This document shows, piece after piece, positions 1-64,000 of a stretch of DNA of 64,000 nt (the stretch's first letter is position 1; each line of letters begins with the position of its first letter). Source of the stretch: an uncultured Flavobacteriaceae bacterium. GTDB taxonomy: Bacteria; Bacteroidota; Bacteroidia; Flavobacteriales; Flavobacteriaceae. The notes under the pieces were generated by a model. The model was not told where the DNA came from. It saw nothing but the letters and a program-made list of their open reading frames with translations, and searched no databases. Made by a program: the position numbers and the translations under genes. The DNA lies in the NCBI GenBank assembly GCA_947494695.1, contig CANLWB010000002.1, positions 248,001 through 312,000 on the forward strand. Direction: 5' to 3'.

Positions 1-1264
1 TTTGAGAAGCATCAACTTTTTTTAAAATCACTCCATTGATATTATATAACACAAGTGTTCCGTTGTCAAAACCATCTATATTAATAATACCACTAGCCGG
101 ATTAGGATAAATGTTTACTCCGTATAATTTTTCAATATCTTCTAAACTAACAAGGGGGTCTTTAAGGTCAAAGCGTCTTATATACATCCATGACCCGTAT
201 GTACCGCTCCAATTTAAAACATGGCTTAAGCCCCAAGAGACTCCAGATACTGGAGAATCATTAGATGTTTCAGATCTATATAAACCTGCGGCTTCAGGAT
301 ATGTAGAATTCCCTGGGTTTTTTAAAGGAAAATTAACTTGACCCATAATTGTGAAATTCAAACCATCTGAAGCATATTGGGTTGTACCGTATTCAGGTCC
401 ATCTTGGTGTAGCATAATACCCAATCCTTCTCCAGAGTGCCAAACGCAAACTTCATGTCCGGTATTTGTAATAGGGTTATATTCAGACTTAACATAAGGT
501 CCTGTGACATTATCGGCAATAGCAACGCCCCATTTTACTTGTTTGTTACTTGTCCCCCAAATTTGGGTATCATAACTACAAGTAGGTGATTCATTACCTT
601 CTCCTTTGTAATACATATAAAATTTATTGTTAAAGTAAACAATACAGGGGTCGTGTACAGCATATTTATCAAATGCCACTTGTCCGGATGATGGGGAGAG
701 TATAGGATCCTCTAACTTAGTCCAAGGTCCGTCTGCCGAGCTTGAATAAGCCATGGCAACGGTATTATTGCGATTTAGGTTTGCTTCTATATCGGAAGCT
801 TGATATACTAAATAAAACATATTATCGTGGTGAAAGACTTCAGTAGTAAAAGCCGATCTGTGGTCATATGAGCCGTCTGGTCCACGTGCAATTGCTATGC
901 CTTGTTCAGTCCAATGATAGCCATCTGTTGATGTTGCAAAATACAAATCGTTTAAATCCCATGGAGATATCTTACCTGTACCGTTAGTTAAACTATAGGA
1001 ATACCAGACATAGTATTTGCCATTTACTTTTAATACTGAACTTGGATCACGTCTTGTGTAATAATCATTAGGTGCTAAATCACCTGTTAAATCTCTTACT
1101 TCGAACTCTAAATTCCATTCTGGATTATCTGTTGGAATATCAACATCACAATTACCGCTTGATTGATAGGCTTCTAACCTTAACGTTGCTGTGCTTTTTG
1201 TTTGTGAAAACATAACTGTTGTTGCTAATAACAGCGTAGCTATTGTAAATAATTTTAATTTCAT
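1..1264 (-). CDS. GH117-like secreted glycoside hydrolase with T9SS sorting domain (3' end cut by window edge)
   Basis: The reading frame runs from an ATG at 1264 off the left edge (421 codons visible). Residues 1-20 are a signal peptide ending VMFSQ. Residues ~50-330 form a five-bladed beta-propeller resembling family GH117 (alpha-1,3-anhydro-L-galactosidase type): the RRDP motif (D73), DGSYDHRSAFTTE, VHDPC (D205), KWGVAIAD, NPITNTGHEVCVW (H270/E271) and PEAAGLYR. In GH117, two Asp, a Glu and a His around these motifs form the active site. From ~384 the motif IYPNPASG starts a type A C-terminal sorting domain, so the enzyme should cross the outer membrane through the type IX system. Known GH117 enzymes release anhydro-galactose from agar or porphyran oligosaccharides; a related 3,6-anhydro-sugar or galactoside is also possible. 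The last ~50 residues lie outside the window. Confidence 0.75.
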   Translation of the reverse strand, partial: MKLKLFTIATLLLATTVMFSQTKSTATLRLEAYQSSGNCDVDIPTDNPEWNLEFEVRDLTGDLAPNDYYTRRDPSSVLKVNGKYYVWYSYSLTNGTGKISPWDLNDLYFATSTDGYHWTEQGIAIARGPDGSYDHRSAFTTEVFHHDNMFYLVYQASDIEANLNRNNTVAMAYSSSADGPWTKLEDPILSPSSGQVAFDKYAVHDPCIVYFNNKFYMYYKGEGNESPTCSYDTQIWGTSNKQVKWGVAIADNVTGPYVKSEYNPITNTGHEVCVWHSGEGLGIMLHQDGPEYGTTQYASDGLNFTIMGQVNFPLKNPGNSTYPEAAGLYRSETSNDSPVSGVSWGLSHVLNWSGTYGSWMYIRRFDLKDPLVSLEDIEKLYGVNIYPNPASGIINIDGFDNGTLVLYNINGVILKKVDASQ

Positions 1265-1755
1265 TTTTAAAAAGAATTGAGATTCTTATAAAGATACACT
1301 AAAGTAATAGTAAAATAGTTACTAATAATCTTAAAATAGTATTGAGTTAAATGCCTGGCCCTGAAATATGGCCACGGTTAAAAATTGAATTTAGGCCGAT
1401 AATTGATATCCGTATTAGGTATTTTGTAGTTTAACGATACGGGTAATCTTACTTTGTTGTGTGTTGCTATAATATTGTATCTCCCCATGTGCTTCGCAAA
1501 GTCTCCCGGCTTTGAAGCTATTATTACGTTTCGATTTTTTCTAAAACATAGCTTTATTTTATTAATTCTGCTGAAGGCTAATGCCCAATAACAAGACCTT
1601 CATGTAAAGGTATCAATCTAATTTACTCGTGTTATAATGATAAAATGCGTGGTTTCCTTGCTTTCGTATTATGAAACCTACTTTCGAATATTATACACGC
1701 GATTAGTTGATATTCCGCGAAGTCGGGGGCTTTGTAGAGTGGTGCCGTATCTGGT
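1265..1755. other. Intergenic region, about 490 bp
   Basis: I find no open frame with coding character here. It holds one copy (about 1501-1550) of a degenerate ~50 bp sequence that recurs at about 5818-5870; both contain TTTCGATTTTTT followed by an AAAnCATA-like end. Otherwise I see nothing. Confidence 0.4.
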
Positions 1756-2115
1756 TTATATTTTCTCATAACTATCGATGGTTAATTCGGATTTTACATC
1801 GCCAGTATGTTTTATGTTTTGAGGTTCAAAAAGCATCATCCAGACTTCTTCCTCTGCAATAGGTCTATGCTCAACACCTTTTGGAACAACGATAATTTCT
1901 CCTTCATTAACCTCTACTTTTTTGTCTCTAAATTCCATGATCATTTTCCCTTTCAAAATATAAAAAAGCTCGTCCTCATCTTTATGGTCATGCCAAACAA
2001 ATTCACCTTTCACTTTAGAAATTTTGACCTGTTGTCCATTTAGTTCAGCTATAACTCTGGGTTTCCACAAGTCATTTATTAGCTCAAGTTTGTCGTTTAC
2101 ATTTATGGATTCCAT
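1756..2115 (-). CDS. Small cupin-domain protein
   Basis: This 119-residue single-domain cupin has the two short motifs of the fold: WHDHKDEDELFYILKG (metal-binding His/His/Glu, residues ~41-56) and PKGVEHRPIAEEE (second His, residues ~79-91). Such stand-alone conserved barrels often bind a divalent metal and act as small isomerases, dioxygenases or sugar-binding proteins, but the substrate cannot be read from the sequence. It has no signal peptide, so it is cytoplasmic. It lies 52 bp downstream of a Crp/Fnr-type regulator on the same strand and may share its transcript. The fold call is strong; the function is unknown. Confidence 0.75.
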   Translation of the reverse strand: MESINVNDKLELINDLWKPRVIAELNGQQVKISKVKGEFVWHDHKDEDELFYILKGKMIMEFRDKKVEVNEGEIIVVPKGVEHRPIAEEEVWMMLFEPQNIKHTGDVKSELTIDSYEKI

Positions 2116-2167
2116 TTCGATCGTAATTAAAAATTAATATTTGGCAAACTTAAATGAAATGTAAATC

Positions 2168-2743
2168 CTATTTCTTGATGTATGTTAAGGCTTTTATTCT
2201 GCTTAAAGATTCAGGCTCTACTCTTAGATAGGAAGCAATAGCATATTGAGGCATAAGTTGCTCAATTTTTGGATGAGATGCTATTAACGAATCGTATCGT
2301 TCTTTAGCAGAGTTTATTAGAAAGGATGTTTCCCTACTGCATTTTCGTATAAAAAATTGTTCGGCAATATATTTTCCAAATTTATTCCAGGTATCAGACG
2401 TGCTTTCTAATGCTTTAATTTGTTCGAAAGTTATATACCGCATGGTTGTTTGAGACATGGCTTGTATGTTACTATATGCGGGCGTTTGGGTTACAAAACT
2501 TCGATATGCACTAATAAATGAGTTGTTAAAATAAAAGTCATTATTATGTTCTTTACCATCGTTTTGGATAAATGATCTCACCGTTCCTTTTTCTACAAAC
2601 CCAACAAATGAGCAAATACTATTTTCCTTAAGGATAAACTCTTTTTTATGATATGATTTCACTTGCGAGATTTCACAGAATTTTAAATAGTGCTCTTTTT
2701 GGAGTAGCATTTTCTTGATAAAAATTTCTTGTAAATCGGTCAT
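2168..2743 (-). CDS. Crp/Fnr-family transcriptional regulator
   Basis: This 191-residue protein has the flavobacterial short Crp/Fnr layout. An N-terminal cyclic-nucleotide-binding-like beta-roll spans residues ~15-115 (KEFILKENSICSFVGFVEKGTVRSF is its core), followed by a dimer helix and a C-terminal helix-turn-helix with YAIASYLRVEPESLSRIK. No cysteine cluster for an Fe-S centre is seen. The effector and targets are unknown. The cupin gene follows on the same strand, so it may be a target or co-transcribed partner. A second member of the same subfamily is encoded at 21757-22335. Confidence 0.85.
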   Translation of the reverse strand: MTDLQEIFIKKMLLQKEHYLKFCEISQVKSYHKKEFILKENSICSFVGFVEKGTVRSFIQNDGKEHNNDFYFNNSFISAYRSFVTQTPAYSNIQAMSQTTMRYITFEQIKALESTSDTWNKFGKYIAEQFFIRKCSRETSFLINSAKERYDSLIASHPKIEQLMPQYAIASYLRVEPESLSRIKALTYIKK

Positions 2744-3016
2744 TTTTTTATGGGCTACAATGTTAAACGTAGCTGTGTTTTAATGTGGTTTGCATAATGA
2801 CGAGTCTGTTACATCTCTATAAAAATTTCATCATGTGGGTATAATGACGATGTAAATTTAGGAAGTATCCAGATTCTTTAAAATAATAACAAAAAAAATC
2901 TCAATACCGGCTGGCGAGGTGAACTTTGGTTAAAAAGTCTCAATTCGAACAGGCTCTCAATATGCTATTTTAAACTTTAAATACACAATGGGTTATTCTT
3001 ATAAAGATACTGTACT

Positions 3017-3688
3017 TTATTTAGTATGTGTTTCAGATGCCTTAATATTCCATAAAGCAGTAGTTGATGCGATAAAAAATATGGTCAAGATTATATTCAA
3101 GTATCCTCCTTTAACTATAATCCAAATATTATCTGGTAGATATTTAGTAACGAAACCTTCCATCAAAAATGGAAAAAGTGGAAAAAAAATTATAATCCAT
3201 CTCGGATATAAGGTTTTTCTTTTCCAAACTTGACTAATAAAGAGAATGGATAAAATGCCAAAAAGTGGATAAACGGTTAACCTCAATATTCTGTTTATTT
3301 TTTCAGAAAGTGAAGCAGCTTCGTTTAAATCAAGATTATATTCGATTGCCAATTTCGAAGTTGTTGCAATGGCAAGAAAAGCCCCATGAACTATTCCAAA
3401 TGCAATTAAAATACTTCCAAAAAACAACAACACACTATTTCTATAAATCGGTTTTGCGCTTTTAAAAGCATAATAAATCTGACTTAACCCTATCATATAA
3501 AACCAAGTTGCAAACAATGCACAAATTCCACTTGCTATAATTCTAAAGTCAGACGCATGACCCATATTCCGTTTTAGACTCATGCTAGTTGGGTTATAAT
3601 ACAAGAGCATATCTCCAGCAAACAAAATCAATCCGCCTAATATTCCAAACATTCCTAAGGCTCTAATCCAAAACTGATTTATTTTCAT
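3017..3688 (-). CDS. Multi-pass membrane protein of unknown function
   Basis: I place the start at the internal ATG at 3688 (MKINQFWIRALGMF), because the upstream ATG at 3718 would add a short basic stretch before the first membrane helix. The 223-residue product has about six hydrophobic segments, beginning with ALGMFGILGGLILFAGDMLLYY, and charged loops containing SKLAIEYNLDLNEAASLSEK. It resembles DUF4386/DUF6796-type small membrane proteins, but I do not recognise a specific family. No catalytic or transport motif is visible. It lies 26 bp downstream of a secreted unknown on the same strand. Confidence 0.6.
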   Translation of the reverse strand: MKINQFWIRALGMFGILGGLILFAGDMLLYYNPTSMSLKRNMGHASDFRIIASGICALFATWFYMIGLSQIYYAFKSAKPIYRNSVLLFFGSILIAFGIVHGAFLAIATTSKLAIEYNLDLNEAASLSEKINRILRLTVYPLFGILSILFISQVWKRKTLYPRWIIIFFPLFPFLMEGFVTKYLPDNIWIIVKGGYLNIILTIFFIASTTALWNIKASETHTK

Positions 3689-3744
3689 TGAATACCTGAT
3701 TTTTTTTTTAAATGACACGCAAGGGTACGAATAAAAAGTCGTTT

Positions 3745-4293
3745 TTAGTGCTTTAAGTTTTTGATGGTTTTCTTTTTTCTTAGCAATTCTGCAATGGAGT
3801 TCATATGTTCTAAAAATTTTCTTTGTTCAAAAACCTGATCAAACATACGAGTTCCTTTATTAAGCTGCTTAATAAGCTTTTTGTTGTGAAAGTAGTATCT
3901 TCCTTCGAATTTAGTTTCTTCTTGGGAGGTGTTTAGGCCAATCCATTCACCAGATTCATCAAAAATATCCTTGAATTTATTTTCTTGTTGATAAGCAAAA
4001 AAAAGTTTACCATCCTTTAAGTAATAATCCGTTATTAGCGTCCCATGAGAGGGGCCAATCCATTCTGTGATTTTAACTAAATTATTATTTTCAAAAAAGC
4101 CTGTGAGTTGTCCTCCTCCGTCGGTATGATATTCCATGAATGTGTCATTGAATAATTCAATTTTTTCTAGCTGGCTGGTCGAATTTATACGCTTAAATTC
4201 AGCTCTTATTTCTGTGATTAACTGGTCTGAGTCTTGACATAGACCAGTTAAGGGGATAAGTAATAAACTTAGAAGGAGTTTAATGTTTTGCAT
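3745..4293 (-). CDS. Secreted protein of unknown function
   Basis: The start is set at ATG 4293 (MQNIKLLLSLLLIPLTGLCQD), which gives a clean signal peptide with cleavage after GLCQ; an ATG five codons upstream (4308) is the alternative. The mature part of about 160 residues is hydrophilic with a lysine-rich C-terminus (LLRKKKTIKNLKH). It contains aromatic beta-hairpin-like repeats (GKLFFAYQQENKF, GRYYFHNKKLIKQL) of the kind seen in small flavobacterial periplasmic proteins. No known domain is recognised. It is probably periplasmic. Confidence 0.6.
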   Translation of the reverse strand: MQNIKLLLSLLLIPLTGLCQDSDQLITEIRAEFKRINSTSQLEKIELFNDTFMEYHTDGGGQLTGFFENNNLVKITEWIGPSHGTLITDYYLKDGKLFFAYQQENKFKDIFDESGEWIGLNTSQEETKFEGRYYFHNKKLIKQLNKGTRMFDQVFEQRKFLEHMNSIAELLRKKKTIKNLKH

Positions 4294-4576
4294 AACGTTT
4301 AGTCTCATTTTTTTTTAGTAGCTCTATTCTTTTTGTGTTGTCTAATGTCATAAATATTGCTAAACGTTTTTATTCAAATAAAGTTAAAGGAACTTCTTTT
4401 ATCAATAGTCTTTAAAAAGTATTAATGTTACGCTTTATAATGTCTAACGTGTTTCTAATCTTAGTTGGGCGTGTTAAACATTTAATTTAGGAAATACAAA
4501 CCGAATAAAAAATCCGTGAAGGTTTTCATGAGCAGATTAAGGTAGTAATTGATTTTATTTCATATTGTAGCCAGCT

Positions 4577-5452
4577 TTATTTATTTCCATTTGCTGGTTT
4601 TGTATCTAAAGTCTTTATCCCAAAAGCTATAATGACCCCTCCAGTAAAGAACATAACAAGACTATAAACGGCAGGAGCGATGGCATAGTTATCATTCATT
4701 AATATTCCTGAAGCAATGGCAATAGCCATGGTGCCATTTTGAATTCCGGACTCTATCGAAATCGTTAACGATTGAGCTAAATTTAATTTTGCAATTTTTG
4801 CAGTTGCTAAACCGACGAGCATGGTTGTAATATTTAATGCTAAAGTTGTTAACCCTGCTTGTTGTAAATAAGGAATGAGATCTTCTTTTTTCTTTATTAC
4901 CAATCCCAATATGACTAAAAACAAGACAGCAGCAGAAGCAATTTTAACGGGTTTATTCATTTTATCCGCAAAAGTAGGTTTGGCTCTCTTTAATACCATA
5001 CCAAGGGAAACAGGAATGATTACGATTACAAAAATTTGAATTACCGTTTGCAATTTGTTGATTTGGATCATGTCGTCGGCATCTAAAAATTGGGTTAATG
5101 CAAAATCTACCACAAAAGGAATGGTGAAAATAGTAATTAAGCTATTGGCTGTCGTTAATGAAATGGACAGGCTAGCATCTCCTTTTGCCAAATAGGTGAT
5201 TAGGTTAGATGTTGGGCCACCAGGGCAAGCCGCCAAAATCATTAAACCAATGGCAATGTCTGTTCCTACATCAAATATGGAGATTAATATATAAGCAATA
5301 ATTGGCAACAAGATAATCTGATTCATTAGCCCCACAATTATTGCTTTTGGATGCTGAAATAATCGAATAAAATCATTTTTAACAAGAGACAAGCCCATGC
5401 CAAACATGATGATAATTAATGATACTGCCAGAAAGATTGTACCTATATCCAT
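4577..5452 (-). CDS. Bile acid:sodium symporter (SBF/BASS) family transporter
   Basis: This 291-residue inner-membrane protein has about nine or ten hydrophobic helices. The two crossing-helix motifs of the BASS/SBF fold are clear: ACPGGPTSNLITYLAKGD (residues ~74-91), for sodium and substrate binding, and ESGIQNGTMAIAIA (residues ~234-247). Family members import organic anions such as bile acids, pantoate or keto-acids with Na+; the substrate here is unknown. There is no helix-rich extension, so it is the minimal bacterial form. It stands alone, with an inverted repeat (5518-5551) in its upstream region. Confidence 0.85.
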   Translation of the reverse strand: MDIGTIFLAVSLIIIMFGMGLSLVKNDFIRLFQHPKAIIVGLMNQIILLPIIAYILISIFDVGTDIAIGLMILAACPGGPTSNLITYLAKGDASLSISLTTANSLITIFTIPFVVDFALTQFLDADDMIQINKLQTVIQIFVIVIIPVSLGMVLKRAKPTFADKMNKPVKIASAAVLFLVILGLVIKKKEDLIPYLQQAGLTTLALNITTMLVGLATAKIAKLNLAQSLTISIESGIQNGTMAIAIASGILMNDNYAIAPAVYSLVMFFTGGVIIAFGIKTLDTKPANGNK

Positions 5453-5517
5453 TGTTCTTAGTTTTTTTTAATTATTAAAAACGTTTTATTTTTTAGGCTG
5501 TTGTTATATGGAATTTA

Positions 5518-5551
5518 TGAAATCCCATTATCCATTATTAACGGGATTTCA
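5518..5551. repeat. Inverted repeat upstream of the SBF transporter
   Basis: TGAAATCCC (5518-5526) and GGGATTTCA (5543-5551) form a perfect 9-bp stem with a 16-nt loop, 66 bp upstream of the transporter start. It could be a hairpin in the 5' leader or an operator. The rest of the 5453-5875 gap holds only the second copy (5818-5870) of the degenerate repeat also seen near 1501. Confidence 0.5.
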
Positions 5552-5875
5552 GAACGTCTCTATAAGGATTAGCAAATACCTCTAGTCGCATTTGACAGTA
5601 TTTGTCCATGTCTCCATTTTAGAATTTTATTTGGCCACAACAAAGGGCCATGTGTTCTCGAACGCGTATATCCATGTCATTAATGACTCCTAATTTAAAG
5701 GATTTATAGTTGTTTTGAAAGTATTTATTGCTATATGAGTATATACGCCTCAAGTCATGCTAAACGGAAGATGGTAAAACATTTTTAAATCAAATGATTC
5801 TCAGTATTCTACAAGGGCTCCCAGTTTTTGAGGCCTTTATTATCTTTCGATTTTTTTTTTAAAGCATAACGTTAA

Positions 5876-7189
5876 CTATCTAAATCTTTCCGGGTGTGGA
5901 AATTCATGAACAGGTAATAGTTGAGTAGAAATATAAGATTCGTATAACCTTTCCCTTGTAGGTGAACTTAAATAGAAAGGAGTCGAGTTTTTAAAAACGT
6001 TCTCTAAATAATCATAATAGCTGTCAAAGCTATGATAGTCCTCTGCTATAGCTTGTACCAATCTTAGTTTGCCATCATTAATGGTATTTGCTATGTTTTC
6101 AGAAATTAAATCATCTGGTATAGTTGGAATGACAATGTCTTTTGAGCTTCCGTCAAAAATAAATTCAATATTTAAGTTTAAATCAGAATTATCTAATCTT
6201 ATCCTGCCAACTTCAAATCCTTCATGTCCAGAAAACGTTAGATTGCTATTTAAGAATGAAGAAGATATTGTTTCATCGGGGACATTTACAGTAGCGGGTG
6301 GGGTGCCTAAACCGAATAAAGAGTATTTGGGAAAGCTTAAAGAATAAGAAGTCTTATAAAATATATTTGGAAATGCGTAGTAATGATTTCCTCCAAAACC
6401 AAATGTTGGGATATAGGTATCATAAATTTGATGTCCCGAAATTTGATTAAAAAGCTTTTCGTTTTCATAGCCATACATAAGTAAAAGCGGTAAGTTTTCA
6501 GGTCTATTGGTTGAAAGTTGCTTGGATTCTATTTGGTCATTTTTTAAATCAAATTCATTTAATTCAGAAAAACCATCAATGCTATTTGTTAGAATATATT
6601 TATAACTGTCGTTAAGAACATCATTCGGATCGTAATATTTAACAAAAATATTTTCTGGGCCTAGATTTTGGTTGAATTTAGGAGAATAATGTCCTGATAA
6701 TTTGTTATTTATTTGAGTCATGGCGTATCCATGTCCTTTGGCATTTAAAATATGATCGTTCAATTCCTTTGTTTGAATATCGACCAAAGATGTACTTAAA
6801 GGAAAGCTCCCAGGTTGAAATACTATGAGTTCTCCTAGGGCTGCTTTAGTTATGTTTGAATACACATACAGGCTATAAATGGCGTTATCAAACGATGAGA
6901 TAAACGTAAGTGTAAATGACGTATTATCGTTAAATTCTTGTTTTGAATAAAGAGAGATGGTGTCTTCAATGTCTTTATAAGTTTTGGAATCTAAGAAATT
7001 TCCAGACGCATCAGACAGGATAACATGGAATGTTGTCTCAGGGTTTACAAAATGACTTGGGTATTCAATTGAAAATACTTTTTCTCCAAGGTCTACATCA
7101 TTTTCATCTGGATCTATGGAGTCGTTTACATCACCTTTTGAGCAAGAACAGGCAACTATTAGAATGATTAAAAATTTGAGAATTTTCAT
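5876..7189 (-). CDS. Lipoprotein of unknown function
   Basis: The 437-residue product starts MKILKFLIILIVACSCSKGD, a lipoprotein signal with a lipobox at VACS/C, followed by an acidic linker rich in Asp (DSIDPDENDVDLG) as found on surface-exposed Bacteroidota lipoproteins. The rest looks beta-rich, with many Ser, Asn and Tyr residues, and contains no motif I recognise. A helical C-terminal part (residues ~360-430) precedes the end PHPERFR. It is a single gene, 247 bp from the metK terminator. It may be a cell-surface binding protein, but nothing in the sequence names a ligand. Confidence 0.65.
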   Translation of the reverse strand: MKILKFLIILIVACSCSKGDVNDSIDPDENDVDLGEKVFSIEYPSHFVNPETTFHVILSDASGNFLDSKTYKDIEDTISLYSKQEFNDNTSFTLTFISSFDNAIYSLYVYSNITKAALGELIVFQPGSFPLSTSLVDIQTKELNDHILNAKGHGYAMTQINNKLSGHYSPKFNQNLGPENIFVKYYDPNDVLNDSYKYILTNSIDGFSELNEFDLKNDQIESKQLSTNRPENLPLLLMYGYENEKLFNQISGHQIYDTYIPTFGFGGNHYYAFPNIFYKTSYSLSFPKYSLFGLGTPPATVNVPDETISSSFLNSNLTFSGHEGFEVGRIRLDNSDLNLNIEFIFDGSSKDIVIPTIPDDLISENIANTINDGKLRLVQAIAEDYHSFDSYYDYLENVFKNSTPFYLSSPTRERLYESYISTQLLPVHEFPHPERFR

Positions 7190-7399
7190 TTACTTTAATT
7201 TTGGTTAGAGCATGGCTATACGCAATTGTAGATGTAAAACCATAGGGTTGAGAGTGCTAATCTAAGTGATTTTTACCGGTTTTGGAAATATCTGGTTAAA
7301 TACCCGAGTGATTTTGTTGAGGTGTTCTAAAAGAGGAGAGGATTATTTTGCAGAATAAAATACCATGTTGTTTTTAAACAGGAGATCTATAGAAACAAC

Positions 7400-7421
7400 A
7401 GACCGCCTGGAACGGCGGTCT
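7400..7421 (-). terminator. Terminator after metK (probably bidirectional)
   Basis: AGACCGCC (7400-7407) and GGCGGTCT (7414-7421) form a GC-rich 8-bp stem with a 6-nt loop, 30 bp past the metK stop. It is flanked by T-rich sequence on the minus strand and TTTAAAA on the plus strand. Confidence 0.8.
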
Positions 7422-7450
7422 TTAAAATAGTTATAAAAATGGACTTTATA

Positions 7451-8704
7451 TTACAATCCAAATACGTCTTTTACCTTATCAACATAATCCAATTTCTCCC
7501 AGGTAAAAAGTTCAACATCAATCGTTTTGCTCTCTCCATTGGGTTGGGTAAATGTTTTAGACACTGTTTCGTTGTTACGTCCCATATGTCCGTAAGCAGC
7601 CGTTTCACTATACATGGGCGAACGCAGTTTTAAGCGATCTTCGATGGCGAACGGACGCATATCAAAAATATTAGATACCTTTTCTGCAATTTCTCCGTCT
7701 GTCATATTAAAAGGACAGGTACCGTAGGTGTCAATAAAGATACCCATAGGCTCTACAACGCCAATGGCATAACTTACTTGTACGAGAACTTCATCGGCAA
7801 CACCAGCAGCAACCAAGTTTTTAGCAATATGACGTGTAGCGTAAGCAGCACTTCTATCAACTTTACTAGGGTCTTTCCCCGAGAACGCTCCACCACCATG
7901 AGCTCCTTTTCCACCATAGGTATCAACAATAATTTTTCTACCTGTTAATCCTGTGTCTCCATGAGGCCCCCCAATAACGAATTTTCCTGTTGGATTGATA
8001 TGGTACTTAATGTCATCATTAAATAGCACCTGAAGTTGTTTTGGTAACTTGGCAACAACACGTGGTATTAGAATCTCTACAATATCTTTTCTAATTTTTG
8101 CAAGCATGGAGTCATCGTCTCCAAAATCGTCATGCTGGGTAGATACGACAATAGCATCAATACGTTGTGGAATATTATCGTCACTATACTCAATAGTTAC
8201 CTGACTTTTAGAATCGGGACGTAAATAAGTAATATCTTTATGTTCTCTTCTTAATTCTGCTAGTTCAATAAGTATTCTATGCGATAGGTCCAAGGCCAAT
8301 GGCATGAAGTTTTCGGTTTCATTGGTAGCGTAACCAAACATCATACCCTGGTCACCAGCTCCTTGCTCTTCTTTACTAGCTCGGTCTACACCGCGATTAA
8401 TATCATCAGATTGCTCATGGATCGCAGAAACCACGCCACAAGAATTACCATCAAACATGTATTCTCCTTTGGTATATCCTATTTTATTTATTGTTTCTCT
8501 AGCAATTTTTTGTACATCTAAATAGGTTTGAGACTTAACCTCTCCAGCAAGAACAACCTGTCCCGTTGTTACCAGAGTTTCACATGCTACTTTCGAATCT
8601 ACATCAAAAGCCAAAAAATTATCGATTAAAGCATCACTAATTTGATCTGCTACCTTGTCCGGGTGTCCTTCAGAGACACTTTCCGATGTAAATAAATATG
8701 CCAT
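7451..8704 (-). CDS. metK: S-adenosylmethionine synthase
   Basis: MetK makes S-adenosylmethionine from methionine and ATP in the cytoplasm. The 417-residue length is normal. Motifs are in the family order: [14 protein letters not shown] (ATP site, residues ~12-25), the first signature [16 protein letters not shown] (~115-130), the nucleotide-binding [14 protein letters not shown], and the second signature [16 protein letters not shown] (~271-286). The start ATG is followed directly by the conserved [13 protein letters not shown]-terminus. The gene stands alone, with a GC-rich terminator downstream and a SAM-II-type riboswitch in its leader, so expression should fall when SAM is plentiful. Confidence 0.98.
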
Positions 8705-8752
8705 AAATAATATTTTATTCGTGATTTGACGATAGCGTCGAAGGAAGTTTAC

Positions 8753-8850
8753 ACTGCCTTTAGCATTTTTTAATTCTGAACTTGTTTCAGAATTTGTACT
8801 ATTCTAAAACGTTTCAGAAGAGGTTGCAATCAGTCAAATCTCTCCTCTTT
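8753..8850 (-). promoter_or_regulatory. SAM-II-type (long-loop) riboswitch upstream of metK
   Basis: Read on the minus strand, the leader holds AAGAGG (8849-8844) pairing with CCTCTT (8823-8818) as P1. Between them lies GAGATTTGACTGATTGCAA, close to the SAM-II core GAUUUAACCGUAUUGCAA. Downstream follows AAATGCTAAAGGCAGTG, like the SAM-II 3' element AUGnAGCUAAAAAGG; its CAGT can pair with ACTG in the P1 loop as the pseudoknot. The linker is longer than in classical SAM-II and contains a 9-bp hairpin (8772-8780/8786-8794), as in the SAM-II_long_loops class known from Bacteroidota. A TATTTTTG -7 element (TAnnTTTG type, 8870-8863) sits just upstream. SAM binding is expected to hide the metK translation start. 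Confidence 0.75.
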
Positions 8851-8919
8851 TTGTTAGTCTGGCAAAAATAAAAAAATAAAAGGAAATGAGTCTTTATTTT
8901 TCATTTTTTAAAACATAAA

Positions 8920-8951
8920 TTTGGTTATTATATTTTAGTTATTAACCTTTG
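8920..8951 (+). promoter_or_regulatory. Possible promoter of the ilv operon
   Basis: TTTGG at 8920-8924 and TAACCTTTG at 8943-8951 approximate the Bacteroidota consensus TTG/TAnnTTTG with a 19-nt spacer, but the -7 element carries one extra base. It would start transcription almost at the leader-peptide ATG (8961). Confidence 0.35.
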
Positions 8952-8960
8952 TTTGTGTTA

Positions 8961-9020
8961 ATGAGAAAACAAATATTACATATCGTTTCTGTTATTGTCA
9001 TTGTGGTAATACCACAATGA
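8961..9020 (+). CDS. ilv operon leader peptide (attenuation)
   Basis: This 19-residue ORF reads MRKQILHIVSVIVIVVIPQ and then stops at TGA. Eleven of the 19 residues are Ile, Val or Leu, the end products of the operon that starts at 9328. Its 3' end lies inside a perfect hairpin (8998-9020), and a terminator follows at 9051-9083. This is the classical layout of transcription attenuation: when Ile/Val/Leu-tRNAs are scarce, a stalled ribosome would block the first hairpin and change the downstream pairing. No strong ribosome-binding site is seen, as is usual in this phylum. The peptide itself needs no function. The call rests on composition, position and hairpins. Confidence 0.85.
   Translation: MRKQILHIVSVIVIVVIPQ
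8998..9020 (+). promoter_or_regulatory. Attenuator pause hairpin in the ilv leader
   Basis: TCATTGTGGT (8998-9007), loop AAT, and ACCACAATGA (9011-9020) form a perfect 10-bp stem covering the last Val/Ile codons and the stop of the leader peptide. Confidence 0.8.
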
Positions 9021-9050
9021 TAGAGGCGCTATATAAAAATATGATCAAAT

Positions 9051-9083
9051 AAAGAGGCCTTTCTATCACAGTAAGGCTTTTTT
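9051..9083 (+). terminator. Attenuator terminator of the ilv operon
   Basis: AAAGAGGCCTT (9051-9061) pairs with AAGGCTTTTTT (9073-9083) to give a stem with two G-T pairs and an 11-nt loop, its 3' arm being the T-run. It lies between the leader peptide and ilvD, as expected of an intrinsic attenuator. Confidence 0.8.
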
Positions 9084-9327
9084 ATTGTATATTTTTTCAA
9101 TTTTGGACATCATAAAAAAAACGACTTAAATTATTGTTTTACAGTATTTTACGTGGTTTTTTATGATTGTGAATTTAACCGTTAAAACTAAAGGATAAAC
9201 TAAATAAAAACCTAAATAAATTAATTTCGAACTCTATTTATATGGTTATAGGATTTTTAAAGTAATTCTTAAATCATTAAAATATTGAACTTAAATAAGG
9301 TAAAGAGTAAAAATATCTCTAAAAAAG

Positions 9328-11007
9328 ATGAAAGAACTTAATAAATACAGTAAAACAGTAACTCAGGACTCAACACAACCTGCCGCACAAGCCATGTTAT
9401 ATGCCATTGGCTTTTCTGACGAAGATTTTTTTAAACCCCTTATTGGTATTGCCAGTACAGGTTACGAAGGTAACCCCTGCAACATGCATTTAAATGATTT
9501 GGCAAAGCTTGCTAAAGAGGGAACAAAGAATGAAGATCTAATCGGTTTGATTTTTAATACGATTGGAGTAAGTGACGGGATTTCTATGGGAACACCTGGG
9601 ATGCGTTATTCTTTACCTTCCAGAGATATTATTGCAGATTCTATGGAAACTGTAGTGCAAGGAATGAGTTATGATGGGTTAATTACTGTTGTAGGATGTG
9701 ATAAAAACATGCCTGGAGCATTAATGGCGATGATTCGTTTAAACCGTCCTTCTATATTAATTTTTGGAGGTACCACAGATTCAGGTTGTCATGAAGGAAA
9801 GAAATTAGACATTGTTTCTTCATTTGAGGCCTGGGGAAGCAAGGTAGCAGGTACTATGGAGGAGAGTGAATATAAGGAAGTGATTAGAAAATCTATTCCG
9901 GGACAGGGTGCTTGCGGAGGTATGTATACTGCAAACACTATGGCTTCTGCGATTGAAACCTTAGGTATGGCGTTACCTTATAATTCATCTAACCCAGCAA
10001 GTAGTGATGTTAAAAAACAGGAATCTATTAAAGCTGGAGAGGCCATGCGTAACCTGTTAGAGAAAGACATTAAACCTTCAGATATTATTACAAGAAAGTC
10101 GTTAGAAAACGCTATTCGAGTAGTAACAATTTTAGGAGGGTCTACCAATGCTGTACTTCACTTTTTGGCAATTGCCAGAGCAGCACAGATTGACTTTACA
10201 CTTAAGGATTTTCAGAATATTAGTGATAACACACCATATATAGCCGATTTAAAACCTAGTGGTAAATATTTAATGGAAGACTTACATGCTATAGGAGGTG
10301 TGCCTGCCGTGTTAAAATATTTATTAAAGAAAGGTTTATTACATGGAGACTGTTTAACGGTAACCGGAAAGACGCTTGCAGAGAACCTATTAGAGGTAGA
10401 AGATTTAGCAGAAGGGCAAGATATTATTAAAACCTTAGAAGAGCCAATTAAAGCAACTGGTCACTTAAGAATGTTGTATGGTAATTTGGCGAAAGATGGA
10501 AGTGTAGCGAAAATTACAGGAAAAGAAGGGTTGAGATTTGTTGGGAAAGCAAAAGTATTTGATAGTGAATATGACGCTAATGATGGGATTCGAGACGGAA
10601 AAGTAGAAAAGGGAGATGTCGTGGTAATTCGTTACGAAGGTCCTAAAGGAGGCCCTGGGATGCCAGAAATGTTAAAGCCAACTGCTGCTATTATGGGAGC
10701 CGGATTGGGTAAAGATGTGGCATTAATTACAGATGGACGTTTTTCTGGAGGAACCCATGGCTTTGTAGTCGGTCATATTACACCTGAAGCTCAAGAAGGT
10801 GGTAATATCGCTCTTGTAGAAAATGGAGATACCATTACCATTGATGCCGAAACGAATACCATTTCAATGGATGTTTCAGAAGAGGAGCTACAAAAAAGAA
10901 GAACGCATTGGGTAGAACCAAAATTAAAATTTGATAGAGGTGTACTTTACAAGTATGCACGATCGGTATCTTCGGCATCTAAAGGGTGCGTAACGGATGA
11001 GTTTTAG
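9328..11007 (+). CDS. ilvD: Dihydroxy-acid dehydratase
   Basis: IlvD dehydrates 2,3-dihydroxy-isovalerate and -methylvalerate to the 2-keto acids in valine and isoleucine synthesis. The 559 residues carry the three Fe-S cysteines in [21 protein letters not shown] (first IlvD/Edd signature) and [14 protein letters not shown]. The second signature, [19 protein letters not shown], is near residue 470. The length fits the IlvD group rather than phosphogluconate dehydratase (Edd). It is the first structural gene after the attenuator, and ilvB follows after 76 bp. That spacer contains an ATTTTCGTT/AACGAAAAT inverted repeat (11021-11029/11057-11065). Confidence 0.97.
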
Positions 11008-11083
11008 ATAAAGATTTTTCATTTTCGTTCTTTCGATCTTTTATTAAGGAAAGGATAACGAAAATTTAAATAACGAAAATATT

Positions 11084-12817
11084 ATGGACACAAAAACAGC
11101 TAAAAGAACGCAAAACGTGGCTAATAAAACAGAACGAATTACTGGTAGTGAGGCTATTATAAGATGTTTAATAGAAGAAGGTGTTGATATTCTTTATGGA
11201 TATCCTGGAGGCGCTATTATGCCGGTATATGACGAACTATATAAATTTAGAAATGAAATTCACCATGTCTTAACAAGACATGAGCAAGGCGCAGCACATT
11301 CGGCGCAGGGATATGCCCGTATTTCGGGTAAAGTTGGTGTGGCGATGGCCACTTCAGGGCCCGGAGCTACAAATTTAGTAACAGGAATTGCCGATGCCCA
11401 GATTGATTCTACACCTATAGTATGTATAACAGGTCAGGTGTTTTCTCATCTATTGGGGAGCGATGCATTTCAAGAAACCGATATTGTTGGAATCTCTACG
11501 CCAGTAACAAAATGGAACCATCAAATAACAAAAGCTTCAGAAATTCCTGAAGTCTTAGCCAAAGCGTTTTATGTAGCAAAAAGTGGTCGTCCGGGACCGG
11601 TATTAATAGATATCACAAAGGATGCTCAGTTAGGAGAACTCGATTTTAAGTATGAAAAATGTACAGGCGTAAGAAGTTATAATCCAACACCTAAGGTAGA
11701 TATACAAGCTGTTAAAGCTGCGGCCGAGTTAATAAATGCAGCCAAAAAACCCATGATCGTTTGGGGACAAGGTGTTATTTTGGGCCAGGCCGAAAATGAG
11801 TTAAAAGCTGTTATTGAAAAGTCGGGTGTTCCGGCAGCCTGGACCATTATGGGAGCTTCAGCAATTCCTACCTCGCATCCCTTAAATGTTGGTATGGTTG
11901 GTATGCATGGAAATTACGCACCTAACAAGCTAACTAACGAATGCGATGTACTTATTGCTATTGGAATGCGTTTTGACGATCGTGTTACGGGGGATTTAAA
12001 TACCTATGCGAAACAAGCTAAAATTATCCATTTTGATATAGATCCGGCTGAAATCGATAAAAACGTAAAAACAGATGTTGCCGTTTTAGGAGATTCAAAA
12101 GAAAGCCTCGCACTATTGTTAGAAGAATTAAATGCAAATAATCATACGGAATGGTTAGAAGAGTTTAAAAAACTATATGCAATAGAACTTGAAAAAGTTA
12201 TAAAAGATGATATTTCCCCAACCAAAGAAGGTTTAACTATGGGGGAGGTTATAAAGCAAATAAACAGTGAAACAGCTGGAAATGCAGCCATCGTATCAGA
12301 TGTGGGGCAACACCAAATGATTGCTTGCCGTTATTCAGAATTTAATGTTTCAAAAAGTAATATAACATCTGGTGGATTAGGAACCATGGGGTTTGCATTA
12401 CCAGCAGCCATTGGAGCTAAAATGGCCGCACCAAACAGAGAAGTTGTTGCTATTATTGGAGATGGAGGATATCAAATGAATATTCAGGAATTAGGAACCA
12501 TTTTTCAGCAAAAAGTTCCGGTGAAAATTGTGGTATTGAATAATGAATTTCTTGGAATGGTACGTCAGTGGCAGCAATTATTTTTCGATAAACGTTATGC
12601 ATCCACAGAAATGACAAATCCAGATTTTGTAACCATTGCCAAAGGGTATCACATAGAAGGGAAACGGGTTACGAAGCGAGAAGAACTGGCAGATGCAGTT
12701 AAAGACATGATTGCTTCTAAAGACTCTTATTTCCTGGAAGTTTGTGTGGAGAAGGAAGATAATGTATTCCCAATGATTCCCGCAGGAGCATCAGTATCAG
12801 ATATCAGATTAAGTTAG
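11084..12817 (+). CDS. ilvB: Acetolactate synthase, large (catalytic) subunit
   Basis: This ThDP- and FAD-dependent enzyme joins pyruvate with pyruvate or 2-ketobutyrate, the first common step of branched-chain synthesis. In the 577 residues the catalytic Glu is in TRHEQGAAHSAQGYAR, followed by the GPGATNLVTGIADA loop. The ThDP/Mg motif GDGGYQMN...VVLNNE sits near residues 460-485 in the C-terminal domain. FLGMVRQWQ is typical of the anabolic enzyme, not catabolic AlsS. It is the second gene of the ilv operon, with the regulatory subunit following after 105 bp. Confidence 0.97.
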   Translation: MDTKTAKRTQNVANKTERITGSEAIIRCLIEEGVDILYGYPGGAIMPVYDELYKFRNEIHHVLTRHEQGAAHSAQGYARISGKVGVAMATSGPGATNLVTGIADAQIDSTPIVCITGQVFSHLLGSDAFQETDIVGISTPVTKWNHQITKASEIPEVLAKAFYVAKSGRPGPVLIDITKDAQLGELDFKYEKCTGVRSYNPTPKVDIQAVKAAAELINAAKKPMIVWGQGVILGQAENELKAVIEKSGVPAAWTIMGASAIPTSHPLNVGMVGMHGNYAPNKLTNECDVLIAIGMRFDDRVTGDLNTYAKQAKIIHFDIDPAEIDKNVKTDVAVLGDSKESLALLLEELNANNHTEWLEEFKKLYAIELEKVIKDDISPTKEGLTMGEVIKQINSETAGNAAIVSDVGQHQMIACRYSEFNVSKSNITSGGLGTMGFALPAAIGAKMAAPNREVVAIIGDGGYQMNIQELGTIFQQKVPVKIVVLNNEFLGMVRQWQQLFFDKRYASTEMTNPDFVTIAKGYHIEGKRVTKREELADAVKDMIASKDSYFLEVCVEKEDNVFPMIPAGASVSDIRLS

Positions 12818-12922
12818 TAAAAAAAGAACAAAGGATATATAGAACAGAGAACAAAGATGACACTTAGAAAATGCGCTTAACAGTTTTTTCATGTTCGTCT
12901 TTCTTCTATTATTTTTTATAAA

Positions 12923-13456
12923 ATGAACGAGGAAATAAAAACATTCACGATTTCAATTTACACCGAAAATAATATCGGTTTACTAAATCGTATTTCAGCA
13001 ATTTTTCAAAGGAGGCATATCAATGTTGAGAGTTTAACAACATCACAATCAGAGATTGAAGGTGTCAATAGATTTGTTATTGTTGTCAATATCACAGAGA
13101 CTCAGGCTAAGAAGATTATAGGTCAGTTCGAGAAACAAGTTGAGGTGATCAGGGCATATTATCATACCGATGAAGAAACCATTTATCAAGAGTCCTGTAT
13201 GTTTAAAATTAAGTCAGGTTTATTATTTGAAGAACCTCAAATTCAAAATATAATTAAAGAGAGTAATGCCAGAATTGTAACGGTAAATAAAGAGTTTTTC
13301 GTTTTAGAGAAATCCGGTAGGAGATTTGAAATCGAATCGCTTCGCAGAGACCTGAATGTTTTTGGTATTATGCAATTTGTACGTTCGGGTAGAATAGCAG
13401 TCACAAAAGAAGAAATGAAAGTAACAGAAATGCTTTTAGCTTTCAAAAACCAATAA
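12923..13456 (+). CDS. ilvN: Acetolactate synthase, small (regulatory) subunit
   Basis: This 177-residue protein has an N-terminal ACT domain (residues ~5-80, with IYTENNIGLLNRISAIFQRR) and a C-terminal ALS small-subunit domain ending MQFVRSGRIAVTKE. It binds the IlvB subunit, raises its activity and makes it sensitive to valine feedback. The length matches the IlvH/IlvN two-domain type. ilvC starts 19 bp after its stop, so the two are co-transcribed. Confidence 0.95.
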   Translation: MNEEIKTFTISIYTENNIGLLNRISAIFQRRHINVESLTTSQSEIEGVNRFVIVVNITETQAKKIIGQFEKQVEVIRAYYHTDEETIYQESCMFKIKSGLLFEEPQIQNIIKESNARIVTVNKEFFVLEKSGRRFEIESLRRDLNVFGIMQFVRSGRIAVTKEEMKVTEMLLAFKNQ

Positions 13457-13475
13457 TAACACAATAGAGTAAAAA

Positions 13476-14951
13476 ATGGGAAATTATTTTAATACACTGT
13501 CATTAAGAGATAAGTTAGATCAATTATCGAAGTGTAGATTTATGGATGCTTCTGAGTTTTCAGATGGAGTAGAAGCTTTAAAAGGAAAAAAAGTGGTCAT
13601 CGTTGGATGTGGAGCTCAAGGGCTTAACCAGGGACTAAATATGAGAGATTCTGGTTTGGACATTTCTTATACGTTGCGTGATGCAGCCATTTCTGAAAAA
13701 AGAGCTTCTTATGTTAATGCTACAGAAAACAATTTTGCTGTAGGGACCTATGAGGAATTAATTCCAACAGCCGATGTTGTATTAAATCTAACACCAGATA
13801 AACAACATACAAATGTTGTAAATGCAGTGATGCCTTTAATGAAGAAAGGTGCGACTTTATCTTATTCTCACGGATTTAATATCGTTGAAGAAGGCATGCA
13901 AATACGTGAAGATCTTACTGTTATTATGGTGGCACCAAAATGCCCAGGATCTGAGGTGAGAGAGGAATACAAACGTGGTTTTGGTGTACCAACACTTATT
14001 GCAGTACATCCTGAAAATGATCCAGAAGGAAAAGGTTGGGCTCAGGCAAAAGCTTATGCTGCAGCAACTGGAGGAGATAGAGCAGGTGTTTTAGAATCGT
14101 CGTTTGTCGCCGAAGTTAAAAGTGACTTGATGGGAGAGCAGACCATTCTTTGTGGATTATTACAAACAGGTTCTATCTTATGTTTTGATAAAATGGTAGA
14201 AAAAGGTATTGATCCAGGATATGCCTCTAAACTTATTCAATACGGATGGGAAACCATTACAGAAGGTCTTAAATATGGTGGTATTACCAACATGATGGAT
14301 CGTTTGTCTAACCCGGCAAAAATTAAAGCATTTGAATTATCTGAAGAGTTAAAAGGCATTATGCGTCCGTTATTTCAAAAGCATATGGACGATATCATGT
14401 TAGGGAATTTCTCTAAAGGTATGATGGAAGACTGGGGTAATGATGATAAGAATTTATTAGGTTGGAGAGCTGCAACGGCTGAGACTGCCTTTGAAAAAAC
14501 TCCAGCTGGAGATGTTGAAATTTCAGAACAGGAGTATTATGATAATGGTGTGCTTATGGTAGCATTTGTTAGAGCTGGTGTTGAGCTTGCTTTCGAAGCG
14601 ATGACAGATTCTGGAATTATCGATGCATCGGCTTACTATGAGTCGTTACATGAAACACCACTTATTGCAAATACCATTGCAAGAAAGAAACTATACGAAA
14701 TGAACCGTGTTATTTCAGATACGGCAGAGTACGGTTGTTATTTATTCGACCACGCCTGTAAACCATTATTAACAGATTTCATGAAAACGATCGATACAGA
14801 CGTTATAGGAACAGCTTTTGCTAAAGATAATGGAGCTGGTGTTGATAATGCGAAACTTATAGAGATTAATGAGACATTAAGAAGCCACCCTGTTGAAAAA
14901 GTGGGGACATTCTTGAGAGCTTCTATGACGGCTATGAAGCCTATAGTTTAA
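13476..14951 (+). CDS. ilvC: Ketol-acid reductoisomerase (class II, long form)
   Basis: IlvC converts acetolactate or acetohydroxybutyrate to dihydroxy acids with NADPH and Mg2+. At 491 residues it is the long class II enzyme with a duplicated C-terminal knotted domain, as in Enterobacteria and Bacteroidota; class I is about 330. Seen are the Rossmann motif [20 protein letters not shown] (~35-54), the metal site [11 protein letters not shown] (~217-227) and the second knotted domain with [16 protein letters not shown]. It sits between ilvN and ilvA with gaps of 19 and 12 bp. Confidence 0.97.
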
Positions 14952-14963
14952 ATTAGATAGTGT

Positions 14964-16229
14964 ATGCATAGGGAAAACGTAACATATTTTCCTCATATTA
15001 ATAATATTAGAGTAGCTGCCGATACCATTAAAAAAGTATCGGCAGTTACGCCTTTAGGCCCTAGTGTGAGATATTCGAATCACTTTCAGGCGAATGTACT
15101 CTTAAAACGTGAAGACTTACAACAGGTGCGTTCTTATAAAATTAGAGGGGCCTACAACAAAATAAGCGCTTTAACAACAGAGCAATCCCAAAAGGGCGTT
15201 GTTTGTGCCAGTGCTGGAAACCATGCTCAGGGTGTAGCACTCTCGTGTAAGCTTTTAGAAATTGAAGGCACTATCTATATGCCCGCTCCAACGCCAAATC
15301 AAAAAATAGAGCAGGTTAAAATGTTTGGAGGCGATTTTATAGACATCAAACTTGAAGGTGATACGTTTGATGATGCCTATCACGCAGCCATGTTAGAATG
15401 TGAGCACTTGCATAAAACATTTATTCATCCGTTTAACGATGAAAAAGTTATAGAAGGGCAAGCTACCATTGGGTTGGAGATACTGGAACAAACTTCAGAA
15501 CCCATCGATTATATTTTTATGGCTGTTGGTGGTGGCGGATTGGCTGCTGGTTTGTCTACAGTGTTCAAACAATTATCGCCTAAAACAAAAATTATTGGAG
15601 TAGAGCCAGAGGGAGCACCATCCATGTCGGTTTCTATTAAGAATAATAAAAATACGACGTTGAATCACATCGAAAAGTTTGTTGATGGCGCTGCTGTAAA
15701 ACGCGTTGGAGACTTAACCTTTTCGATATGTAAGGAGACCTTAGATGATATGATTACCGTTCCCGAAGGGAAAGTGTGCGAGACGATCCTGGAACTATAT
15801 AATAAAGACGCTATTGTGGTAGAACCCGCAGGAGCATTGAGTATTGCCGCATTAGACTTTTATGCCGACGAGATAAAGGGTAAAAATGTGGTATGTATCG
15901 TAAGTGGGAGTAATAACGATATCACACGGACATCAGAAATTAAAGAACGGGCACTTCTCTATGCCAACCTAAAGCATTACTTTATTGTCAAGTTCCCACA
16001 ACGGGCAGGAGCTTTAAAACAGTTCGTAGTGGATATTTTAGGAGAACACGATGACATTACATATTTTCAATACGCTAAAAAAACTAACCGTGAAAATGGA
16101 TCTGCAGTTGTTGGTATTCAATTAAAAACAGCAGAAGATTTGGAGCCCTTAATATCTAAAATGAAGGCACATAATTTTTATGGAGACTACTTGAATGATA
16201 AACCAGATTTGTTTCAGTTTTTGGTTTAA
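14964..16229 (+). CDS. ilvA: Threonine dehydratase (threonine ammonia-lyase)
   Basis: IlvA makes 2-ketobutyrate from threonine, committing carbon to isoleucine. In the 421 residues the PLP-binding lysine is in VRSYKIRGAYNKI (residue ~60), the phosphate loop is AVGGGGLAAGLS (~183-194), and a single ACT-like regulatory domain (KFPQRAGALKQFV, ~340 on) closes the chain. This is shorter than the E. coli biosynthetic enzyme (514), which has two such domains, but normal for Bacteroidota. It is the last gene of the operon. ilvE and the leu genes are not in the window. Confidence 0.93.
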   Translation: MHRENVTYFPHINNIRVAADTIKKVSAVTPLGPSVRYSNHFQANVLLKREDLQQVRSYKIRGAYNKISALTTEQSQKGVVCASAGNHAQGVALSCKLLEIEGTIYMPAPTPNQKIEQVKMFGGDFIDIKLEGDTFDDAYHAAMLECEHLHKTFIHPFNDEKVIEGQATIGLEILEQTSEPIDYIFMAVGGGGLAAGLSTVFKQLSPKTKIIGVEPEGAPSMSVSIKNNKNTTLNHIEKFVDGAAVKRVGDLTFSICKETLDDMITVPEGKVCETILELYNKDAIVVEPAGALSIAALDFYADEIKGKNVVCIVSGSNNDITRTSEIKERALLYANLKHYFIVKFPQRAGALKQFVVDILGEHDDITYFQYAKKTNRENGSAVVGIQLKTAEDLEPLISKMKAHNFYGDYLNDKPDLFQFLV

Positions 16230-16737
16230 AAAGAAACTGTCTTAGACCTCCCCTCAAAGTATACTTGATCGATATTGTTAAAACATATTGAGAATTGTTT
16301 TTAAAAAAATCTAAAAAATAAAGCCAGTTACGAACAGCATATAAAATGAGTTCAGGTACCTTATTTTTTAACATGAACTCATTTTTCGATGGTCATTTCA
16401 TTACTATAATCCATAATTTACATAGGAGTACGAATAGCTACTCTAAAACATTTTCACGGAAAACAGTGTGATGTGTCGTTTATTCTTAATTTATTTTTGC
16501 TTTAGATGACGATGGCTAAGGTTTCCATTTAATAGAACTCATATTAATTGAAGGAGAATATAAATTAAAAGAGGTTTTTGGTTTTGGGTAAAGAAAGTTA
16601 AGATCTACTGGAATGAGAATACTAGCATACATATTATGGTCATAAAAAAGATAAAAAAATTTGTTTAGCCTTTCTTGTGATAATCATAGTACATACAATG
16701 ATATATGTAACTATATTAATATTTTAAATCTTAAAAA
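16230..16737. other. Intergenic region after the ilv operon (about 508 bp)
   Basis: No reading frame with coding character was found. It contains the inverted repeat 16344-16384 and AT-rich sequence up to the next gene. A short string at 16637-16670 reads MVIKKIKKFV and then a stop; it resembles the start of a lost signal peptide but is too short to call. Confidence 0.4.
16344..16384 (+). terminator. Terminator-like inverted repeat downstream of ilvA
   Basis: AAATGAGTTCA (16344-16354) and TGAACTCATTT (16374-16384) form a perfect 11-bp stem with a 19-nt loop, followed by TT. It lies 115 bp past the ilvA stop. The stem is convincing, but the short T-run makes it a weak intrinsic terminator. 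Confidence 0.5.
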
Positions 16738-18477
16738 ATGACAAATGGAATTCTAAGGCTAGAGTCACCGTCAGGATCAGGCTTCAAGCAAATTATAAGA
16801 TGGAAAAACCTATTGTTAACACCTTCATTTAAAGGCGTGTACTCTTGGAATGGCCAGAAATGGAAGCGAATTTCTGCTAAGCCCAAAGGGCAAATAATAA
16901 CAGTCACTAATAAAGATGAAATATTTGTAGGTGGAGTAAATGGAATAATTTATCATTCAGTTTCTGGAGAAACCTGGCAGAAATTAAAACTCCCAATAGA
17001 GGAAAATGTATGCTCTATAAAAAAAACATCACTGGGGACATTATTAGTGGGTACAGAATATGGGAAGATATATAGATCGGTTGATAACGGTAAGACCTTT
17101 GTACAATCTGAAACACCAGCCTCTGCTTGGTATATCGTAAAAAGAATTATTGAAGATGGTAATACTCTGATTTCAATAAATCATGCTCAAAAAACAGCTA
17201 TTATTAGTGATAATGATGGTATTACATGGCAAGAGTTACACTATTTTTCTAATAATGCCGAAATTCTGCCAGAACTTTATCGCAAACATCGGACTAATTC
17301 CAGTATTGAGCTCATTGATGGAGGGCTTATCACATTCAATTCTAGAAATTTTATACCCGAAGCGTTAGATATAGAGGATGCATGTGTTATAGACGATACC
17401 TTGTATGCAATCAAAGATCTATCTGGCGTGTACTACACCAAAGATCTCGAAAATTGGAAGAAATTGCCACTGAAAATTAGCAGAAAGTTTTATTTCATTA
17501 CGTTATGTGTCACACCTAAAGGTGAAATTATGATAGGAGGGGGGCATTCTAACGACGGTTGTGTACTAGTAGATCCTCAACAATGGATTGAAAGTGCTAA
17601 AAAAAAGCCACAAAAAAAGAACTCCAAGATGTCTACGAAAGGCTTAGATGAAAAGGAAAAAAAGCGAGTTAAGGCGATTCAATATTTTCGAAATGAAGAT
17701 ATTAATCCAAATATTCTTTCTGATATAGAGCGATTTGTAGTTGTTTCATCAAGAATAAAGACCTTAAAGAAAAAACCCTTGAGGTTTGAGTCCAAATATG
17801 GTGGGACGCCAGATTTTCTTTTTCATATAGAATGGCCCGTTCACCAAGGAGTACCAATGTTTTTCGTAGGGCAGGTAAATCTTGAAGAACTACAGACATC
17901 TGCTTCTCAAAAAAAACTGCCTGCTAAAGGGGTATTATATTTTTTTGCTGATACGAAATACTTTGATGATGGCGGAGAGACCGATATTTGTCCTGTGAAG
18001 GTCATCTATCAAAAAGAAGCACTCAATCATGAAAAGGTAGACACTAAGTTGCCACCAAGTGTTAAGGTTGTGGATCTAGAGAAAATCAAGTTTCAATACC
18101 AAATCTCGTTACCAGCAAATAGGCAAAGTGTGGAATTGCAATTGTTGGAGCAAAAGATGGAACTATTAAAACTGTCTGTAATCGAACAATTTGATCTTTT
18201 TTATAGTCATCCTGTTGTTGAAAATGAGGACTATGAAACAGATAGTAGAGGAATCATGGCCTACCCTATTTGTATGCAAAGTGATCCAAAGGGATGTAAA
18301 ATGAATGCTGATATCGATAGTCTTGAGGCATTTAAAGAAAAAATAAAAATCGCCCGGGATCAAAATTTGCTTTTTGAATGGGAGAATTTAGATGGGGACC
18401 TATCATTTTTTATTACGAGTTCTGATTTGGAAAACCTGAATTTTGACAAGGCCTGGGGTATTTATATGGGAACCTAA
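16738..18477 (+). CDS. BNR beta-propeller fused to a DUF1963 (YwqG-like) domain
   Basis: This 579-residue protein has no signal peptide. Residues ~1-280 hold repeated BNR-type blades with the S-x-D-x-G-x-T-W/F signature (SVDNGKTF, SDNDGITW) and look like a sialidase-fold or photosystem-stability-type propeller. A lysine-rich linker follows (KKKPQKKNSK...KEKKR, ~285-315). The C-terminal part (~325-579) resembles DUF1963/YwqG: SKYGGTPDFLFHIEWP, MFFVGQVNLEEL, LPAKGVLYFFAD and a closing WGIYMGT. Both parts are known as separate uncharacterised domains, and the fusion is unusual. The role is unknown; it is probably cytoplasmic. Confidence 0.65.
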   Translation: MTNGILRLESPSGSGFKQIIRWKNLLLTPSFKGVYSWNGQKWKRISAKPKGQIITVTNKDEIFVGGVNGIIYHSVSGETWQKLKLPIEENVCSIKKTSLGTLLVGTEYGKIYRSVDNGKTFVQSETPASAWYIVKRIIEDGNTLISINHAQKTAIISDNDGITWQELHYFSNNAEILPELYRKHRTNSSIELIDGGLITFNSRNFIPEALDIEDACVIDDTLYAIKDLSGVYYTKDLENWKKLPLKISRKFYFITLCVTPKGEIMIGGGHSNDGCVLVDPQQWIESAKKKPQKKNSKMSTKGLDEKEKKRVKAIQYFRNEDINPNILSDIERFVVVSSRIKTLKKKPLRFESKYGGTPDFLFHIEWPVHQGVPMFFVGQVNLEELQTSASQKKLPAKGVLYFFADTKYFDDGGETDICPVKVIYQKEALNHEKVDTKLPPSVKVVDLEKIKFQYQISLPANRQSVELQLLEQKMELLKLSVIEQFDLFYSHPVVENEDYETDSRGIMAYPICMQSDPKGCKMNADIDSLEAFKEKIKIARDQNLLFEWENLDGDLSFFITSSDLENLNFDKAWGIYMGT

Positions 18478-18623
18478 TAAACAATACAAAAGTTTATAAA
18501 TGTAGATGGTCCAAATACTATTGAATATCGTTTTAGGGCAGCTACTCATGTTGAAATAACGAATCATATAATCAACAAATTAACTAAATTAAGAAACGTT
18601 GGATGTAGAAGCAGTGCGCATAA

Positions 18624-18796
18624 ATTAAGAAATTAGTTATACTCATAATCTTAACTATCTTTGTTAACTCAGTTCATTGTCAGGTAAATGGTTCTACCTT
18701 TAAATAATGAGTCTAGTGAAACTGGCAAATGTTGATGCCAGCAAGGAATTTAAAAAACGAGGAATAAGGCATATGGGGGTATGTGAAGAATATTAA
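18624..18796 (+). pseudogene. Remnants of a decayed secreted-protein gene
   Basis: From 18624 the frame reads I-KKLVILIILTIFVNSVHCQ-VNGSTFK-stop (18705-18707), a typical Bacteroidota signal peptide whose start codon is ATT. The stop overlaps an ATG at 18707 that opens a 29-residue frame containing DASKEFKKRGIRHMG, which stops at 18794. Further broken frames continue to about 18880. I read this as the rotted 5' part of a small secreted protein; the family is not recognisable. The remaining 18478-18623 holds nothing clear. Confidence 0.4.
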
Positions 18797-18889
18797 AATC
18801 CATAAAGATGTGCAACCTGTGATTCACATGCTAAGTTAAGCGCAAGCAATCACTCATGGTCATTATATTTATGATACAGAATTAAAAAA

Positions 18890-19627
18890 ATGACTCAAAA
18901 TATAAACATAGCCGTTTTAATAGACGGTGACAACATTCCATCGGCCAATGTTAAGGAAATGATGGAAGAGATCGCTAAATATGGTAATCCAACCATTAAA
19001 AGAATCTATGGAGACTGGACCAGACCTGGTTTGACGAAATGGAAAAATTTACTCCTGGAGAATGCCATTACACCTGTGCAACAGTACGGATACACTAAAG
19101 GAAAAAATGCGACCGATTCTGCCATGATCATTGATGCCATGGATATTCTTTATAGTGGTAAAGTTAATGGGTTTTGTTTGGTTTCAAGTGATAGCGATTT
19201 TACAAGACTTGCTACCAGATTGAGAGAAGCAGGCATGCAGGTTATAGGGATTGGAGAAAAAAAGACCCCCAACCCGTTTATTGTAGCCTGTGATAAGTTC
19301 ATTTATATTGAAATTTTAAAGAAACAAACTGAAGAGAAAACAGAAACTAAAGAGTCAGCCAAGCTCATTATTGATAAAATAACTAAAAAAGAAATTAATT
19401 TAATCGCATCAACTATTAATGATTTGTCCGATGATGATGGCTGGGCATTTCTTGGAGATGTTGGTAGTTTACTTCAAAAAAAACGTCCAAATTTCGACTC
19501 CAGGAATTATGGTTATGAAAAACTAACCCCGCTAATAGAGTCTATTGATAAATTTGAAATAGAGCAGAGAGAAAACCAGAATAGAAGAAACAAATTGATA
19601 TTTGTTAGAATTAAAAAAGGCATGTAA
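18890..19627 (+). CDS. NYN-domain (LabA/DUF88-like) putative RNase with C-terminal LOTUS/OST-HTH domain
   Basis: The 245-residue protein starts with a PIN-like NYN domain (residues ~5-145). The expected acidic residues are all present: LIDGDN (D12, D14), ATDSAMIIDAMDI (D79, D85) and SSDSDFTRLATRLREAG. These would bind metal in an endoribonuclease active site. A lysine/glutamate-rich linker follows. The C-terminal ~70 residues (LSDDDGWAFLGDVGSLLQKKRPNF) look like an OST-HTH/LOTUS RNA-binding domain. This two-domain architecture is common in bacteria, but its RNA target is unknown. The gene stands alone. Confidence 0.85.
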   Translation: MTQNINIAVLIDGDNIPSANVKEMMEEIAKYGNPTIKRIYGDWTRPGLTKWKNLLLENAITPVQQYGYTKGKNATDSAMIIDAMDILYSGKVNGFCLVSSDSDFTRLATRLREAGMQVIGIGEKKTPNPFIVACDKFIYIEILKKQTEEKTETKESAKLIIDKITKKEINLIASTINDLSDDDGWAFLGDVGSLLQKKRPNFDSRNYGYEKLTPLIESIDKFEIEQRENQNRRNKLIFVRIKKGM

Positions 19628-19790
19628 CAATATGTTTAGCTTATAACTAATAAACACTAAGTTTGATCATGCTTAATAAATTATGGCAAATCAGCTACTT
19701 GAAATGGTGAGTGTTTGTTGTTAAAAATAAGTGACTTAACTCTGGGAAGAGCAATATAAACTTTGGTGTGTCATTTAAAATCGTCCCAAT

Positions 19791-20345
19791 TTGAAAAAGC
19801 TACTAATAATATGTTGTGCAATTTTAGTCTCATGCGACATTAAAAACAATATACCCGAATTCAACAACATAATCATTGATAACGGTTTGAATAGCCACCT
19901 ATTTACTTCAACGGAATTTATATACAATCCACTGACTTTAAAAACCGAATCGGGATACGACAATGTTTCCGATTCCACGCAGTATATCATAACATCGAAT
20001 GCGATTGTAAATAAAGACAGTTTAAGAGTAATGCGGTTTGCAGAATTAAAACGAATGAACTCGGATACACTTGAATTAAAAATATTCGAAACGAACCCAG
20101 CATATGCACAAAATTTAACTATTAAAATCGTTGAAGACCGGTTTACTATGGATTTTAAATTTTGGATGTCCGGACCATTAATTGACCCGCAAATAAAAAG
20201 AATCGAACAAGAATTAACACTTAAATCGATACCTAAGGAAAAGGGAGACATGATTTTTGGGAAATTCTATTTTAGGGGAATTTGTGAATCCGATTGTGAG
20301 GGAAAAATTGAAATAGAAGGAGATTTTAAAGCAGAATTAAAATAA
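19791..20345 (+). CDS. Lipoprotein of unknown function (TTG start)
   Basis: The frame begins with TTG at 19791, followed by KKLLIICCAILVSCDIKNN, a textbook lipoprotein signal with lipobox LVSC. The next in-frame ATG would remove the signal, so TTG is the likely start. The 184-residue product has a beta-rich mature part with charged segments (KIVEDRFTMDFKFWMSG) and a near-C-terminal GICESDCEGKIEIEGD. No family is recognised. It probably sits in the outer or inner membrane facing the periplasm. Confidence 0.6.
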   Translation: MKKLLIICCAILVSCDIKNNIPEFNNIIIDNGLNSHLFTSTEFIYNPLTLKTESGYDNVSDSTQYIITSNAIVNKDSLRVMRFAELKRMNSDTLELKIFETNPAYAQNLTIKIVEDRFTMDFKFWMSGPLIDPQIKRIEQELTLKSIPKEKGDMIFGKFYFRGICESDCEGKIEIEGDFKAELK

Positions 20346-20511
20346 AAATGAATGCACAACATGTTCTTTGAGATATCCTTTCACTCTAATTCCATATTCT
20401 GTTATTCGCAAATAGTTCGAGTTAGCGAGAAATCTCATAGATTTGTTAGGTAGTACAACCGAGGTACGTGTAGATGTATCTTAGTCTTGGATGTAGCTAA
20501 AAACATGTGAA

Positions 20512-21264
20512 ATGAAAATTTGTATAGCACAAACCGAACCTATTAAAGGAGATATTCCAAAAAATATTGAAAACCATATGAAATGGATTAATCTCGCTGT
20601 AGAGAACAAAGCAGATATTATAATCTTTCCCGAACTTTCAATAACAGGATATGAGCCGGAACTAGCAAAAGAATTAGCAACGACCCAGTATGATGATAGA
20701 TTTGATGAATTTCAAAGCATTAGCGATTCGAATAAAATTATAATCGCATTTGGATTACCCACTAAAAATGAGTCTGGAACTTGTATAAGTATGATCATTT
20801 GTCAGCCAAACCAAGACAAAATAACCTATTCAAAAGAGCACTTACACCCGGGGGAAGAAGTATATTTTGTTTCTGGTCCAAATTCAATACCAATTACATT
20901 TAAAAATAATATACTAGCATTTGCCATCTGCTATGAAACCTCAATACCTAAGCATTCTAAAAAGGCCTTTGAGAGTGGCGCTAATATCTATATAGCTAGT
21001 GTACTGAATTCTGTAAAAGGGGTTGATAAAGATATAAACCGAATTTCTGATATTGCTAAACAATATAAGATGACCGCAGTGATGGCTAATTTTGTAGGGC
21101 GTTCTGGAACATACGATTGCGCAGGAAAGAGTTCTATATGGAACAATGAAGGTTTACTACTTAGACAACTAAATAGTAAAAACGAAGGTTTAGCGATTAT
21201 TGATACGAATACAAATGAAACACTAGAAATAACTAAAAAAAGTAGTCCAAACACCCAGGTGTGA
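20512..21264 (+). CDS. Carbon-nitrogen hydrolase (nitrilase superfamily)
   Basis: The 250-residue protein carries the full nitrilase-fold triad: E41 in FPELSITGYE, K108 in YSKEHLHPGEE and C140 in FAICYET. Its length is that of the small stand-alone amidase or omega-amidase branches. Members hydrolyse amides or carbamoyl compounds in the cytoplasm. The substrate cannot be read here, and no partner gene is adjacent. The next intact gene encodes a Crp/Fnr regulator, separated by a broken gene fragment. Confidence 0.85.
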   Translation: MKICIAQTEPIKGDIPKNIENHMKWINLAVENKADIIIFPELSITGYEPELAKELATTQYDDRFDEFQSISDSNKIIIAFGLPTKNESGTCISMIICQPNQDKITYSKEHLHPGEEVYFVSGPNSIPITFKNNILAFAICYETSIPKHSKKAFESGANIYIASVLNSVKGVDKDINRISDIAKQYKMTAVMANFVGRSGTYDCAGKSSIWNNEGLLLRQLNSKNEGLAIIDTNTNETLEITKKSSPNTQV

Positions 21265-21465
21265 CACATAGCTAGTAATGTTTAAATCGAAGAGCTTTCT
21301 GTGCTTGTTTACAAAACGAGACATGTTTAATGTGGATGTATTAAATAAAAATTAAGCTTTGTAAGATATCTAGAACTTAGTATTTTTATAATACGATATC
21401 CATTCTAAGCTATCATATTTGTGCTGGTAATAATTTAAAATAACATGAGTTTCTATGTTAAATAA

Positions 21466-21723
21466 ATTTTTGCCACAACCGTATTATCCTATTCCGAAGA
21501 TTACAGCAGAGAACAGTGGCAAAGTACTGTTAAAAAAGATGCGATCCCTTGGATCTATTTATGGGATGGTAAAGGAGAATTTGGTGATGCCGTAATAAAA
21601 TATTGGGCAATAGGAACTCCAAATTACGTTTTAATATCGCCTAAAGGGATAATACTTGAACAATGGTTTGGTTATAAAAAAGGAATATTTAAAGAAAAAT
21701 TAGAAACATATTTTAATCAGTAA
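21466..21723 (+). pseudogene. C-terminal fragment of a TlpA-like thioredoxin-fold protein
   Basis: An open stretch of 85 codons without a start (preceded by TAA at 21463) ends at TAA 21721. It includes EDYSREQWQSTVKKDAIPW, a YWAIGTPNYVLISPKG strand with the cis-proline, and IILEQWFGY. This is the C-terminal half of the AhpC/TSA-TlpA thioredoxin fold, covering the cis-Pro loop and last strands. The N-terminal half with the CxxC site is missing, and no matching sequence precedes it in any frame. It is a 5'-truncated pseudogene, consistent with the degraded character of 18.5-21.7 kb. Confidence 0.7.
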
Positions 21724-21756
21724 AGAGCATAGTTCTCAACATTGCAAGCTATAAAA

Positions 21757-22335
21757 ATGGATAACCAAAAAGGATTGTTGAATTTCATTGAAGGTAGAGT
21801 GTCAATCTCTGATGAAGAAAGAAAGGTGTTATTGGCTTCCTTTAAGGTTAGTAATAAAAATAAAAACGATTACTTAATAAAGCACGACGATAGAGCTCGG
21901 CATTTATATTTCATTGTAAACGGAAGCATTCGGATTTTTAAATATGATAGCGAAGGGAATGAAATTACAACCCATCTATTTCGAGCCAATAGTTTTGTAA
22001 CCTCATTCGAAAGTTTTGTAAATGCTACCCCTTCTGATGAAAATGTACAATGTATTTCTCAATGTGAGTATTTATCAATCTCAAAAGAGGATTACGATGC
22101 ATTTTACAAAACTGTGAAAGCATGGCCCATATTCTGTCGGAAAATATATGAAGATTATATCAAGAAAAAAGATGAAAGAATCTACGCATTTCAACACTTG
22201 TCGGCAACAGAAAGGTATCAGAATTTAATGGAAACCGAACCGGATGTTGTATTAAATACCGAGGTTAAATATCTGGCGTCTTACCTTGGAATCAAACCAC
22301 AATCATTAAGTAGAATAAGAAGTTCCATTAAGTAA
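21757..22335 (+). CDS. Crp/Fnr-family transcriptional regulator
   Basis: I choose ATG 21757 (MDNQKGLLNFIEGR), giving 192 residues; an in-frame TTG lies five codons upstream at 21742. The N-terminal cyclic-nucleotide-binding-like domain includes LIKHDDRARHLYFIVNGSIR and LFRANSFVTSFESF. The C-terminal helix-turn-helix reads KYLASYLGIKPQSLSRIR. It belongs to the same subfamily as the regulator at 2168-2743. The MBL-fold hydrolase gene follows after 56 bp on the same strand and is the obvious candidate target or partner. Confidence 0.85.
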   Translation: MDNQKGLLNFIEGRVSISDEERKVLLASFKVSNKNKNDYLIKHDDRARHLYFIVNGSIRIFKYDSEGNEITTHLFRANSFVTSFESFVNATPSDENVQCISQCEYLSISKEDYDAFYKTVKAWPIFCRKIYEDYIKKKDERIYAFQHLSATERYQNLMETEPDVVLNTEVKYLASYLGIKPQSLSRIRSSIK

Positions 22336-22391
22336 CAAATGTGATTTTTATTGGATAAACGCTTCTATACTTTTGAAAAAAACTAAAAAGT

Positions 22392-23108
22392 ATGAATAGT
22401 GTTATACCGATTTCAATCTGGTCAAGAGGATTAATCAATTGTTTCTTAATTAAAGGGACACATAAACATATTCTGGTAGATACCGGTGTTCCTAATAGTG
22501 AAAAGAAAATTCTAAAACAATTAGTCCAGCATAAGGTTAACAAAGAAGATATTGGGTTAATCATCATAACGCATGCTCACATTGATCATTTTGGTAGCGC
22601 GAGCTGTCTAAAAGATATCTTGAAAGTTCCCATACTGACTCACGAATTTGATAAAGAAGCTTACTTAAATGGACGAGCAGATATCGCTACAATGAAGCTA
22701 AATAGACCGCAATGGTGGTTATTTCGACAGATAATAAAGAACCAAAGTACAAAACCCTTTACACCAGAGATTCTTTTAAAAGACGAACAGGTTTACGATT
22801 TATCTCAGTGGGGCGTACAAGGAAAGGTTATTCATACCCCAGGACACACGCCAGGCTCAATCTCTATTATTTTAGATCATGGAGAAGCCATAATTATGGA
22901 TATGATGGCTTCGGGTATTCTTCTTGGTGGTGTATGGCTCCATTCTCGAGTAAAACACCCTCCTTTTCATGATAATCTCATAGCACTAAAAAGAAGTTTC
23001 GATAGGGTTCTGTCGTTGAAAGGAACAATGTATTATCTCGGACATGGCGGACCTGTTAATAGGTCTCAGGTGATTAAATATTATGACAAATATTTAAAAG
23101 ACATTTAG
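22392..23108 (+). CDS. MBL-fold metallo-hydrolase
   Basis: This 238-residue metallo-beta-lactamase-fold protein has the dinuclear metal motif THAHIDHFGS (H61, H63, D65, H66), then HTPGHTPGS, the bridging Asp in IIMDMMASG, and a final His in YLGHGGP. There is no signal peptide and no lactonase-specific Tyr signature that I can assign. The family includes lactonases, glyoxalase-like hydrolases and persulfide dioxygenases. Pairing with an upstream Crp/Fnr regulator is a recurrent arrangement, but the substrate is unknown. Confidence 0.85.
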   Translation: MNSVIPISIWSRGLINCFLIKGTHKHILVDTGVPNSEKKILKQLVQHKVNKEDIGLIIITHAHIDHFGSASCLKDILKVPILTHEFDKEAYLNGRADIATMKLNRPQWWLFRQIIKNQSTKPFTPEILLKDEQVYDLSQWGVQGKVIHTPGHTPGSISIILDHGEAIIMDMMASGILLGGVWLHSRVKHPPFHDNLIALKRSFDRVLSLKGTMYYLGHGGPVNRSQVIKYYDKYLKDI

Positions 23109-23189
23109 ACAACACGATGCTAGAGGGGGACTAAAAAGTTCTAGAATTTATTTTGAGGGCCTGTCTGCCAATCAACGAAAGTACCTATC

Positions 23190-24020
23190 TCAGTCCAAAT
23201 AACGAACTTGAGAATGCTCTAATTCAACATCCAGTAGGCACTTTACTAAAGTGGTATGAAAAAGTTGATATGTCATTCTATCTAAAGGGTTTTCAATGTT
23301 TTTCTTATATTTTTCATCACTTGAACCCTTACTTAAGTAATAAGACCCATACTTGGGTAAGGTCAAATTCAATGCACTGTCATTAAAACTGTTTAAATAC
23401 ATCATGCAAATATATACCTCTAACAACAAGTCCCAGTATTCTGTTTCTTTAGCATATTTCTCGATTTCAGACAGTATAACTTCACATATTTTGACCGTTC
23501 TTTCAGAACAATCCTTGGTTAGTTCCCTTTGTCCCATATGTGTTCCAAACATGACCAGATGGGTAACTTGATAGCAATTTTCAACACTTAATCCTTCATT
23601 TTTAATATGCTTATAGATTTCAAAAGCAGCCAGTTCCCAATACCCTTTAGATAAGTCCTGTTTAAAGACATCAAGAATAAAACCTGCTTCCATTAATAAA
23701 GAATCACTAGCGAAGTAATCACGAATATCTTTAGATTCATTTAGAGTTATCGAATTAGGAACTCCCAAAAAATCGAAGATATATTTAAAGCCAAATGTTT
23801 TATTCAGCTTAAATAATTCATGATCTATTTTCTCCGAAATCGTTTTACAGGTTTGAAGATATTCCACAGGTAAATTCGATTTAACCTGATATACATAACA
23901 CAATAAAGAAAATTCCATTGAGGCCTTAATAAATAAACTAAAATCATCAGGATGATATGGATTAAAATGAATACACAATTCATCTATGTATTGCTTTACG
24001 ACTTCTTTTGTTTTATCCAT
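23190..24020 (-). CDS. Helical protein of unknown function, DUF6895-like, next to a Cys-rich peptide gene
   Basis: The start is placed at ATG 24020 (MDKTKEVVKQYIDEL), giving 276 residues. The longer frame to 24125 would overlap the upstream peptide gene and add a non-conserved hydrophobic stretch. The protein is almost wholly alpha-helical, with no signal peptide. A central CYQVTHLVMFGTHMGQ motif recalls the TH-x-x-x-x-TD-x-G motif I associate with DUF6895, an uncharacterised family; this match is from memory and needs a profile search. It follows the peptide gene at 24101-24286 by 80 bp, with a terminator-like hairpin between them. A role in handling or modifying that peptide is an inference. 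Confidence 0.5.
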   Translation of the reverse strand: MDKTKEVVKQYIDELCIHFNPYHPDDFSLFIKASMEFSLLCYVYQVKSNLPVEYLQTCKTISEKIDHELFKLNKTFGFKYIFDFLGVPNSITLNESKDIRDYFASDSLLMEAGFILDVFKQDLSKGYWELAAFEIYKHIKNEGLSVENCYQVTHLVMFGTHMGQRELTKDCSERTVKICEVILSEIEKYAKETEYWDLLLEVYICMMYLNSFNDSALNLTLPKYGSYYLSKGSSDEKYKKNIENPLDRMTYQLFHTTLVKCLLDVELEHSQVRYLD

Positions 24021-24052
24021 GATTATTTTGACTATTTTTTTAATTAAGAAAG

Positions 24053-24092
24053 AAAGAGTACGCAGATATGATATAGAATCCCCGTACTCTTT
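24053..24092 (-). terminator. Hairpin between the Cys-rich peptide gene and the helical protein gene
   Basis: CGTACTCTTT (24083-24092) and AAAGAGTACG (24053-24062) form a perfect 10-bp stem with a 20-nt loop. On the minus strand it is followed by CTTTCTT. It begins 8 bp past the peptide stop, so it should act as a partial terminator giving more peptide than downstream protein. Confidence 0.65.
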
Positions 24093-24100
24093 GCTATTAT

Positions 24101-24286
24101 TTATGAACAAATACAGCAGCACCAAAGGTCTGGATCTCTACCATCTCCGAGACTAATGTTTGGGTAATCTTTAGGATTTGCACTGTGTTTAGATATGTAA
24201 TCTAAAATTGAATCGAAATCGTCAAGACCGTTGGATTTCAAAACTTTTTTTACATCGTCTGGTGAAAATTGTGTTTTTACTGACAT
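24101..24286 (-). CDS. Small peptide with Cys-rich C-terminus (possible RiPP precursor)
   Basis: This 61-residue ORF has two unlike halves. Residues 1-38 look like a charged helical leader (FSPDDVKKVLKSNG, DDFDSILDYISKH). Residues 39-61 are Pro/Gly/Asp-rich and end in GRDPDLWCCCICS, with Cys at 56, 57, 58 and 60. Such a leader plus a short Cys-rich tail is the shape of a ribosomally made, modified peptide precursor. A hairpin and a helical protein gene follow on the same strand. No radical-SAM, lanthionine synthase, protease or ABC transporter gene is adjacent, so the RiPP reading is inference. A metal-binding peptide is the alternative. Confidence 0.5.
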   Translation of the reverse strand: MSVKTQFSPDDVKKVLKSNGLDDFDSILDYISKHSANPKDYPNISLGDGRDPDLWCCCICS

Positions 24287-24724
24287 TTTATTGAATTTTA
24301 TATTATCCTACTCTATTCAAATTGGTTTTTCGGATTCCACCGTAGTAACCGGAATGCAGATGGTAGCTACTAAATCGAATACGTTGCATTAGATTACAAT
24401 ATAAAGTTGAAGAAATGACAGATTGAATTTTAATAAAATGTAATAAGATTCTGATTTTCAGGTATAAAGATATTTATTGTAAGTATAGAAGATGTTTCTT
24501 GCAAAAGCATTGCGCGCATTATGGTATAGTTGCCTAAATTAGGATTTTGTGCTTTTTAAGGTTATAGGTGAAACTAAAACATTTAGTATTTCAATATCAA
24601 AGGTAAAAGCAAAATAGTATATTTGGATGGATACTAAATTGAAATTTAAGACTAACCAACTACGTTTCGTTTATTATATATCATTATCATCAGGCGGTCG
24701 TCTATGGTAAGCAAAAAGTAATAC
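24287..24724. other. Divergent promoter region between the peptide gene and an AraC regulator
   Basis: This 438-bp region serves two divergent genes. A perfect -7 element TATATTTG lies at 24618-24625 on the plus strand, 100 bp before the AraC gene. It is flanked by an inverted pair TTTAGTAT (24582-24589) and ATACTAAA (24631-24638) that could be an operator. No convincing -33 TTG and no other gene are seen. Confidence 0.4.
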
Positions 24725-25651
24725 ATGAGCTCTAAAATCAAGACACTTAATCCCAATGAAATGCTTGACTCGTTTATGAGTTATGGCACAAAGCGAGACG
24801 ATATATTTAAGAAAGATTATGAGCTGTTTTACATCGGTACGTTGCAGGGGGTAAGAGAGATTTCTAAACCACCCATTCCGCCTATCAAAGCAAAAACGCA
24901 TTCATTACTTTTTTTAACCAGTGGTATACTTACAATGAAAATTGGAAGCCATACCCTAAGAATTGAGCAAAATGAATGTTTAATCATTCCTACTGGACAA
25001 GTATTTAGTTACGATATTAATGATGCTCATAAAAGCGAGGAATCAGAAGGTTTCATTTGCGGTTTCAGTGACGATTTTTTAATGGGGCAGATTGGAAGTC
25101 GGAATCTATTGAAAACTTTTGAGTTTCTAACCATTTGGGGAAATCCAAACATTAAACTAACGTCAAAGTCCGCAGCTCATTTGTCTTACGGTTTGAAAAG
25201 AATATGGAACGAATATGCAGAACATGGTTTACAAAATAAGATTGTTATTCAAGCACACCTTATTGCCTTGCTCTGTGATTTAAATATAAACTATTTGCCC
25301 CTTTCCAGACACAAAAATAAAACGGCTGTCGAATTAACGAATAGATTCAAAGAATTCCTTCACCAGAATATATATAAAACACATAAGGTTTCAGATTTTG
25401 CGAATATGCTAAATGTTACGCCCAACCACTTAAATAAAACCATTAAACTTATTACCCAAAAATCACCTTCAATCTGGGTTAGGGAAACATTAATTAATGA
25501 AGCGAAGGTCTTACTATTTCAATCAAATCTGTCTATTCAGGAAATAGCATTAGAGTTAGGAGTAGAGGATCAATCGTATTTTTCTCGATTATTCAAAAAA
25601 CAAGAAGGCATAACCCCGGCTAATTATAGGAAAATGAATGATTTGTCCTAA
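24725..25651 (+). CDS. AraC-family transcriptional regulator
   Basis: The 308-residue protein has an N-terminal cupin-type sensing domain (ILTMKIGSHTLRIEQNECLIIPTGQ, residues ~73-97) and a C-terminal pair of helix-turn-helix motifs. The first is VSDFANMLNVTPNHLNKTI; the second is LSIQEIALELGVEDQSYFSR followed by FKKQEGITPANYR, the AraC signature. It is divergent from the Cys-rich peptide gene with 438 bp between. Its ligand and targets are unknown, and a downstream alcohol dehydrogenase (26077) is a possible target. Confidence 0.9.
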   Translation: MSSKIKTLNPNEMLDSFMSYGTKRDDIFKKDYELFYIGTLQGVREISKPPIPPIKAKTHSLLFLTSGILTMKIGSHTLRIEQNECLIIPTGQVFSYDINDAHKSEESEGFICGFSDDFLMGQIGSRNLLKTFEFLTIWGNPNIKLTSKSAAHLSYGLKRIWNEYAEHGLQNKIVIQAHLIALLCDLNINYLPLSRHKNKTAVELTNRFKEFLHQNIYKTHKVSDFANMLNVTPNHLNKTIKLITQKSPSIWVRETLINEAKVLLFQSNLSIQEIALELGVEDQSYFSRLFKKQEGITPANYRKMNDLS

Positions 25652-25779
25652 TATTAGTTCGTTTTATCCTAATAACCGACCTCTATTTAATGCTACTTTT
25701 ACTCGAATATTTCGTGTGTCATAGACAACCTAATGCCATATTGAAATAACCAGACCCTTAGATATAAGATAGTACAGTG

Positions 25780-25989
25780 ATGATTTATGTGTTCAAAACC
25801 TCTGTTAAAACAGAGGACGATGTTAAAACATTAAAAGCAAAACTCGATAATATATCTTCAATACGTACATGGGATTTCGATCTGGAGGATTGTGATAATA
25901 TTTTAAGAATTGACGGCTCAAATATATCAGCAGAAGTGATAATAGACTTGTTAGGAGGTGGAAATTTTGAATGCCGGGAATTGGAATAA
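25780..25989 (+). CDS. Small ferredoxin-fold protein, HMA-like without CxxC
   Basis: The 69-residue product starts at ATG 25780, with GTG 25777 as an alternative. Predicted beta-alpha-beta-beta-alpha-beta order is visible: IYVFKTSV, DDVKTLKAKLDNI, TWDFDLEDCDNILRID, SAEVIIDLL and FECREL. This is the shape of heavy-metal-associated domains, but the metal-binding CxxC between strand 1 and helix 1 is absent (KTSVKTED instead). Metal delivery is therefore unlikely, and a protein-interaction role is possible. It is a recurrent small flavobacterial protein type. Confidence 0.6.
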   Translation: MIYVFKTSVKTEDDVKTLKAKLDNISSIRTWDFDLEDCDNILRIDGSNISAEVIIDLLGGGNFECRELE

Positions 25990-26076
25990 GTCAAAATCAA
26001 GCCTATTATAACAATCACGTTAGCACATGATATGTGTTCGAACTGAGTAAATTACTAACCCTAAGACATAGTAGTT

Positions 26077-27039
26077 ATGGCAAAAATGAAAGCGGTGATC
26101 TGTACTAAATATGGAGCGCCCGAAGTATTAGAATTGAGAGAAGTTAAAAAGCCTGTTCCTAATAATGATGAAATATTGGTAAAGATACATGCCACTGCAG
26201 TGACTGCCAGCGATTGCGTAATTCGTGGGCTAAACGTACCAGGAGGGCATCGTTTTCCAATAAAGCAATTAATGAAATTAGGTATGCGCTTGTTTATTGG
26301 ATTTAGTAAACCAAGAAACCCCATTATTGGTTTGGTGTTTTCTGGTGTAATAGAAGCAACAGGTGGTGATATTGAAACCTTCTGCAATGGGGATGAGGTT
26401 TTTGGATTTACAGGAATTAGCAGAGGTGCTTATGCAGAATATAAAAGTGTAACCTTAAAAGAAATTTCCACCGGAGAGGTATTTTTTAAACCCAAAAACG
26501 CCAGCCATGAAGAAGCGGTTGCCATTGTATATGGAGGTGCATTATCCATGTATTTTATGAGCAATACCATTCTTAATAAAGACTCTAAAATCCTAATATA
26601 TGGTGCTTCCGGAGCTATTGGAACAATGGCCATTCAATTAGCTAAGCGATACAATGCTAATGTGACAGCAGTTTGCAGTTCTGGAAATTTTGATTTGGTC
26701 GCCTCCCTTGGTGCTGATAAAATGATTGATTACAAGGCAGTGGATGCTGTGAGCCAACTGGAAGAATACGATTTTATACTTGATGCCGTTGGGAAAAACA
26801 AGACCTCAAAACTTAAAATAGCCAGCAAAGAAGCGCTCACAAAGAACGGAAGCTACGCCTCTGTGGATGACGGTTTTTTAAAAATACAGAATAGTTATTT
26901 GCCAAAACTAAGAGCCCTTTTTGAAATGAAGGGTATTCGAGCGGTTATAGACAAAACATATGCATTAGAAGATATAGTCGATGCGCATAGATATGTGGAA
27001 AAAGGGCATAAAAAAGGAAATGTTATCGTTAAGATCTAA
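26077..27039 (+). CDS. NAD(P)-dependent alcohol dehydrogenase / quinone oxidoreductase (MDR family)
   Basis: This 320-residue medium-chain dehydrogenase/reductase has an N-terminal GroES-like domain (MKAVICTKYGAPEVLELREV). Its Rossmann domain carries YGASGAIGTMAIQLAK (residues ~166-181). The structural-zinc cysteine cluster and the catalytic zinc Cys/His set of classical alcohol dehydrogenases are missing, which points to the zinc-free quinone oxidoreductase/enoyl reductase branch using NADPH. The substrate is unknown. It converges on the sugar-oxidation island, with three inverted repeats in the gap. Confidence 0.85.
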   Translation: MAKMKAVICTKYGAPEVLELREVKKPVPNNDEILVKIHATAVTASDCVIRGLNVPGGHRFPIKQLMKLGMRLFIGFSKPRNPIIGLVFSGVIEATGGDIETFCNGDEVFGFTGISRGAYAEYKSVTLKEISTGEVFFKPKNASHEEAVAIVYGGALSMYFMSNTILNKDSKILIYGASGAIGTMAIQLAKRYNANVTAVCSSGNFDLVASLGADKMIDYKAVDAVSQLEEYDFILDAVGKNKTSKLKIASKEALTKNGSYASVDDGFLKIQNSYLPKLRALFEMKGIRAVIDKTYALEDIVDAHRYVEKGHKKGNVIVKI

Positions 27040-27063
27040 GGAAGGTCAATCCAATTAATAATG

Positions 27064-27148
27064 TCGTGTATAAGTGATAGTGTCTAGTGGTTTAAGCAAT
27101 AAACCTGTAATGTAAAGTTCTTCAATGCTAGTTATCACTCATACACGA
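27064..27148. repeat. Long inverted repeat (16-bp arms) between convergent genes
   Basis: TCGTGTATAAGTGATA (27064-27079) and TATCACTCATACACGA (27133-27148) match as inverted arms with one mismatch, 53 bp apart. The spacing is long for a simple terminator. It may be a large hairpin or a very small terminal-inverted-repeat element; no flanking target duplication is obvious. Confidence 0.55.
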
Positions 27149-27172
27149 AACTATTGGTCTGTTTCAATAGTT
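27149..27172 (+). terminator. Terminator-like hairpin after the alcohol dehydrogenase
   Basis: AACTATTG (27149-27156) and CAATAGTT (27165-27172) form a perfect 8-bp stem followed by CTTTATT, directly after the long inverted repeat. Confidence 0.5.
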
Positions 27173-27182
27173 CTTTATTAAA

Positions 27183-27205
27183 CCAGATAAAATAAGTTTA
27201 TCTGG
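27183..27205 (-). terminator. Terminator at the left end of the sugar island
   Basis: CCAGATAAA (27183-27191) and TTTATCTGG (27197-27205) form a perfect 9-bp stem with a 5-nt loop, 11 bp past the stop of the minus-strand oxidoreductase gene. The minus strand continues with TTTAATAA. Confidence 0.6.
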
Positions 27206-27216
27206 AAAGGATTGGT

Positions 27217-28395
27217 TTATGTCTTCCAATACCTAATATCTTCATTATACATAGCATCCAAAGAAAGTTGCACCGCTCTGGCTGTATTCGCTCCAGTAGT
27301 AATGTTCGAAATAGGTTGTGTATTATTCAAAATGGAATCTCTAAAATCTATTAGAGCCTGTTTACTGGGGTCCAGGTGAGATACTTCAATAGGAATTCGA
27401 TGTCCGGCTTTGTGGCTTTTAGTAGCCCCAGATACACCATCTACATCCCCAATTTCTTTTTTATAACCTTTTTCATATTGAATCCAGGCTTTGGTATAAT
27501 CTAATAGTATTGTAGCTTTACTTCCATGTACTTTTATTTGATAACCGTTCATCGCGTTGCTGGTTAGACAAGTGAATTTAGCTTTTACACCACTTGGATA
27601 TTCAAACAGTAAATGAATGTTATCGAAGGTTTCTCTGCCATCCTTCCAATAGTCAATACCACCAGTCCCCATAATTTTTTTAGGGTTTTCACCAAGTACC
27701 CAATGCACAAAATCAATTTGATGAGAGCAAAGTTCTGCGGCCAGACCACCCGAATATTCTCGATACATTCGCCAGTTTATGGCGCGTTCTAAAGCAGGAT
27801 CGGGAACACGTCGTCTCCAGTTTCCGTTTCTGTTCCACTGGCATTCGAAAGCAGTTATTTTACCAATTTCGCCAGCTTTTATAAGATCTACAACATGTTT
27901 ATAAAGCCGTGAACTATGATATTGATGGCCAGTTTGAAAAATGGTCTTTGAATACGAAGCCTTTTCTAGCAAAACATTAATTCCCTTAAAACCTTTAGCC
28001 ATAGTTTTTTCACAATAAATATGTTTTCCAGCATCGAGAGCATCCAAAGCAATGGAGGCATGAGTGTTAAAAGGTGTGCTTATAAGTACCGCATCAATGT
28101 TTTTGTTATCTAATAGGCGCTTATAGTTACTGTAAGCTTTTGCTTTATTTCCAGTCTTAGAAACCCCTTGCTCTAAACGAAACGGAATCGTGTCGCAGAC
28201 AGCAGCAACATTAACACCTTCTACATTCTTTAATACTGGAATTAACCCGGAACCTCGGTTACCAGATCCGATAATTCCAATGTTAATCATGTTATTAGAG
28301 TTAAAGGTCTTTGAGATAGCTCCCAAAGTTGATGTTCCTGCTACAATTCCGGCAGAAGCCAGGCCGCTTTTCGAAATAAATTCTCTTCTTTTCAT
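27217..28395 (-). CDS. Exported Gfo/Idh/MocA-family oxidoreductase
   Basis: The 392-residue protein starts with a Tat-type signal (MKRREFISKSGLASAGIVAG). It then shows the NAD(P)-binding motif IGIIGSGNRGSGLIPVL and the conserved EK of the family in CEKTMAKG, where Pro of the usual EKP is Thr. AELCSHQIDFVHWVLGE is the Gfo/Idh/MocA active-site His helix. Tat export implies a tightly bound, co-folded cofactor working in the periplasm, as in glucose-fructose oxidoreductase. It is the last gene of a three-gene minus-strand unit with a second oxidoreductase (16-bp gap) and a double DUF1080 protein. The likely role is redox shuffling of a 3-keto sugar. Confidence 0.85.
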   Translation of the reverse strand: MKRREFISKSGLASAGIVAGTSTLGAISKTFNSNNMINIGIIGSGNRGSGLIPVLKNVEGVNVAAVCDTIPFRLEQGVSKTGNKAKAYSNYKRLLDNKNIDAVLISTPFNTHASIALDALDAGKHIYCEKTMAKGFKGINVLLEKASYSKTIFQTGHQYHSSRLYKHVVDLIKAGEIGKITAFECQWNRNGNWRRRVPDPALERAINWRMYREYSGGLAAELCSHQIDFVHWVLGENPKKIMGTGGIDYWKDGRETFDNIHLLFEYPSGVKAKFTCLTSNAMNGYQIKVHGSKATILLDYTKAWIQYEKGYKKEIGDVDGVSGATKSHKAGHRIPIEVSHLDPSKQALIDFRDSILNNTQPISNITTGANTARAVQLSLDAMYNEDIRYWKT

Positions 28396-28411
28396 GACGT
28401 ATATTTCTAAT

Positions 28412-29758
28412 TTATACAGGCTTTATTTCCCAACCAGGTTCATATGTTCTGGACCACAATTTCATGGCATCACGATCGTAAATTCTACCTGTTATTTCAT
28501 CAACTTCAAATGATTTGTTAATTCTCGAACCAATATTCGCATAATGGGTAAGCATTTGGCTAACAACACCTTGTTCTATTGGTGAAGTTAAGGATTCTTT
28601 TCCTCTTATCGCTTGAAAAAAGTTTACACAATGTCTGGTAGAAAGGTTGCCACCACCACCCAAAGCGACTCCGTCTTCACCACCCTGTAAGGATTTTTTT
28701 CTTAAAACTTTACCTGTTAAGTCGTATAATCGATAGCCTCCCCTGTCAATAAATACAGAGCCTTTAGAGCCGTAAATCAAGGTGCCTCGCCCAGCGCCAA
28801 ACTTACTCAATCCATTTCGGCTTTGTCCATCCCACTGTATGGTCTTGTCATTAGAGAACTTAAATTTAGCTAGCATGCTATCGTACATCTCCCAGCCATC
28901 ATTTTTATAGTGAAACTTTCCAGAATATACCTCGACGTGCTCCGGGTATTTCACATCTAATGCCCAGCGTGCAATATCTAATTCATGAGTGGCGTTGTTA
29001 CCTGTTTCTCCAGTGCCGTAATCCCACCCGTACCAGTGCCAGTTGTAGTTCCAGGTGTCATGCATATAATCCTTTCGAGGGGCAGGACCCTGAAAAAGTT
29101 CCCAATCCAACCCTTCTGGAGGAGCAGCCTTTACAGGTACTGGGACTTTGCCTCTAGAATTGGCATAAAAGGCAATGGCATTGTAAGTGTCACCTATAAT
29201 ACCGTTGTGAATATCATTTATAATTTCAGAAGATTCAAGAGATGAACGTTGTTGATTCCCCATTTGAATGAGTTTATTGTATTTTTTCTGATAAGCAACA
29301 AGCAATTCACCCTCTTTGGGATTGTGGCTACATGGTTTTTCCAGATATACGTGCTTGTCAGCCTGTACTGCCATACAAGCTCCTGGAGCATGCCAGTGAT
29401 CTGGGGTAGCCATAAAAACGGCATCTACTTTTTTGTCATCTAAAATAACCCTAATATCATTTTCTAGCTGGGCCTTATGGTCCATCACTTTAGAGAATTT
29501 TTGAGAAGCTTTTTCACGCTGGCTTGTCATAACATCGCATAAATACATGAGCTCAATGTTATTTTTTTTATCTGAAATAGCCTCTATAAAGCCTCCTAAT
29601 CGTCTTCCCAGACCTTGAACGGCTACATGAATTCTGTCATTTGCACCAAGTATTCGTGAATAACTTTTGGCAGAGGCACTAGTAAGACCTCCTGTTAAGG
29701 TTACCCCAAGGGCTCCTGCCGATGCTTTTTTTATAAAATCTCTTCTATTTGAACGCAT
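28412..29758 (-). CDS. Exported Gfo/Idh/MocA-family oxidoreductase
   Basis: This 448-residue protein has a Tat-type signal (MRSNRRDFIKKASAGALGVT) and the nucleotide-binding motif VAVQGLGRRLGGFIEAI. The family motif VYLEKPCSHNP carries the EKP lysine, and NNATHELDIARWALD is the catalytic His helix. The longer C-terminal beta-sheet (WDGQSRNGLSKFGAGRGTLIYG) is typical of the large Planctomycete/Bacteroidota subgroup. It sits between a DUF1080 protein (14-bp gap) and another Gfo/Idh/MocA enzyme, so the three probably act on one sugar in the periplasm. Confidence 0.85.
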   Translation of the reverse strand: MRSNRRDFIKKASAGALGVTLTGGLTSASAKSYSRILGANDRIHVAVQGLGRRLGGFIEAISDKKNNIELMYLCDVMTSQREKASQKFSKVMDHKAQLENDIRVILDDKKVDAVFMATPDHWHAPGACMAVQADKHVYLEKPCSHNPKEGELLVAYQKKYNKLIQMGNQQRSSLESSEIINDIHNGIIGDTYNAIAFYANSRGKVPVPVKAAPPEGLDWELFQGPAPRKDYMHDTWNYNWHWYGWDYGTGETGNNATHELDIARWALDVKYPEHVEVYSGKFHYKNDGWEMYDSMLAKFKFSNDKTIQWDGQSRNGLSKFGAGRGTLIYGSKGSVFIDRGGYRLYDLTGKVLRKKSLQGGEDGVALGGGGNLSTRHCVNFFQAIRGKESLTSPIEQGVVSQMLTHYANIGSRINKSFEVDEITGRIYDRDAMKLWSRTYEPGWEIKPV

Positions 29759-29772
29759 TCCCTGTAATTTTT

Positions 29773-31179
29773 TTAGTTAAACTCTCTAATTTTTATACTT
29801 CTGTAGTGTACCGTATCTCCATGATCCTGAAGTAAGATGTGTCCGGATGGCCATTGTCCAAACTCCGGCCATTTTTTATATTTACTGTAGGCTACTAAAG
29901 CTCTAAACATTTGTGAAGACCGATCATACGCGATAACCTTTTCATTATTAAGCCAATGTTCTACGAGCGAACCTTTAGCAACGACTCTCGCTTTATTCCA
30001 GTTACCAATGCCTTTAAATTGTTTACTTCTTCCAACTATAGATAAGTTCTCGGCTGTGATTAAATCGTAAAGAGACCCAATAGTTCGGTTGCCATTAACA
30101 CCAGCTTTTGCATCAGGGTGGTTCTTATCATCTAATATTTGAAATTCACATCCAATTGCAGAACCAGATCCCTTGTTGAGTTCGGCATCTACAAAATATT
30201 TAATACCACTATTGGCGCCTTCAGTAATTTTAAACTCCAGTTCCAATTCGAAACTGCTAAAAAGCTTTTCTGTAATAATATCTCCCGGTCCGGTAGATTC
30301 ACCACCGTCGGTTGCCACAACAGTTAAGTTACCATCTTTTATCTCCCAACCGGATTTTGGAAAATGATCTAATTTTGCACCTCGCCATCCGTTAGAAGTT
30401 TTACCATCCCATAGTAAGCGCCATCCGTTATTCACCTCGTGTTGACTTAGTGAGTTAATGAGATAACTCATTTGCTTAGCCTCTGGGTCTGAAGACCAAC
30501 GGGCTTCTTCGAGGTTGGTGGTTTTAATTTTTAAATTTTTCCACCTAATTTCTTTTCCAGCACGGCTTTTATCAGACTGGATGAAGTGTACCTGCAGTCC
30601 AATAAACCCGGAAGACGTAAGATCATCAACCAAATTAGCACATTGCACACCATTTATCCAGGTTTTTATAGAAGATCCAATGGCTTCAATACGGCATGAG
30701 TTCCACCTTCCATTATTAAAAGCGTTTCGCCCTTTGTTGTTCAAAGAAAGGGGATACATCCATCCTCGTCGCCCTTCATCAAATATACCTCCACTAAAAG
30801 CACGAGTTGACGGGTCTAGCTCAAATTGATAACCATGAACACGTCCATTTCTGTAGTCCTTGAAACTATTTGACCTGAACTGAACGCCTGAATTTAGAGA
30901 CGGATCCAATAATACATCAAATTCCAAAATAAAGTCACCATATTCCTTTTCTGTGCAAAGAAAACTATTCGGAGTGTTCATCTTTGAGATGCCAATAATC
31001 GCCCCATTTTCAACTTTATAGGTGGCTTTTCCATTTAATTGTTTCCAACCCTTGAGGTTCTTACCATTAAAAAGCGATACCCAACCATCGTTTTTAGATT
31101 GAGAATTAACGGTAAAACTTGTAAGGCAAATTGTAAGAATGTATAAAGAAAGTAGTAGGCTTAATCGTGGTGGTGTCAT
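29773..31179 (-). CDS. Secreted protein with two DUF1080 (3-keto-disaccharide hydrolase type) domains
   Basis: The start is ATG 31179 ([20 protein letters not shown]), giving a signal peptide; a TTG further upstream (31209) overlaps a palindrome and is unlikely. The 468-residue product has two concanavalin-like DUF1080/PF06439 domains. The first (~30-225) opens with [18 protein letters not shown], the second (~250-465) with [18 protein letters not shown]. Each closes with a beta strand such as [17 protein letters not shown]. Members of this family have been shown to hydrolyse 3-keto-glycosides. A palindrome (31196-31207) just upstream may be the operator of this three-gene unit. Confidence 0.85.
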
Positions 31180-31195
31180 AATAGTTATAAATTTC

Positions 31196-31207
31196 GTGTA
31201 CGTACAC
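31196..31207. promoter_or_regulatory. Perfect 12-bp palindrome upstream of the DUF1080 unit
   Basis: GTGTACGTACAC is a perfect palindrome inside a longer imperfect one (AATTT...AAATT), 16 bp before the ATG at 31179. Its form suits a dimeric LacI-, GntR- or related repressor; no such repressor gene is adjacent. Confidence 0.45.
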
Positions 31208-31425
31208 AAATTACGAATAATTAAGAAGAAAATCCAAAAATTAAATACATAATAATAATGGACATAAAAAATATCTAGACGAAAACGATTGCGCCGTAAG
31301 TAATTTACTGTCAGGCTCTTTTTTTCATGAAAATGTCATATTTGTTGGTATAAACTCGTAGTTTGACGATAGTTTTAATGATTTTAAGAATATATTAGTA
31401 AATGTTAATATCAATTAATCCAGCT

Positions 31426-33018
31426 ATGAGTAATACTTTTTTAGAAATTCCAGATGCCTATAAAATCAAGACTCCCCTAAACCAAAAGAATTATTTGGTT
31501 TCAGGTAAATTAAAAGAATGGGAAGGGGATACAGCTGAAGTATATTCAACCATTTCTTCTACCGAAGATTACAAACCAACACTATTGGGGAAAATTCCTC
31601 AGCTTACAGAAAAGGAGGCTTTGGAATCTTTGGATTCTGCCTTGGCGGCTTATGATAAAGGTCAGGGGTTATGGCCTACAATGCGGGTGATAGATCGAAT
31701 TGCCTGTATGGAAGAGTTTGTCGAACAAATAAAATCCAAACGAGAGGACGTTGTAAAACTTCTAATGTGGGAGATTGGAAAAAATCTTCCCGATTCAGAA
31801 AAAGAATTTGACCGAACAATAGATTATATATATGATACTATTGAAGCTTATAAACAAATCGATAGAGATTCGGCTAAGTTTGAGAAGAATGATGGTGTAT
31901 ACGCCCATATTCGTAGAGGACCACTAGGAGTGGTGCTATGTTTAGGGCCATATAACTATCCATTAAATGAAACATTTACATTATTAATACCGGCATTAAT
32001 AATGGGTAATACGGTGATTTTTAAGCCTGCTAAACTAGGGGTTCTGTTAATTTCACCGTTGTTAGAAGCTTTTCAAAATAGTTTCCCGGAAGGTGTTGTC
32101 AATGTTATCTATGGTAGGGGGCGTGTATTGGCAACCCCAATTATGCAATCCGGTAAAATCGATGTGCTGGCATTGATAGGGAACAGTAAATCTGCCAATG
32201 CTATTCAAAACAACCACCCTAAAAAAAATAGATTACGCTTGGTTCTGGGATTGGAAGCTAAAAATCCAGCCATTATTTTACCAGATGCCGATTTAGATTT
32301 AGCCGTAAATGAATGCATCGCCGGTACCCTGTCGTTCAATGGGCAGCGCTGTACCGCATTAAAAGTGCTATATGTGCATGAATCTGTTGTAGATGAATTT
32401 AATAGGCGATATTCGAAAAAGGTTGATGCTCTCAAGTTTGGAAATCCCTGGGATTCTGGAGTCAAATTAACACCACTTCCCGAAGTAGATAAACCATCAT
32501 ATATTCAGGAATTAATAGATGATGCTTTAGAAAAGGGAGCTCAAATATTGAATGAAAAAGGAGGACAAACCAATGAAAACTTTATCTTTCCAGCTGTGTT
32601 ATATCCAGTTAGTAAGAATATGCGGGTATTTCAGGAAGAGCAATTTGGACCAGTGGTACCGATTGTGCCATTTAAAGAGATAGAAGAACCTTTAGATGAC
32701 ATGGCAGCGTCAAATTACGGACAACAAGTGAGTCTGTTTGGAAAGAACATCAATACCTTATCTCCGCTTATTGATTCTTTGGTAAATCTGGTTTGTAGAG
32801 TTAATCTGAATAGTTCTTGCCAGCGAGGTCCCGATGTATATCCTTTTACAGGAAGAAAAGATTCTGCATTTAGTACATTAAGCGTCCATGATGCACTACG
32901 TTCTTTTTCTATAAGAACTTTTGTAGCATCCAAGGATAATGAATATAACAATGCTATTCTAAATAAATTGTTAGAGAATAAAACCTCTAATTTTATTAGT
33001 ACAGACTATATTTTATAA
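31426..33018 (+). CDS. gapN: NADP-dependent glyceraldehyde-3-phosphate dehydrogenase (aldehyde dehydrogenase family)
   Basis: The start is taken at ATG 31426 ([14 protein letters not shown]); ATG 31402 eight codons upstream is possible. The 530-residue protein belongs to the ALDH superfamily, GapN-like branch, which oxidises glyceraldehyde-3-phosphate directly to 3-phosphoglycerate with NADP+. Seen are the phosphate-side [18 protein letters not shown], the nucleophile Cys in [11 protein letters not shown] and [10 protein letters not shown]. The usual ELGGK motif reads GLEAKNPA, so the general-base Glu is shifted two positions. This is a feature of the whole flavobacterial group as I recall it. 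The gene lies inside the sugar island on the opposite strand and has its own terminator. Confidence 0.85.
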
Positions 33019-33063
33019 AAGAATGGTTGCTTAAAAAGTTTAGCTGTTCTTAAAAGGTATAAA

Positions 33064-33106
33064 CAGTGCAATTTTTTTCAGTGAAAAAAACTGCACTGCT
33101 TTTTTT
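33064..33106 (+). terminator. Strong intrinsic terminator after gapN
   Basis: CAGTGCA (33064-33070) plus a T-run pairs with an A-run plus TGCACTG (33092-33098), with only one A-C mismatch and loop CAGTG. A run of seven T (33100-33106) follows. Confidence 0.9.
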
Positions 33107-33226
33107 GTATATCCTATTATCTTTGGTTATTTTATGACCTTATTTGAGTCACTTTATGGCTTATCGTTAGTTATTCGATGGCCTATATTATAAAAAGAAA
33201 TAATAATTTAAAATTAAGAGACGTAA

Positions 33227-33751
33227 ATGAAATTATCAAAGTATGTATTAGGAGCCTTTTTTTCTTTTGTAATGCTAATAGCCTGTGGCGGAAAAGAAGA
33301 AAAAAAGAAAGAAGGATTTAGTTATGATACTAAGGAAGAAACAACCAACAAAAAAAACAAGGAAGAAACAAGTGGTATTACAGAGGTGGTGATAACGGGT
33401 AACGATTTAATGCAGTTTGATAAAACCCAAATTAAGGTAAAAGCAGGAGAGAAAGTTAAACTTACTTTACGACATAAAGGAAAACTGGATATAAATGTTA
33501 TGGGGCATAATGTTGTGATTCTTAAACAGGGAGTTGATGTAACCACCTTTGCAGGAAAAGCAGCTACCGCAAGAGATAATGAGTATATTCCTAAAGACTC
33601 AGAGGACGCTGTTGTTGCCTATACCAAAACTATTGGTGGGGGACAAACAACATCTATTGAGTTTGATGCTCCCGAAGCCGGAACTTACGACTTTATCTGT
33701 AGTTTTCCTGGACATTACGGGATGATGAAGGGCAAATTCATCGTGGAATAA
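33227..33751 (+). CDS. Azurin-like blue copper lipoprotein
   Basis: The 174-residue protein has a lipoprotein signal with lipobox LIAC (C20), a Lys/Glu/Thr-rich tether (residues ~21-50), and an azurin cupredoxin domain. The type 1 copper ligands are all present: H94 in MGHNVVIL, and C158, H163 and M167 in ICSFPGHYGMMKG. It would carry electrons one at a time in the periplasm, anchored to a membrane. It lies within the sugar-oxidation island, which encodes two flavin dehydrogenases but no cytochrome subunit, so azurin could be their electron acceptor. That link is inference. Confidence 0.92.
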   Translation: MKLSKYVLGAFFSFVMLIACGGKEEKKKEGFSYDTKEETTNKKNKEETSGITEVVITGNDLMQFDKTQIKVKAGEKVKLTLRHKGKLDINVMGHNVVILKQGVDVTTFAGKAATARDNEYIPKDSEDAVVAYTKTIGGGQTTSIEFDAPEAGTYDFICSFPGHYGMMKGKFIVE

Positions 33752-33823
33752 TTTGCAGTCCTAAATTTTTCAGATTAAACAGAATAAAACTTATTTGTTC
33801 ATTAAAGCTTGTCGTTTCGCGTT

Positions 33824-34747
33824 TTAGAAATTGGACGTTTCTCGATAAGCTTTAATAACAGCTAATTCTCCTTTTTTACCTTTAAGGGAGTTCCCATGTT
33901 CCATACCAAGCACCCCGGTATAGCCTTTATCATGGATATGCTTAAAGATGTTTGTATAATTAATTTCTCCTGTAGAGGGCTCTTTTCTACCCGGATTATC
34001 CCCAATTTGAAAGTAGGCTATTTCGTCCCATGTAAAGTCTATGTTATTCATAAGGTTTCCTTCGGTTTTTTGAAGGTGATAGATGTCGAATAATAGTTTA
34101 CACGCCGGACTATTAACAGCCTTGCATATCATATAGGTTTGGTCAGACCGTTGTAGGTATAAATCTGGGGAGTCTGATAAAGGCTCTAAAACCATAGTAA
34201 GTCCATGAGGTTCAAGTATGTCGGCTCCACGACGTAGTGCTTCAATAACATTAGTATCTTGAACACCAATTGGAAGCCTTCTTTGAAACCCTCCCGGAAC
34301 AACGGTTAGCCATTTGGCATTAACACGCTTGGCCACATCGATGGCTTTTCTGCATCCATCTAAAAAAATATCAATGTACTCTTGCTTGCCGGCAGCCAAA
34401 GTATTGTTTAAGTTGCCTCCTTTTTGAATAACAAAGACCCCCATGAACATGTTTCTCTTTGCAAGTGTTTCCCCTATTTTAGTTTGAAGAGATACATCCC
34501 TTGTCATCATATTGTTATCTTCGAAAGCCGTAAATCCCTGATCGGCCATATAATTGATCTGATCAATAGGGTTTTTTCCAGCATGATGTTTGAACATGCC
34601 CAGATGTGGAGCAAAATTCATTTTAAACTTTTGCGAAGTAGATGAATTGTCGAAGGCCTCTTTAGACATGGCGTTTATCCCCGATAAACCAACTCCAACA
34701 GTTGAAGCTGCAAACGTACTTTTTTTTATGAATGATCGTCTTTTCAT
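33824..34747 (-). CDS. Exported TIM-barrel isomerase/epimerase (hydroxypyruvate-isomerase-like)
   Basis: This 307-residue protein has a Tat-type signal (MKRRSFIKKSTFAASTVGVG) and an AP-endonuclease-2/xylose-isomerase-like TIM barrel. MADQGFTAFEDN opens the barrel. Metal-binding Glu, Asp and His residues are seen in MVLEPLSDSPD, CKLLFDIYHLQ and FQIGDNPGRKEPSTGEINY, and GVLGMEHGNS closes it. The GDNPGRKEPGTGEI motif is typical of the hydroxypyruvate isomerase branch. It is 3 bp from the next Gfo/Idh/MocA gene, so the two are co-transcribed. The likely substrate is a keto-sugar in the periplasm. Confidence 0.85.
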   Translation of the reverse strand: MKRRSFIKKSTFAASTVGVGLSGINAMSKEAFDNSSTSQKFKMNFAPHLGMFKHHAGKNPIDQINYMADQGFTAFEDNNMMTRDVSLQTKIGETLAKRNMFMGVFVIQKGGNLNNTLAAGKQEYIDIFLDGCRKAIDVAKRVNAKWLTVVPGGFQRRLPIGVQDTNVIEALRRGADILEPHGLTMVLEPLSDSPDLYLQRSDQTYMICKAVNSPACKLLFDIYHLQKTEGNLMNNIDFTWDEIAYFQIGDNPGRKEPSTGEINYTNIFKHIHDKGYTGVLGMEHGNSLKGKKGELAVIKAYRETSNF

Positions 34748-34750
34748 AAC

Positions 34751-36064
34751 TTAAATAAAATTAGTTTTTCCAGGAGTAGGAATAGGGTAATTTCCATTTT
34801 CATCACAAGTTGTTGGGGGGATACTTTCCCAGGACAACGTATCTTCATCTGGAACAATTTGATAATTGGAATTCATAGCCTGCTCCCAGGTAATTTGTTT
34901 TCCTGAATAGGTAGCCATACGTCCTAAAATAGCGCTCATCGTACTTTTAGCTCCGTAATCCCCATTATTAATGTAGGCTCCAGTTCTTATGGCTTTAAAT
35001 AATTGATCGTGCTCCGTTTGATATGGACTAGGGTTGTTTTCGCGATTATGATCATAGATCACATGATTTTTACGGGACGTTAACACGGCATGCCCCGAAC
35101 CAGACAGAGACGCTGTACCATTGGTACCTTGAAATATCTCGGCAACTCGTGTTAGGCAGTTACGTTGATGCCGACACTGACTAGAAATTACAGCACCACC
35201 TGGATATTCGAATTCGACAAAATGATGATCGAATATTTCCCCATGGTCTTTTCCTGTTCTAACCTGTCGACCTCCCATACCTTGTGCCTTTAAAGGGAAT
35301 TCACCAATAAACCAGTTGGCCACATCGATGTTGTGAATGTGCTGCTCTAAAATATGGTCACCACAAATCCAATTAAAGTAATACCAGTTGCGCATTTGGT
35401 AGGTCATTTCAGACCAGGATTCCTGACGAGGTTTTACCCAAACACCACCACTATTCCAGTACACTTGTCCGGAAATAATATCTCCAATAGCTCCTTTTTT
35501 AATCGTTTCATAAGCTTCTAAATAGCTTCTTTGATAACGTCTTTGAAGTCCAACTACGACATTGAGCTTTTTTTCTTTGGCCATTTTTGCAGCTGCTAAA
35601 ACCTTTTTTACGCCAACAACATCTGTAGCGACCGGCTTTTCCATAAAGACATGTTTGCCTTGGCTAATGGCATATTCAAAGTGTTGCGGCCTAAATCCGG
35701 GAGGTGTAGTTAGAATAACCACATCCGCTTCATCAATAGCTTTTTTGTAAGAACCAAAACCAATAAATTGTTTCGTAGCAGGAACATCTATTCTGCTGGT
35801 ATCGAATATTTTGGACAGACTTGTGAGCGATTTGTCCAGTCGATCTTTAAATGCATCCGACATCGCTACGAGTTTTACATCCTTATCCGCTTTTAGTGCT
35901 TGCACAACAGCACCGGTACCACGGCCGCCGCAACCTATAACGGCGAGTTTTAATGTTGATTTTGTAGATGCCATCAATAATGAAGGAGCCAATAAGACAC
36001 CTCCTGCAATGAGTGATGAGTCTTTTACAAAATGCCGTCTTGATACTTTTTTATTGTTTTTCAT
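34751..36064 (-). CDS. Exported Gfo/Idh/MocA-family oxidoreductase
   Basis: The 437-residue protein has a twin-arginine signal (KVSRRHFVKDSSLIAGGVLL) and the nucleotide-binding motif LAVIGCGGRGTGAVVQAL. The EKP motif is in VFMEKPVATDVVGV, and a His helix appears in LEQHIHNIDVANWFIGEFP. The C-terminal sheet contains YPGGAVISSQCRHQRN. It is the second gene upstream of the TIM-barrel isomerase and 11 bp from the FGE-like gene, so it is part of a minus-strand operon running from 42550 to 33824. It probably reduces or oxidises a keto-glycoside intermediate in the periplasm. Confidence 0.87.
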   Translation of the reverse strand: MKNNKKVSRRHFVKDSSLIAGGVLLAPSLLMASTKSTLKLAVIGCGGRGTGAVVQALKADKDVKLVAMSDAFKDRLDKSLTSLSKIFDTSRIDVPATKQFIGFGSYKKAIDEADVVILTTPPGFRPQHFEYAISQGKHVFMEKPVATDVVGVKKVLAAAKMAKEKKLNVVVGLQRRYQRSYLEAYETIKKGAIGDIISGQVYWNSGGVWVKPRQESWSEMTYQMRNWYYFNWICGDHILEQHIHNIDVANWFIGEFPLKAQGMGGRQVRTGKDHGEIFDHHFVEFEYPGGAVISSQCRHQRNCLTRVAEIFQGTNGTASLSGSGHAVLTSRKNHVIYDHNRENNPSPYQTEHDQLFKAIRTGAYINNGDYGAKSTMSAILGRMATYSGKQITWEQAMNSNYQIVPDEDTLSWESIPPTTCDENGNYPIPTPGKTNFI

Positions 36065-36075
36065 AATGCCGTAAG

Positions 36076-37032
36076 CTAAATTCCGAAGTCTTCAATGGCA
36101 TCCAGCCAATATGTTTTAATGTCCTTTTCTGAAGGCTGTATTTTTGGTCTTACAATGCGAAAACCAACAAACGATGCATCAGTTAACCACCAGTTGCTTT
36201 TCGGTATTTGTGGGTCTCGTTGTTTCCATTCTTGTTTAGAGGCTTGTCTTGATGTACAACATAATTTATCAACTGTATCTTTCCACGAACCACCCCTCAC
36301 AACCCTTGGATAGAGCGTAGTAGGGAAATTAACAGGGTTTTTTTTAGGGGCATTTTTATAGTACGATAGGCTGTACTGATCGTATACCCATTCCGATACA
36401 TTTCCCAACACATCATATATCCCTAAGGCATTGGGCTGTTTTTCTCCTATTTCCTGATATTTATCCGGGCTGTTTTCATGGTACCATGCCATATTTTTAA
36501 GATTTGCAACCTTATCGGTTTGGCCTTTTTTACAAACATATTCCCATTCGGCTTCAGTAGGTAGCCGATAAAAAATCCCGGTTTTAGATGTTAACCACTT
36601 GCAATACATAATAGCAGCGTATTGTGTCATGTTAATAGCTGGAAAGTTATCTTTGCCCATACCAAAACTCATATCGACATAGGGTGCGGTAGCACCAGAC
36701 ACTGCATCTATACCTAAGGTTTTAAGCTCGGTTTTTTTAATAAACTGATCTGGGCCAAATTTGCCAAAGACAAAAGCATCATATTCTTGCCAGGTAATTT
36801 CATACTTGCCAATCCAAAAATCGTCTATGTCTACCTCATGATTAGGTTTTTCATCTGCATGTCGTTTGGGATTGTTAGAACCCATTAAGAACGTTCCGCC
36901 TGGTACAGCGACCATTTTTATAGATAGGTTTGGAGTTTCAAGATTTTGGGTGTAATCTTTAAATTCCTGTGCTTCGGTATGTGATACAAGAAAATAAATG
37001 ATTAACAATGTGGCGTATTTTAAAAATAACAT
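36076..37032 (-). CDS. Formylglycine-generating-enzyme-like (SUMF1/FGE-sulfatase domain) secreted protein
   Basis: The 318 residues begin with a signal peptide (MLFLKYATLLIIYFLVSHTEA). An FGE/SUMF1 domain follows: VPGGTFLMGSNNPKRHADE, WIGKYEITWQEYDAF, YRLPTEAEWEYVCK, LGNVSEWVYDQY and RVVRGGSWKD, ending FVGFRIV. True formylglycine-generating enzymes activate sulfatases through a copper-binding Cys pair. Here the region after GGSWKD reads DKLCCTSRQA, so the Cys arrangement is not clearly that of an active FGE. No sulfatase gene lies in the window. In many Bacteroidota such domains act as binding modules, so its role is open. Confidence 0.75.
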   Translation of the reverse strand: MLFLKYATLLIIYFLVSHTEAQEFKDYTQNLETPNLSIKMVAVPGGTFLMGSNNPKRHADEKPNHEVDIDDFWIGKYEITWQEYDAFVFGKFGPDQFIKKTELKTLGIDAVSGATAPYVDMSFGMGKDNFPAINMTQYAAIMYCKWLTSKTGIFYRLPTEAEWEYVCKKGQTDKVANLKNMAWYHENSPDKYQEIGEKQPNALGIYDVLGNVSEWVYDQYSLSYYKNAPKKNPVNFPTTLYPRVVRGGSWKDTVDKLCCTSRQASKQEWKQRDPQIPKSNWWLTDASFVGFRIVRPKIQPSEKDIKTYWLDAIEDFGI

Positions 37033-37047
37033 GAGATTTCAAGAGGC

Positions 37048-37863
37048 TTATAATTCTAAAATTTCAATATTTTTAAACGCTACAGGATGACTTTCACTTT
37101 GCAAAGAAATATAGCCCGCTTTTAAAGGGTCTCCCTGTTTGTTTTTCCAGTATGTTTCATTGTAATCAACCTCGCCACCTATCTGTGGTTTGGTATAGCT
37201 AAACACGAGGTTGTCATTAATAAAATGTTTAATAATGGAATCTTGTCTCACTTCGATTTCAAGTTTAACCCATTGATCGCCATGATATGTTTTTGACGAT
37301 GATTCAAAGCAGTGATCTGTTGCAATTTTGCTGTCTAAAACCACATGAGTTCCTGGTGTACATAGATTCGCTGTGGGACGCTCGCCAGTACCTAATCCCC
37401 CTAAAAGTTGAACTTCTATAGAAACAGGGAAATTTTGATCTAATCCAATATTTTTGGGATCTTCACAATGAATCATAACACCACTATTAGCTGTAGCCCA
37501 TGATGGACCATCACCCAACTGTTTTCCGGTGAAACGATATTGTAAACGTAACCTGTAACTAGAAAATGGTTCCTTATAATAGATATGACCAAAGGTAGCG
37601 TTGAATGTATCATTATACTGATCGTAATTAACTTTAATACAACCATCTTGAGCAATAAACGTGTTTTTAAAATTTGTTCCGGCAGGATGACCTTTAATTT
37701 TTACGATCCAGTCATTTAAGTCTTTACCATTGAAAATGGGAGTCCATTTTTCAATAGGTTCGGCAATTTCGGTGGTTTCGGTTTTTTTCTGACCCGCCTT
37801 CTCTTTGCATGAAACAATAGGTAGTACGATTATTAGGCAAATTAAGTATAAATATATTTTCAT
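37048..37863 (-). CDS. DUF1080 (3-keto-disaccharide hydrolase type) lipoprotein
   Basis: This 271-residue protein has a lipoprotein signal with lipobox PIVSC, a Lys/Glu linker and a single DUF1080/PF06439 domain (~residues 40-270). The domain opens WTPIFNGKDLNDWIVKIKG, passes ANSGVMIHCEDP and closes GYISLQSESHPVAFKNIEIL. Members cleave 3-keto-glycosides by hydrolysis rather than by a classical glycosidase mechanism. It lies 15 bp from the FGE-like gene and 13 bp from the dehydrogenase small subunit in the same operon. It would follow the C3 oxidation step. Confidence 0.87.
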   Translation of the reverse strand: MKIYLYLICLIIVLPIVSCKEKAGQKKTETTEIAEPIEKWTPIFNGKDLNDWIVKIKGHPAGTNFKNTFIAQDGCIKVNYDQYNDTFNATFGHIYYKEPFSSYRLRLQYRFTGKQLGDGPSWATANSGVMIHCEDPKNIGLDQNFPVSIEVQLLGGLGTGERPTANLCTPGTHVVLDSKIATDHCFESSSKTYHGDQWVKLEIEVRQDSIIKHFINDNLVFSYTKPQIGGEVDYNETYWKNKQGDPLKAGYISLQSESHPVAFKNIEILEL

Positions 37864-37876
37864 GATGTTATAAATG

Positions 37877-38494
37877 TTATAGAGACCAAGCTTTTCCTTT
37901 TGTAGATTCCTCTACCGAGACACAACCTATTTGAGCTCCCGGAATTGGGTCGTAGGCCAAAAACTGTTCTCCAATTTGTTCACTATTTCTAAACGCCCAT
38001 ACAGAGGTGTCTCTTAAGGATACAAGAGTCGTGTAAATTATGGCATCTGCGCTACTGCTTTCTTTTTCTTTTTCATATTCTACTTCGTAAGCCATCCGTT
38101 CCTGCTTTGAAAGCCTTAAATATTTAGCCAGAAGGGCGTTGTAATCTTCATGTTTTAGAGCAGAGACACCATCTTCGGGAATGTTTAGAGCTTCTATAAC
38201 GGTTGTGATACCTTTACTGAATTTGCTCTTCTTTTTGTTATCGTAAGTGGTGTCTACCAACAGATCAATAAATTCTGGAACATTTACATCTAAAGCCCCA
38301 GGTGTGGTTTTAGTTTTAGGAAGCATAATATCTATTAGATGTCTTAGAACAATACCCTCGTCTATTGACAAAAATTTAGGTGTCCATAGTTTTACTTCGG
38401 TTTTACAACTATGAAGTAAGCCGATCATACTGGATGAAGTAATGGTGTACCCAAGTGTAAGCCCCAATCCTTTTAATGCATCTCTTCTATTCAT
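37877..38494 (-). CDS. Gluconate 2-dehydrogenase subunit 3 family protein (Tat-exported small subunit)
   Basis: The 205-residue protein starts MNRRDALKGLGLTLGYTITS, a twin-arginine signal, with a lipobox-like LLHSC further on. The DUF3243/gluconate-2-dehydrogenase subunit 3 fold includes LRHLIDIMLPKTKTTPGALDVNVPEFIDLL and closes YDPIPGAQIGCVSVEE. In characterised enzymes this subunit carries the flavoprotein partner, which has no signal of its own, through the Tat pore. Its start overlaps the 3' end of the GMC gene by 4 bp (ATGA), so the two are translationally coupled. A close paralogue is encoded at 40195-40812. Confidence 0.88.
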   Translation of the reverse strand: MNRRDALKGLGLTLGYTITSSSMIGLLHSCKTEVKLWTPKFLSIDEGIVLRHLIDIMLPKTKTTPGALDVNVPEFIDLLVDTTYDNKKKSKFSKGITTVIEALNIPEDGVSALKHEDYNALLAKYLRLSKQERMAYEVEYEKEKESSSADAIIYTTLVSLRDTSVWAFRNSEQIGEQFLAYDPIPGAQIGCVSVEESTKGKAWSL

Positions 38495-40182
38495 GATTCT
38501 AAACTTTTAAATTGTTTTGCGGCATGATTGGCTGCTCTTGCCGTTATAGCCATGTAGGTAAGTGATGGATTTTGACATCCCGAAGACGTCATACAAGCAC
38601 CATCTGTGACATAGACATTGGGAACTGTATGTACTTGATTGTACTTATTTAGAATGGACGTTTTAGGATCTCTTCCCATTCTGGCTGTTCCCATTTCGTG
38701 AATGCCAATACCAGGGGCAGCACGTTTATCAATTGTTTGAATGTCCTTAAAGCCTGCTTTTTCTAACATAATCGCAGCTTGTAGAATCATATCTTCCCGC
38801 ATTTTGAGTTCGTTATCTTTCCACTCGGCATCGAAAGTTATGGTTGGCAGTCCCCATTCGTCCAATTTATCGTAATCAAGCGTCATTTTGTTATCGTGAT
38901 TTGGTAAACACTCTCCAAATCCACCCAGCCCCATTCGCCAAGCTCCGGGTTCTAAGATGTTGTCTTTAAATTCTGGGCCATAACCCATTTCTGCAACATG
39001 TTCAAATATAGCTTTACGACTTGCACCACCTTGATATCCGTAGCCTCTAAGGAAGTCTTTTTTATAGGTTTTATGATCTCCCAGATTTCTAAATCTTGGA
39101 ATATAAATACCATTGGGACGTCGTCCTTTATAGTATTTATCGCGAAATCCGTCAAATGTTCCAGATGCTCCAGCTCCCAAATGATGGTCCATAATATTAT
39201 GGCCTAGCTCTCCAGAATCGTTACCCAATCCGTTTGGAAATCTTTCAGACTTAGATTGCAGGAGTATGGAAGCCGATGCCATTGAAGATGCACAGCAAAA
39301 AATAACACTGGCATTAAATACAAGAGCTTCTTTTGTTTCAGTGTCGATTACTTTTACACTGGTTGCCTTTTTTAGAGCGTCATCATATATTATTTCATGG
39401 ACAATAGAATGGGGTCTAATCGTCATATTTCCGGTTCGTTCTGCAGCGGGTAAGGTTGATGACAGACTACTAAAATATCCTCCAAAAGGACAACCTCTCA
39501 TACATCTGGCTCTAAACTGACATTGGCTTCTACCGTCATAGTTTTTAGTCCCTGTGATGTTTGCAGAACGCCCAATAGTAAGGAGGCGATCATCAAAATG
39601 TTCCAAAAGGCTATGTTTTAAATGTTTTTCTACACAGTTAAGTTCCATTGGAGGTGTAAAAATTCCGTCAGGCAGTTGCGGAAGCCCTAGCTTTTCACCG
39701 CTTACACCAATATAGGATTCGACATAGTCGTACCAGGGCGAAATATCCTTATAGCGAATGGGCCAATCCACACCATGGCCATCTTTTTTATTGGCTTCAA
39801 AATCTAAGTCACTCAATCTGTAACTTTGTCTTCCCCAGGTAATTGAACGACCACCTACATGATATCCACGCATCCAGTCGAAACGCTTTGTTTCATTGTA
39901 AGGATGTTTAAGGTCGTTAACAAACCAATGCTTGTGCTCTGCTTTGGTTGTGTAGCCGGTTCTATTTTGTTTCAATTGCTGTGCTTTTTCTTCGGTCGAT
40001 ATGGCTCCCTTGAATTTAAAGTCCCAGGGATCCAAATGCATAGTGGGATAATCCTCTATATGTTTAACCATGGGGCCTCTTTCAAGGACCAGTGTTTTTA
40101 ATCCATGCTCACAGAGCTCTTTGGCAGCCCAACCCCCCGAAATTCCGGTACCTATTACTATAGCATCATAAGTATCTGTCAT
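38491..40182 (-). CDS. GMC-family flavin dehydrogenase (large subunit, copy 1)
   Basis: This 563-residue GMC oxidoreductase resembles the large subunit of gluconate 2-dehydrogenase and glucoside 3-dehydrogenase. Visible are the FAD Rossmann motif AIVIGTGISGGWAAKEL at the N-terminus, VGGRSITWGRQSYR, a Cys-rich CQFRARCMRGCPFGGY (possible Fe-S or structural site), and the C-terminal active-site pair in GIHEMGTARMG (His) and CQNPSLTYMA (Asn). There is no signal peptide, so export must be as a complex with the Tat subunit 3 encoded next. No cytochrome c subunit gene is nearby. The expected reaction is oxidation of a sugar, probably at C3. Confidence 0.9.
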   Translation of the reverse strand: MTDTYDAIVIGTGISGGWAAKELCEHGLKTLVLERGPMVKHIEDYPTMHLDPWDFKFKGAISTEEKAQQLKQNRTGYTTKAEHKHWFVNDLKHPYNETKRFDWMRGYHVGGRSITWGRQSYRLSDLDFEANKKDGHGVDWPIRYKDISPWYDYVESYIGVSGEKLGLPQLPDGIFTPPMELNCVEKHLKHSLLEHFDDRLLTIGRSANITGTKNYDGRSQCQFRARCMRGCPFGGYFSSLSSTLPAAERTGNMTIRPHSIVHEIIYDDALKKATSVKVIDTETKEALVFNASVIFCCASSMASASILLQSKSERFPNGLGNDSGELGHNIMDHHLGAGASGTFDGFRDKYYKGRRPNGIYIPRFRNLGDHKTYKKDFLRGYGYQGGASRKAIFEHVAEMGYGPEFKDNILEPGAWRMGLGGFGECLPNHDNKMTLDYDKLDEWGLPTITFDAEWKDNELKMREDMILQAAIMLEKAGFKDIQTIDKRAAPGIGIHEMGTARMGRDPKTSILNKYNQVHTVPNVYVTDGACMTSSGCQNPSLTYMAITARAANHAAKQFKSLES

Positions 40183-40194
40183 ATTGAATGTTTA

Positions 40195-40812
40195 TTATAG
40201 GGTCCAGGCCCGTCCATTGGTGGCCTCTTCTACCGGAATACATGCTTGATAAGATCCTGGTATAGGATCGTAAATTAAAACCTCTTTGCCTACCTTTTCT
40301 GAGGTGAAGTAACCGAGCAACGTATAAGATCTAACGGATATTAAAAACTTATACAAGGCGTAATTTTCTTTTTCAGAAGTATTAATCTTCTCCACAGGCC
40401 GACGCTGGTCTCTTAATATATTTTTTGTTTCTTCTTCCGGAATATTAAAGTAGGACGCCAAAGATTTTTCAAAATCCTCCTTTTTACCTTCTAATACGGG
40501 CGAGCCAAACTTCTGAATAAATATATTTGCTCCCTGCTTAAAAAGTTCCTGGTTTTGTGTTTTCTCAATATCGTGATACATCATGTCGATAAATTGAGGA
40601 ATATTAACATCGAGCGCTCCAGGGGTATCGGAAGTTGGTAAAATAACATCCACTAAATGGGTTACGATATGTTTCTCTTCTTTAGAGAAGAATAATGGTG
40701 TCCAGGTTTCTTTTTCGGCATTACAGGATGCCAGTACATTTAAAATGGTGGGTGTAGCCACTGTGTAGCCGAGCCCCATTGTTATATTTTTTAATGCAGT
40801 TCTTCTATCCAT
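40195..40812 (-). CDS. Gluconate 2-dehydrogenase subunit 3 family protein (copy 2)
   Basis: The start is ATG 40812 (MDRRTALKNITMGLGYTVAT), which avoids overlapping the upstream GMC gene and begins at the twin-arginine signal. The signal ends in a lipobox-like LASC, so it may be a Tat lipoprotein. The 205-residue product carries LVDVILPTSDTPGALDVNIPQFIDMMY and the closing YDPIPGSYQACIPVEEATN, matching its paralogue at 37877-38494. It should chaperone and export the GMC subunit encoded immediately upstream. Confidence 0.88.
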   Translation of the reverse strand: MDRRTALKNITMGLGYTVATPTILNVLASCNAEKETWTPLFFSKEEKHIVTHLVDVILPTSDTPGALDVNIPQFIDMMYHDIEKTQNQELFKQGANIFIQKFGSPVLEGKKEDFEKSLASYFNIPEEETKNILRDQRRPVEKINTSEKENYALYKFLISVRSYTLLGYFTSEKVGKEVLIYDPIPGSYQACIPVEEATNGRAWTL

Positions 40813-40816
40813 GGTT

Positions 40817-42550
40817 TTAGCTCTTTTTATACTTTTTAAATTCTTCTGCCGCATGATTGGCAGCACGGGCTGTCAATGCCATATAAGTTAGTGATGGATT
40901 TTGACAGGCCGAGGACGTCATACATGCGCCATCGGTAACATAAACATTTGGTACAGCATGCATTTGGTTGTGTTTATTTAAGATCGATGTTTCAGGATGG
41001 TGTCCCATTCTTGCGGTACCCATTTCATGAATACAGGCGCCCGGCACTGCTTTTCCCAAATGGCCAACAACATTTTTATAGCCCGCTGCTTTAAGCATGG
41101 CAACCGCTTGATCTCTCATGTCTTCGCGCATCTTTAACTCATTGTCTTTAAATTCGGCGTCTAAATCTAAAGTTGGTAAACCCCACTCATCCAGTACGTC
41201 ATAATTTAATGAGACCTTATTCTCATGGTAAGGTAGACATTCACCAAAACCACTCATGCCTACGCGCCATGGCCCGGGTTTTAGTAACTCGTCCTTTAGA
41301 TCCTTTCCAAAACTCAATTCAGATACAGCACGTCTCCAATTTGTTCTGCTGGCTCCTCCTTGGTAACCATAGCCACGAATAAAATCTTTTTGCTTGGTTT
41401 TATCATTTAAGTTTCTAAATCTAGGGATGTAAAACCCGTTAGGTTTTCTTCCTTTATAATAGTTATCATCAAATCCATCAACTTCAGCAGATGCACCCAC
41501 AGCATAATGATGATCCATAAGATTGTGTCCCAGTTCCCCACTGTCATTCCCCAGTCCATTTGGGAATCTTTTAGATTTCGATTGTAATAAAATGGATGTT
41601 GTTCCTAATGTTGAGGCACAACAAAATATAATGGAGGCTTTAAAAAAGTGTTTTTCTTTAGTTTCAGAGTCTATAACCTTTACGCCACTAGCTAATCCTG
41701 TGGATTCATCATAGACAATTTCATGAGCAATTGAATTAGGTCTAAGTGTCATATTACCAGTTCTTTCTGCAGACGGTAACGTACACGAGTTACTGCTAAA
41801 ATAACCTCCAAAAGGGCAACCTCGCATACACCGGTTTCTATATTGACAATTAGATCTTCCTTCGTGCGTGGCATTACCCGTTAAGTGCGCAACTCTTCCT
41901 GGGGTTAATACACGCTCATCTTCAAATTTGGTATTTACCGTTTCCTGTAAATCCTTTTCAACACAATTTAACTCCATTGGATCTGATAGTTTTCCATCGG
42001 GTAACTGAGAAAGTCCCAGGTTTTCACCAGAAACACCAATGTATGCTTCTACCTTATCGTACCATGGAGCAATATCATTATAACGAATAGGCCAATCGAC
42101 ACCATGTCCATCTTTTTTATTCGCTTCAAAATCTAAATCACTTAATCTGTAACTATGTTTTCCCCACATAATAGAGCGTCCTCCAACATGATAACCTCGA
42201 ATCCATAAGTAGTCTTTCACCTCATTATAAGGATGTTTTAGATCATCTACAAACCAATGCTTTGTACTTGGCCCGGTAAGACCTCCTCCCCACAGTTTGC
42301 TCTGTTGCTTCTGATTTTTATTCGCGTCTTCAGTTTGTTTTCCTCTGTGTTTAAAATCCCAGGGATCCATATTCATGGTAGGGTAGTCTTCAATGTGTTT
42401 TACCATGCGCCCCCTTTCAAGAACCAGTGTTTTCAATCCGTTTTCACAAAGTTCTTTGGCGGCCCAGCCCCCACTTATACCGGTACCAATAACAATGGCA
42501 TCGTAAGATGAGGTGTTTTTAGAAGTTGTTTTAGTTTCGTCTTTACTCAT
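40817..42550 (-). CDS. GMC-family flavin dehydrogenase (large subunit, copy 2)
   Basis: The start is ATG 42550 (MSKDETKTTSKNTSSYDAIV); an in-frame TTG at 42571 is an unlikely alternative. The 577-residue protein is a close paralogue of the GMC enzyme at 38491-40182. It shares AIVIGTGISGGWAAKEL, MVKHIEDYPTMN, VGGRSIMWGKHSYR, CQYRNRCMRGCPFGGY, CIHEMGTARMG and CQNPSLTYMA. The two gene pairs look like a tandem duplication that has since diverged, perhaps for different sugars or anomers. This gene is first in the minus-strand operon and divergent from an AraC regulator, with a 157-bp shared promoter region. Confidence 0.9.
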   Translation of the reverse strand: MSKDETKTTSKNTSSYDAIVIGTGISGGWAAKELCENGLKTLVLERGRMVKHIEDYPTMNMDPWDFKHRGKQTEDANKNQKQQSKLWGGGLTGPSTKHWFVDDLKHPYNEVKDYLWIRGYHVGGRSIMWGKHSYRLSDLDFEANKKDGHGVDWPIRYNDIAPWYDKVEAYIGVSGENLGLSQLPDGKLSDPMELNCVEKDLQETVNTKFEDERVLTPGRVAHLTGNATHEGRSNCQYRNRCMRGCPFGGYFSSNSCTLPSAERTGNMTLRPNSIAHEIVYDESTGLASGVKVIDSETKEKHFFKASIIFCCASTLGTTSILLQSKSKRFPNGLGNDSGELGHNLMDHHYAVGASAEVDGFDDNYYKGRKPNGFYIPRFRNLNDKTKQKDFIRGYGYQGGASRTNWRRAVSELSFGKDLKDELLKPGPWRVGMSGFGECLPYHENKVSLNYDVLDEWGLPTLDLDAEFKDNELKMREDMRDQAVAMLKAAGYKNVVGHLGKAVPGACIHEMGTARMGHHPETSILNKHNQMHAVPNVYVTDGACMTSSACQNPSLTYMALTARAANHAAEEFKKYKKS

Positions 42551-42707
42551 TAATTTTAAAATTAAATGCAAGAATAATTTAGTAAATTTAGCTGATGTAT
42601 TGATAATTTCATAATTACAGGTGTGAAAACCTGATAAAAACTCAGTTTAATTTTTATTTATTGGAAAATTAATTAATTTGCGTGATAATAGTGTTTAAAT
42701 TATTTCA

Positions 42708-43745
42708 ATGAAGTTTGGTATACAAGAGATACAACCTTATGAAGCTGCCGATGGAATTATCTATCACGCCGATACTTGTTTACCTTTAATAGATGCTTTC
42801 AAACGTAAGAAGTTGAAATTTAAAGCTCTCGCCCGTCATACATATCCTGGAGATAGACTGGATGATAATACCCTGGGATTGAATAGTATTGGGTATTGGG
42901 ATGCTAATGAACCTCAGGATTGGGGGTTAGATTGGCACAGAAATGAAGGGATTGAGTTTCATTTTTTAGAGTCAGGATCTATGCCTTATGCTCAGGAGAA
43001 TAAAGAAATTATGTTAACCCCAAATCATTTAACAATAACGCGTCCATGGGAAGCTCATAAAGTGGGGGATCCCAATATTGGAATGGGAAAATTGTATTGG
43101 GTGATTATAGATCTGGGAGTTCGCAGGCCACATCAAGATTGGGTATGGCCAGAATGGATAACCTTAACACCTTCAGATTTAACAAGGCTTACAACGATTC
43201 TTAGGCAAAATGAGAAATCCATTATAAAAACAGATAAGCGTTTTAGAGATTGTTTCATAAGGATAAATAAAACGATTAATACTGATGAAAATGGAAGTAA
43301 TGCTTCCCGGATAAGGCTGTTAATAAATTATCTGCTAATTTTATTACTTGATATCTTAAACACCGATGATATTGTTTTAAATGAATCGCTAACAGATAGT
43401 TCCAGAAGTGTTCGATTCTTTTTAAAGGAGTTGGAAAAAAATCTTTCAGAACATTGGACAATTGAATTAATGGCGCAATCTGCGGGGGTGGGATTAACAA
43501 GGTTTACACATCATTGTAGGCGATTAACCAATTTAACGCCCATGCGTTATTTAACCATGAAACGCCTAGAAATGTCCAAAGGAATTCTTATTAAAAATCC
43601 GAACATAACCATTGCGGAAGTCGCCTATACGTGCGGGTTTACAACAAGTCAGTATTTTGCAACGGTGTTTAAAAAGCATGAGAAATGTTCGCCAAATGAG
43701 TATCGGTTAAAGCACTTAGTTGCCGACGACTTATCACCAACCTGA
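42708..43745 (+). CDS. AraC-family transcriptional regulator of the sugar island
   Basis: The 345-residue protein has an N-terminal cupin-like sensing domain with HRNEGIEFHFLESG and TPNHLTITRPWEAHKVGDP (residues ~85-125). The C-terminal double helix-turn-helix is WTIELMAQSAGVGLTRFTHH and then ITIAEVAYTCGFTTSQYF, closing FKKHEKCSPNEYR. It stands between the divergent halves of the island: the GMC operon to the left and the TIM-barrel/MFS/oxidoreductase operon to the right. It is therefore the natural candidate to sense the imported sugar and control both arms. Confidence 0.9.
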   Translation: MKFGIQEIQPYEAADGIIYHADTCLPLIDAFKRKKLKFKALARHTYPGDRLDDNTLGLNSIGYWDANEPQDWGLDWHRNEGIEFHFLESGSMPYAQENKEIMLTPNHLTITRPWEAHKVGDPNIGMGKLYWVIIDLGVRRPHQDWVWPEWITLTPSDLTRLTTILRQNEKSIIKTDKRFRDCFIRINKTINTDENGSNASRIRLLINYLLILLLDILNTDDIVLNESLTDSSRSVRFFLKELEKNLSEHWTIELMAQSAGVGLTRFTHHCRRLTNLTPMRYLTMKRLEMSKGILIKNPNITIAEVAYTCGFTTSQYFATVFKKHEKCSPNEYRLKHLVADDLSPT

Positions 43746-43790
43746 TTTTTGGATTACCCCCTAAAGTTGTTTAAATTCTTTCACTGAATA

Positions 43791-43826
43791 AAAATACACA
43801 GATTTCCGAATTCAAATGTGTATTTT
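43791..43826. repeat. Inverted repeat between the AraC gene and the right-hand operon
   Basis: AAAATACACA (43791-43800) and TGTGTATTTT (43817-43826) form a perfect 10-bp stem with a 16-nt loop, 45 bp past the AraC stop and 41 bp before the next ATG. It could be a weak terminator for the regulator gene or an operator of the downstream operon. Confidence 0.5.
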
Positions 43827-43867
43827 CACGTAACTAACTTGAAAATAAGTATACTAAACGTTCTTTT

Positions 43868-44827
43868 ATGAAACGAAGAGATTTTGTTATGAAAGCAGCT
43901 TTCGCTGGTACTGCATTATCCCTAATGGGGATCTATGGATGTAAGAATTCCAATAAAAAAGAGGCATTACCCGAACAAGCTGTTTCCAATTCGCAGCCCC
44001 TATTTTTTAAATTATCCTTGGCACAATGGTCATTGCATCGTGCTTTGTTTGGAAGAAAAATGGACCATTTAGACTTTGCAGCGAAGTCCAGAGGCTTTGG
44101 CTTAGAAGGTCTGGAATATGTAAATGGCTTTTTTAAAGATAAGGCTAAAGATTTCAACTATCTCAAAGAGATGAACATGAGGGCAGATTCTGAAGGTCAA
44201 CAAAACGTCTTGATTATGATTGATGGTGAAGGCAATCTTGCAAATCCAGATGAAAAGGAAAGACTAAAGGCTATTGAGAATCACTATAAATGGGTAGAAG
44301 CAGCTCAGTTTTTAGGCTGTCATGCTATTCGTGTTAATTTGGCTGGAGGTGTTGATAAGGATGAGGCTGTTAAAGCCAGTATAGATTCTTTAGATAAGTT
44401 ATCTACATTTGCAAAAGGCTCAAATATCAATGTTCTTATTGAAAATCATGGAGGCTTTTCTTCTAATGGAGCATGGATGACTAAAGTGTTTTCACAAGTT
44501 CAAAATGATAACTGTGGGACTTTACCCGATTTTGGAAATTTCTGTATAGAAAAAAATAAAGATGGCACCTGTCTTGAAGAATATGACAGGTATCAAGGCA
44601 TGAAGGAACTTCTACCTTTTGCCAAAGCCGTGAGTGCTAAGTCTTATAACTTTAACGAAAAAGGTGATGATAAGCTTATAGATTACGCTAGAATAATGAA
44701 ACTGGTTAAAGCATCTGGTTACACAGGTTTTATTGGTGTTGAGTATGAAGGTGATGAAGCACCTGAAGAAAAGGGCATCGAACTTACCAGAGACTTATTG
44801 ATTCGAGTTGGAAAACAACTTTCTTAA
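43868..44827 (+). CDS. Exported TIM-barrel isomerase/epimerase (lipoprotein-like)
   Basis: The 319-residue protein begins MKRRDFVMKAAFAGTALSL with a twin-arginine signal and a lipobox at MGIYGC. The TIM barrel of the AP-endonuclease-2/xylose isomerase superfamily shows the metal-site acids in NVLIENHGGFSSNG, CGTLPDFGNF and GFIGVEYEGDEAPEEKG. It is likely a periplasmic, membrane-anchored keto-sugar isomerase or epimerase. It heads the plus-strand operon and is followed after 25 bp by an MFS permease. Its motifs differ from the enzyme at 33824-34747, so the two are not simple duplicates. Confidence 0.83.
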   Translation: MKRRDFVMKAAFAGTALSLMGIYGCKNSNKKEALPEQAVSNSQPLFFKLSLAQWSLHRALFGRKMDHLDFAAKSRGFGLEGLEYVNGFFKDKAKDFNYLKEMNMRADSEGQQNVLIMIDGEGNLANPDEKERLKAIENHYKWVEAAQFLGCHAIRVNLAGGVDKDEAVKASIDSLDKLSTFAKGSNINVLIENHGGFSSNGAWMTKVFSQVQNDNCGTLPDFGNFCIEKNKDGTCLEEYDRYQGMKELLPFAKAVSAKSYNFNEKGDDKLIDYARIMKLVKASGYTGFIGVEYEGDEAPEEKGIELTRDLLIRVGKQLS

Positions 44828-44852
44828 AAAAAACTAAAAAACTAAATATATA

Positions 44853-46061
44853 ATGGGACAGATTAATAAAAATCGTTTGTTCATAGCGGCGTGCATTTCC
44901 TTAATTGTGACGGCTATGACATTCGCAATTAGAGCTGGTATTCTTGGCCAGTTGGGAACGGACTTCGCGTTGAGCGACACAGAACTTGGGTTTGTGAATA
45001 GTATGGCATTTTTGGGATTCCCGGTGGCCACAGTTTTTGGAGGGCTTCTTTACAATTCTGTTGGAGCCAGAACATTAATGATTATTGCCTTTATATCCCA
45101 CCTACTGGGATTGGTGCTTACTATTTTTGCAGGAGGCTTCTGGACACTTTTAATTTCAACCTTTTTTATCGGTTTTGCTAATGGTTCTGTTGAAGCGGCC
45201 TGTAATCCGTTAGTTGCAGATATGTACACGCAGAACAGAACAACCATGCTTAATAAGTTTCATGTTTGGTTCCCTGGGGGTATCGTAATAGGTGCTTTGG
45301 TTTCTAAATTTATGACAGATTTTGGTTTAGGGTGGAAATTGCAAATCGCTATTATGATCATTCCAACAATAATCTATGGCGTTTTGTTTTTAGGTCAAAA
45401 ATTTCCAAAAAACGAGAATATGGTAGCCGATACCAAAGTAAATATAAAAAGCTTATTGTCACCATTATTTATTTTCATGTTGGTGTGCATGACGCTTACA
45501 GCTACGACAGAATTAGGAACACAGCAATGGGTTGAAAAGATTCTTGGGAGTACAGGAGCAAATCCTATGCTTATTCTGGCTATGGTAACCGGATTAATGG
45601 CTGTTGGCCGATATTTTGCAGGGCCTATAATTCATAGATTAAATCCTCCGGGGGTATTATTAGTGTCGTCTATTATTGCTGCGGTAGCTATATACCTTAT
45701 GAGTTCCGCAACAGGGGGCATGGTGTATGTCGCTGCTATACTATTTGCTATTGGAGTGTGCTATTTCTGGCCAACTATGATTGGTTTTATTAGCGAATAT
45801 GCTCCAAAAACAGGTGCTTTAGGAATGTCTTTAATTGGTGGAGCCGGTATGCTTGCAACAAGTATCTGGCAACCCGTAATAGGGTCATGGTTGGATAAAG
45901 CTAAAGCTGCGGCTGTCGAATCGGGAGCAACAGTAGAAGTTGCAGAATTAATGGCAGGGCAGAAAACCTTAAGTAATATTGCGATTTTTCCAATGGTTCT
46001 AGTGGTGCTTTTTGGAATATTATACACGCAACGCAAAAAGTTAGAAGCAAAAAGAGTTTAA
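44853..46061 (+). CDS. MFS transporter (sugar permease)
   Basis: This 402-residue inner-membrane protein has about 12 hydrophobic helices in two halves. The N-terminal half contains GFANGSVEAACNPLVADMY, recalling the fucose/glucose-galactose (FHS) permease branch, and a loop after helix 6 includes GQKFPKNENM. It would import the modified sugar, probably with H+ or Na+, into the cytoplasm where the next two enzymes have no signals. It lies in the operon between the exported isomerase (25 bp upstream) and a cytosolic oxidoreductase (50 bp downstream). Confidence 0.85.
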   Translation: MGQINKNRLFIAACISLIVTAMTFAIRAGILGQLGTDFALSDTELGFVNSMAFLGFPVATVFGGLLYNSVGARTLMIIAFISHLLGLVLTIFAGGFWTLLISTFFIGFANGSVEAACNPLVADMYTQNRTTMLNKFHVWFPGGIVIGALVSKFMTDFGLGWKLQIAIMIIPTIIYGVLFLGQKFPKNENMVADTKVNIKSLLSPLFIFMLVCMTLTATTELGTQQWVEKILGSTGANPMLILAMVTGLMAVGRYFAGPIIHRLNPPGVLLVSSIIAAVAIYLMSSATGGMVYVAAILFAIGVCYFWPTMIGFISEYAPKTGALGMSLIGGAGMLATSIWQPVIGSWLDKAKAAAVESGATVEVAELMAGQKTLSNIAIFPMVLVVLFGILYTQRKKLEAKRV

Positions 46062-46111
46062 TAAAAAAATACCATTGTAATTAAAAAAATATAGAAAACA
46101 ATTGTAAATAA

Positions 46112-47245
46112 ATGGCACAAAAAATAAAATTAGGTATTTTAGGTGGAGGAGGAGATTCCCTTATTGGAGTACTTCATAGAGTTGCATCTGCAATGCATGA
46201 TCAATACGAAATAGTTGGTGGTGTATTTAACCCGGTTTTTGAAGAAAATATTGGGTTTGCTGAGAAATTAGGAATAAGAACCGATAGAATATATAAAGAC
46301 TTCGATACTTTTGTTGAGGAAGAAACTAAACGTCCAGAAGAAGAAAGAATACAGGTAGTTTCTGTTTTAACACCAAACTTCTTGCACTTTCCAATGGCAA
46401 AAAAACTTATTGAAAATAGGTTTCATGTCATTTGCGAAAAGCCATTAACAACAACTTTAGATGAGGCTTTTGTTTTAGAGTCGGCTCTAGAAAAATCTAA
46501 AACAGTATTTGCTGTGACGTACACGTATACCGGGTATCCTATGGTGCGCCAAATGCGTGAAATGATTCAGTCTGGCGTTATTGGAGATATTCAAAAGGTA
46601 GACGTACAGTATTATCAGGGATGGATAAATCCTGTACTTCAAGATAAAGAATTGAGGAAAACGATTTGGCGTTTAGATCCTGAAAAAGCTGGAATTAGTT
46701 GTTGTGTGGGAGATATAGGAACGCATGCATTCAATATGGCAGAGTATTTAACTGGAATGGAAGTTGAAACTATTCTGGCAGATTTAAATACCAGATATGA
46801 TGACAATGCATTAGATGTAGATGGCACTATTTTAATTCGTTTCTCTAAACACGTTAAAGGTGTTATTAGATCGAGTCAAATTGCTACCGGAGAAGAAAAT
46901 GGACTAGCTGTGAAAATTTATGGAACCAAAGGAGGTTTTAATTGGGAACAAGAAAATCCAAATGTCTTATATCACTTAACAGATGATAAGCCCGTACAGG
47001 TCTTAAAACCAGGGCATGCATATAATGGTGCCGTGTCTTTAGATGGTACCAAGTTACCTCCAGGACACCCGGAAGGAATTTTTGATTCTATGGGGAATAT
47101 CTATTACGGAGTGGCAAAAGCCATTAGAGGTTTAGATTATGATACAGGAGAATATCCTAATATAAATGATGGAGTTAGGGGGATGAAATTTATTGAAAAA
47201 TGTGTGGAATCTCATAAGAAAGGTAATGTTTGGTTAGATTTATAA
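46112..47245 (+). CDS. Cytosolic Gfo/Idh/MocA-family oxidoreductase
   Basis: Unlike the three left-arm relatives, this 377-residue protein has no signal peptide. It shows the nucleotide-binding motif LGILGGGGDSLIGVLHR, the EKP motif in ICEKPLTTTLDEAF and the active-site helix CCVGDIGTHAFNMAEYLTGME. Members of this branch include inositol/3-keto-sugar dehydrogenases and C-glycoside-processing enzymes of the DgpA type. Its position directly after the permease suggests it reduces or oxidises the imported keto-sugar in the cytoplasm. Confidence 0.88.
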   Translation: MAQKIKLGILGGGGDSLIGVLHRVASAMHDQYEIVGGVFNPVFEENIGFAEKLGIRTDRIYKDFDTFVEEETKRPEEERIQVVSVLTPNFLHFPMAKKLIENRFHVICEKPLTTTLDEAFVLESALEKSKTVFAVTYTYTGYPMVRQMREMIQSGVIGDIQKVDVQYYQGWINPVLQDKELRKTIWRLDPEKAGISCCVGDIGTHAFNMAEYLTGMEVETILADLNTRYDDNALDVDGTILIRFSKHVKGVIRSSQIATGEENGLAVKIYGTKGGFNWEQENPNVLYHLTDDKPVQVLKPGHAYNGAVSLDGTKLPPGHPEGIFDSMGNIYYGVAKAIRGLDYDTGEYPNINDGVRGMKFIEKCVESHKKGNVWLDL

Positions 47246-47350
47246 AGCTGAATTAATTATGAAACGAGCCTTATACCTAGATTGTAAAATACATCGAAAC
47301 ATATAATGGCGAGTTACATCTAACCAATGAAAAACAATAAAATTTAATAG

Positions 47351-48403
47351 ATGAAAACAATAAAAGGCCCTGCTGTTTTTTTAGCGCAATTTGCAGGGAG
47401 TGAAGCTCCATTTAATACCTTGGATGGGCTATGTAAATGGGCAGCAGGTTTAGGGTACAAAGGTATCCAGATTCCAACCTGGGAATCAAGTTTAATTGAT
47501 ATTGAAAAAGCTGCTGAAAGTCAGACGTATTGTGATGAGTTAAAAGGTAAAGTAGCATCATATGGATTAGAAATAACAGAATTATCTACACATTTACAGG
47601 GACAATTGGTAGCTGTTAACCCAGCTTACGATACTATGTTTGATGGTTTTGCCCCAGAACATGTTAGAAATAATCAAAAAGCGCGAACAGAATGGGCTAT
47701 TGATTTTGTTAAAAAATCGGGAACTGCCAGTGGACGACTAGGTCTTAAAGCTCATGCTACATTTTCAGGAGCGTTAATGTGGCATACCATGTATCCGTGG
47801 CCGCAGCGTCCCAACGGATTGGTAGACATGGGATTTAAAGAATTGGCCGACCGTTGGATACCGATATTAGATCATTTTGACGAACACGGTGTAGATGTGT
47901 GTTATGAAATTCATCCAGGAGAGGATATTCATGATGGTACAACCTTTGAGCGCTTTTTAGAAGCAACAAATCATCATAAACGTGTTAACATTCTTTACGA
48001 TCCGAGTCACTTTGTGCTCCAACAATTAGATTATTTGGCGTTTATCGATTATTACCATGAGCGAATTAAGGCGTTCCATGTTAAAGATGCCGAGTTTAAT
48101 CCAACAGGGAAGCAGGGTGTTTATGGCGGATATGCTGATTGGAAAAATAGAGCAGGACGTTTTAGATCCTTGGGAGATGGTCAGGTAGATTTTAAAGGCA
48201 TCTTTTCAAAACTAACAAAATACGAATGCGATTTTTGGGCAGTTATGGAATGGGAATGTTGTATAAAATCTTCAGAACAGGGTGCTAGAGAAGGTGCACC
48301 TTTTATTAAAAAGCATATTATTGAAGCGGCCGAAAGAAGTTTTGATGATTTTGCCGGTGGTGATATTGATGAAAATCATTTAAAACGTATTTTAGGTATT
48401 TAG
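47351..48403 (+). CDS. Cytosolic sugar phosphate isomerase/epimerase-family TIM barrel
   Basis: The 350-residue protein has no signal peptide and belongs to the AP-endonuclease-2/IolE-like TIM-barrel family. Metal ligands are visible in VCYEIHPGEDIHDG (Glu), NILYDPSHFVLQ (Asp, His), IKAFHVKDAEFNP (His) and FWAVMEWECCIK (Glu). The GDGQVDFKGIF loop is typical of the branch found with Gfo/Idh/MocA partners in 3-keto-sugar clusters. It is separated by 105 bp from the oxidoreductase and 11 bp from the DUF1080 lipoprotein gene. Confidence 0.87.
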   Translation: MKTIKGPAVFLAQFAGSEAPFNTLDGLCKWAAGLGYKGIQIPTWESSLIDIEKAAESQTYCDELKGKVASYGLEITELSTHLQGQLVAVNPAYDTMFDGFAPEHVRNNQKARTEWAIDFVKKSGTASGRLGLKAHATFSGALMWHTMYPWPQRPNGLVDMGFKELADRWIPILDHFDEHGVDVCYEIHPGEDIHDGTTFERFLEATNHHKRVNILYDPSHFVLQQLDYLAFIDYYHERIKAFHVKDAEFNPTGKQGVYGGYADWKNRAGRFRSLGDGQVDFKGIFSKLTKYECDFWAVMEWECCIKSSEQGAREGAPFIKKHIIEAAERSFDDFAGGDIDENHLKRILGI

Positions 48404-48414
48404 ATAAATTTAAA

Positions 48415-49212
48415 ATGAGCAGAATATTAGCGTTATTAATTGGGCTTTCCATAATGTCTTGTAAACAACAGGTTAAAGAGGAGCATACGGCTTTCGTTGA
48501 TCAGGAGGTTAAAGATACCATCGTTGAGCCCACAGATCCTAAGGCCACCGAATTTTACGAACCGGTACCTCCAACGGTAAACCCTATGGGGAAAAATGGA
48601 ATACCGAGTGATGCCATTGTATTATTTGATGGGAAACATTTTGATCATTGGGTGCATGCCAAAGACAGTCGTCCGGTAGAATGGGTTTTAAATGAGGATG
48701 GTTCGACCACGGTTAAAGATAAATCTGGAGACATAAAAACAAACCAAGTATTTGGCAGTGTACAGCTACACATAGAATGGCGATCGTCTCCAGAGCATAA
48801 AGGAAGCGGACAAAACCGAGGTAATAGTGGTATTTTTCTTCAGGAGCGCTATGAAGTTCAGGTTCTGGATAATAACGATAATGAAACTTATGTAAACGGA
48901 CAGGTTGGATCAATATACAAACAATCTGTCCCTTTAGCTAAAGCTTCTGTGGCTACCGGAGAATGGAATGTTTATGATATTATTTACCATGCGCCAGAGT
49001 TTAACTCCGATGGAGAGAAGACTAAATCAGCGACCATCACCGTACTGCATAACGGTATTTTGATTCAAGATCATTTTGAAATTCAGGGAACCACAGAATA
49101 TATTGGTTGGCCTAAAAATAAATCTCATGGGAAAGCAGCTCTAAAGCTTCAGGACCATGGCGATCATAGTAGAGTGAGCTATAGAAATATCTGGGTGAGG
49201 ACGTTGGATTAA
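48415..49212 (+). CDS. DUF1080 (3-keto-disaccharide hydrolase type) lipoprotein
   Basis: The 265-residue protein has a short lipoprotein signal (MSRILALLIGLSIMSC), an acidic linker and one DUF1080 domain (~residues 60-262). The domain opens AIVLFDGKHFDHWVHAKD, has the GNSGIFLQERYEVQVLD core and ends KLQDHGDHSRVSYRNIWVR. The core is closer to the second domain of the 29773 protein than to the 37048 protein, so the island has at least two DUF1080 subtypes. It is the last gene of the plus-strand operon and converges on fabF. It would hydrolyse the 3-keto-glycoside in the periplasm. Confidence 0.87.
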   Translation: MSRILALLIGLSIMSCKQQVKEEHTAFVDQEVKDTIVEPTDPKATEFYEPVPPTVNPMGKNGIPSDAIVLFDGKHFDHWVHAKDSRPVEWVLNEDGSTTVKDKSGDIKTNQVFGSVQLHIEWRSSPEHKGSGQNRGNSGIFLQERYEVQVLDNNDNETYVNGQVGSIYKQSVPLAKASVATGEWNVYDIIYHAPEFNSDGEKTKSATITVLHNGILIQDHFEIQGTTEYIGWPKNKSHGKAALKLQDHGDHSRVSYRNIWVRTLD

Positions 49213-49242
49213 TAAGGCGATGATATTTAAGTGATATTTTCG

Positions 49243-50490
49243 TTAGTCCGTATATTTTTTTAGAATTAACGCCGCGCAATGGCCTCCAAATCCAAAGCTA
49301 TTACTTAATGCATAATGAACTGGGGTTGAGGTTGATTTACCCAAAGATAGATTCAGAGCTTTGGGAATGGCTTCATCCACTTTAGACGTGTTTATGGTTG
49401 GAGGAATAAGATCGGTATATATAGATAGACATGTCGAGATGGCCTCTATAGCTCCTGTTCCTCCCAAAAGGTGGCCAGTCATGGATTTAGAAGCACTTAC
49501 TTGTACCGAATCAAGACTTGAATGGAACAATGTTTCGATGGCTTTAACCTCCGATAAATCACCTAAACCAGTGGATGTGGCATGCGCGTTAATGTAATTG
49601 ATGTTTTCTGGTGTAATATCGGCCTCTTTGATACCGCTTTTCATTGCGAGATAAGCGCCGAGCCCTTCTGGGTGTGTGCCGGTGATATGATGGGCATCAG
49701 AGCTTTCTCCACCACCAACAATTTCTCCATAAATGTTTGCGTCTCTTTTCAATGCAGACTCCAGGCTTTCCACAATTAAAGCACCGCTTCCTTCTCCAAC
49801 AACAAAACCATCCCTATCGGTGTCAAATGGTCTTGAAGCCGAACTAAAATTTTCATTATTGGTAGACATAGCCTTCATGGCATTAAAACCGCCTATTGAG
49901 GCTTCTGTAACAGGAGCTTCCGAACCACCGGCTATAATAACGTCTGCCTTTCCTAATCGAATATAATTAAAAGCCTGAATAATACTTTGTGTAGAGGATG
50001 CGCAAGCAGTAACCGGGCAATAATTTATGCCTCTAAGTCCATGTTTAATGGAAATTAGACCAGATAAACCATTAGCTATAATTTTTGTAATAAAAAAAGG
50101 ATTAAATCTTGGGTTGAGGTTATTATGCGCATAATTTATGAGTTCCCGTTCGAACGTATCAAAACCTCCAATACCACTTGAAAAAATAACGCCGATTCTG
50201 TTCGTGTCTAGCTTTGAAAAATCAAGTTTTGCATCCTTGATGGCTTCATCGGCCGAGATTAATCCATATTGACTAAACCGATCTAGTTTTCTAATCTCTT
50301 TTCGGTTGAAATAATCTAAAGGTTCATAATCTTTTATTTCGCAGGCAAATTGTGTCTTGAACTTACTCGGGTCGAACCGTGTTATTTTGTTTGCACCAGA
50401 TATGCCATTTAGTAAATTTTTCCAATAGTCCGCTACATTTTTTCCTATTGGTGTAATGGCGCCTAAGCCTGTTATAACTACTCTTTTCAT
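49243..50490 (-). CDS. fabF: 3-oxoacyl-ACP synthase II-type ketosynthase
   Basis: The 415-residue condensing enzyme has the Cys-His-His triad: Cys in CPVTACASSTQSI (residue ~165), His in NAHATSTGLGD (~303) and His in KSMTGHLLGGTGAIEA (~340), plus the final GGHCAALILKKY. It elongates acyl-ACP with malonyl-ACP. It is not in a fab operon here; its only neighbour is a TetR regulator. A palindrome matching one upstream of tetR lies just before its start, so expression is probably repressor-controlled. It may be an accessory ketosynthase responding to fatty acids rather than the housekeeping FabF. Confidence 0.9.
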   Translation of the reverse strand: MKRVVITGLGAITPIGKNVADYWKNLLNGISGANKITRFDPSKFKTQFACEIKDYEPLDYFNRKEIRKLDRFSQYGLISADEAIKDAKLDFSKLDTNRIGVIFSSGIGGFDTFERELINYAHNNLNPRFNPFFITKIIANGLSGLISIKHGLRGINYCPVTACASSTQSIIQAFNYIRLGKADVIIAGGSEAPVTEASIGGFNAMKAMSTNNENFSSASRPFDTDRDGFVVGEGSGALIVESLESALKRDANIYGEIVGGGESSDAHHITGTHPEGLGAYLAMKSGIKEADITPENINYINAHATSTGLGDLSEVKAIETLFHSSLDSVQVSASKSMTGHLLGGTGAIEAISTCLSIYTDLIPPTINTSKVDEAIPKALNLSLGKSTSTPVHYALSNSFGFGGHCAALILKKYTD

Positions 50491-50505
50491 TTTTATATTC
50501 TGTTT

Positions 50506-50523
50506 ATATACCGTAAGGTATAT
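50506..50523. promoter_or_regulatory. Candidate TetR operator upstream of fabF
   Basis: ATATACCGTAAGGTATAT has perfect 7-bp arms around GTAA. It sits 16 bp before the fabF ATG and matches 16 of 18 positions (inverted) with the site before tetR. Confidence 0.7.
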
Positions 50524-50539
50524 GATAATTTAAATTTTT

Positions 50540-51130
50540 TTACTCTAATACGATTTGAAGAATTTCTTCTTCTAAGAAGTCCATATTGTCTAATAGAATC
50601 TCCGGTTTATTTAATGTTTTAGCTAATAGAATGCTACCTTCAATTAAAGAAATCATGCGATAGGTGAATTTGTCGACATCTATTTTTTTTAGTTCCTTGT
50701 TACGAATGCCTTCTGTTAAAATAGAAGCCAATGTATGCTTCCATTTCTCAATCATTTTCACAACTTCCTGTTTCAATAATTCATTGCCGTCGTCGGCGTC
50801 TGCAGCTGTATTTAAAATGGCACAACCTCCATTTTTAGATATAGGTTTGAAGGTTGCTCTGTGATACTTTAAAAATGTTAGGAGTTTATTTACTGCTAAC
50901 GTCTCTTTTTCAACTTCAGAAAGTATGGATCCGGTCTGCAACTTATAATTGTACTTTAAGGCTTCTAAAGCAACTTCATTTTTATTCTTAAAATTCCCGT
51001 AGATGCTACCTTTAGTTAGACCCGTGGCATGAGTTAAATCTGATAAATATGTCCCCGTATATCCTTTTTTATTGAATATAGAAGCGGTTTTCTCAATAAT
51101 ATATTGCCTGGTTTTTTGTGACCGAATCAT
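50540..51130 (-). CDS. TetR-family transcriptional regulator
   Basis: The 196-residue protein has the N-terminal TetR helix-turn-helix (ASIFNKKGYTGTYLSDLTHATGLTKGSIYGNFKNK, residues ~12-46) and a helical ligand domain with a TetR_C-type GGCAILNTAADADD motif. The gene is 49 bp upstream of fabF on the same strand. Matching palindromes lie before each gene, so it probably represses itself and fabF. The ligand is unknown; an acyl-CoA or lipid is a reasonable guess from the neighbour. Confidence 0.88.
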   Translation of the reverse strand: MIRSQKTRQYIIEKTASIFNKKGYTGTYLSDLTHATGLTKGSIYGNFKNKNEVALEALKYNYKLQTGSILSEVEKETLAVNKLLTFLKYHRATFKPISKNGGCAILNTAADADDGNELLKQEVVKMIEKWKHTLASILTEGIRNKELKKIDVDKFTYRMISLIEGSILLAKTLNKPEILLDNMDFLEEEILQIVLE

Positions 51131-51137
51131 GATGCAA

Positions 51138-51155
51138 ATATACTTTACGGTATAC
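51138..51155. promoter_or_regulatory. Candidate TetR operator upstream of tetR
   Basis: ATATACTTTACGGTATAC begins 8 bp before the tetR ATG and matches the inverted fabF site at 16 of 18 positions, supporting autoregulation. Confidence 0.65.
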
Positions 51156-51208
51156 GAAATACCAAATTTTTATAACATGGCATATTTTTTTAAGAAAACA
51201 TAAAGTCG

Positions 51209-51742
51209 TTATAAACTATCAATCCATGCAGCTATGAGTTGTACACCTTCTTCGTGAATCCATGCTCTTCCAATTTCTGGTATTCGAATATCGACTTTAT
51301 TAGAGTTTATTCTAAACAATAAACTAGAAGCTTTAGAATTTCCCGGGTCAATTAGTCGACTTGTTAAAGTTTGCTGGTTTGTGTTAGCTGTACCCATTGC
51401 ACCATATGGGTTTTCATGTATATAAACACCTGTTGGAAACGAAACGAAATTAGGGTCGATTATGTTGCTATTTAGAAACAGGTCATTTGCTACTAAAACT
51501 CCGGTAAAATTATTATTCGTGAGTGTATTACCGAAAATTTCAACATTTTTAGGATTTAAAATCATGCTTTCGGTACCAGCGGGTACATGACTTACTATAT
51601 TCCCGAAAGGAGCAAAATTCGTTCTGTTGTTGTCATGACAATTATTATGAGGTATTCGAGTTACACTACTGCATTGAAATAATCCTGGTAAATCAAAAAC
51701 AAGAATAGCGACCTTTAGGGGGCGTTTTAGGTAGAATTTCAT
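51209..51742 (-). pseudogene. Chimeric remnant: beta-helix protein fragment joined to a diheme-cytochrome C-terminus
   Basis: The 177-codon frame looks built from pieces. Residues ~17-108 resemble the later part of the parallel beta-helix protein that accompanies SO2930-type diheme cytochromes (DLPGL, NFAPFGNIVSHVPAGTESM, VEIFGNTLTNNNFTGVLV). The last ~60 residues (LIDPGNSKASSLLFRIN...IPEIGRAWIHEEGVQLIAAWIDSL) resemble the C-terminus of that cytochrome family itself. The haem CxxCH motifs and the N-terminus of both are missing, and there is no signal peptide. An internal deletion across two adjacent genes would explain it. A translated product cannot be excluded, since the frame is open. Confidence 0.55.
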
Positions 51743-52062
51743 AGTAGATTAATTTGATTATGGAGAAGTAAATGTATAAAAAAGGCCTGTGAAGATTTTG
51801 ATCTAGATCAAAAAATGATATCGTTAGGTAGTGAGGTGTTAAAAAAATAAACCTCCATATAATGAGGTGCTTACCAAAAACTTTGGTTATTTATGAATTT
51901 AAACCACGTCATTTGGTATTCCATGTTTGAAGTTTCTAAATAATTGGGATATCATTGAATTATTTAAAATAAAACAAGCTAAAAATAGAAGGATTAATAA
52001 TTTTAATCAAAAAAATATTCGTTTTTAGAGTTGTTGTCAAAATAAAGTTATAGCTTTGTCCT
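51743..52062. other. Intergenic region before the arg leader, with promoter
   Basis: No gene is seen. At its right end TAGCTTTG (52051-52058) is a perfect TAnnTTTG -7 element, with TTG at 52031-52033 giving a 17-nt spacer. This predicted promoter would start transcription at or next to the leader-peptide ATG at 52063. Confidence 0.6.
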
Positions 52063-52137
52063 ATGAAAAATTTAAAACATAAACTACGTTATTCTCTCCC
52101 CGGTTTGCCCGCACGACGTCGCCGTCGCTGCATCTAG
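52063..52137 (+). CDS. Arginine operon leader peptide 1 (attenuation)
   Basis: A 24-residue ORF starts MKNLKHKLRYSLPG and ends LPARRRRRCI before TAG. Five consecutive Arg codons (CGA CGT CGC CGT CGC) sit near its end, upstream of the arginine operon. This is the pattern of an attenuation leader whose ribosome stalls when charged Arg-tRNA is scarce. The Arg codons lie inside an inverted repeat (GGTTTGC 52102-52108, GCAAACC 52148-52154) that is followed by a T8 run (52170-52177). The ATG lies five bases past a perfect -7 promoter element, so the mRNA may be leaderless. Confidence 0.85.
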   Translation: MKNLKHKLRYSLPGLPARRRRRCI

Positions 52138-52177
52138 TTTTATGCCCGCAAACCAAAACGTAATTTTAATTTTTTTT
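52085..52177 (+). terminator. Candidate attenuator terminator in the arg leader
   Basis: TACGTT (52085-52090) and GGTTTGC (52102-52108) pair with GCAAACC (52148-52154) and AACGTA (52157-52162), with an inner CGACG/CGTCG stem over the Arg codons. T-rich DNA including T8 (52170-52177) follows. It overlaps the leader ORF, as required for coupling to translation. Confidence 0.6.
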
Positions 52178-52247
52178 CATAGTGTTCAAATTTATATCCA
52201 TAGTATTTCAAAATAAAGTTAAGTCCATAAGGATTAACAGTTTTCCC

Positions 52248-52277
52248 ATGCGCCGCAGATTTTCGCGTCGCCCGTAA
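52248..52277 (+). CDS. Second arginine-rich mini-ORF (leader peptide 2)
   Basis: ATG 52248 opens a 9-residue frame, MRRRFSRRP, ending at TAA 52275-52277: five Arg in nine residues. It lies between the first leader and the first structural gene (52389). A CGCCC-GTAA-GGGTG tetraloop hairpin (52269-52282) spans its end, with a T5 run (52290-52294) a little downstream. The composition is too biased for chance in this AT-rich genome, so I read it as a second Arg-sensing leader. Weak points are the small size and the absence of a clear promoter or strong terminator of its own. Confidence 0.6.
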   Translation: MRRRFSRRP

Positions 52278-52388
52278 GGGTGTTGTATGTTTTTGAACTT
52301 AGGTGTGTCCGGTTCAGTATTCAGAAAATTACAAGCAATAAACAATAAGTTAAGAATTACAATCATATTCTTAACATATAAAAACAAC

Positions 52389-52982
52389 ATGGAAACTGCA
52401 TTTAATAAAGACATAAAAATAGCAATCGAACAGGCAAAAGCGTTTTGTTTGGACGAAGGGTTGGATATAGAACTTGCCTATGAGGTTTCAGATGAATTAT
52501 TAGATACCATTTCTCAGAGGTCGAAAGAACTTCCATCAATGTACTTTGCAAGCAAAGACATGTTGAAGGGGCGTCTTAAAAACGGATGCTATTTATTAAA
52601 AAAAGGAGATGAGGTTTATGGTCATATATTTGCTCATAAGCATCAGGTTCATAAGTACGCTGTTTACGAGCGTTCATCGTTATGGATACACCCTCAATAT
52701 CGCAATCAGAAAATAGGATTACTATTAATGCATTTGCTTACCGGGCGATTTACTAAAGACTTTCTTATTTCAATAGCTCAGGAACCCAGAGTTCATCATA
52801 ATAATGAATTGCTGGGGATGGTACATATAACACTATCTGAAATTTCTCCAATTTTAATCGAAACCCTAGAACAAATAGGAAAGTTAAGAGATGAATACAA
52901 GTATAAATATTATGTTAACCCCTATTTTGAGTCAAAAATTAAACAGTTTAATAAGATTCTCAGTAGAGAAAAAAAAGTATAA
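52389..52982 (+). CDS. GNAT-family N-acetyltransferase, first gene of the arg/pro operon
   Basis: The start is ATG 52389 (METAFNKDIKIAIEQ), because frames extending upstream run through the leader region. The 197-residue protein has the acyl-CoA-binding motif of GNAT enzymes in WIHPQYRNQKIGLLLMHLL (residues ~98-116), which fits Q/R-x-x-G-x-G/A only loosely (QKIGLL). It heads the operon right after the arginine attenuator. It is therefore the best candidate for the missing first step (N-acetyl- or N-succinyl-glutamate synthesis), since no argA or argJ is present. That role is inference. Confidence 0.7.
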   Translation: METAFNKDIKIAIEQAKAFCLDEGLDIELAYEVSDELLDTISQRSKELPSMYFASKDMLKGRLKNGCYLLKKGDEVYGHIFAHKHQVHKYAVYERSSLWIHPQYRNQKIGLLLMHLLTGRFTKDFLISIAQEPRVHHNNELLGMVHITLSEISPILIETLEQIGKLRDEYKYKYYVNPYFESKIKQFNKILSREKKV

Positions 52983-53037
52983 CAGTTAAAGTTTGAAATT
53001 TTAACATGTCAACCGAAATAATAAAACAGTAACAACA

Positions 53038-54213
53038 ATGAAGAAATTAGTAATAGCATATAGTGGTGGATTGGATACATCGTATTGTGCAGTTAGCCTG
53101 TCTAAAGCATATGAAGTACATGCAGTAAGTGTTAATACAGGCGGTTTTACACAGGAAGAAATCAGTCATATAGAAAGCAATGCCTATAAAATGGGCGTTG
53201 CAACTTATAAGAATGTTGATGCGGTTGCTACATTTTATCAAAAAGTAGTGAAGTATTTAATTTTTGGTAATGTTTTAAAGAATAATACCTATCCATTATC
53301 GGTAAGTGCAGAGCGAATTGTGCAGGCCATTGAAATCGTAGAATATGCAAAAAGCATAGGTGCACAATACATTGCACACGGAAGTACCGGGGCAGGAAAC
53401 GACCAGGTAAGATTCGATATGATCTTTCAAACACTGGCACCGGAAATAGAGATCATTACTCCTATAAGAGATCAAAAATTAACCAGGCAGGAAGAAATCG
53501 ATTATTTAAAATCGAATGGTATAGATATGTCCTGGGAAAAAGCACAGTATTCTATTAACAAGGGGCTTTGGGGAACCAGCGTTGGAGGTTCTGAAACCTT
53601 AACGTCTGAAAAACCATTACCAGGAGAAGCGTATCCTTCACAGTTAGAGAAAGACGGCGAAGAAAAAGTAAGGCTAACATTTAAAAATGGTGAGTTTGTT
53701 GCTCTAAATGGAGAAAGCAATGCGCCACAGGTTAATATTGAAAAATTAAATGATATCGCTTCAGCCTATGCCATTGGTAGAGATATTCATGTTGGAGATA
53801 CCATTGTTGGAATAAAAGGGCGGGTAGGTTTTGAAGCTGCTGCGGCATTAATTACTGTAAAAGCACATCACTTACTAGAAAAGCATACACTTACCAAGTG
53901 GCAACTTCAACATAAGGAGTATTTATCAAGTTTTTATGGTATGCATTTACATGAAGGGCAGTATTTAGATCCGGTGATGCGAAACATTGAGTCTTTTTTA
54001 GAAAGTAGTCAGGATAATGTAAGCGGAGAAGTAACTGTGACCTTAAAACCATATCATTTCTCGTTAGACGGTATCGTATCAGAGCATGATTTAATGAATG
54101 CTAAGTTTGGAAGCTATGGTGAGGTGAATAAAGGCTGGACGGCAGATGAAGCCAAAGGTTTTATTAAGATTGTTGGAAATCAGAACAAAATATACCAACA
54201 GGTGAATTCTTAA
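53038..54213 (+). CDS. argG: Argininosuccinate synthase
   Basis: ArgG ligates citrulline and aspartate with ATP. In the 391 residues the PP-loop ATP motif AYSGGLDTSYCAV is at the N-terminus. HGSTGAGNDQVRFD (citrulline/ATP site) and WEKAQYSINKGLWGTSVGG follow. The sequence differs from the E. coli type but fits the Bacteroidota branch. It is the second gene of the operon, 55 bp after the GNAT gene, with a 154-bp gap before argC that holds nothing clear. Confidence 0.96.
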   Translation: MKKLVIAYSGGLDTSYCAVSLSKAYEVHAVSVNTGGFTQEEISHIESNAYKMGVATYKNVDAVATFYQKVVKYLIFGNVLKNNTYPLSVSAERIVQAIEIVEYAKSIGAQYIAHGSTGAGNDQVRFDMIFQTLAPEIEIITPIRDQKLTRQEEIDYLKSNGIDMSWEKAQYSINKGLWGTSVGGSETLTSEKPLPGEAYPSQLEKDGEEKVRLTFKNGEFVALNGESNAPQVNIEKLNDIASAYAIGRDIHVGDTIVGIKGRVGFEAAAALITVKAHHLLEKHTLTKWQLQHKEYLSSFYGMHLHEGQYLDPVMRNIESFLESSQDNVSGEVTVTLKPYHFSLDGIVSEHDLMNAKFGSYGEVNKGWTADEAKGFIKIVGNQNKIYQQVNS

Positions 54214-54367
54214 GGAGGAGAGCTGAGATGTTGGGTTATTGAGTTATTAAGGGATGAACGTTGTAGACACGAGTCAGTTATTTCAATTTTGGGAGACATC
54301 ACGTCATTTAAAAAGCTCAAATAACCACCGCATTTCGATATGACTTTAAACGATAAAATAGTACAAA

Positions 54368-55351
54368 ATGGAAAAAATAGAAGTTGGCATTATTGGAGGA
54401 GCTGGGTATACGGCAGGAGAACTGGTAAGGTTATTAGTATCCCATCCCGAGACACATATTAATTTTGTGTTTAGTACATCCAATGCCGGAAACAAAATTA
54501 GCCATATCCACCAGGATATGGTCGGGTCTTTGGATTTAAAGTTCACAGACAAGGTGAATCCCGACGTTGATGTGTTGTTTCTGTGCTTGGGTCATGGAAA
54601 TTCAGTAAAGTTTTTAGAGAACCATACATTTTCAGATGATACAAAGATCATTGATTTAGGAAATGATTTTAGACTGGAGAAAGATAAAGTGTTTCATGGT
54701 AAAGACTTTGTGTACGGCTTACCGGAATTACAAAGAGAAGCTATAAAGTCTGCTAATTATATTGCGAACCCAGGGTGTTTTGCAACGGCCATTCAATTAG
54801 CGCTATTGCCATTGGCAGATAAGGGGTTATTAGAGAATGATGTACATGTTAATGCTGTTACCGGTGCTACTGGAGCGGGAACGTCTTTATCTGCAACAAC
54901 GCATTATACCTGGAGAGATAACAACTTTTCATACTACAAACCGTTTACGCATCAGCATTTAGGAGAAATAAATCAATCTGTAAATCAATTACAGAATAAT
55001 TTTTCTTCTGAGATCTTATTCATGCCAAACCGAGGGAATTTTTCCAGAGGAATTTTTGCCAGCCTTTATACAGATTTCGAAGGAACACTGGAAGATGCTA
55101 TATCGTTATACAAAGATTTTTATAAGGATGCCGCGTTCACTGTGGTTTCAGATGCAAATATTCATCTAAAGCAAGTGGTTAATACCAATAAATGCATCCT
55201 TCATGTACATAAACACAATAATAAATTACTCGTTACTAGTATTATTGATAATTTATTAAAAGGAGCTTCCGGACAGGCGATTCAAAATATGAATTTAATG
55301 TTTGGTTTACAGGAATCTGTTGGATTACAGTTAAAAGGAACGTATTTTTAA
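54368..55351 (+). CDS. argC: N-acetyl-gamma-glutamyl-phosphate reductase
   Basis: ArgC reduces acyl-glutamyl-phosphate to the semialdehyde with NADPH. The 327-residue protein shows the Rossmann motif VGIIGGAGYTAGELVRLL, the catalytic Cys in NPGCFATAIQLAL (residue ~138), and TGATGAGTSLSATTHY. The length is that of the common ArgC type 1. proC follows 18 bp downstream. The substrate may be the N-acetyl or, as reported for Bacteroides, the N-succinyl form; the sequence does not decide. Confidence 0.96.
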   Translation: MEKIEVGIIGGAGYTAGELVRLLVSHPETHINFVFSTSNAGNKISHIHQDMVGSLDLKFTDKVNPDVDVLFLCLGHGNSVKFLENHTFSDDTKIIDLGNDFRLEKDKVFHGKDFVYGLPELQREAIKSANYIANPGCFATAIQLALLPLADKGLLENDVHVNAVTGATGAGTSLSATTHYTWRDNNFSYYKPFTHQHLGEINQSVNQLQNNFSSEILFMPNRGNFSRGIFASLYTDFEGTLEDAISLYKDFYKDAAFTVVSDANIHLKQVVNTNKCILHVHKHNNKLLVTSIIDNLLKGASGQAIQNMNLMFGLQESVGLQLKGTYF

Positions 55352-55369
55352 GTAACAAGATAAAGAATC

Positions 55370-56164
55370 ATGAAAATAGCAATTATAGGAACCGGAAATT
55401 TAGGAAGTTCGATAGCAAAAGGGCTTATTAATAACAAGTCTTTTACCTCACTGTATTTAAGTGATAAAAATACGTCGGCGGTAGTCGATTTTAAAGACGA
55501 ACCTTATGTTACAATAACCAGTAATAATTCTGAAGCGGTAGAACAATCAGATATTATCCTTTTTGCATTGCAGCCCCGACATATAGAAAATGTACTAAAA
55601 GGTGTTGCTCCGCTTATAAGAGCCAATCATGTAGTACTTTCGGTAGCCGCTGGATTCGAGATTTCCAGAATAGAAAGTATTATTGGGAGTGATAAACATA
55701 TTATTCGTGTGATGCCAAATACGGCGATTTCAATAGGGAAATCGATGACCTGTCTTTCGGCAAATGATAAAGGCGAGGAACAGCTTGAACTAGCAAAAAC
55801 GATCTTTAATCAATTAGGAACTACCTTAGTTATTCCCGAAGAACAAATACAAGCGGCGACAGTAATTTGTGCCAGCGGGATTGCATTTTGGATGCGCCTA
55901 GTACGTGCTACCACGCAAGGTGCTATTCAATTAGGTTTTGAAGCAGATGAAGCTCATGATTTGGCGGTTCAAACCTGTTTTGGTTCGGCTAGTCTCTTAA
56001 TTGAATCGGGGAGACACCCAGAGCAAGAAATAGATCGTGTAACGACACCAAGCGGTTGCACCATTGAAGGCTTAAATGCCATGGAACATGAAGGGTTAAG
56101 CTCTGCTTTAATTCAAGGTATTGTGGCGTCTTTCGAAAAAATTAATCAATTAAAAAAGAGTTAA
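55370..56164 (+). CDS. proC: Pyrroline-5-carboxylate reductase
   Basis: ProC carries out the last step of proline synthesis with NAD(P)H. The 264 residues contain the N-terminal Rossmann motif IAIIGTGNLGSSIAKGL, VMPNTAISIGKSMT and the family signature near the end (VTTPSGCTIEGLNAMEHEG). It lies inside the arginine operon, 2 bp before argD, so it is clearly co-transcribed. Mixing pro and arg genes in one unit is common in Flavobacteriaceae because both pathways share glutamate semialdehyde chemistry. Confidence 0.95.
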   Translation: MKIAIIGTGNLGSSIAKGLINNKSFTSLYLSDKNTSAVVDFKDEPYVTITSNNSEAVEQSDIILFALQPRHIENVLKGVAPLIRANHVVLSVAAGFEISRIESIIGSDKHIIRVMPNTAISIGKSMTCLSANDKGEEQLELAKTIFNQLGTTLVIPEEQIQAATVICASGIAFWMRLVRATTQGAIQLGFEADEAHDLAVQTCFGSASLLIESGRHPEQEIDRVTTPSGCTIEGLNAMEHEGLSSALIQGIVASFEKINQLKKS

Positions 56165-56165
56165 A

Positions 56166-57317
56166 ATGCCATTATTTGACGTTTATCCATTATACGATGT
56201 AACACCGGTTTCAGGTAAAGATGTAAAGGTCTATGACGATAAAGGAACCGAGTATTTAGACCTTTATGGGGGGCATGCCGTAATTTCCATTGGGCATGCG
56301 CACCCAAATTATGTGGAGGCTATAACCAATCAGGTTAACAGCCTGGGTTTTTATTCCAACGCCGTGCAAAATCCGCTACAAAAAGAATTAGCCAGCAAGT
56401 TAGAGGCGCTTTCAGAATGTAAAGATTATGAGTTGTTTTTATGCAATTCTGGAGCAGAAGCCAACGAAAATGCATTAAAATTGGCGTCTTTCAAAACAGG
56501 TAAAAAACGTGTTGTGGCATTTGAAAATGGATTTCATGGACGAACATCGGCAGCCGTGGCAGCAACTGATAATAAAAATATCATTGCGCCAATAAATGCA
56601 CAGCAAGCGGTGACCATCTTACCTTTAAATGATGTGGAAGCCGTTAAGCAAGAATTAGAGAAAGGTGATGTATGTGCGGTTATTGTGGAATTTATTCAGG
56701 GTGTTGGAGGTTTAGATCAGGGAACAACAGCCTTTTTTGAAGATATAGATGCACTTTGTAAAGCAAATAATACCATGTTGATTGCAGATGAAATTCAGTG
56801 TGGTTACGGAAGATCGGGTAAATTTTTCGCGTTTCAGTACTACAATGTAACTCCAGATATCATTTCAATGGCCAAAGGTATGGGGAACGGTTTTCCAATA
56901 GGTGGTATTTTAATTCATCCCGATATTGAAGCAAAATATGGGATGCTGGGAACAACTTTTGGAGGCAATCATTTGGCATGTGCAGCCGGATTAGCCGTTT
57001 TAAACACTATTGAAGAAGAGCGTCTTATAGAAAACACCAACGACCTTTCTATGTATTTTGTAGAAAAGGCCAAAACGATTCCCCAGATAAAAAATATAAA
57101 AGGAAAAGGCCTAATGATCGGTTTGGAATTTGACTTTGAAGTTGGAGATCTTAGAAAGAAGCTTATTTACGATAATCATATTTTTACAGGTGGTGCATCC
57201 AATAAAAAGTTACTGAGAATATTACCACCGTTAACCATTAAGAAAGAACACGTAGATCAATTTTTTAAAGCACTGACTAAAGTCCTGGAAGATATTGAAA
57301 CACCTGTTGTAGACTAG
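56166..57317 (+). CDS. argD: Acetylornithine aminotransferase (class III)
   Basis: The 383-residue PLP enzyme transfers an amino group to the acyl-glutamate semialdehyde. Motifs seen are YGGHAVISIGHAHP (N-terminal), NSGAEANENALKLA, FHGRTSAAVAAT, and ADEIQCGYGRSGKFFAF with the PLP lysine in SMAKGMGNGFPIGGI (residue ~237). Its operon position between proC and proA makes the ArgD assignment firm; ornithine aminotransferase is a less likely alternative. The gap to proA is 101 bp. Confidence 0.93.
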   Translation: MPLFDVYPLYDVTPVSGKDVKVYDDKGTEYLDLYGGHAVISIGHAHPNYVEAITNQVNSLGFYSNAVQNPLQKELASKLEALSECKDYELFLCNSGAEANENALKLASFKTGKKRVVAFENGFHGRTSAAVAATDNKNIIAPINAQQAVTILPLNDVEAVKQELEKGDVCAVIVEFIQGVGGLDQGTTAFFEDIDALCKANNTMLIADEIQCGYGRSGKFFAFQYYNVTPDIISMAKGMGNGFPIGGILIHPDIEAKYGMLGTTFGGNHLACAAGLAVLNTIEEERLIENTNDLSMYFVEKAKTIPQIKNIKGKGLMIGLEFDFEVGDLRKKLIYDNHIFTGGASNKKLLRILPPLTIKKEHVDQFFKALTKVLEDIETPVVD

Positions 57318-57418
57318 TCGTGCACAAAACAGAGAAGGAATTATAGCAGGTTTAGAAAAATAGAAAGACTTAAAATAGCTACCGATAACTGAATACTGAA
57401 TATCGAATACCAAAGAAA

Positions 57419-58615
57419 ATGAATACATTATTATCTATAGAAAAACGAAATGCGGTACTGCTTAAAATGGCAGTGCTTTTGGAGCGAGAACGACGTGCCA
57501 TTATAGCTATTAACAAAACAGATTTAGACGCGTACAATGGTGATGATATTTCGATGTACGACAGGTTAAAGGTAAATGATGGAAAGGTAGACGAAATGAT
57601 AGCTGCAGTTACACATTTAGCTTCTCAAGAAGACCCAGTGGGAGTAGAACGCTTTAGTTTTAAACATGAAAACGGGATGCAAGTTTATAACAAAACGGCA
57701 TCTTTTGGAACCATATTGATCATTTACGAATCTAGGCCAGATGTAACGGTTGAAGCAGCAGGAATAGCCTTTAAATCGGGTAATAAAATCCTACTTAAAG
57801 GCGGTAAAGAGTCTTTAAAATCTAACCTAAAAATTGTCGAGTTGTGGCATGAAGCATTGAAAGAAAATGGAGCCTCGACAGACTGGGTTGAGTATTTACA
57901 GTTTAATAGAGCGGAAACTCAAGCATTTTTAGAAAAACCAACACAGAATGTAGACCTAATTGTACCAAGAGGCGGTGAAAAATTAATTGCTTTTGTGAAG
58001 CAACATGCAGCCTGTCCGGTAATAATAAGTGGTCGAGGGAATAACTTTGTTTATGTACATAAAGAGGCTGATTTGGACGTCGCCTTAGATCTAATCGTAA
58101 ATGGAAAAACAGCCAAGATATCGGCATGTAATGCTATAGATAAGGTATTGATCGATACTAACCTGCCAGGAAAAAAGGAATTTGTTAATCGCTTAATTTC
58201 AAAACTTAAGGCGTTTGATGTGGAAATTCTTGGAGACGAAAGTTTTACCGAATTAGATGAGGTGAAGGCTATTCCTTCTAATGATATTTGGTTTGAAGAA
58301 TTTTTAGATTATAAGATTGCCATGGGAGAGATTGCCTCTACCGAAGCAGCTGTAGCGATGATCAATACATATTCAGGAGGACATTCATCTGTCATTGTAA
58401 CGACAAACGAAGCCGAAGCAAAATTGTTTATGGAAAATGCAGATAGCGCTGCGGTATATCACAATGCCTCATCTCGATTTACAGATGGCGGACAATTGGG
58501 CTTAGGAGGAGAATTAGCCATTAGTACCGATAAATTACACCAAAGAGGTCCAATTGGACTTCAGCATTTGGTGACAAATAAGTGGTATGTTCATGGAAAC
58601 GGACAAATAAGATAA
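57419..58615 (+). CDS. proA: Gamma-glutamyl phosphate reductase
   Basis: ProA reduces glutamyl-5-phosphate to glutamate semialdehyde for proline. The 398 residues form an aldehyde-dehydrogenase fold with GTILIIYESRPDVTVEAAGIAFKSGN, the nucleophile Cys in KISACNAIDKVL (residue ~240) and the C-terminal FTDGGQLGLGGELAIST. The proB start lies 2 bp after its stop. The overall sequence is the Bacteroidota type, slightly shorter at the N-terminus than E. coli ProA. Confidence 0.94.
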   Translation: MNTLLSIEKRNAVLLKMAVLLERERRAIIAINKTDLDAYNGDDISMYDRLKVNDGKVDEMIAAVTHLASQEDPVGVERFSFKHENGMQVYNKTASFGTILIIYESRPDVTVEAAGIAFKSGNKILLKGGKESLKSNLKIVELWHEALKENGASTDWVEYLQFNRAETQAFLEKPTQNVDLIVPRGGEKLIAFVKQHAACPVIISGRGNNFVYVHKEADLDVALDLIVNGKTAKISACNAIDKVLIDTNLPGKKEFVNRLISKLKAFDVEILGDESFTELDEVKAIPSNDIWFEEFLDYKIAMGEIASTEAAVAMINTYSGGHSSVIVTTNEAEAKLFMENADSAAVYHNASSRFTDGGQLGLGGELAISTDKLHQRGPIGLQHLVTNKWYVHGNGQIR

Positions 58616-58617
58616 CC

Positions 58618-59379
58618 ATGAAGAAGAAAAGAATTTTACTAAAAGTAGGGTCTAATACACTTACCAAAGAGACGAATAATATCTCAAGAGGTAAAATAGA
58701 AGATATTGCAAATCAAATTGCGCAATTACAGGATACCTGCGAATTTATTATAGTAAGTTCTGGTGCCATTGCCGTTGCAAAACAATTTGTAAAGCTAGAA
58801 AGCAAACAAAAAGATGTTTTTGTAAAACAGGCTCTGGCATCTATTGGACAGCCGCATCTTATAAGAATTTACCAGGAGATTTTTAGAGAGTATGGGCTTT
58901 TAACCTCCCAGTGTTTGTTGTCTTATTCAGACTTTGAGAAACAAGAAAGTAAAACCAATATTGTAAACACTATAAACGTATTGGTCAATAATAGTTATGT
59001 ACCCATTATTAATGAAAATGACACGGTAGCTACCGATGAAATTAAATTCGGTGACAACGATAAATTAGGGGCACTTACGGCCTCGCTTTTAAAGGCCGAT
59101 TTGTTCATTATCGCCACAAATACAAATGGTATTTATACCAAGGCATCTATGGAGAACGGGACACCTAAAACCATTGAAGTTGTGGATGATTTTGATAAAC
59201 TGAAAAACGAAGTGGTTAATTCCAAATCATCACATGGTACCGGAGGTATGCAATCTAAAATTGATGCCATTTCAGTGGCAAAGCAAGCCCAGATAGAAAC
59301 GTGGATTTTAAACGGATTGGAAGATCATTTTATAACAAGGGCTTTTGAAAATAAGAGTCAGTTTACCAAGATAAAATAG
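58618..59379 (+). CDS. proB: Glutamate 5-kinase (without PUA domain)
   Basis: The start is ATG 58618 (MKKKRILLKVGSNTLTKE); a longer frame from 58582 would overlap proA. The 253-residue amino-acid kinase has LLKVGSNTLTK, VSSGAIAVAKQFV, INENDTVATDEIKFGDNDKLGA and GTGGMQSKIDAISVAK. E. coli ProB is ~367 residues with a C-terminal PUA domain, which is absent here, as in most Bacteroidota. Proline feedback may therefore differ. It is co-transcribed with proA. Confidence 0.94.
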   Translation: MKKKRILLKVGSNTLTKETNNISRGKIEDIANQIAQLQDTCEFIIVSSGAIAVAKQFVKLESKQKDVFVKQALASIGQPHLIRIYQEIFREYGLLTSQCLLSYSDFEKQESKTNIVNTINVLVNNSYVPIINENDTVATDEIKFGDNDKLGALTASLLKADLFIIATNTNGIYTKASMENGTPKTIEVVDDFDKLKNEVVNSKSSHGTGGMQSKIDAISVAKQAQIETWILNGLEDHFITRAFENKSQFTKIK

Positions 59380-59384
59380 GTTGG

Positions 59385-59828
59385 ATGCATGCGCTTAAGT
59401 TTAAATATATTGACTTAAAAAGCCATTTTCATGAAGCGGCTATAGCGTTGCGAGAGGCGGTATTTTTTAGAAACTTACCTAATAGTGGGGATTTGATTCA
59501 TGATGATCTTGAGTCCAATGGTATGCATTTGGTTTGTTTAGATCGCAATAAGGTTGTTGGAGCCGGGCGGTTAAACCTGGAAGAACACCGAGCTGTAATT
59601 TCGCAAATGGCCATTTCGAAAGCATATCAACGGAGAGGAATTGGAGCGAGCATATTAAAACTATTAATTAAAAGAAGTAAAGAGGGAAACGTGAGATATG
59701 TTAATCTCGGAGCCAGAGAGACTGCCATTACTTTTTATGAAAAGTTTGGGTTTACAGGACACGGAGATGCCTATCATTCTAAAAAAACAGGAATTATACA
59801 TCAGCAGATGATTTTGAAAATATATTAA
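59385..59828 (+). CDS. GNAT-family N-acetyltransferase, second in the operon
   Basis: This 147-residue protein is a compact GNAT enzyme. AVISQMAISKAYQRRGIGASILKLLIK contains the acetyl-CoA motif Q/R-x-x-G-x-G (RRGIGA, residues ~84-89), and ITFYEKFGFTG is the C-terminal motif. It is 5 bp after proB and 10 bp before argF. It is a second candidate for N-acyl-glutamate synthesis, and its acyl-CoA motif is more canonical than that of the first-gene GNAT. The acceptor is not known; some ElaA-like proteins have the same shape. Confidence 0.75.
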   Translation: MHALKFKYIDLKSHFHEAAIALREAVFFRNLPNSGDLIHDDLESNGMHLVCLDRNKVVGAGRLNLEEHRAVISQMAISKAYQRRGIGASILKLLIKRSKEGNVRYVNLGARETAITFYEKFGFTGHGDAYHSKKTGIIHQQMILKIY

Positions 59829-59838
59829 ATTAGTAACC

Positions 59839-60777
59839 ATGAAACATTATACATCCATTCACGATATAGACCATATAGAGTCTTGGATATCAGACGCTAA
59901 AGCTTTAAAACAAGACCCTTTAAAAGACGTTGCCCTGGGTAAGGGTAAAACGATAGGGTTATTATTTTTTAATTCAAGCTTACGAACCCGTTTAAGTACG
60001 CAAAAGGCAGCATTGAATTTAGGAATGGATCCCATAGTAATGAATGTGTCTGGAGATGCCTGGGGGATTGAGTTTGGAGATGGAACCGTAATGAATGGCA
60101 ATACAGCGGAACATATCAAGGAGGCGGCAGCCGTAGTATCACAGTATTGTGATATCATAGCGGTGAGAGCCTTTCCTTCATTAACCGATAAAGCTCTGGA
60201 TGAAAGTGAACAGGTTTTAAAATCGTTTGTCAAATATGCGTCGGTTCCTATTGTGAATATGGAAAGTGCTACGGGACACCCGCTTCAGGGACTAACAGAT
60301 GCGTTGACTATTTCAGAATATACAAAAGTGGCAAAGCCGAAGGTGGTGTTAAGTTGGGCACCGCATGTTAGAGCTTTACCACATGCCGTAGCCAATAGTT
60401 TTATTCAGGCCATGCAAAAAATGGATGTAGAGTTTGTTATTACACATCCTAAAGGATATGAATTGAACCCTGAAATTACCGGCGATACACCAATTTATTA
60501 CAATCAGGAAGAAGCTTTCAAGAATGCAGATTTTGTATATACCAAAAACTGGAGCTCTTATTCAGATTATGGGAAAATTTTAGTAAAAGACCCAGATTGG
60601 ATGGTGACTAAAGATAAGATTGGTCATGCCAAATTTATGCACTGTTTACCAGTAAGACGAAATGTGGTTGTGGAAGATGCTGTTTTGGATAGCGATAGTT
60701 CTCTTGTAATCGAACAGGCCAATAATAGAACCTATGCGGCTCAATTGGTGCTTAAGAAATTACTGGAAAACTCATAA
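59839..60777 (+). CDS. argF: N-acyl-ornithine carbamoyltransferase (ArgF' type)
   Basis: The 312-residue transcarbamylase has the carbamoyl-phosphate motif in the form FNSSLRTRLSTQKA (residues ~44-57), instead of the ordinary S-T-R-T-R, and MHCLPVRRNVVVEDAVLDS near the end. These variants are typical of the Bacteroidota/Xanthomonas enzymes that use N-succinyl- or N-acetyl-L-ornithine rather than ornithine. This fits an operon that also has argE (deacylase) after it and no argJ. Which acyl group is used cannot be decided here. Confidence 0.9.
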   Translation: MKHYTSIHDIDHIESWISDAKALKQDPLKDVALGKGKTIGLLFFNSSLRTRLSTQKAALNLGMDPIVMNVSGDAWGIEFGDGTVMNGNTAEHIKEAAAVVSQYCDIIAVRAFPSLTDKALDESEQVLKSFVKYASVPIVNMESATGHPLQGLTDALTISEYTKVAKPKVVLSWAPHVRALPHAVANSFIQAMQKMDVEFVITHPKGYELNPEITGDTPIYYNQEEAFKNADFVYTKNWSSYSDYGKILVKDPDWMVTKDKIGHAKFMHCLPVRRNVVVEDAVLDSDSSLVIEQANNRTYAAQLVLKKLLENS

Positions 60778-60853
60778 TAAGAATAAAATGTCTGGTAGCG
60801 CTGTCGCTTTGAGCGGAGCCAAAAAGCAAAGCCAAACGAATACATAAAAAAAC

Positions 60854-61630
60854 ATGGAAAAATTATCCATAGTAAAAATAGGAGGAAATATTATTGAGGA
60901 TGATACATCTTTAAAAGATTTCCTAAAGCTATTTTCAAATTTGGAAGGCAAAAAGATTTTGGTGCATGGAGGTGGCAAACGAGCGACGTCTATGGCTTCT
61001 AAACTGGGAGTAGAATCTAAAATGATAAACGGTAGACGCATTACAGATGCCGATACACTCGAAGTTATTACTATGGTTTATGGAGGCCTGGTTAATAAAA
61101 ATATAGTGGCGAAGTTACAGGGATTAGGTCTTAATGCTATTGGATTAACAGGAGCCGATGCCGGCAGTATCTTATCGGATAAGAGACCTGTTAAGGATAT
61201 TGACTTTGGCTATGTAGGAGACGTTAAACAAGTCGCATATAAGTCCATCGACACACTAATTCAAGGCGATTTTACACCGGTTTTTTGTGCGATTACCCAT
61301 GATGGTGAAGGACAGTTACTTAATACCAACGCAGATACTATAGCGTCGCAGGTAGCAGTAGGAATGAGTCATTTATACGAAACATCAATTTACTATTGCT
61401 TTGAGTTAAACGGTGTTTTAGAAGATATTAATGATAAAAATTCTGTTATAAAACATATAGATACTGCAACGTATAAATCCTTATTAGAAAAAGGAATTAT
61501 AGCAGACGGCATGTTACCTAAGCTGCATAATTGCTTTGATGCCTTAAATAATGGGGTGAGTACAATTAATATGGGAAATACTGCGATGTTAACCCGGGAA
61601 AATGATAATTTTACAACCATAACCTTATAA
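60854..61630 (+). CDS. argB: Acetylglutamate kinase
   Basis: ArgB phosphorylates the N-acyl-glutamate gamma-carboxyl with ATP. The 258-residue amino-acid kinase has SIVKIGGNIIEDD at the N-terminus, KILVHGGGKRATSMAS (~34-49) and LNTNADTIASQVAVG. There is no N-terminal arginine-sensing helix of the feedback-inhibited long type, so control is likely at the attenuator. It follows argF after 76 bp and precedes argE by 7 bp. Confidence 0.95.
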   Translation: MEKLSIVKIGGNIIEDDTSLKDFLKLFSNLEGKKILVHGGGKRATSMASKLGVESKMINGRRITDADTLEVITMVYGGLVNKNIVAKLQGLGLNAIGLTGADAGSILSDKRPVKDIDFGYVGDVKQVAYKSIDTLIQGDFTPVFCAITHDGEGQLLNTNADTIASQVAVGMSHLYETSIYYCFELNGVLEDINDKNSVIKHIDTATYKSLLEKGIIADGMLPKLHNCFDALNNGVSTINMGNTAMLTRENDNFTTITL

Positions 61631-61637
61631 TTTTAAG

Positions 61638-62708
61638 ATGACGCAACAGGAGTTAACAAGCGATGCGATTTCACTTTTAAAAAAGCTGATAGAGACCCAG
61701 TCATTTTCTTCAGAAGAAGACCAAACGGCTTTACATATAGAAGACTGGTTTAAGCGTTATAAAGTGGATTATAAAAGAACACAACATAATGTTTGGGCTG
61801 TTAATAAGTATTTTGAAGAAGGCAAGCCAACACTATTGTTAAACTCGCATCATGATACGGTAAAGCCTAATAGCGCTTATACAAAAGATCCATTTAAAGC
61901 GATTGTGGAAGATGGTAAATTATTCGGACTAGGGAGTAATGATGCAGGGGGATGTTTAGTATCGTTAATCGCGACTTTTACGCATTTTTACAACCGGGAA
62001 GATTTAAAATATAATCTGGTTATTGTGGCATCGGCCGAAGAGGAAAGTAGTGGGCCAAACGGATTAAATAGTATGTTATCTGTGATTCCGGAAGTGGATG
62101 TCGCCATTGTTGGAGAACCCACACTTATGAACCTGGCGGTTGCCGAGAAAGGGTTGGTTGTTTTTGATGCTGTAGTATCTGGAACACCCAGTCATGCAGC
62201 ACACCCCAACGATGACAATGTCCTTTATAATGCTATTGAAGTATTGCAATGGTTTAAAGATTTTAGGTTCGAAAAAGGTTCGGAAGCCCTGGGGGATGTG
62301 AAATTAACAGTAACACAAATTAATGCCGGAAAACAACACAATGCAGTTCCTGCTCATTTAGATTTGGTGGTCGATGTTCGCGTTAATGATGCTTACAGTA
62401 ATGCTGAAATTGCCGAGATTTTACAGAAGCAATCACCATGTACGAGCATTACACCGAGAAGCCTGCGTTTAAATTCGTCCAGCATTCCAATGGATCACGA
62501 TTTGGTTAAAGCAGGTATGGCAATTGGTCGAAGTACTTATGGCTCACCAACGTTGTCCGATCAGGCGGTGCTGACATGCCCGTCGTTAAAATTAGGGCCC
62601 GGAGATAGCACACGTTCACATTCGGCAGATGAGTTTATTTATGTAAACGAGATTGAAGAAGGCGTTAGGATTTATATTGAATTATTGAATCAGGTTATTG
62701 TAGGGTGA
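61638..62708 (+). CDS. argE: Acetylornithine deacetylase (M20 family)
   Basis: The 356-residue M20 metallopeptidase-fold deacylase has LLLNSHHDTVKPN (metal His/Asp), GSNDAGGCLVSLIAT, VASAEEESSGPNG (catalytic Glu and metal Glu), the dimerisation domain with GTPSHAAHP, and a final ligand His in DSTRSHSADEFIY. It removes the N-acyl group after carbamoylation (acyl-citrulline), giving citrulline for ArgG. The variant is close to the N-acetylcitrulline deacetylase type known from Xanthomonas. It is co-transcribed with argB. Confidence 0.93.
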   Translation: MTQQELTSDAISLLKKLIETQSFSSEEDQTALHIEDWFKRYKVDYKRTQHNVWAVNKYFEEGKPTLLLNSHHDTVKPNSAYTKDPFKAIVEDGKLFGLGSNDAGGCLVSLIATFTHFYNREDLKYNLVIVASAEEESSGPNGLNSMLSVIPEVDVAIVGEPTLMNLAVAEKGLVVFDAVVSGTPSHAAHPNDDNVLYNAIEVLQWFKDFRFEKGSEALGDVKLTVTQINAGKQHNAVPAHLDLVVDVRVNDAYSNAEIAEILQKQSPCTSITPRSLRLNSSSIPMDHDLVKAGMAIGRSTYGSPTLSDQAVLTCPSLKLGPGDSTRSHSADEFIYVNEIEEGVRIYIELLNQVIVG

Positions 62709-62730
62709 TGGTAAATAGCGGTGAGTAGAT

Positions 62731-62772
62731 AGTATTAAGTAGACTAGTAATTAAGTATTAAGTAGACTAGTA
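62731..62772. repeat. Tandem 19-bp repeat between argE and argH
   Basis: AGTATTAAGTAGACTAGTA occurs at 62731-62749 and again at 62754-62772, with a third partial copy starting at 62769. The period is 23 bp. It lies in the 204-bp argE-argH gap and looks like slippage or non-functional duplication. Confidence 0.7.
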
Positions 62773-62912
62773 TTAAGTATAAAGTACAAGGAATCTAGAG
62801 GATAGATGTATAGAGAAGAGACATTAAACTGGTTTGAATCAGGTCTTAATTCTAAAAGTAAGGAGATCTAACATCAAGGTTCTAATTTTTTAAGAAATAT
62901 AAAATTATTGAA

Positions 62913-64000
62913 ATGAAACTCTGGGATAAAGGCATATCGATAGACAAAAAAATAGAGCAGTTTACAGTTGGAAATGATAGGGAGATAGATATTCATATTG
63001 CTAAGTATGATGTCATCGCATCTAAGGCTCATGCAAAAATGCTTCAAAGCATAGGCATTCTGTCTGATAAAGAATTGATTGAACTATTGGGAGGGTTAGA
63101 CGCTTTAGAGGCTCAAATTGAAGAAGGTACATTTGTTATCGATCCTCAATTTGAAGATGTACATTCTAAAATAGAATTCGAGTTGACCAAATCCTTAGGG
63201 GACGTTGGTAAAAAGATTCATACGGCGCGCTCTAGAAACGATCAAGTTTTGGTAGCCTTACAACTCTATTACAAGGAAAATTTAAAGGTTGTAAAGGAAA
63301 AAACAAGAACATTATTTTCATCACTTCTAGGGCTGGCAGAAACACATAAGGATAAAGTTCTACCAGGGTACACCCATTTACAGGTGGCTATGCCGTCGTC
63401 TTTCGGCTTATGGTTTTCGGCCTATGCCGAACTCATGATCGACGATGTTTATCTCTTAAATGCAGCTATTAAAACAGTAGACCAGAACCCACTGGGATCG
63501 GCCGCAGGATATGGTAGTTCCTTCCCTATTAACAGAGACCTGACGACCAAAGAAATGGATTTTTCGACCTTAAAGTATAATGTCGTAGCAGCACAAATGA
63601 GTAGAGGAAAGAGCGAACGAACGATAGCAACGAGTTTAGGAAGTCTTTGCAATACCCTATCGCGTTTTGCCATGGATGTTTGTTTGTATATGAGTCAGAA
63701 TTTCGGATTCATTTCCTTTCCAGATGAGTTAACTACAGGTAGTAGCATTATGCCACATAAAAAAAACCCGGATGTTTTCGAATTAATCCGAGGGAAATGT
63801 AATAAAATTCAGGCTTTACAAAGTGAAATGATTTTAATAACGAATAATTTACCAAGTGGCTATCATAGGGATTTTCAGCTCTTAAAAGAAAATATTATCG
63901 CTGCTTTTGAGGATGTTAAGGATATTCTGGATATTTTTAATTATTCCATTCAACAGATCATCGTTAAGGATGTCGACATTCACAATGATTTGTACAAATA
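62913..64000 (+). CDS. argH: Argininosuccinate lyase (3' end cut by window)
   Basis: The frame opens with ATG 62913 (MKLWDKGISIDKKIEQFTVG) and stays open to the window end, 362 codons. ArgH cleaves argininosuccinate to arginine and fumarate. Seen are HTARSRNDQVLVAL (residues ~104-117), PGYTHLQVAMPSSFG (~149-163) and the superfamily signature GSSIMPHKKNPD (~277-288) with the catalytic Ser loop. Full-length proteins are about 425-460 residues, so roughly 60-100 are missing. It is the last visible gene of the arginine operon. Confidence 0.95.
   Translation, partial: MKLWDKGISIDKKIEQFTVGNDREIDIHIAKYDVIASKAHAKMLQSIGILSDKELIELLGGLDALEAQIEEGTFVIDPQFEDVHSKIEFELTKSLGDVGKKIHTARSRNDQVLVALQLYYKENLKVVKEKTRTLFSSLLGLAETHKDKVLPGYTHLQVAMPSSFGLWFSAYAELMIDDVYLLNAAIKTVDQNPLGSAAGYGSSFPINRDLTTKEMDFSTLKYNVVAAQMSRGKSERTIATSLGSLCNTLSRFAMDVCLYMSQNFGFISFPDELTTGSSIMPHKKNPDVFELIRGKCNKIQALQSEMILITNNLPSGYHRDFQLLKENIIAAFEDVKDILDIFNYSIQQIIVKDVDIHNDLYK

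Follow-up and report, generated by a model that had tools for sequence, protein, structure and literature searches.

Shi et al. (ACS Catal. 2026, as cited in the review PMC13352647) have reported that a member of the DUF6895 family is an epimerase of lasso peptides. The protein P0002 described here belongs to the same Pfam family (PF21836). Unlike that system, the peptide–enzyme pair of our locus has no adjoining lasso protease or cyclase, and P0002 matches only a part of the Pfam model. A second point of comparison is the lasso-peptide epimerase MslH, for which two His/Asp pairs were found to be needed by mutagenesis (PMC10406935). Going by this source, MslH carries out acid/base chemistry with its two His/Asp pairs, and DUF6895 proteins have two invariant histidines and two invariant acidic residues. 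On the contrary, MslH has a calcineurin-like fold with Ca(II), whereas the DUF6895 model is all-helical; the likeness is functional and no sequence kinship is claimed.

The epipeptides (YydF/EpeX) are made from a short linear precursor into which D-residues are introduced by one radical SAM epimerase and no ring enzyme. The locus described here would resemble them in its short linear precursor and in a single enzyme introducing D-residues, a ring enzyme being unneeded. The epipeptide enzyme is a radical SAM epimerase, whereas none is found beside P0001, the peptide gene of our locus: the three scanned neighbours, which are also the nearest ones of the pair, encode a cNMP-binding protein, a metallo-beta-lactamase-fold protein, and an AraC regulator, and the remaining neighbour is the DUF6895 gene itself.

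Organization of the locus and its DUF6895 protein

The window, that is, the whole stretch of 64,000 nucleotides of flavobacterial DNA that was analysed, contains on its minus strand and in this order a DUF805b RNA, an open reading frame of 61 amino acids, a 10 bp hairpin, and an open reading frame of 276 amino acids. The DUF805b cis-regulatory RNA motif (Rfam RF02914, positions 24305–24343) scores 37.0 bits and is thus above the gathering score of 35.6; here it lies ahead of a RiPP-like precursor. The peptide gene P0001 occupies positions 24101–24286 including the stop codon, the hairpin positions 24053–24092, and P0002, the presumed maturase, positions 23190–24020. The first-pass annotation had described the small frame with its WCCCICS end, the hairpin, and the 276-residue helical protein, and all three were found again in that order. 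The metallo-beta-lactamase-fold gene adjoins the pair on the opposite strand. Neither an exporter nor a protease nor a lasso cyclase (PF00733) was detected among the three neighbouring genes scanned.

The guess that the 276-residue protein is DUF6895-like proved correct, as P0002 matches PF21836 with an E-value of 8.4e-6 and 25.8 bits (cut-off 23.8). The match spans only residues 144–217, corresponding to profile positions 163–234 of 289. A profile built from 24 other DUF6895 proteins, P0002 excluded, finds P0002 with an E-value of 3.4e-10 at rank 1 of the 563 open reading frames of the window. This independent profile covers only the C-terminal half of P0002 (profile positions 169–293 of 309) and leaves the N-terminal half unmatched, so that with both profiles the match is partial and does not extend over the whole domain. 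The residues Y150, T153, H154, D197, E201, and H255, which are invariant among 21 aligned proteins including P0002 itself, are kept, and they are also aligned by the profile that never saw P0002. The two invariant histidines and two invariant acidic residues would suit a two-base epimerase, as judged from the alignment.

P0002 is very divergent, with a best identity of 18%, an end branch of 4.78, and no supported position in the tree. The protein of 276 amino acids starts at an ATG; an alternative TTG start would give 311 amino acids and span the hairpin. P0002 is present in one of the 12 genomes of its genus, which suggests a recent gain or a wide loss. As single query it finds only itself (1 of 299 Flavobacteriaceae genomes) and nothing among plasmids. 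Its structure model is of moderate confidence (pLDDT 72.6) and gave no useful match in the fold search, and no sequence of a solved structure is related to it at E ≤ 1. The AlphaFold2 model of a relative (locus L029) is confident (pLDDT 91.9), and this protein is predicted to have an alpha/alpha toroid-like fold. Among solved structures, those most similar to it in fold belong to class II terpene cyclases (Foldseek probability 1.00, best E 0.018, TM ∼0.49); nothing was found at E 0.001. Class II terpene cyclases such as MstE and squalene-hopene cyclase thus share the overall fold with the L029 protein at a TM of ∼0.5, whereas identity is only ∼10% and the resemblance is one of fold only.

DUF6895 loci in other bacteria

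When 84,980 species genomes were scanned, 43 DUF6895 loci (numbered L) were found; to judge from record titles and tree labels, they come from Bacteroidota, Actinomycetota, Pseudomonadota, Bacillota, Chloroflexota, Cyanobacteriota, Acidobacteriota, and Eremiobacterota. By reading the open reading frames and by tblastn among the peptides, a precursor-like small open reading frame was found upstream of the DUF6895 gene in 37 of the 43 loci; this count was made by hand and several loci are near-duplicates, so the 37 cases are not independent. They include L028, which is partial, and L025, which looks frameshifted. In seven Streptomyces-type loci more than 1 kb separates the peptide from the DUF6895 gene downstream, and no precursor-like frame was seen in L030, L037, L043, L048, L050, and L056. 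Seven plasmid records have a DUF6895 match, and in each of the four that were opened a small open reading frame precedes the DUF6895 gene. P0001 and P0002 as single queries match only themselves in the 299 family genomes; P0001 likewise finds only itself within its own genome. The Pfam model detects DUF6895 in 5 of 299 sampled Flavobacteriaceae genomes and in 1 of 395 genomes of a phylum-wide sample, this being the own genome, and a wider profile in 7 of 397 Flavobacteriaceae genomes. One of these seven (G028) was dropped as spurious; its frame reads like a methyltransferase. No relatives were found on viral contigs, and no phages carrying the L029 protein.

In a motif scan, 14 of the 43 loci had radical SAM-like motifs close to DUF6895 and only one had an asparagine-synthetase-like (cyclase-like) motif, so few of the loci look like lasso clusters by their motifs. 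Genes of the beta-lactamase fold, of M48 peptidases, or of methyltransferases stand beside some of them, and many relatives are accompanied by an extra partner gene of 200–300 amino acids. Such a partner is absent beside P0002 and was undetected in the own genome by a search run without a positive control.

Some loci are arranged differently. The DUF6895 proteins of L010 (8568–9590, minus strand), L011 (5440–6624, minus strand), and L063 (255–1301, minus strand) have lipoprotein-like starts and no precursor was seen with them; in L010 and L063 the gene adjoins a permease-like gene. The actinomycete loci L031, L032, L036, L037, L041, L042, L046, L050, and L056 contain two DUF6895 genes with a radical SAM-like motif between them and constitute a separate RiPP-like cluster type. 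In Lederbergia citrisecunda (L045) near-identical precursor-like frames lie in tandem (5352–5591 and 5647–5877) before DUF6895. In Bacillus siamensis and B. velezensis a 59-residue peptide directly precedes DUF6895 (L040, 5760–6909, and L049, 5758–6909), and these loci may offer a model of the family that can be grown in culture.

P0001 ends in LWCCCICS (24104–24127, minus strand), the presumed end of the core, with cysteines at positions 56, 57, 58, and 60 by direct reading. Its leader (approximately residues 7–34, 24185–24268, minus strand) aligns locally with the peptides of L029 (score 59, matched by none of 2000 shuffles), L034 (score 42, none of 2000), and L024 (score 35, 7 of 2000). For the L015 peptide 28 of 2000 shuffles were as good, and for the other 8 of the 12 peptides compared 63 of 2000 or more, which is not convincing; the leader is clearly common to P0001 and three of the twelve. 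A profile of these three leaders, which were picked after their similarity to P0001 had been noticed, ranks P0001 first among the 563 frames of the window (E 0.0011); a profile of all 12 peptides again places it first, at an E-value of only 0.3. Because the leader is homologous to those of other DUF6895-linked peptides, the order of peptide, hairpin, and enzyme is, to judge from these sequences, more than a chance arrangement. The cysteine tail, in contrast, is not shared: adjacent cysteines occur in none of the 26 distinct relative peptides collected, and nine of the 26 have no cysteine at all. P0001 has no family in NCBIfam and only two Pfam matches, both below the cut-off. A core motif spotted by eye, an aromatic residue followed by a hydrophobic run, reached p below 0.05 in only 3 of 23 peptides and was for this reason not counted as evidence.

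The hairpin has an exact stem of 10 bp (AAAGAGTACG/CGTACTCTTT) and a loop of 20 nt. The 83 nt gap between the two genes folds at −18.6 kcal/mol (z −5.79), and none of 200 shuffles is as good. This hairpin is missing from the result of the simple terminator scan, which accepts only loops of 3–8 nt. Folds with z ≤ −2.4 are present in 7 of 10 gaps between precursor and DUF6895 gene as compared to 4 of 26 control gaps, which lie between other genes of the same loci and of the window; a first folding run with a slightly different set of 10 gaps gave 8 of 10. The gap of L026 lacks a hairpin in both runs, and that of L029 lies above the z line in one of them and below it in the other. The hairpin is a probable attenuator.

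The DUF805b RNA ends 18 nt before the start codon of P0001, and in L024 it ends 16 nt before that of the precursor. No such RNA was detected ahead of the L029 precursor, and none reaches the gathering score in L016, L022, L034, and L054. The own genome has one more copy (L073, 1499–1537, minus strand, contig C14), which lies 18 nt before an unrelated open reading frame of 102 amino acids without Pfam match; the RNA is therefore not RiPP-specific. The DNA upstream at L073 resembles that upstream of P0001. Sigma-70 promoter-like sites are no more numerous than in shuffled sequences, and the only Bacteroidota-type −7 element seen lies 319 nt ahead of the P0001 start. The stretch of ∼107 nt between precursor and AraC gene (24572–24678) recurs at ∼70–73% identity in several of the genus's genomes, some of which hold more than one copy. 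Elsewhere in the window, a SAM-II riboswitch (Rfam RF01726, 48.5 bits, 8750–8853, minus strand) lies just upstream of a 417-residue open reading frame (7451–8704, minus strand), which reads like an S-adenosylmethionine synthetase.

Proposed mode of action and alternative explanations

The pairing of the peptide with the DUF6895 enzyme is well supported. We consider it rather probable that the locus is a minimal RiPP unit, in which the 61-mer is the precursor and the DUF6895 protein its modifier, the core is epimerised, the hairpin acts by attenuation, and the DUF805b RNA exerts control. The reading of precursor, hairpin, and partner gene as a RiPP unit is upheld from the first-pass annotation, as a precursor-like peptide is usually encoded beside the partner's relatives, with hairpins recurring in the gaps. 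Not supported are a conserved cysteine tail and the statement that the pair lacks a known modification enzyme next to it: the partner is a DUF6895 protein, and because one member of this family is reported to be a lasso-peptide epimerase, P0002 is likely the modification enzyme of the unit.

We suggest that the helical leader of P0001 would be recognized by the DUF6895 protein, which would then modify the short C-terminal core. Most likely, one or more residues of the core would be epimerised from L to D. One conserved histidine and an acidic residue would remove the alpha proton and a second such pair would return a proton on the other face, a scheme taken from the unrelated epimerase MslH. 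On this reading the core of P0001 is probably epimerised. The hairpin would cause more precursor than enzyme to be made and the RNA ahead of the precursor may control expression. Leader removal and export would be carried out by genes elsewhere, since no such genes are adjacent. Several findings speak against this reading: the strong divergence of P0002 and its unmatched N-terminal half, the missing partner gene, the lack of an exporter or protease among the scanned neighbours, the 8 of 12 peptides that fail to align convincingly with P0001, the weak core motif, and the absence of DUF805b ahead of the L029 precursor.

It is unlikely, though it deserves consideration, that the DUF6895 protein of such a RiPP unit does not epimerise and, for example, cyclises or cross-links the Cys-rich core or serves as a leader-binding scaffold. 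The sole functional statement on DUF6895 in the accessible part of the literature is the one reported lasso-peptide epimerase, and the radical SAM motifs and other enzymes near DUF6895 loci mean that its role could vary; also, four cysteines within the last six residues of P0001 invite cross-linking. On the other side, the invariant histidines and acidic residues fit acid/base chemistry, and the tail has no cysteine in many relative peptides. The same four cysteines could speak for a metal-binding or redox mini-protein to which the neighbouring helical protein is unrelated, and so could the metallo-beta-lactamase-fold gene beside the pair. This alternative, which had been offered along with the RiPP reading, loses ground because the leader and not the cysteine tail is conserved; in fact, the leader is homologous to those of DUF6895-linked peptides devoid of cysteine (e.g., L029 and L024), and we consider it very improbable.

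That the pair is a decaying remnant, acquired and without function by now, would agree with the long branch of P0002, the missing partner gene, and the occurrence in a single genome of the genus; as both frames are open and the RNA, the hairpin, the leader, and the C-terminal invariant residues are intact, we find this quite improbable. Least probable of the readings considered is a lasso peptide with cyclase and protease acting in trans. The DUF6895 enzyme reported in the accessible literature acts on a lasso peptide, and the tail of P0001 could be read by eye as a Gly start with an Asp seven residues further. A cyclase-like motif, however, is a rarity among the DUF6895 loci, and no PF13471 lasso peptidase domain was detected in the own genome at E ≤ 1 by a search that was positive in 6 of 14 control genomes; for the latter reason we do not file the unit as a lasso peptide.

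Implications for the DUF6895 family

As the same pairing occurs in unrelated bacteria, the preferred RiPP unit is probably one of a family of natural products that has been little explored. Known already, going by the accessible part of the literature, are the DUF6895 family and one reported activity. No description of stand-alone RiPPs composed of precursor, hairpin, and DUF6895 gene was found in the open-licence literature, which is weak evidence of absence.

We know of no DUF6895 activity outside the lasso setting. As a tentative proposal, to which we give somewhat less than an even chance, DUF6895 would mark RiPPs other than lasso peptides that form a broad and mostly undescribed group in many phyla, with a precursor that carries a leader, a hairpin for attenuation, and an all-helical toroid epimerase working without radical SAM chemistry. 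The locus in the window would be its smallest form, yielding a peptide with a Cys-rich C-terminus and D-residues, and the orphan DUF805b RNA would control such peptides in flavobacteria. If this is true, one stand-alone enzyme of ∼280–320 residues could put D-amino acids into ribosomal peptides with no need for radical chemistry or ring enzymes. Peptide engineering would profit from this, and unannotated precursors could be found simply beside DUF6895 genes. In addition, the Rfam RNA DUF805b would be tied to a kind of gene, and its role would thereby become testable.
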